Shown here: positions 1-20,035 of the stretch, in pieces
How the letters are laid out: each line of letters starts with the position of its first letter
Numbering within the stretch: position 1 is the stretch's first letter
IMG/VR virus record: IMGVR_UViG_3300049595_001385
Coordinates: 1-20,035 of that record
DNA from: a virus
Length of the DNA: 20,035 nucleotides
Strand: one strand, 5' to 3'
Position numbers and translations under genes: made by a program
Notes under the pieces: generated by a model
The model's input: only the letters and a program-made list of their open reading frames with translations
The model's database searches: none
Told to the model about the DNA's origin: nothing

Positions 1-325
1 TGAATGAAGTTAGGTTTAACTTCTTTGTTGTTGTAACTGCTGAACCGTATTCGTTCAGTGTTACTGTAACCTGTGATGGGTTACCTAGTGCAATGCTTGA
101 TACATCTGATGTTTCTGTCAATGTAGATGTAGCCTGAGCCAAATCTGAATAGATTGAGAAAACAACTGATGATCCTGGCATTGCCTGTTGCACTGGCTTA
201 ACATCTGCAAGTGAACGCATAACAGGAATGGAACGTAGTGCCATTCTTACATACTGATCGTATGCTGCTTGTACGAGGTTGCTGATGCTAGACGTGGTGG
301 TAGGGGTACCTGTTGGGATAGCCAT
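1..325 (-). CDS. Major capsid protein, N4-gp56/HK97-fold-like (N-terminal 108 residues; 3' end outside window)
   Basis: The reading frame opens at ATG (325-323) and runs off the left edge without a stop. It would form the icosahedral shell. I read a Ser/Thr-rich start, then YDQYVRMALRSIPVMRSLAD, a Gln/Pro/Gly turn (QQAMPGSS), a beta-rich stretch ending in TLTETSDV, and NEYGSAVTTTKKLNLTSF. The order 'TLTE..., then a Tyr-Gly-x-x-Val-x-x-T-x-KL strand' is characteristic of phage capsid proteins of the N4-gp56 type. It follows a scaffold-like gene by 32 bases, the usual scaffold-capsid order. An AAAGG sequence lies about 11 bases before the ATG. The family call rests on N-terminal pattern and gene order only; the C-terminal two thirds are not visible. 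Confidence 0.7.
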   Translation of the reverse strand, partial: MAIPTGTPTTTSSISNLVQAAYDQYVRMALRSIPVMRSLADVKPVQQAMPGSSVVFSIYSDLAQATSTLTETSDVSSIALGNPSQVTVTLNEYGSAVTTTKKLNLTSF

Positions 326-357
326 TTATGGTCTAGCCTTTCTGTTGTAGGATCGGA

Positions 358-828
358 TTAGAGTCCAGACAATCTAATGACTTCATCCAATTCTTCTTTG
401 CTGTTTGCATTCATTAGTCTTTGCATAATGTCTCCGTTGTGTTCTGGTGATACACCAGAGTCTGCGGAGTTTGTCATACGCTTATATGCTGCAGCATCGT
501 TTGGATTTACATTAGGTGTTGCCTGGGTTTGGCTTGTTTCAATACCGAATACATCGGCATAGTCTTCAAGCCATTTAGATACAGACTCTTCAGTTGGGTC
601 TATATCCTGTGGGATAAATGAAGCAATTTTGCTGTTTACCCCGCGACTTGCGAGGGCATCCTTTATTGCTCGTTCGCGCTGCGACTTGTTCAAAGACTCA
701 AACTGAGCACGAAGCTCATTTAGTTCTTTGTCTTTTTGCTTAGACGCTTTGCGTAGTTGCTTTACTAGGTCGTTAGATGAGTCATTCATATCGAAGTCGT
801 CATCATCCTCGTAGTCGTAATTGGACAT
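358..828 (-). CDS. Scaffolding-like protein, acidic coiled coil (156 aa)
   Basis: Probably a capsid scaffolding protein, which would chaperone assembly of the capsid protein encoded next. The N-terminus is extremely acidic (MSNYDYEDDDDFDMNDSSND). Residues about 21-60 are rich in Lys/Glu/Leu/Gln (KQLRKASKQKDKELNELRAQ) and should form a coiled coil. A conserved-looking helix follows (ALASRGVNSKIASFIPQDID, then WLEDYADVFG), then a Thr/Asn/Pro-rich linker and a short C-terminal helix (ELDEVIRLSGL). Acidic head, central coiled coil, length near 150 aa and position immediately upstream of the capsid gene all match scaffold genes of tailed phages. Start ATG has AGAAGGA about 6 bases upstream. No enzymatic motif is visible. 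An unrelated head protein remains possible. Confidence 0.68.
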   Translation of the reverse strand: MSNYDYEDDDDFDMNDSSNDLVKQLRKASKQKDKELNELRAQFESLNKSQRERAIKDALASRGVNSKIASFIPQDIDPTEESVSKWLEDYADVFGIETSQTQATPNVNPNDAAAYKRMTNSADSGVSPEHNGDIMQRLMNANSKEELDEVIRLSGL

Positions 829-954
829 AGTGGTCCTTCTCCCTATTAGTTGTTGGCGCAGGCCTCACATATCCTTGGGGTGGGTTATGTGGCTCCTACT
901 ACTGGTCTTGTTATCGCTCCACTAGGCCAGTCGTTCTAGTGGCAGGCTTTTTAT
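829..954 (-). other. Intergenic gap with inverted repeats between the 635-aa gene and the scaffold gene
   Basis: This is the only gap over 35 bases between genes in the capsid-proximal half of the left arm. CCACTAG (919-925) and CTAGTGG (936-942) can form a 7-bp stem with a 10-base loop. A second weaker pair, CACATA/TATGTG, lies at about 877-902. The ribosome-binding site of the scaffold gene is at its right-to-left end. The first stem has no T-run after it in the minus direction; a short T5 run follows it on the plus strand. It could hold a promoter, a weak terminator or an RNA-processing site separating the large virion proteins from the highly expressed scaffold and capsid genes; this is inference. 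Confidence 0.4.
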
Positions 955-2862
955 TTAGTAATTGCCAGCACGATCTCGTGCCAAGGCTCCACTGGTTAGT
1001 CCAGTCTGACCGCTGAATGCGGCCTTTTCTAGTCCAGTAATCTTTTGGCGTTGCTTACGTGCTTCTTCTGCACCAGGAATCTTGAAGACTTCCTGCTCTG
1101 CAGTTGTCTGTGTATATGGATCTTCTCCATAGATAGATGCAAGCTGTGAACCACGCATCAATGAACCACCGATAGCACCGTAGCCTTGCTGTGCAGTATC
1201 TTTAGTAATTCCATACTTACGTAATTCTTCTGCGCGAGTTAAGTTAGTTTGCAATCCTGATTGAAGTGCAGCGCCACCAATTTCTGCTGCAGTAATCTTA
1301 CGCTTGATATCCTCAACACCCTTTGTAGGATCTAGTGTGTAAGCAAGAATATCTCCATTAGTAATCTCTGGATAGAACTGCTTAAGTGCTTGAGCTACTT
1401 CTGGATTAGCCTTAAGAACACGGTTTTGTGCGTTCATAATTCTATCTTCAAGTTCTGAAGCAGCAACATCGTTTCCAATAAGATCAGTAAATCCTTTTTG
1501 TGTACCCATAGAGTCTTTGCTCCAGTAGGATTCAGGAAGACCATAGTTACGCATAATGTTCTGGTACTGGTCCTCAAGAGCGAGATACTCAGCTTCGTTA
1601 ATAGCAGCTAGACCTTTTTTGATGCGTTGCTCATTGCCAGCAAAACGCTTCTTGTAAGCATCTGTCTCACGAAGTTTAATAACAAATTCTGATGGTGAAA
1701 TTCCAGAAGTAATAAAACCCTTAAGTGGTTCAACTAAAGACTCTAATCCGTACTGTTTGAATTGTGCATAGAGTAAATCATATGCAGACTTTCGTTCTGA
1801 ATTTTGTGGAGCGTATGTGCTGCCATCGCCACTACCGCTAGTATTACTACTACCGATACCGTCACCCATACCATCACTCATATCGCTGCCAAAACTGTCT
1901 ATACTAATTGGCAAACCAGTAAGAGCATCAATTGATCCACCACCAACTGCGTTACCGCCTACGCTACCAGTTGTGCCACCTGACCTACCTGGCTTATTAA
2001 GAAAATAGTTAAGAGGCTTAACTGGTGCTACGTATTTACTATAATCTTCTATATTAGCATCATTAGGCTGGTCACCTAGTGTGTATCTTCCTTGGCGGTC
2101 AATTAAAACTTGCCCCCCAGTAACAGGGTCAATAGTCATTGCCCCAGCATCTTGATATGCTTTAATTTCCTCTGGAGTAAGTTGATTTCTAGTTGGGTCT
2201 ACAATAAAAACTTTTCTATTGCCTGGTTCATCAAAGTATTTTCTGTCAATTATCTTGCCAACTGAGTCTTTATTAATCTCCCAGTTTTCAGGTCTGTTAG
2301 CAAGAGAACTTACTGTTAAACCACGAGAGCCTTTTTTAAGATATTCATAAACTCCATAGGCATCGCCATAACCTTGTCCTTCATACATAGCATTTTGCAT
2401 TAACTGCCCTAGGGCTTGGTTTACCTTTTGTGCAGGAGTAAGAGATCTTTGCTTACCTGTTAGCGGGTCTAAAGATATTCCACCAGAGCTTTTATCTGCA
2501 AGAACAGCTTCTGTAACAGCATCAATAATCTCTTTGGGTGTACGCTTCTTACCTGTCTTTGGGTCTATCGCCCACTTGGTAATAGTAGAACCAACAATTC
2601 CACCTGCTCCAGTATCTGGATTGGCTGCAAGTCTTTCTTCTGCAAACTTTTTATTTCTATCAAGTTCTGCTTGCTCTTGCTTAGAAGGTGTATTTGCTTT
2701 TTGGGTTTTTCTGTCAGCTGCTTGTTCAGCAAGTTTCTTTTCGCGTTCAGCCTTCATCTCCGCAAGGCGTTGTTCTGTTGTCTTGCCTGCTCTTGATTCT
2801 GCGTCTTTTTTTGCTTTTTCTAACGCTAAGCGTGCTTCATTTGCTTTATCTGCCGCTGCCAT
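955..2862 (-). CDS. Large virion-module protein of unknown function (635 aa)
   Basis: Not recognised with a specific function. Residues 1-80 are a highly charged Ala/Lys/Glu/Arg-rich helix, almost certainly coiled coil. A middle region (about 100-300) is globular-looking, with repeated 'DP.TG' turns (IDPKTGKK, LDPLTGKQR, IDPVTGGQV). A Gly/Ser-rich linker follows (about 300-355; GSVGGNAVGGGSIDALTG, SNTSGSGDGS). The C-terminal 270 residues are Ala/Glu/Gln-rich helix, beginning SAYDLLYAQFKQYGLESLVE and ending GALARDRAGNY. The gene starts 4 bases after the 333-aa gene, with CAGGGG upstream. Position after the giant 1740-aa protein and before scaffold/capsid suggests a structural, perhaps internal or ejected, virion protein. 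A minor tail protein is the alternative. Confidence 0.72.
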   Translation of the reverse strand: MAAADKANEARLALEKAKKDAESRAGKTTEQRLAEMKAEREKKLAEQAADRKTQKANTPSKQEQAELDRNKKFAEERLAANPDTGAGGIVGSTITKWAIDPKTGKKRTPKEIIDAVTEAVLADKSSGGISLDPLTGKQRSLTPAQKVNQALGQLMQNAMYEGQGYGDAYGVYEYLKKGSRGLTVSSLANRPENWEINKDSVGKIIDRKYFDEPGNRKVFIVDPTRNQLTPEEIKAYQDAGAMTIDPVTGGQVLIDRQGRYTLGDQPNDANIEDYSKYVAPVKPLNYFLNKPGRSGGTTGSVGGNAVGGGSIDALTGLPISIDSFGSDMSDGMGDGIGSSNTSGSGDGSTYAPQNSERKSAYDLLYAQFKQYGLESLVEPLKGFITSGISPSEFVIKLRETDAYKKRFAGNEQRIKKGLAAINEAEYLALEDQYQNIMRNYGLPESYWSKDSMGTQKGFTDLIGNDVAASELEDRIMNAQNRVLKANPEVAQALKQFYPEITNGDILAYTLDPTKGVEDIKRKITAAEIGGAALQSGLQTNLTRAEELRKYGITKDTAQQGYGAIGGSLMRGSQLASIYGEDPYTQTTAEQEVFKIPGAEEARKQRQKITGLEKAAFSGQTGLTSGALARDRAGNY

Positions 2863-2866
2863 TTAT

Positions 2867-3868
2867 TTACCCCTGAAATCCGAAATCCTTGAGGATTCCT
2901 AATACTGAATTTGATACTTCTTGATTAGCCTTGTCCGTGTACTGCCAACGGTTATCTTGACGAAGAGATTTACGTAGGTCATACAAACTCATATTCTTTG
3001 AGAGTGCTTCTTGGATGTACTTGTCAGTAACATCAATAGAGTTATAACCAATCTCAAGTTCATCTGCAATAGTTGCACGGTATGGATTGATAATGTCAGT
3101 CAAGTCTTGACCTTGGTCTACTAAAGTCTTTGCCCAGTCAGGCAAAGATGTCTTAGCGTAGCTGCGGATTCTCTGGTTAAAGTCTTCAATAGATGCACCA
3201 GTTTGCAACTCTTTGATAACTTGATCGATAGTGTCAAAGCCGAGAACCTTTGGCAATAGTGATGTTGAGATTCCATTACGACTAGCTATTCTTGTTAGTT
3301 CGTTGTAGAAATCAGCCTGTGTTCCACCAGTCTTGCCCTGCTCAAACTTACCACCAGATAGTGCCTCATCAAGAATGGTTATGTCATCAATACCTCTGAT
3401 GTAATAGTCTTCAAGTTGCTGGTCTGTAAGGTTTGAACCTTGACCCTTGAGCTTCTTCTTGATTCCGATAATCCAACTCTTGACGCCTTCTTTGTAAAGG
3501 TCAGAGTTTTCAATCTTAAGAACATAACGCTCACGTGCATCTGTATCTAACTTAGCAAACTTAGTCTTAAAAAGTAAATCAATAGCTGCAGTTTTGTTTG
3601 TCTTATACAACTTAAAAACATCTTGAAGTTCTTTGCCATATAGTGGATCGTTGAGAAGTGCTTCACCGATTCCAAGATTAGTTGCAGCCTTTAATCCTGT
3701 TGCAATTTCAGCATTACTTACTACATCTTTTGGCCGACCATCAGGATATTTCTTAGCAAAATCTTTTTGCAATTGATTGATTACAGATGTTCCTACGCCG
3801 CCTTTTTTGAGCGCATTGAGTTCTTGGAGATCTTTATCGTACTGGGCTTGTTCAGGCGTATTAGCCAT
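2867..3868 (-). CDS. Virion-module protein of unknown function (333 aa)
   Basis: Not recognised. It starts at the ATG that overlaps the TAA of the 271-aa gene (TAATG), so translation is probably coupled. It is mostly charged alpha helix. The N-terminus is YDKDLQELNALKKGG; the middle includes LLPKVLGFDTIDQVIKELQT and IEDFNQRIRSYAKTSLPDWA; the end has a Trp/Tyr-rich segment (QDNRWQYTDKANQEVSN) and closes with ILKDFGFQG. No signal peptide, membrane span or enzyme motif is seen. Together with the 271- and 635-aa products it forms a block of helix-rich proteins behind the giant virion protein, which suggests they act as one complex, for example an internal core or ejection machinery. That is inference from context. 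Confidence 0.72.
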   Translation of the reverse strand: MANTPEQAQYDKDLQELNALKKGGVGTSVINQLQKDFAKKYPDGRPKDVVSNAEIATGLKAATNLGIGEALLNDPLYGKELQDVFKLYKTNKTAAIDLLFKTKFAKLDTDARERYVLKIENSDLYKEGVKSWIIGIKKKLKGQGSNLTDQQLEDYYIRGIDDITILDEALSGGKFEQGKTGGTQADFYNELTRIASRNGISTSLLPKVLGFDTIDQVIKELQTGASIEDFNQRIRSYAKTSLPDWAKTLVDQGQDLTDIINPYRATIADELEIGYNSIDVTDKYIQEALSKNMSLYDLRKSLRQDNRWQYTDKANQEVSNSVLGILKDFGFQG

Positions 3869-4683
3869 TACTTACCTCCCAATGCACTAAACATCCAGCT
3901 TGTAAAATCAACACGCTCTTTACGTGCCACATCTTCTGGTGTTGCTTTACGAATAGCCTTCTCTGCAGTAGCAGCAACTTGTTCTTCTGAATAACCAGGA
4001 GTAGTTATAGCTACTGATTCTGTTTTTCCAGTCTTAGGATTAAACTTCTTTGATGTAGTTCTGACAGAACCAGTATCAATCATTTTGTCAATAGATGCTT
4101 TAAGATCTATGTACCACTTTTGAGTTTTGTCTTCTTCTGTAATGTCTTGACCACGAAGAGATTGAGATACTTTGTTAATCATTGCTAAACGATCTGCTTC
4201 AGTTTTGTCATAGATCTCACGCTGTGGCAATGCGGCTGCTTTTGCTGCAGCATCTGCAATGTTTGCAGTCTTTGCTGTTGAGCGAAGGAAGTCTTCGATA
4301 CTCATAGTCTTGACTATTGGGTCTGTTGAGTAGAAGATGTTTTCAGCTAAACGACTAACCCAAGCACCAAGAGTATTAGGATCGTTGATGTTTTTTCCTG
4401 ATGCCGCTTTTACTAAACCTTTAATTGAGTTGTAAGCCTTTGGGTTGGTCTTTGAAAGGGTAACAATGTATGGAGCAATTTTAACTGGAGCAAGGCTTAG
4501 ATCTTTTTTATCTTGGTCTTTGATGCCAAATCCAAGAAGCAAGCCAATGTTGCTTTGGTTACCTGTGCTATTGCCAAATGCAAAAGTAGGTTTTGGTGAT
4601 GTGTTATCGCCAGCTTTGTATGGATTACCCTTACCATCTGGTGTCCAGGTCCACTTGCCTTTTTCGTCTTTACTCCAAGACAT
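3868..4683 (-). CDS. Virion-module protein of unknown function (271 aa)
   Basis: Not recognised. The start ATG overlaps the TAA of the giant protein gene and the stop overlaps the ATG of the next gene, both as TAATG, so the three genes are very likely translated as a coupled set. The N-terminal 30 residues are polar and Trp/Lys/Gly-rich (MSWSKDEKGKWTWTPDGKGN), probably flexible. The rest is mainly helical, with a Ala-rich helix (IADAAAKAAALPQREIYDKT) and a C-terminal end FTSWMFSALGGK. No catalytic motif or membrane segment is evident. A virion-associated role is inferred from position only. Confidence 0.72.
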   Translation of the reverse strand: MSWSKDEKGKWTWTPDGKGNPYKAGDNTSPKPTFAFGNSTGNQSNIGLLLGFGIKDQDKKDLSLAPVKIAPYIVTLSKTNPKAYNSIKGLVKAASGKNINDPNTLGAWVSRLAENIFYSTDPIVKTMSIEDFLRSTAKTANIADAAAKAAALPQREIYDKTEADRLAMINKVSQSLRGQDITEEDKTQKWYIDLKASIDKMIDTGSVRTTSKKFNPKTGKTESVAITTPGYSEEQVAATAEKAIRKATPEDVARKERVDFTSWMFSALGGK

Positions 4684-7600
4684 TAGTCAATCACCTCATA
4701 GTTGTCGTTTTCTAAGTAACGTGTGTAGAAATCACCGAATCCATTATCCCATAACTTCATCTGCAAAATGTAACCTTCCCAAGCATCTTTGAGATCAGCG
4801 TTAGATGGATCTGAAAGACCTTGTGTACCTAGATTTGCTTTACGGTTTGCAAGTTCACGAGCCAAGTAATCACGATTAAGAACATAATCAGAAACTGCCT
4901 GCATTGTATTTGTTTTACCGTACTGACCCATCCACTTTTTGTCTTGAGTTATCTTAAGAAGACCTTGGACATAGCGTTTGGTTTTTGTAAAATCACCTAC
5001 AGAATTGTCGTAAGCCTTTGACCAAGCTGGCAGATAATCTTTGATAGATTGAACTGCTTGCTCCCAAGCATCTGCAATTCCTAACTGTCGAGCAGCATTT
5101 GAATTAACACTTTTAATTCCATACTGAGCAAGAGCAGCATCGCGTTGCTTTGAAAACTTTTCGTAGTAGTTCCAACCAAGACTTTCTTGACGGTCAACTA
5201 AGATGTCTTCAGTAGCACGACGCTCAGTGTACTTAATCTGTCCACCAGGACGAACTGATCTATCACGGAAATAGTTAGCCGCTGCCTCTGAATACTTATC
5301 TTGATTGTTACCAAAGTTGGCAATAAATCCAACTAAACCTGGAGTGTTCAGTTTATCCATTTCGCCAAGCAGGGAATTGTACTTGCGCTGGTTTACTACG
5401 GCACCTGATGTGGTTAGTAAGTTAGTTGTATTCTTGCTAGTAGGTGCTGTGATAATGTATCCAATATCACCGTACTTACCAAAGATGTAATCGTCAACCT
5501 TTGTTTTGCCAACCTTTGGGTCTTGCAAAGCACGACGGTAGTCATCCATAATAAGTTGCCACTCAGGGCGGAATGTAAATGTAAATGGCAATGACATATT
5601 AACAGCAATACGAATTTTGTACATTTGCTGTGCTAGTTTAATAGCATCTGAGAAATCAGGCTGTGGACCTTGACGTCCATTTTGATCCCACTCAAAGTAT
5701 TGAGTTTTCATAGCACTAGCAACAGTGCTTGAAAAAGTTGTATCGTCTAAACCACTTTGTAATGCGGCGTACTTTTGTCCTGCTGCTGGTAGCAATAGTT
5801 TCCAAGGATCTGCTGCTGCTTTACCAAATGGTAAAATGCTATTCATAATAACGTTAGCTGTTGTTTCACCAGTAAATTCTGTTAGAAACTTTTTAACATT
5901 TTCAACGCGATCTGGACGATTGTTAGCAATCATTGATACAGGAATAGTTACAGGTAGTCCAAATGATGGAGCAAGAGGATTTTCTCCTGTAAGAAATACG
6001 TTAAGGCTGTTCTTAGGGATAGAGATTTGATATCCCTTTGGAATGCCCCAACGTCCTTGTACACCTTCTGGAATTGTAAATAATAGATACTGCTGTACAG
6101 AAGGCGGTGTTCCTGTAGGAACTTCCTGACCTTCTTGATCTACTACTGTAGCGATACGGTTAGGAAGATTCCAGATCTGTGAAGCACGAGCAATACGTGA
6201 AGGATCTTGGATAAAGAATTTTCCATAGACCTTTACTGCATTGTACTGTGCGTTAAAGAATGGAACCAAGAAACGCATAGTGGTTGAGAGACCAGTGTTA
6301 TTTGTCATACGATATAGAACATCGTTAACAGTTTTGCGTGACTGTCCGTGTGCACTACGCTGTAACTGAATAATCAATTCAGGGTCTTGAAGGTTTTTGC
6401 CTAATCTTTCTGCAATATCAATTTCAAGCTGGAGGTTCTTCTTGTAAAGGTTTTCATAGAAAGGCCAAGATACAAGATTGTTTTCAGGTGTAGAACCAAT
6501 AGCCTTAAAGACTCCTGAGATAGCAGTATTGATAGTACTCTTGATAACTCCCTTGTCATAACGCAGTGTGTCATCAACAAAAGAACGACCAGCAATAGGT
6601 GCAAGATTTGGAGTTCCACGCATTAAGGCGTCAAACTGCTCTGGGTTCAACTCTTCACGTGCAACAAGTGCACGCATCTGTTGATCTGGAAATAGTTTAT
6701 AGATACGAGAGCGTGCTTCTGAAACGTGAGATCTGATTTGGTCTTTAGCAATATCCGCATTGATTTCACGTAAGTAGAACTGGCCTTCCTTACGCAACCA
6801 TCCAGCAATCTCACTATCACCTTGTCCTTGTAGAATACGCATAGCAAGTTGATCCTGGCGCAAGATGCGGTTAGTAAATACTGACATCTCATTAAAGTAT
6901 TGAGGATCGGTAGGTTGAACCACTGTACGAGCTTCGCTTAATTTTCCTGCGTAACTACGAGACTCAATACCCTTCATAGCATCGTATGAAAGATAAGTCT
7001 GTCCTTCTGTCATCCAGTTAAGCGTGTTATCGCTAGCTGCATCTTGACGATGCAAGATACCGTTAGGACCTGCAAACGCTCCATCAGCTTCAATCTTTGC
7101 ACCAGATGGTGTTGTATAAAGGTCTCGCCCTTCACCTGAACGAACAATCTTAAGTTCAGAACGACGTGCTGCTAACTTCTGTGATTGAAGAATTCTGTCA
7201 AGAATTTCATTGTCATACTTATCAACCATATCTTGGTAAGTACGAATACGGTTCATCTGTTGCTCACCAAGAAGTTCAGCAATATCTTCATAGTTCATTC
7301 CCTTAGAAATTTCGTATGAAGTAATAACGCGGATATCAGGTTGCTCGATTGGACCTTTAGCACGCATCTTAAACTTACCAGATGCTTCTAGTTCATCTGC
7401 TAAAATTGAAGAAGGTAAACCCTTACGTGTTTGGATATCTGGAATTGCACCCTTTGGCAAACGACCTTGTGTTCCAGGTACTTTATAGAAAACTTTTCCA
7501 CTAGGAAAATCTGCATATACTAAAGTTGTGCCTTTAGGAAGATTTGGAACTATCTCCTGACGTACATACTGACCATAAGCCTTAGCCTGTATGTCCTTAA

Positions 7601-9905
7601 ACTTGTCTCTGTCAGCACCAAACAAAAGACCCTTTTGATCTTTTTGTTTCTTGCTTAATGCAAAGTAAGCATCACGTTGTTTCTGTGTGAGTAAAGGCTT
7701 TGTGTTAGAGGCAAGAGCAAGCTCAACCATTCCTGGATCAACTGGCTTGCCAAACGTACCTGCAGCACCAGCGTAATACTGTGTAGGTGTAATCTCATTT
7801 AAGATACTGGTACGTACATCAATAGTTTGGCTGCGCTGAGTAACTAGTTTACCAATTTGATCGCGTAGTTGACTTGGGTTTTCTAAACCTAGTGTTTCTT
7901 CAAAGAAATTTGTAGCCTTAGTAGCACGAGTCTTTACATTAGATGCTAGATTTTTAATAGAATTATCTGTCTTAGCAAGAGAACCTAGAGCTAATGCTGC
8001 ACGAAGTTGACCGTCAATTGTATTACGGATTGGGTAACCCATACGTGTAAGTACAGAAGCCTTAAATAGAGAGTTTGCAAAGTCCAGCATATCTTCTACT
8101 TCACCAGCTGCTTGACGTGCTTTAAGTGCTGCTTCTGTAGCCTTTTCTCCCAAAGGGCGAACCTGCTTATAGATTTTAAGAAACTTATCAAAGTCCTTAA
8201 AGTCCATCATAGGAACTACGTTAGGCATTTCAGATTTCCAGAAAGGAGAAGTGACTAGCTTCTCTGCTTCGTCTACCCAAAAGCCGTGTTGTGAGAAACT
8301 GTCCATCATTCCACGACGAACGTTTCCATAAACCTTGTACCAGCGTTGTGCTTCCTCAATGGTCAAATCGTTTTCAAGCGCAATGATGTCTGCAATTTCG
8401 CTTTCAATGTTTTCAACTGCAGTCATACGCTCAGTAGCGTTACGTGCATTCATATAATCTCTAGCGAGTTCGTTTTTTGTCTCGATATACTTCATATCAC
8501 GCAATGGCTTAACAGAATTAAGCGCATATTTAATTTCATTGTATGAATCTGCTACAGGACCACCGTCAATACGTACAATTCCACGTGGTAATTTGTTAAA
8601 TGCTGCTTGGATGACTACAACGGGACGAGTATATGGAGACTTTTGGAATGTCTCTGTGTAAAAACTGAAGTCGTGGTACAGATCAGATGCTTTAGCACGA
8701 GCCTTTTCAATGGCTACGCCGATATTCTTGTTAAATAGGTTAACGTCAGCTGCTGATGTGTACTCATTGATGACTCGATAGTCACCAATGCGCTCAGACA
8801 TAGCTCGTTCTAGGTTAGCATCGCGTACTTTAAGATCGTCAAGGACTCTGCTTAGGCGATCATACTCTTGAACTGTAGGAAGATGCTGTTCAATGTTAAC
8901 TCCTGTACCCCACTCAATAGTGTTGTACCGCTTTTGAATAGGATCAAAAATATCTTGAGAGCGTTGAATCTCATCAGCAATAGATGCACGAGTAGCTGCA
9001 ATCTTATCTAGTGAATTTGTATCACCAGCTGCTGCTGCAATAAAGTTTGCTACATCATCGTAAGTTTTTGCTTCACCAACAAGACCTGCCATTAAAACTG
9101 GATTAGTTGTATTTCTGATAAATACGTCATCGTATGCCTCTGCAGCATTCTTGCCAACTAGACGTTGAGCAACAACACCCATTGGTGTTTCTCTACCAAC
9201 AACACCATTAGATTTAACATACATACTGTGAATATCAAGCTCTGAGCGTAGACGAACGATATCTTCCGCAGATTCAATAGGGCGAATAAGGCCAGATAAA
9301 CGAGCAACCTTAAGGCCCTTGCCTCCAATAACTAATGGATCTGCAAACCAGTTAAGAAGACCGTCAACACCACCACTTGAAAGTTGTCCAAAAACGTTAT
9401 CTACAAATGTTTTCTTACGATCTGATGGTGAGGCAATGTTAAAATCAGGATTAAACAGTTCTACTATAGGTGCAACAAATGCCTGTCCTGGGCTAACTTG
9501 CTTTGCAAGTTTCCAGTTTTCTAGTAAATTAAGACCTTCACCAGCAATAAAATCTGCGTTAGAAAGAAGAGCCGTACTAACAGGTTGAGATACTTTTGGG
9601 TATGCCCATTGGTAGAATTCATCTACCTCTTTCATACCAAGGTTAAATACAGTATCTAAACGTGCAACCTCTGCTGGCTTAGTAACAACATCAACTGCTG
9701 TGCTAGCCATATTATTAGCAATATCTCCAATAATACGCTTAGGCTTATTTGCAATGTTAGAAACATTTGCACCAGGAGCTAACTGACTTGCTTGCTTTTG
9801 AGCAAGACCGCCAGCAAGAGAAATACCTGCTTGTGGAACCGCGCCAACTGCGTTGCCAACAGCACCACTAACTGCCTTTTTAATAATGTCCCAATAGTTA
9901 GCCAC
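4683..9905 (-). CDS. Giant virion protein, internal/ejection- or polyvalent-like (1740 aa)
   Basis: The largest gene in the window. It starts at GTG (9905-9903) with GGGAGG seven bases upstream. No single catalytic motif is obvious. Residues 10-45 are Gly/Ala-rich and hydrophobic (AVSGAVGNAVGAVPQAGISL) and could be membrane-active. Further blocks are FNPDFN...NWFADPLVIGGKG (151-197), a helix-rich core to about 600, LFKASVLTRMGYPIRNTIDG near 610-630, and TMRFLVPFFNAQYNAVKVYG near 1200-1220. The last block, with F-x-PFFNA-x-x-N, resembles a segment common in very large phage polyvalent or inner virion proteins. The C-terminal 400 residues are Trp/Tyr/Asp-rich helices. Placement between portal and scaffold/capsid favours an injected or portal-vertex protein; a tape measure usually lies after the capsid gene. 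Function is inferred. Confidence 0.75.
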   Translation of the reverse strand: MANYWDIIKKAVSGAVGNAVGAVPQAGISLAGGLAQKQASQLAPGANVSNIANKPKRIIGDIANNMASTAVDVVTKPAEVARLDTVFNLGMKEVDEFYQWAYPKVSQPVSTALLSNADFIAGEGLNLLENWKLAKQVSPGQAFVAPIVELFNPDFNIASPSDRKKTFVDNVFGQLSSGGVDGLLNWFADPLVIGGKGLKVARLSGLIRPIESAEDIVRLRSELDIHSMYVKSNGVVGRETPMGVVAQRLVGKNAAEAYDDVFIRNTTNPVLMAGLVGEAKTYDDVANFIAAAAGDTNSLDKIAATRASIADEIQRSQDIFDPIQKRYNTIEWGTGVNIEQHLPTVQEYDRLSRVLDDLKVRDANLERAMSERIGDYRVINEYTSAADVNLFNKNIGVAIEKARAKASDLYHDFSFYTETFQKSPYTRPVVVIQAAFNKLPRGIVRIDGGPVADSYNEIKYALNSVKPLRDMKYIETKNELARDYMNARNATERMTAVENIESEIADIIALENDLTIEEAQRWYKVYGNVRRGMMDSFSQHGFWVDEAEKLVTSPFWKSEMPNVVPMMDFKDFDKFLKIYKQVRPLGEKATEAALKARQAAGEVEDMLDFANSLFKASVLTRMGYPIRNTIDGQLRAALALGSLAKTDNSIKNLASNVKTRATKATNFFEETLGLENPSQLRDQIGKLVTQRSQTIDVRTSILNEITPTQYYAGAAGTFGKPVDPGMVELALASNTKPLLTQKQRDAYFALSKKQKDQKGLLFGADRDKFKDIQAKAYGQYVRQEIVPNLPKGTTLVYADFPSGKVFYKVPGTQGRLPKGAIPDIQTRKGLPSSILADELEASGKFKMRAKGPIEQPDIRVITSYEISKGMNYEDIAELLGEQQMNRIRTYQDMVDKYDNEILDRILQSQKLAARRSELKIVRSGEGRDLYTTPSGAKIEADGAFAGPNGILHRQDAASDNTLNWMTEGQTYLSYDAMKGIESRSYAGKLSEARTVVQPTDPQYFNEMSVFTNRILRQDQLAMRILQGQGDSEIAGWLRKEGQFYLREINADIAKDQIRSHVSEARSRIYKLFPDQQMRALVAREELNPEQFDALMRGTPNLAPIAGRSFVDDTLRYDKGVIKSTINTAISGVFKAIGSTPENNLVSWPFYENLYKKNLQLEIDIAERLGKNLQDPELIIQLQRSAHGQSRKTVNDVLYRMTNNTGLSTTMRFLVPFFNAQYNAVKVYGKFFIQDPSRIARASQIWNLPNRIATVVDQEGQEVPTGTPPSVQQYLLFTIPEGVQGRWGIPKGYQISIPKNSLNVFLTGENPLAPSFGLPVTIPVSMIANNRPDRVENVKKFLTEFTGETTANVIMNSILPFGKAAADPWKLLLPAAGQKYAALQSGLDDTTFSSTVASAMKTQYFEWDQNGRQGPQPDFSDAIKLAQQMYKIRIAVNMSLPFTFTFRPEWQLIMDDYRRALQDPKVGKTKVDDYIFGKYGDIGYIITAPTSKNTTNLLTTSGAVVNQRKYNSLLGEMDKLNTPGLVGFIANFGNNQDKYSEAAANYFRDRSVRPGGQIKYTERRATEDILVDRQESLGWNYYEKFSKQRDAALAQYGIKSVNSNAARQLGIADAWEQAVQSIKDYLPAWSKAYDNSVGDFTKTKRYVQGLLKITQDKKWMGQYGKTNTMQAVSDYVLNRDYLARELANRKANLGTQGLSDPSNADLKDAWEGYILQMKLWDNGFGDFYTRYLENDNYEVID

Positions 9906-9907
9906 GG

Positions 9908-10054
9908 TTATGCCTCCCGTGTCAAGTAGTCTATAAAGCCATCTCTATCAGAGTCTGATTCCCAAGGAATTTGTGCAAGCGAAAGAATGATGCCAGGGTG
10001 ATCGTAACCTAGTGCATCAACAAACGCTGTAACATCTTTAACAAATTGCTTCAC
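9908..10054 (-). CDS. Small protein with an EF-hand-like DxDxDG loop (48 aa)
   Basis: The gene starts at GTG (10054-10052), overlapping the TGA of the previous gene as GTGA, with AGGGG upstream, and ends 2 bases before the giant gene's GTG. The product reads KQFVKDVTAFVDALGYDHPG, then IILSLAQIPWESDSDRDGFI and DYLTREA. Residues 34-39 (DSDRDG) followed by Ile at 41 match the first half of an EF-hand or dockerin calcium loop; the usual acidic residue at loop position 12 is a Thr here, so calcium binding is uncertain. Coupling on both sides and position suggest a small head or portal-associated protein. I do not recognise a family. Confidence 0.6.
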   Translation of the reverse strand: MKQFVKDVTAFVDALGYDHPGIILSLAQIPWESDSDRDGFIDYLTREA

Positions 10055-10476
10055 ATATTCCCCTGTAATGAGCGAACAAAAATTCTAAATGATTGGGGAG
10101 TATCTGGAGCTGATGCCATTGCATCAAGTGCTGGCATATATCTTGCGATAATATCTGATTCACCCTGTTGAGATTGATTCATAGCAAGAGCTTCTGATCC
10201 TGCTCCTGGACCCATATCAATACCTGTAGTGATTACTTCATCAGGACGCTCTGTTGGTGCAAATAATCCTGTTGCCTGACCCTGCGATGCTGCTTGGCGT
10301 ACATCTCCTGCGCGAGCAGGACGCACATCACCAGTTCTAGCAAGCGGAGCACCAGACTGAATAGCCTGTGTCTCGACGCCTTCGCCATATGCTGTTGAAC
10401 CCATTTGTAAATTATCGGTACGTGTAGAGAATTTACCTGGACCTGCTGGTCCTGCCAGTGGATTCATCATACTCAC
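10051..10476 (-). CDS. Gly/Pro/Ala-rich protein of unknown function (141 aa)
   Basis: The chosen start is GTG at 10476-10474, overlapping the TGA of the 71-aa gene (GTGA), because AGGAGG lies seven bases upstream. A longer frame opens at 10524 but has no such signal, and ATG at 10470 would be 13 bases from the Shine-Dalgarno. The protein begins SMMNPLAGPAGPGKFSTR and is mostly low-complexity Gly/Ala/Gln/Pro, with a duplicated motif (ARTGDVRPARAGDVRQA, residues about 45-62). It ends in a predicted helix, SFRIFVRSLQGNM. It is probably largely disordered. A structural role next to the portal is inferred; no family is recognised. Confidence 0.65.
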   Translation of the reverse strand: MSMMNPLAGPAGPGKFSTRTDNLQMGSTAYGEGVETQAIQSGAPLARTGDVRPARAGDVRQAASQGQATGLFAPTERPDEVITTGIDMGPGAGSEALAMNQSQQGESDIIARYMPALDAMASAPDTPQSFRIFVRSLQGNM

Positions 10477-10688
10477 TGTTGGTCCTCCTCTAATTTTTCT
10501 AAATCTGCTGTCATATCTTCCCAAGCCCGATTGGTTTGAGTAAGATGATTTGATTGGTAAATTGATAATTCCATTAGCTCACCTGTTAATGTTTCAAAGG
10601 ATGAAGCAATGTTGTGTAGAAAACCTACACCGATAACTACAAGATCAAGAAAGCGCACTGGACGAGAAATGTGATTGTTGTCTTTCAT
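10473..10688 (-). CDS. Small protein with hydrophobic helix and acidic tail (71 aa)
   Basis: ATG start at 10688 with GGGAG about ten bases upstream. Residues 10-27 (PVRFLDLVVIGVGFLHNI) are hydrophobic and could be a membrane or buried helix. The remainder is an amphipathic, increasingly acidic helix ending DMTADLEKLEEDQQ. The stop overlaps the GTG of the next gene, so the two are probably co-translated. No family recognised; a virion-assembly accessory role is the contextual guess. Confidence 0.62.
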   Translation of the reverse strand: MKDNNHISRPVRFLDLVVIGVGFLHNIASSFETLTGELMELSIYQSNHLTQTNRAWEDMTADLEKLEEDQQ

Positions 10689-10716
10689 CGCCCAGTGCTC
10701 CCTCTGTTAAAAGTTA

Positions 10717-10857
10717 TTATCCCTTTTTTACTGCGTTGCCCTTGCGTCCTGCTGGCATCATTCCGAAGAATACCTTGCCGCCTGCTGGCTTTGAAGTATC
10801 CATCTTGCCTTCCTTTGGCTTAGCCATTGGAGCTGCTGCGCGTGATCCTTTATTCAT
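10717..10857 (-). CDS. Small basic Lys/Gly/Pro-rich protein (46 aa)
   Basis: Short frame between portal and the 71-aa gene, starting at ATG 10857 with AGAGGGGG about 7 bases upstream and closing with tandem TAATAA. The product is basic: MNKGSRAAAPMAKPKEGK, then MDTSKPAGGKVFFGMMPAGR and KGNAVKKG. The spacing, strong ribosome-binding site and lack of any other gene in the gap support it as real. Its composition echoes the 45-aa and 118-aa basic proteins on the other side of the portal gene. Function unknown; nucleic-acid or portal binding would fit the charge but is not shown. Confidence 0.55.
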   Translation of the reverse strand: MNKGSRAAAPMAKPKEGKMDTSKPAGGKVFFGMMPAGRKGNAVKKG

Positions 10858-10874
10858 ATTTACACCCCCTCTAC

Positions 10875-12632
10875 TTAAGCTGCACCGCTGATACCAGCGA
10901 GTAATTGAGCTATATCTGGACGTTGACCAGCAGCAGGGGCCTGACCACCTTGTTCTTGTGGAGGTTGCGCTGAGGCTGGGGCGGGGGCCGCACCTGCCGC
11001 TGGAATCTGTTGCTCCATACCTGGTGCCATTGGTGGCACTTGCGGGGTTGGAGGTGGTTCTGGTGTAAATGCTTTTTCGATTACTGACTCTAGTGATTGT
11101 CCCTTTTGGCGACCTTGGATAACAGTTGCGATACGTGAGATAATCTCACTAGGGTCTTGACCTTGCGCTGCGAGGGCAGGAATTGCCTGAGCATACTGTG
11201 CAACAGCAACACGCAAAGAATCGCGCATCTCTTCAATATCAACACGTTGTTCCTCCTGCGTAACATTCAAGTCCATTGGGATCTCACGACGTACGTAGTC
11301 ACGAGAAACTAACTTGTCTGAACGCATTTGTAGTAAAGCAATGATGGCACGGTTTGGGTCCATACCAGACATAATTCCGTAGCGTACATCTACGCCGTAC
11401 TCACCCTTGATGTCACGAGATGGTGTGTACTTAAGAACGTAAGGTGTTCCGTCATCTGTTCCCTTGATGGTCTTTGGAATACCACCAAATACTTTCTCAT
11501 CTGCTTCAAAGCAAACAGAGATAAGTTCTTGGAACATACGAGCAAACTGTGCTTGTGCTGACTTAATCTGTGTATCAAATCCAGCCTGTAGTGCTTGCAC
11601 ACCACGACCAGTTACAACTGATGCACTGATATCTCCTGAACGAGATTCAGGATAACGAGCACCAAGACGTAGTTCACGCTCTAGAACACCAGACTCAGTA
11701 AAGACTCCAGGTGGTAGCTCTAGTGGAACGCGACGAATACCTTGTGGGTTAGCAGAACGCATAATTGAATCTGGACCAAGTGCCAACTCTTGCACATCTT
11801 GTGGGATAGCAATAGGTGCTTGGATAGACTTTTCTGCTGCTTGGATCTGCAGTACTGCAAAGCGAGCACGAGCAAGTTGTACAGATAGAACATCATCAAA
11901 CTGTCCACGTGCTTCACCATCTAAGGATGAGCGCATTACAACAGATGCCATAGGCTTGTTCAAGATATTAGGTGTGCGTGCTAGTACCAAGTTCTTACGC
12001 TCTGGGATATAGAGCAAGTCCTGGTCTTTGTCGTGGTACTTGACCATTGAGATGTAAGGAGAAGAAAGAGCGTACTGGTTCTTACCTAGGATTAAATCGT
12101 AATACTCTGGGTACTGTGCAGCTAGTGTCTCTGCATCGGTAACGATGACCTGAGAAACAGAAAGCACACGACCATAACGATCTAACTCTGGGTAGGTACC
12201 GAATGGATTGAGCATACGGATACGAGGGTTGTTATCCTCAAAGTCCATCTCAACCATACCAATACCAAGACCGTAGGTGTTATACCAGTCTGCTGCTGTG
12301 TACATCTGCAGTTGTAGGTCAGAGTTTGTTACATAGAAGTTTGCAATACGAGTTCTAGTATCTGCTGCCTTGCGTGCTGCATCTGAAACCATATTGGTTG
12401 CTGAGCAGTTAAAGGATGGCAGTGGTGCCATTGCTTCTGCTAAGTCACGTGCTGCGACGTCAATGAAGTTTGCAACCAGAGGCTTTGGGTATTCCTCTGA
12501 AAACATTGCAGGATATACCTTAGAGATATCTCCTTGACGCACCGAGAGCACATCACGCATACGTTGATCTCGCGCTGATGAGCGAGTACGTAAGCGTGCT
12601 AGCTTAGCGTCAACTTCTTTGACTGATAACAA
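10875..12632 (-). CDS. Phage portal protein (585 aa)
   Basis: The portal forms the dodecameric ring at the capsid vertex through which DNA is packaged and ejected. Evidence: length near 585 aa, position two small genes after the large terminase, an N-terminal helical region with NFIDVAARDLAEAMAPLPSF, the wing-like segment DWYNTYGLGIGMVEMDFEDN followed by RIRMLNPFGTYPELDRYGRV, and later helices typical of portal crown and clip regions. The final 80 residues are Pro/Gln/Ala-rich (PPMAPGMEQQIPAAGAAPAP) and probably disordered. Start is TTG (12632-12630): an in-frame TAA lies 9 bases upstream, so no longer start exists, and AAGGA precedes it by 7 bases. Family assignment is from pattern and synteny. 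Confidence 0.82.
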   Translation of the reverse strand: MLSVKEVDAKLARLRTRSSARDQRMRDVLSVRQGDISKVYPAMFSEEYPKPLVANFIDVAARDLAEAMAPLPSFNCSATNMVSDAARKAADTRTRIANFYVTNSDLQLQMYTAADWYNTYGLGIGMVEMDFEDNNPRIRMLNPFGTYPELDRYGRVLSVSQVIVTDAETLAAQYPEYYDLILGKNQYALSSPYISMVKYHDKDQDLLYIPERKNLVLARTPNILNKPMASVVMRSSLDGEARGQFDDVLSVQLARARFAVLQIQAAEKSIQAPIAIPQDVQELALGPDSIMRSANPQGIRRVPLELPPGVFTESGVLERELRLGARYPESRSGDISASVVTGRGVQALQAGFDTQIKSAQAQFARMFQELISVCFEADEKVFGGIPKTIKGTDDGTPYVLKYTPSRDIKGEYGVDVRYGIMSGMDPNRAIIALLQMRSDKLVSRDYVRREIPMDLNVTQEEQRVDIEEMRDSLRVAVAQYAQAIPALAAQGQDPSEIISRIATVIQGRQKGQSLESVIEKAFTPEPPPTPQVPPMAPGMEQQIPAAGAAPAPASAQPPQEQGGQAPAAGQRPDIAQLLAGISGAA

Positions 12633-12641
12633 TTTAATTCC

Positions 12642-12779
12642 TTATCCGTAGATCTTGCCGTACTTCTTCTCAAGGATTTTCTTCATTGCTGCATCCTGTG
12701 GAGTCATCTTTGCTGGCTTCTTAGCTGGAGCCTTTGGTGTTGTCTTTGGCTTAACTACAGGCTTCTTCATATTTGGCAT
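12642..12779 (-). CDS. Small Lys/Pro-rich basic protein (45 aa)
   Basis: ATG (12779-12777) overlaps the TAA of the 118-aa gene as TAATG; the frame ends in TAA, 9 bases before the portal's TTG. The product is MPNMKKPVVKPKTTPKAPAK, then KPAKMTPQDAAMKKILEKKY and GKIYG: a Lys/Pro/Ala/Thr-rich basic N-terminal half and a short amphipathic helix. It has the look of a nucleic-acid-binding tail. Coupled overlap on one side and exact fit before the portal support it. No family recognised. Confidence 0.6.
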   Translation of the reverse strand: MPNMKKPVVKPKTTPKAPAKKPAKMTPQDAAMKKILEKKYGKIYG

Positions 12780-13135
12780 TACTTAGCCTTCTTCTTTACT
12801 GCTGGCTTAGCTGCTGCCTTTTTAGTTGCTGGCTTAGGTGCTTGCTTCTTAGGAGCGCCACCACCGACTGCTGCCTTTATACGATCAGATGAGGCTTTTT
12901 TTGCTGTGCGACGTTCAATAAAATTTGCGCGAGCTGCAGTGCGTGCAGTGTCTCTTACACGACGACCATAGATAATTTTTCCTGCTCGCTCTTCTTCTTG
13001 GTATGTTAAATCTTTACCAGTTGCTGTCTTAGCAACTTTGTTAGCAATTCTTTCTGCTTCACCAAAACCATACTTAGCATCGTCTGCTTTGTTGCGAGCC
13101 TTGCGTGCCTTGTCTGCTGTTGATCCGTTTGCCAT
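12779..13135 (-). CDS. Basic protein with histone-H1-like Lys/Ala tail (118 aa)
   Basis: I start it at ATG 13135 (MANGSTADKARKARNKADD), because AAGGAG lies 6 bases upstream; a longer frame to 13186 would overlap the terminase gene and lacks that signal. The N-terminal 85 residues are charged helix rich in Ala/Arg/Lys (RVRDTARTAARANFIERRTA). The last 30 residues are KKQAPKPATKKAAAKPAVKK-type repeats, like eukaryotic H1 or bacterial HU-family C-terminal tails. DNA condensation, packaging help or ejection with the genome are possible roles; none is proven. It lies between terminase and portal. Confidence 0.65.
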   Translation of the reverse strand: MANGSTADKARKARNKADDAKYGFGEAERIANKVAKTATGKDLTYQEEERAGKIIYGRRVRDTARTAARANFIERRTAKKASSDRIKAAVGGGAPKKQAPKPATKKAAAKPAVKKKAK

Positions 13136-13148
13136 TGTTATCTCCTTA

Positions 13149-15008
13149 TTAGATGAATGTACGATCTTTTTCTGCAAGCAGTTCATCTATATTGATAACT
13201 GTTCGCTTGCCCATCTCGAAACGAGACAGGAATGGATTTTTTAGATGGTGTGTCTTGTGCATACCTTGGTTGAGCATCTCGCGTGCTCTAATCTCACAGA
13301 ACCACAGAGCCATCACCATATCGGTCTTGCCCTTAGTAGTAGGCGACCACGTAATCAATTGCTCGATAAGAGCTTTGACATTTTCTGTTTGATCGCTAGG
13401 AAGATGGATAAGGTTGTCTCTATGATGTTTACCATCGTGCTGCTTCGTTCCAAACAAAGTGGACATACTGGCAACACCGAATCCTGAGTCCCACTTGTTG
13501 GTTCCTGTATGGTGTTCACGTAATAAAACTCCTCGTGATGCAAGGTTGGCACGGATGCCTTCGTCTTGCGTTAAAAAAGATTGAAATGCGTTCTTCTCTA
13601 CTATCCACTCACTAGGATTGTAAAGGGCGGTCCAGTCAAAAATTAGTTGACGGATCGCAGCAGGTGTTGGCCTAGTAATCTTAATAGCATCAACGATATA
13701 GCGTTTATGTGTAGCCCTATCAACAGCGTAACAAACGACGGCTGTATCACCAACCATAGCGGGATCAAGACCACAAATAAAAGAAAAGCCGTTAACATCA
13801 CGCGGATGGCCTGGGTTACCAGGAACCAAGCGACCTGCTTTACGCATACCATCTATAGAACCTCGCACACATACTGGATCAAAGATGGCATCATCTGAGA
13901 TATCTTGTTGCTGATATACCAAAGCCCAGGTACTTGCATCCATAGCTTGGCGTTCGTTGTAAAGGTTGCGACCATTCCATCTAGGGTAAAGGTCGTCTTC
14001 GTTCTTGTCAGATTCCATCTGACCATCAAATGGAGCATCGCTAGCAGGCCAGAGGGTCTCCCACTTGTCAGGATCTTCGTGCGTAGTCAAAAGCGCTGGC
14101 ATTGCCAAGTACTTCCACGGGACCAGTCCACCAGGGTAGCGGTCTTCGTTACGAAGCTCGCGGTATAGATCCATAGCAGAAACTCTGGTACCAATGACTA
14201 CAAGTTTACCTGTAGGGTTAAGACGAGATCGTACGTCCTGGGTTAACCAGCGGATTTGCTTCTCAAACTCGTTGGCGTTCTTTAATGTCACCGCGTCATC
14301 GACGATAATCATATCGGCACGCTTACCGTAGATCTGACCGCCGATACCAATGGCTTCGATGTTTGGATCTTTTTCACTAGACTCACGAAGTTCTGAACCA
14401 AAGGTCACACGGGTGGCTTGCCACGAGGCGCTCTTGGAATTAAACCCTACGCCAGCTGCGTAAGCCTGCTGGAGTGATTCATACATCGGATGTGTCAGGC
14501 GTTGCTTGATGGCGTAGAGAAAGTCGGCAGCTAACTGCTGCGTCTGGGAAACAATCAGAACTCTAAAGTTGGGATTGCGTACTACCTGCCAGGTCACGTA
14601 GTCAACTGTAATCGTAATCGACTTGGCGTGGTTTGGCGGAATGTTAATCAGGATTCTATTACTAGCCAATCCTGGCTCATACTTCATACTGGGGTGTAAC
14701 CAAGAAGGCTCGCGGCCTTCGATCATATCTACCAGGTTTTGCTGGTGTGGGAAAGTCTGAGAGTGCAGGAACTTCTGGCGGAACTCGGCAAAGGTGATGT
14801 CGTGGACATCGGAATCAATAAAGCTCTTGTCTTTAAGACCAAGGCGTGTTCGGTCAACCTTGTCGGTAAAGACCTTATCGGTACGTCGATAGTACTCGTA
14901 TGTCTTAATGGATTTACCAGCAGAGGCGCAAGCGGCCTCAATGGTCATACCCTCTGCTACACAGCCAAGGATAATTCTCTTGGCAATATCGGCACTATTG
15001 TCAGCCAC
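13149..15008 (-). CDS. Terminase large subunit with N-terminal HTH-like segment (619 aa)
   Basis: Motor ATPase and nuclease that packages phage DNA into the prohead. Residues 20-45 (GMTIEAACASAGKSIKTYEY) look like a helix-turn-helix. The ATPase has a Walker A variant PPNHAKS (124-130), Walker B DMIIVDD (232-238) and a coupling motif VVIGTR (270-275). The RNase H-like nuclease shows GLDPA with Asp 415, VEKN with Glu 471, and KTDMVMAL with Asp 563, the expected acidic triad. GTG start at 15008 has TAGGAG six bases upstream. It is the first gene of the leftward operon, bordering the central gene-free region. No separate small terminase is visible beside it. The enzyme assignment is firm; the HTH role is inference. 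Confidence 0.95.
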   Translation of the reverse strand: MADNSADIAKRIILGCVAEGMTIEAACASAGKSIKTYEYYRRTDKVFTDKVDRTRLGLKDKSFIDSDVHDITFAEFRQKFLHSQTFPHQQNLVDMIEGREPSWLHPSMKYEPGLASNRILINIPPNHAKSITITVDYVTWQVVRNPNFRVLIVSQTQQLAADFLYAIKQRLTHPMYESLQQAYAAGVGFNSKSASWQATRVTFGSELRESSEKDPNIEAIGIGGQIYGKRADMIIVDDAVTLKNANEFEKQIRWLTQDVRSRLNPTGKLVVIGTRVSAMDLYRELRNEDRYPGGLVPWKYLAMPALLTTHEDPDKWETLWPASDAPFDGQMESDKNEDDLYPRWNGRNLYNERQAMDASTWALVYQQQDISDDAIFDPVCVRGSIDGMRKAGRLVPGNPGHPRDVNGFSFICGLDPAMVGDTAVVCYAVDRATHKRYIVDAIKITRPTPAAIRQLIFDWTALYNPSEWIVEKNAFQSFLTQDEGIRANLASRGVLLREHHTGTNKWDSGFGVASMSTLFGTKQHDGKHHRDNLIHLPSDQTENVKALIEQLITWSPTTKGKTDMVMALWFCEIRAREMLNQGMHKTHHLKNPFLSRFEMGKRTVINIDELLAEKDRTFI

Positions 15009-15118
15009 GTGATCTCCTAAAATTTATTGGGGACGGGCCGTAATCGGATCATCTTTATACTAGGCGAGGAAGGTTTCATCTACCAGTAGATAGACCTCAC
15101 CCCACTAAAAGTACTGGG

Positions 15119-15157
15119 CAGTTCGGGCTTAGCGCCCGAAGGAGCCACAGCGAACTG
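15119..15157 (-). promoter_or_regulatory. Nested inverted repeats in the terminase 5' leader
   Basis: CAGTTCG (15119-15125) pairs with CGAACTG (15151-15157); GGCT (15126-15129) pairs with AGCC (15143-15146) inside it. An alternative stem, TTCGGGC (15122-15128) with GCCCGAA (15134-15140), uses the same bases. On the minus strand the inner part contains CCTTCGGG, a C(UUCG)G-type tetraloop, which favours folding as leftward RNA. It lies about 110-150 bases upstream of the terminase start, so it could be a leader structure of the late operon. Confidence 0.45.
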
Positions 15158-15183
15158 AGGGGTAAGTTAGTGCTCGGCCTAGG

Positions 15184-15199
15184 GGCCTCGCTAGAGGCC
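15184..15199. repeat. GC-rich 6-bp hairpin
   Basis: GGCCTC (15184-15189) and GAGGCC (15194-15199) form a perfect stem with loop GCTA. No T-run follows on either strand, so it is not a standard terminator. It sits 27 bases from the nested repeat above and may belong to the same leader structure. Confidence 0.45.
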
Positions 15200-15363
15200 A
15201 TACCGTAGCAACTCAGGGTCTTTCCTACTAAAGCCCCTTACTATATATAAGGCAGGAAATTTAACGCATTTCCCGTTTTTATAATGTGACCTTCATCACA
15301 GTATATAAAACCGCAGGTCAGAGGCCAGATCGAGCTTTAACTTTAGCAAATATTTTTTGTTGG

Positions 15364-15375
15364 GGTATATATACC
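15364..15375. repeat. Perfect 12-bp palindrome GGTATATATACC
   Basis: A perfect palindrome embedded in GGGGTATATATACC, right after an AT-rich tract (TTTAACTTTAGC, then AAATATTTTTTG, 15337-15360). It could be a dyad operator, or mark a DNA-unwinding element beside the DnaA boxes 70 bp away. A related GGTATA...TATACC pair recurs at 15799-15822. Confidence 0.5.
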
Positions 15376-15401
15376 TCCCCCGCGTCAAATTAAGCAATGG
15401 G

Positions 15402-15446
15402 GGGTGCCCGTCCTGCGCTGGGCAGGGCTTCTGCCAGCCCGCACCC
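15402..15446. repeat. Long GC-rich hairpin abutting the DnaA boxes
   Basis: GGGTGC (15402-15407) pairs with GCACCC (15441-15446), and inside it GCTGGGCAG (15417-15425) pairs with CTGCCAGC (15431-15438) with one bulged G. The outer stem ends exactly where the first DnaA box begins. Such stems occur at phage and plasmid origins as priming or loading structures; no direct evidence here. Confidence 0.5.
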
Positions 15447-15455
15447 TGTGGATAA
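15447..15455 (+). promoter_or_regulatory. DnaA box 1 (TGTGGATAA)
   Basis: Exact reverse complement of the bacterial DnaA-box consensus TTATCCACA. It is part of a 14-bp direct repeat CCTGTGGATAACTG (15445-15458 and 15465-15478). Confidence 0.6.
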
Positions 15456-15466
15456 CTGGTCAGACC

Positions 15467-15475
15467 TGTGGATAA
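15467..15475 (+). promoter_or_regulatory. DnaA box 2 (TGTGGATAA)
   Basis: Second perfect copy, same orientation, start-to-start spacing of 20 bp, close to two helical turns, so both would lie on the same face of the helix. The pair implies binding of host DnaA, for replication or transcription control. Confidence 0.6.
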
Positions 15476-15579
15476 CTGTAGGAATAGACGGAGGGCTTGC
15501 TACTAGATCGGCACTTATTTAATACTCCCTATTCCCCGATTTAATAACCGACTAACCCTACGGCTACCCCTAACCCTTA

Positions 15580-15854
15580 AGCTCTATCTAATTAAGTAAC
15601 CGCCTAACCTTGCAAGCTCTAGCCCTAACCGCTAACCGATAGCTCTAGCCCGTGACCTAATCGCCTAAGCTCTAGCGATCTGCCTACCTAATCGGCTACC
15701 CATTACCCCGCTAAGTACTAGACACTCAAGCCCTATCTGTTTACCTTGTTACCTGACTAGTCACCTGTAAAGTATGACCGTTAAGAGTTGTACATAACGG
15801 TATAGTCGTGTATGTTTATACCTGTAGAGCTACTCACTTACCTAACAAGCTCTA
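15580..15854. repeat. Six copies of the heptamer AGCTCTA
   Basis: Direct copies at 15580-15586, 15615-15621, 15641-15647, 15668-15674 and 15848-15854, plus one inverted copy at 15825-15831. The first four are spaced 35, 26 and 27 bases apart, and three of them extend to AGCTCTAG. They lie in a stretch whose plus strand is poor in G and rich in CTAACC and CCTAA words. This resembles an iteron or multi-site operator array. The copies are short, so some could be compositional. Confidence 0.45.
15777..15822 (+). promoter_or_regulatory. Overlapping inverted repeats upstream of the rightward genes (putative operator)
   Basis: ACCGTTA (15777-15783) and TAACGGT (15795-15801) form a 7-bp inverted repeat. 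GGTATA (15799-15804) and TATACC (15817-15822) form a second one that shares three bases with it. A TATAGT and a TATGTT that could serve as -10 elements lie inside. The first rightward gene starts 50 bases on. This is where an early promoter and its operator would be expected, but no clear -35 is visible. Confidence 0.4.
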
Positions 15855-15871
15855 TAGATAAGAGTAAATAA

Positions 15872-16351
15872 ATGACTAAGATTAAAGACACTTTAATAGG
15901 TCGCACAATTAACGGCGAAAAGTTTTATTTAACTATTGAGCTAAAGGATCACGCTAGAGAGGCGCAGACTATCGAACACGAGAGTGTTGCGGGTTATCGC
16001 ACTATGAGTTTTACAGGCACGCTAATTAGTAAGTACGGCTCTATTGTGCACGATCGCGGTTGGTTATCAGGCGGGCAGAATTACGGCTATCTACTAGAGA
16101 TTACCGAACCCGCTAAGGGCTTTACCCTTGCGGGTATCAAGCGCCTTTATGAACTATGGCAAGAGCTACACCTAAACGACTTAAATTCGCATTGCGTACA
16201 CCAAAACAAGGCGATTAAATGGGACGTAGTAGAGCCTTGCGCGGTTACGGGATACAAGGCGGGTAGCGCGTGGTTACTTAAGCCATTAAATGAGGATCTA
16301 CTAAACGAGACTTTCGATCTTGTTTTCCGTAACGCTAAGGCGGTGGCGTAA
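15872..16351 (+). CDS. Conserved-looking phage protein of unknown function (159 aa)
   Basis: First gene of the rightward array. ATG at 15872 follows AAGAGTAAATAA, a weak ribosome-binding site. The product has no signal or membrane segment. Residues 85-140 carry a dense pattern of His, Cys and aromatic residues: LYELWQELHLNDLNSHCVHQ, then EPCAVTGYKAGSAWLLKPL. I have the impression that Trp-x3-LHLND...C-x-H-Q...C...GYK.GSAWL is a recurring arrangement in small phage proteins, but I know no function. The two Cys and nearby His might bind a metal. Alanine is mainly GCG here, unlike the left arm. TAATG overlap couples it to the next gene. Confidence 0.8.
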   Translation: MTKIKDTLIGRTINGEKFYLTIELKDHAREAQTIEHESVAGYRTMSFTGTLISKYGSIVHDRGWLSGGQNYGYLLEITEPAKGFTLAGIKRLYELWQELHLNDLNSHCVHQNKAIKWDVVEPCAVTGYKAGSAWLLKPLNEDLLNETFDLVFRNAKAVA

Positions 16352-16497
16352 TGCTTTACACAATTAAGCGGGACGGCGTAGAGGTTAAGCGCGTAGAGAG
16401 TGAGCTCGCGGTAGTCGTGTACTTTCATAAAACACACTCTTACTCTATGAGCCACGCCCTAAAGTACGAGGGCTACACGGTAGAGGCGGTGAACTAA
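16351..16497 (+). CDS. Small protein of unknown function (48 aa)
   Basis: ATG overlaps the previous TAA (TAATG), and its own TAA overlaps the next ATG. The product MLYTIKRDGVEVKRVESELA, then VVVYFHKTHSYSMSHALKYE and GYTVEAVN reads like a compact beta-beta-alpha-beta fold. GCTAAGGCGG upstream may serve as ribosome-binding site. No family recognised. Confidence 0.65.
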   Translation: MLYTIKRDGVEVKRVESELAVVVYFHKTHSYSMSHALKYEGYTVEAVN

Positions 16498-16658
16498 TGA
16501 GATCCCGCAACTATTACCGCCTACGCCTAGCGGTACGCGTAGCCTTTTGGTTAGCTCTTGTCGGTGTAATTCTATGGATCGCGGGCAACGTATGGTGGAC
16601 GGAGGACGGCTATTGCATAGGCTCTATGTCTAAGTGCTTAGGTAAAGAGTTTCACTAG
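16497..16658 (+). CDS. Single-span membrane protein (53 aa)
   Basis: Starts at the ATG overlapping the previous stop. A basic N-terminus (MRSRNYYRLRLAVR) is followed by one strongly hydrophobic helix (about 15-34: VAFWLALVGVILWIAGNVWW). The short C-terminal part has two cysteines (DGYCIGSMSKCLGKEFH) and would lie outside if the positive-inside rule holds, so a disulfide is possible. It is not a recognisable holin, though size and topology would allow a host-membrane role. The stop is followed at once by a hairpin cluster. Confidence 0.62.
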   Translation: MRSRNYYRLRLAVRVAFWLALVGVILWIAGNVWWTEDGYCIGSMSKCLGKEFH

Positions 16659-16715
16659 GTGAGTGACTATCGCTCACGGGCTTACCCGTGGGCGGTAGCC
16701 GATTACCTAAATCGG
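16659..16715 (+). promoter_or_regulatory. Cluster of three intercistronic hairpins, two mutually exclusive
   Basis: Directly after the stop codon: GTGAGTGA (16659-16666) pairs with TCGCTCAC (16670-16677) across a CTA loop, with one G-U pair. CACGGG (16675-16680) pairs with CCCGTG (16685-16690) across CTTA and shares three bases with the first stem, so both cannot form fully. CCGATT (16699-16704) pairs with AATCGG (16710-16715). No T-run follows, so this is not a simple terminator. Attenuation, RNase processing or mRNA protection before the clamp gene are possible. Confidence 0.55.
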
Positions 16716-16720
16716 ATAAC

Positions 16721-16741
16721 TAAGAGAATAAGGGTTAAGTA
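16721..16741 (+). promoter_or_regulatory. Shared leader/ribosome-binding element, copy 1
   Basis: TAAGAG (16721-16726) and TAAGGGTTAAGTA (16729-16741) immediately precede the clamp ATG. The core AAGGG is the only Shine-Dalgarno candidate. The same word occurs before the gene at 17453 and, in reduced form, before 15872. Confidence 0.5.
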
Positions 16742-17359
16742 ATGAATAAAGTAATGGATAACAAGATCATCACGGCGGGCGAGAGCCTTAACAATTTAGA
16801 GCTTGCGGGCGATCAATTGTTAGAGCTATTGGAGGGCGTGAGCACGCACGCGGGGCGCGATAAGTCACTCCCTACGCTTAACGCGGTAGAGATAGAGGGC
16901 GGGGGCGGGCTATTAGTTGCACGCGCTACCGATAGATACCGACTAATTGAGGGAGGGGCGAGAGCGTTAGACGGTAGCTTAGATAAGGCTCTTATCTCAC
17001 TAGAGGACATCAAGCGCGTAATTGCATTAGCTAAGGCGCATAAGGCTCACCGTATCGGGCTTACCCGTATCGCTAACGCTCTAACCGTGAGCGCACTAGG
17101 CGATAGCCTTACCGTGACACTATTAGAGGGAAAGTTTCCACCTACGGCGGATCTATTCGCTAAGAGCGAGGGCGAGCCTAGCGCGGTAGAGGGCGTAGCC
17201 TTTAACCCCGCTCTAATGGCAGACTATGCCAAGATCGCGGGCAAGGGCGCAGCTATTAAGATTTACTTTACGGGCGACGGCAAGCCTATGCGTGTACGCA
17301 TTACAAGCGACACTATCAATTGGAGAGCCTTGCTTATGCCTATGCGCTATCAAGATTAG
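16742..17359 (+). CDS. Short DnaN-like sliding clamp (205 aa)
   Basis: Probably a processivity clamp that encircles DNA and tethers a polymerase. It has beta-clamp signatures in order: PTLNAVEIEG then LLVARATDRYRL (44-68; compare the 'lVATDghRLa' motif of DnaN), a helix ISLEDIKRVIALAKA, the strand-turn LLEGKFPP (127-134; the clamp 'G-x-[FY]-P' motif), FNPALMADYAKI (154-165), and a C-terminal LLMPMR (197-202), like the VMPMRL end of bacterial clamps. Length is well under the roughly 370 residues of a three-domain clamp, so about two domains' worth is present. Start ATG 16742 follows AAGGG; ATG 16754 is possible. Codons are GCG/CTA-rich. Phage DnaN-like proteins are known; the oligomeric form is unknown. 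Confidence 0.75.
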   Translation: MNKVMDNKIITAGESLNNLELAGDQLLELLEGVSTHAGRDKSLPTLNAVEIEGGGGLLVARATDRYRLIEGGARALDGSLDKALISLEDIKRVIALAKAHKAHRIGLTRIANALTVSALGDSLTVTLLEGKFPPTADLFAKSEGEPSAVEGVAFNPALMADYAKIAGKGAAIKIYFTGDGKPMRVRITSDTINWRALLMPMRYQD

Positions 17360-17418
17360 TTAGTGCGGTACTATCTTATTCTACCCTTATGCGGTAGAGT
17401 AAGGTAGTATCTTACTAA
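17360..17418 (+). promoter_or_regulatory. Long stable intercistronic RNA hairpin
   Basis: GGTACTATCTTATTCTACC (17367-17385) pairs along all 19 bases with GGTAGAGTAAGGTAGTATC (17393-17411), with a 7-base loop. Three of the pairs are G-U in the plus-strand RNA. An outer stem TTAGT (17360-17364) with ACTAA (17414-17418) extends it across a 2x2 internal loop. It begins right after the clamp stop codon. There is no T-run, so it resembles an RNase III-type processing or mRNA-end-protecting element more than a terminator. Confidence 0.7.
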
Positions 17419-17433
17419 AGGTTAGTAGGATAA

Positions 17434-17452
17434 TTAAGAGTAAGGGTTAAGT
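17434..17452 (+). promoter_or_regulatory. Shared leader/ribosome-binding element, copy 2
   Basis: TTAAGAGTAAGGGTTAAGT directly before ATG 17453. It repeats the TAAGGGTTAAGT word found before the clamp gene, and again follows an intercistronic hairpin. Confidence 0.5.
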
Positions 17453-17611
17453 ATGACTATCGAAAGAGTACGACATAGCGGGGCTTATGTAATCTCCGAT
17501 TTTGTAGGAGAGGGCGCGGGCGAATACCTATTTACCCGCACATACTACGGCTACACGCTACGCGAGGCTAAGGCACAATTCAAGATCGCACTAGAGGGAG
17601 AGGCTAAGTAA
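17453..17611 (+). CDS. Small protein of unknown function (52 aa)
   Basis: ATG 17453 follows the AAGGG leader. The product MTIERVRHSGAYVISDFVGE, then GAGEYLFTRTYYGYTLREAK and AQFKIALEGEAK reads as a beta-rich N-terminal part and a C-terminal helix. The arrangement 'YLFTRTYYGYTLREAKAQF' has the look of a small phage protein family, but I cannot name one. The final codons GAGGGAGAG also serve as ribosome-binding site for the next gene, which overlaps as TAATG. Confidence 0.65.
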   Translation: MTIERVRHSGAYVISDFVGEGAGEYLFTRTYYGYTLREAKAQFKIALEGEAK

Positions 17612-17790
17612 TGAAAGAGCTAGAGCAATTCTTAAACGTAGAGGCAGAGTGGGTACTAGAGAGACTTAGTACGGGAACGGAAAGTAATGACCGTAATTAC
17701 TATCAAGGCAGACTAGATCAGCTCGCGCAAGTGAGACGATTACTAAACCTACCGCAGATTATGAGAGAGGGAGAGAGAGTAAATGGATAA
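17611..17790 (+). CDS. Small helical protein of unknown function (59 aa)
   Basis: Begins at the ATG in TAATG. The product MKELEQFLNVEAEWVLERLS, then TGTESNDRNYYQGRLDQLAQ and VRRLLNLPQIMREGERVNG is predicted as two helices joined by a polar loop. No catalytic motif. Its 3' end (GAGAGAGGGAGAGAGAG) is purine-only and provides the Shine-Dalgarno of the next gene. Confidence 0.65.
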   Translation: MKELEQFLNVEAEWVLERLSTGTESNDRNYYQGRLDQLAQVRRLLNLPQIMREGERVNG

Positions 17791-17926
17791 GTGCAGATTT
17801 TGTGGCTTACGTGGGTTAGTGCTATCCACTATTAACGCAGACTATTCTTGCGAGCATTGTGGAGAGTGGCAAGAGGCTAAGTTAAATAGCGCGTGGGAGG
17901 TAGTGGGCTATGAGCTACGAGCCTGA
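17783..17926 (+). CDS. Zinc-ribbon-like mini protein, CX2C-X15-CX2C (47 aa)
   Basis: Starts at ATG 17783, overlapping the previous gene by 8 bases. Cys 4, 7, 23 and 26 form two CxxC knuckles (KCRFCG and SCEHCGEW), typical of a zinc ribbon. The remainder is a short helix ending VVGYELRA. Such mini-ribbons bind nucleic acid or protein partners; the partner here is unknown. It overlaps the next gene, also a two-knuckle Cys protein, by 17 bases. Confidence 0.66.
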   Translation: MDKCRFCGLRGLVLSTINADYSCEHCGEWQEAKLNSAWEVVGYELRA

Positions 17927-18119
17927 GTTAAATGATCCTATCTTCTATGCGGAAGAGTACGAGCCACCAATTAAGTGCTTCAAGTGTGGTGACACGCTGG
18001 ATCGAGACGACATAGTGTGGGCAGACGTTGAAGGTTTATGGCAAGTGAAAGGGAAAGAGGGCAACGATACCGCCTGGTGCGTTGTTTGTTTACCAAGCGA
18101 GGGAGAGGGTAATGAGTAA
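17910..18119 (+). CDS. Second zinc-ribbon-like small protein, CX2C-X30-CX2C (69 aa)
   Basis: ATG 17910 lies inside the end of the previous gene. An acidic, Tyr/Pro-rich N-terminus (MSYEPELNDPIFYAEEYEPP) precedes CFKCG (Cys 23, 26); CVVC (Cys 57, 60) lies near the C-terminus, and Trp/Val-rich strands lie between. This is a plausible zinc ribbon. The C-terminal residues SEGEGNE are encoded by GAGGGAGAGGGTAATGAG, which is also the ribosome-binding site and start of the next gene. Function unknown. Confidence 0.75.
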   Translation: MSYEPELNDPIFYAEEYEPPIKCFKCGDTLDRDDIVWADVEGLWQVKGKEGNDTAWCVVCLPSEGEGNE

Positions 18120-18213
18120 TCTAAAAGAGTGGGTGGAAGATCGCCAAGAAAATGGTGATGATGGCACAGGGTATAACGATTACACACAGGAAGAGGGAGA
18201 GGGTAATGAATAA
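18112..18213 (+). CDS. Very small acidic protein (33 aa)
   Basis: ATG 18112 follows GGGAGAGGGTA within the previous gene's last codons. The product is MSNLKEWVEDRQENGDDGTG, then YNDYTQEEGEGNE: one helix and an acidic Gly/Asn/Tyr tail. Its last codons repeat the same purine cassette that starts the next gene. Strong Shine-Dalgarno and perfect fit in the overlap chain support it despite its size. Confidence 0.55.
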   Translation: MSNLKEWVEDRQENGDDGTGYNDYTQEEGEGNE

Positions 18214-18340
18214 GTGGACAGTATGGGTAGGCGGTAGCGAAATGAGTAGTAATCTATTATCACACTCACAAGCTCTTAAAATTGTTAAGGTGTGGAAAGA
18301 CTTAGGTTATGACGACGTAGTAGTGGAAGAGGTAGCGTAA
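18206..18340 (+). CDS. Small beta-alpha-beta protein (44 aa)
   Basis: A longer frame opens at 18152, but ATG 18206 directly follows GAGGGAGAGGGTA and gives a compact protein: MNKWTVWVGGSEMSSNLLSH, then SQALKIVKVWKDLGYDDVVV and EEVA. The strand WTVWVGG, a helix and the strand YDDVVVEE suggest a mini alpha/beta fold. Function unknown. TAATG couples it to the next gene. Confidence 0.65.
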   Translation: MNKWTVWVGGSEMSSNLLSHSQALKIVKVWKDLGYDDVVVEEVA

Positions 18341-18504
18341 TGAACGAAGAATACCTACGGGCTAAGTTTAACTTATGCCTAGATCAAGCAGAGAAGAACA
18401 TCAAGGAGGAGGAGATAGCTTTGGCTATCAAGAACCTAGAGCGTGCCAATAGTGCAATGGCTCGCTTGTTTGGGTTAGACGAGGGAGACAACAATGACAA
18501 TTAA
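18340..18504 (+). CDS. Small helical acidic protein (54 aa)
   Basis: Starts in TAATG. The product MNEEYLRAKFNLCLDQAEKN, then IKEEEIALAIKNLERANSAM and ARLFGLDEGDNNDN is a helical hairpin with an acidic tail. No known domain. The end overlaps the next gene by 11 bases, with GAGGGAGA as ribosome-binding site. Confidence 0.65.
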   Translation: MNEEYLRAKFNLCLDQAEKNIKEEEIALAIKNLERANSAMARLFGLDEGDNNDN

Positions 18505-18667
18505 AGAGGTTGAGTTAGAGTACACCGTCTATAACCTTGTGAGGTTATCGGAGAAGGTATGGGGAGAGAACGCTACTGAGTACCTTGCAGGTAGGTTAGA
18601 GAGTGTCATCACCTATAAGCAGATGAAGGTTCTAATTGATAGTCTTAAGGAGGAAGCGAGTGAGTAA
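18494..18667 (+). CDS. Small helical protein (57 aa)
   Basis: ATG 18494 lies 8 bases after GAGGGAGA. The product MTIKEVELEYTVYNLVRLSE, then KVWGENATEYLAGRLESVIT and YKQMKVLIDSLKEEASE is three predicted helices with a conserved-looking W...EYLAG centre. Function unknown. Its stop lies just past the start of the next gene (8-base overlap). Confidence 0.65.
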   Translation: MTIKEVELEYTVYNLVRLSEKVWGENATEYLAGRLESVITYKQMKVLIDSLKEEASE

Positions 18668-18902
18668 CATCTACACCATACACCCCAAGAAGTCGGACTT
18701 AATCCTATTCTATGAGGTGCTTACACCTGAGGGAGAGAACGAGTGGGGCGGGGCTAACGCTGAGCAGTGCATACAATGGCTAAGCCTTGCACCTAGTGGC
18801 AGTCGTGTGCTGGTATCTGCCTGGGATAGTGATGAGGAGGACGCTCACCTAGTAGGGCAGACCTTAGACATCACCGAGATAGTAAGGGCAGCGAGCTTAT
18901 GA
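18660..18902 (+). CDS. Small acidic protein of unknown function (80 aa)
   Basis: I choose GTG 18660 over the earlier ATG 18636, because AAGGAGG (18647-18653) sits 6 bases before it, the best Shine-Dalgarno in the right arm. The protein begins SNIYTIHPKKSDLILFYEVL and shows AEQCIQWLSLAPSGSRVLVS followed by AWDSDEEDAHLVGQTLDITE, an alternating helix/strand pattern. This layout is common in small phage proteins of unknown function. The stop overlaps the next ATG (ATGA). Confidence 0.72.
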   Translation: MSNIYTIHPKKSDLILFYEVLTPEGENEWGGANAEQCIQWLSLAPSGSRVLVSAWDSDEEDAHLVGQTLDITEIVRAASL

Positions 18903-18982
18903 TGTACTGGTTAGGGATAGCTGCGGTAATGCTGGTAGTCTATGGGCTTATAGTGTGGGAGGACAAGATCAATGGAGAGTAA
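18899..18982 (+). CDS. Membrane micro-protein (27 aa)
   Basis: ATGATG at 18899 overlaps the previous TGA. The product MMYWLGIAAVMLVVYGLIVW, then EDKINGE is a single membrane helix with an acidic tail. The ribosome-binding site (AAGGG, about 13 bases away) is weak, so translation is probably by coupling. It ends inside the next gene. Short, so not certain. Confidence 0.48.
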   Translation: MMYWLGIAAVMLVVYGLIVWEDKINGE

Positions 18983-19262
18983 GGAAGTCAGCGGTAAGCA
19001 AGCAATTCACTATCGAAACTACAGACGAGCAAGAGATCGTGCGCTAGTGCGCCTGTCTCACCTCTATCCCAACGTGTATAGAGACTTGTTAGCGGAGGAG
19101 AAGGACAATGACCAGACAGAAGGTAAGAATTGGGTTGCTAGTAATACCCGTGTTAGCGTTACTTTGGGTGTTCGCTCCCGACCAACGCGCAGTAAAGGGA
19201 GAGTTTCCAAGCGACCTAAGCGTGGTCGCAAGAACAAAGGCAACAATGGAGGAAAAGCGTGA
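18972..19262 (+). CDS. Basic-tailed protein of unknown function (96 aa)
   Basis: ATG 18972 overlaps the micro-protein's end. The N-terminal half is a charged helix pair, HYRNYRRARDRALVRLSHLY then PNVYRDLLAEEKDND; the C-terminal third is Arg/Lys/Gly-rich (RSKGRVSKRPKRGRKNKGNN), likely disordered and nucleic-acid-binding. From 19108 on the same bases also encode the transglycosylase N-terminus in another frame. The stop TGA overlaps a GTG that opens a further frame. The N-terminal half has the look of a conserved small phage family; no function known. Confidence 0.66.
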   Translation: MESKEVSGKQAIHYRNYRRARDRALVRLSHLYPNVYRDLLAEEKDNDQTEGKNWVASNTRVSVTLGVRSRPTRSKGRVSKRPKRGRKNKGNNGGKA

Positions 19263-19533
19263 GAACAAGGCACTTGCAGTTAGTTACGCACGAGCACTCG
19301 GTTACAATCAAAACCAAATCAGATGTCTTGTCACCTTATGGACCCGTGAGAGCAGGTTTGACCACCTCGCAGACAACCCAAGAAGTACAGCTTTCGGAAT
19401 TGCTCAACTCCTTAGAGAGCGTAGTGGAGAGCCTGAACTACAAGTCCTTCACGGCTTACGATACCTTGGTCACCGCTATGGAGGGAGTGCGTGTCGCGCT
19501 CTCCAACATAGCAACAGACGAGGTTGGTACTGA
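19108..19533 (+). CDS. Membrane-anchored lytic transglycosylase, SLT-like (141 aa)
   Basis: Probably cleaves peptidoglycan glycan strands. Residues 7-23 (RIGLLVIPVLALLWVFA) form a signal anchor or signal peptide. A linker leads to an SLT-type domain: ALAVSYARALGYNQNQIRCL, then LWTRESRFDHLADNPRSTAF with probable catalytic Glu 81, GIAQLL (97-102) and HGLRYLGHRYGGSACRAL. The WT-x-ES...A-x-N..S.A.GIAQLL pattern is the family hallmark. It ends at RRGWY, normal for compact phage or actinobacterial members. ATG 19108 follows GGAGGAGAAGGA. Nearly the whole gene overlaps two other open frames. It could serve lysis or entry; lying in the early-gene arm rather than by tail genes, the timing is unclear. 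Confidence 0.82.
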   Translation: MTRQKVRIGLLVIPVLALLWVFAPDQRAVKGEFPSDLSVVARTKATMEEKRENKALAVSYARALGYNQNQIRCLVTLWTRESRFDHLADNPRSTAFGIAQLLRERSGEPELQVLHGLRYLGHRYGGSACRALQHSNRRGWY

Positions 19534-19546
19534 TGAGACTACTTGA
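19259..19546 (+). CDS. Overlapping reading frame, possible 95-aa protein nested in the transglycosylase gene
   Basis: Opens at GTG 19259, overlapping the TGA of the 96-aa gene (GTGA), with GGAGGAAAA just upstream, an architecture identical to accepted genes here. It runs 95 codons in a different frame from the transglycosylase and ends 13 bases beyond it, inside the methyltransferase start. The C-terminal half reads like a soluble helical protein (VQLSELLNSLESVVESLNYK, then TAYDTLVTAMEGVRVALSNI). The N-terminal 30 residues are less convincing. No family recognised. It may be real dual coding or a fortuitous open frame. Confidence 0.42.
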   Translation: MRTRHLQLVTHEHSVTIKTKSDVLSPYGPVRAGLTTSQTTQEVQLSELLNSLESVVESLNYKSFTAYDTLVTAMEGVRVALSNIATDEVGTDETT

Positions 19547-20035
19547 TCTTTACTGCAAGGCTGGAGGAGCGAGCAAAGGATACGCTGATGCTGGCTTTGA
19601 GGTTACTGGTATTGACATCAAGAAGCAGAAGCGTTACCCATTTACTTTTATACAGGCAGACTGCTTTGAGATACTGCAAGACCTAGATTACTTGCGTACC
19701 TTTGATGTGATTGCAGCTAGCCCACCGTGTCAGACACACTCACGCACTCAGCATTTACGTAATGCTCAGGGCAAGAGCACGGACAAGGTTGATCTGATAC
19801 CGCAGACAAGAGAGGCATTGATCGCAAGCGGTAAGCCTTATGTGATTGAGAACGTGCCAGGTGCACCACTGATTAACCCAGTACAATTCTGTGGCTCATC
19901 ATTTGATTTGAAGGTACGCAGACATAGACTCTTTGAGTCTAACCTGCAACTAACAGGTTCAGTATGTGACCACAAGAAGCAGGGAAAGCCAGTAGGTATC
20001 TACGGATCTATGCGTGATGAGATCCCTGGGGGGGG
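19533..20035 (+). CDS. Cytosine-C5 DNA methyltransferase (N-terminal 167 residues; 3' end outside window)
   Basis: Transfers a methyl group from S-adenosylmethionine to cytosine C5 in DNA; phages use such enzymes against host restriction or for regulation. The ATG overlaps the previous TGA (TGATG). Motif I is LDLYCKAGGASKGYADAGFE (4-23), where FSG-x-GG is usual; motif IV is ASPPCQTHSRTQ with catalytic Cys 66; motif VI is the ENV of VIENVPGAP (106-108); motif VIII is RRHRLFES (129-136). The frame is open at the window end, where the last eight bases are all G and encode the Gly-Gly of EIPGG. Target-recognition and C-terminal motifs are not visible. Confidence 0.9.
   Translation, partial: MRLLDLYCKAGGASKGYADAGFEVTGIDIKKQKRYPFTFIQADCFEILQDLDYLRTFDVIAASPPCQTHSRTQHLRNAQGKSTDKVDLIPQTREALIASGKPYVIENVPGAPLINPVQFCGSSFDLKVRRHRLFESNLQLTGSVCDHKKQGKPVGIYGSMRDEIPGG

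Follow-up and report, generated by a model that had tools for sequence, protein, structure and literature searches.

Two out-of-frame reading frames, very probably overprinted genes, together span the full length of a phage lytic-transglycosylase-like gene

In the window (the whole 20,035-nt stretch of viral DNA that was analyzed), a gene for a lytic-transglycosylase-like enzyme (SLT) is overlapped along its full length by two other reading frames, ORF96 and ORF95, and comparison with related sequences indicates that both are very probably real protein-coding genes overprinted on SLT. A sequence-only reading had weighed dual coding against a fortuitous open frame, and the openness of both frames in 178 relatives supports dual coding for each of them. 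The elements of the locus are as follows.

18899-18982 (+): ORF of a 27-aa micropeptide with a single transmembrane segment; 11-nt overlap with the ORF96 start
18958-18962 (+): Shine-Dalgarno sequence GGAGG of ORF96
18972-19262 (+): ORF96, 96 aa, ATG start, frame 3; predicted helical N-terminal domain and low-complexity tail over the SLT N terminus
19094-19098 (+): Shine-Dalgarno sequence GGAGG of SLT, inside ORF96
19108-19533 (+): SLT, 141 aa, ATG start, frame 1; putative membrane-anchored or secreted lytic-transglycosylase-like enzyme
19248-19256 (+): GGAGGAAAA, segment carrying the ORF95 Shine-Dalgarno sequence, 5' of the GTG
19248-19252 (+): Shine-Dalgarno sequence GGAGG of ORF95, 6 nt 5' of the GTG, inside SLT codons M-E-E and ORF96 codons
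19259-19262 (+): GTGA stop/start junction (RTGA type) from ORF96 to ORF95, used by all three frames
19259-19546 (+): ORF95, 95 aa, GTG start, frame 2, the +1 frame of SLT; putative overprinted orphan gene
19533-20033 (+): 5' part of a DNA cytosine methyltransferase gene, continuing beyond the window end

As seen, ORF96 covers SLT positions 19108 to 19262 (155 nt) and ORF95 covers positions 19259 to 19533 (275 nt); the outer ORFs overlap each other by the GTGA, and each SLT base also lies within a second ORF. Residues 1 to 45 of ORF96 are outside the SLT overlap. The chain of overlaps extends both ways, to the 27-aa ORF upstream and to the methyltransferase downstream, whose ATG (19533) shares bases with the SLT stop (TGATG) and which overlaps the end of ORF95 by 14 nt. 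The sequence-only reading had placed the three ORFs in the three forward frames and joined the outer two by GTGA, pointing to the sequence before the GTG, all of which was correct; it had called SLT "almost wholly" overlapped, and the overlap stands while the "almost" falls, the coverage being complete.

The SLT protein carries an N-terminal hydrophobic segment, a candidate catalytic glutamate, E81 (ESRFDHLADN), and a GIAQ motif. It matched the transglycosylase family PHROG 12661 (E 6.8e-13) and annotated Streptomyces phage transglycosylases. No match over the cut-off was obtained for the window protein with Pfam SLT (PF01464), and an SLT of an outgroup phage gave a Pfam SLT match below the cut-off (E 4.8e-5). 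In the cross-clade alignment, the catalytic Glu and the G-I-Q columns were invariant. The protein had previously been judged a convincing transglycosylase by motif, and these matches bear this out, suggesting a lytic-transglycosylase-like enzyme in which E81 is the candidate catalytic residue.

To estimate the openness expected by chance, the SLT protein of the window (sequence L001) was repeatedly back-translated with codons sampled from the phage's own usage. Of these draws, 3.4% left the +1 frame open downstream from the junction and 3.0% left the +2 frame open upstream of it. For a single genome, the openness of the extra frames is thus suggestive, not decisive, and with a chance of about 3% the window alone left room for a fortuitous ORF95; over the set of relatives described below, the arrangement goes far past chance expectation.

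Relatives were collected from IMG/VR by pattern-based scans with SLT, ORF95, ORF96 and divergent members, keeping the best 80 loci per query. Two of the scans matched 565 and 553 stretches; the survey accordingly samples the group, and its related sequences are not independent of one another. The main survey comprised 231 non-redundant SLT cores, 178 with the triple overlap and 53 without it. Both extra frames were uninterrupted in all 178 sampled relatives, three of which end at contig edges and are open to there (contig-edge cases L068, L298 and L357 were set aside), whereas the alternative frame has stops in 53/53 outgroup SLT genes. Homologues with a broken ORF95 or distal ORF96 frame and an intact SLT had been named beforehand as the refuting case, and none was found among the 178 sampled relatives. 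In one genome (G006), a stop flagged inside ORF95 turned out to be where a 92-aa variant of the protein normally ends. The outgroup consists of Streptomyces phages, the isolated Planktophila phage LanE43-AprF5 (OX376641; PMC10202952) and its metagenomic kin, and the overlapped tips were monophyletic in the protein tree (134/134, support 0.81). In the ORF96 scan, which was checked apart, SLT was present in 80/80 loci listed and an ORF95 match lay in the SLT +1 frame in 78 of them, the other two being short contig ends. No ORF95 away from SLT was found in the IMG/VR loci listed. Among the relatives, ORF95 nearly always ends 4 to 25 nt beyond the SLT stop, which is where the following gene of the window begins. 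In two loci (L272 and L377), an extension of about 25 residues gives ORF95 a CxxC...CxxC tail beyond the SLT stop, which may reflect fusion to a small zinc-ribbon-like segment.

Stop-making codons were strongly avoided in SLT where it overlaps ORF95. NTA codons (Leu, Val or Ile codons ending in TA) before A or G, which would create a stop in ORF95, were found in 0/917 tips and 0/33 inferred changes, versus 234/696 tips and 93/102 inferred changes where they are harmless (Fisher P ~1e-23 on parsimony events). In the outgroup SLT, such codons accounted for 104 of 212 in the stop context, and four control gene families showed no avoidance of stop-making codons. Two stop-making codons in 1,545 did occur in a second alignment of the overlapped clade, whose start is set at 98 codons from the end of SLT in every sequence; as none of the 178 frames is interrupted after the junction, both must precede it. 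Similarly, in the ORF96 overlap, NNT codons before AA, AG or GA numbered 0/317 versus 116/1421.

Selection was also evident beyond the openness of the frames. Where SLT overlaps ORF96, its second codon position, the wobble position of ORF96, was more variable than the first (0.147 versus 0.066), unlike in controls, and NN/NS was 0.36 to 0.46 versus about 1.1 or more in controls. For ORF95, NN/NS was 0.67 to 0.74, no different from the +1 frames of control genes (0.70 to 0.76; 0.93 for the N-terminal part of ORF96), and it was therefore not counted; SN/SS was 0.34 to 0.39 versus 0.55 to 0.88 in controls. Conservation at synonymous sites of homologues had been put forward as a check, and at similar protein identity the synonymous diversity of 4-fold and 6-fold columns was about halved (0.27 and 0.33, versus 0.51 and 0.63 in the outgroup), with 11/39 such columns nearly invariant in the overlapped clade versus 0/25 in the outgroup. 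In the ORF95 overlap, this constraint was concentrated at a conserved helix motif, ELLNSLE, and at invariant residues. Moreover, changes synonymous in SLT altered the overlapping proteins more conservatively than expected (t = 3.1 for ORF95, t = 6.9 for ORF96), and control genes showed no excess of conservative changes; for ORF95, this excess and the SN/SS ratio count as support. The results for one control gene set (L001_7) were odd, as though a wrong frame had been read, and later tests were run without it. In sequence L001, the frame at 539-791 (+) and its homologues showed own-frame variation highest at codon position 1 and lowest at position 2; it looks fortuitous, and the true gene probably lies in another frame or strand. 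Overall, the alternative frames over SLT are conserved open and there is selection beyond that on the older frame, as is required of overprinted genes.

The junction of ORF96 and ORF95 is, in our reading of the alignments, the most telling part of the evidence. The ORF96 stop and the ORF95 start form [A/G]TGA in 176/177 complete relatives, the remaining one (L303) having TAATG. The SLT codon at this site is mostly CGT, elsewhere AGT, AAT, GAT, GGT or TAT, so that the SLT residue varies among R, S, N, D, G and Y, while the RTG start joined to the ORF96 stop is constant. It is shifted 2 codons upstream in one branch (L176, L180 and kin), where the start is ATG and the old site is lost. The SLT glutamate codon beneath the ORF95 Shine-Dalgarno sequence is GAG in 123/128 overlapped loci versus 9/37 in the outgroup, and GGAGG is conserved in GTG-type junctions. 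ORF96 and ORF95 thus combine overlapping stop and start codons with a conserved Shine-Dalgarno sequence, as expected of an RTGA-coupled pair.

Structure prediction for ORF95 gave a disordered N terminus and one 52-residue helix (residues 36 to 87), with pLDDT above 90 at about residues 41 to 80; its hydrophobic spacing, judged by eye, matches that of a coiled coil. The ELLNSLE motif and the invariant residues are conserved across clades, and the N-terminal third is variable. Inspection of the alignment revealed no signal sequence or lipobox in ORF95. For ORF96, a weak model predicted a helical hairpin (residues 8 to 50), and the tail overlapping SLT was predicted to be mostly disordered. The two proteins, P95 and P96, gave only chance-level matches in Pfam, PHROGs, PDB and 50,697 annotated phage records, the weak matches to PHROG 6727 and 15749 being left out of account, and P95 was not found in bacterial and archaeal genomes. 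Probably, then, at least two protein families without a match in Pfam, PHROGs or these phage records have been overlooked. The upstream micropeptide, whose frame is absent from the ORF list, has one transmembrane segment (MMYWLGIAAVMLVVYGLIVWEDKINGE), is conserved in 73/78 relatives and is tied to its neighbours by short overlaps; it is possibly holin-like or regulatory.

WhiB, a mark of actinophages (PMC10202952), was present in all nine records tested, namely, eight overlapped contigs of 38 to 41 kb and the Planktophila phage, suggesting that this large clade of freshwater phages probably infects Actinobacteria. In the Planktophila phage (OX376641, L082; 2400-2890, compared with window positions 18660-18902), a WhiB gene stands in place of the micropeptide and ORF96, and the preceding gene resembles, by eye, the 88-aa gene of the window; the locus may thus be syntenic. 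Elsewhere in the window, a 1740-aa protein at 4683-9905 (-), matching PHROG 10618 of unassigned function, is probably a large internal virion protein, and a 205-aa protein at 16742-17359 (+) is weakly similar to a DNA polymerase sliding clamp. Amidase_2, M23 and GH25 domains were absent from all nine records, and a CHAP/NlpC-type domain was found in one, the other eight being without CHAP or NlpC/P60. Since these other hydrolase domains are missing in 8/9 records, most of them probably rely on SLT as their murein hydrolase.

With regard to function rather than coding, the locus might form a dedicated lysis cassette of a holin-like peptide, an SLT endolysin, and ORF95 and ORF96 as timing factors. 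This is a possibility that we hold only tentatively: the transmembrane micropeptide of most relatives and the candidacy of SLT as lysin in the eight records are consistent with it, but the cassette lies among replication-type genes beside a methyltransferase, away from structural genes, and in Streptomyces phages the homologous genes have thymidylate synthase or glycosyltransferase genes nearby. A second alternative concerns ORF95 itself, which could be translated only as a conduit bringing ribosomes from ORF96 to the start of the next gene, so that its openness and start are under selection and its protein sequence is not. The end of ORF95 just past the SLT stop, where the next gene starts in the window, and its variable, predicted disordered N-terminal third would fit such a role, but the motif and invariant residues shared across clades, the synonymous constraint concentrated there, the bias toward conservative replacements and the confident helix prediction make it improbable. 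A reading in which SLT, and perhaps ORF96, is a true gene and ORF95 owes its openness to the amino acid and codon make-up of SLT, as the 3% chance in a single sequence and the uninformative NN/NS ratio would allow, is very improbable and was rejected given the lack of stops in 178 sampled relatives versus stops in all 53 outgroup genes, the stop avoidance with its internal control, and the RTGA and Shine-Dalgarno sequence kept while SLT residues change.

Under the preferred reading of two overprinted genes, an ancestral SLT gene would have had no overlap. In one WhiB-bearing lineage, the upstream gene would have come to continue into the region coding for the SLT N terminus, where it would encode a disordered tail, and ORF95 would have originated as an overprinted gene in the +1 frame of the region for the catalytic domain. 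SLT would initiate from its own Shine-Dalgarno sequence inside ORF96 on a single polycistronic mRNA, and ribosomes terminating ORF96 at the TGA would restart at the overlapping RTG, aided by the embedded GGAGG, to make ORF95. Translation in vivo, the coupling and a link of P95 and P96 to the enzyme are what we infer from these features. The likeliest function of P95, which we propose with some reserve, would be that of a partner or regulator of the transglycosylase: a small, probably coiled-coil protein made in step with the enzyme and modulating it or the host envelope during lysis. A more speculative and rather unlikely version is that the lysis enzyme is double-coded with two small proteins of its own control circuit, P95 being a new coiled-coil control protein; if true, synthesis of enzyme and regulator would be linked, and the enzyme gene could hardly be lost or swapped.

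Long out-of-frame overlaps have seldom been demonstrated in tailed double-stranded DNA phages, and no published account of the present arrangement was found in the part of the literature covered. In this case, two coupled genes span an enzyme gene from start to stop in a widespread environmental group, and the outgroup cleanly lacks the overlap, so that the system allows direct study of gene birth by overprinting and of its cost to the enzyme.

The Rz and Rz1 spanin genes of phage lambda, one nested out of frame, share with this locus the out-of-frame overlap, a tailed phage and a lysis or envelope theme. The nested Rz1-type gene encodes a lipoprotein with a lipobox, and the outer gene encodes a transmembrane protein with a periplasmic coiled coil. 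By contrast, the SLT locus has no lipoprotein signal or spanin features, ORF95 being without a lipobox and the outer gene being the SLT enzyme; its likely hosts are Gram positive, and two tandem genes jointly cover the whole enzyme gene. The analogy with Rz/Rz1 drawn in the sequence-only reading thus holds for an out-of-frame overlap with a lysis theme and fails for the protein features, as that reading itself said. The D/E and A/B/K/C overlaps of phiX174, a small single-stranded DNA phage under strong size limits, are likewise out-of-frame overprintings on older genes with three frames used locally, but here the phage is tailed, with double-stranded DNA and contigs of about 40 kb, and the older frame is an enzyme gene. 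The SLT genes of LanE43-AprF5 (OX376641) and of Streptomyces phages (PHROG 15428 and 12661) are homologous, with the same catalytic motifs and 46% and ~35% identity, respectively; however, these genes are not overlapped: the alternative frames of OX376641 and its kin have stops, ORF95 and ORF96 are lacking, and WhiB or other genes lie upstream. Finally, the 4-nt ATGA/GTGA overlap is a common junction type in phages, and viral +1 overlaps have a median of 14 nt (PMC8903798). The ORF96-ORF95 junction is of this common 4-nt type, but the pair sits over a third complete gene, with a +1 overlap of 275 nt.
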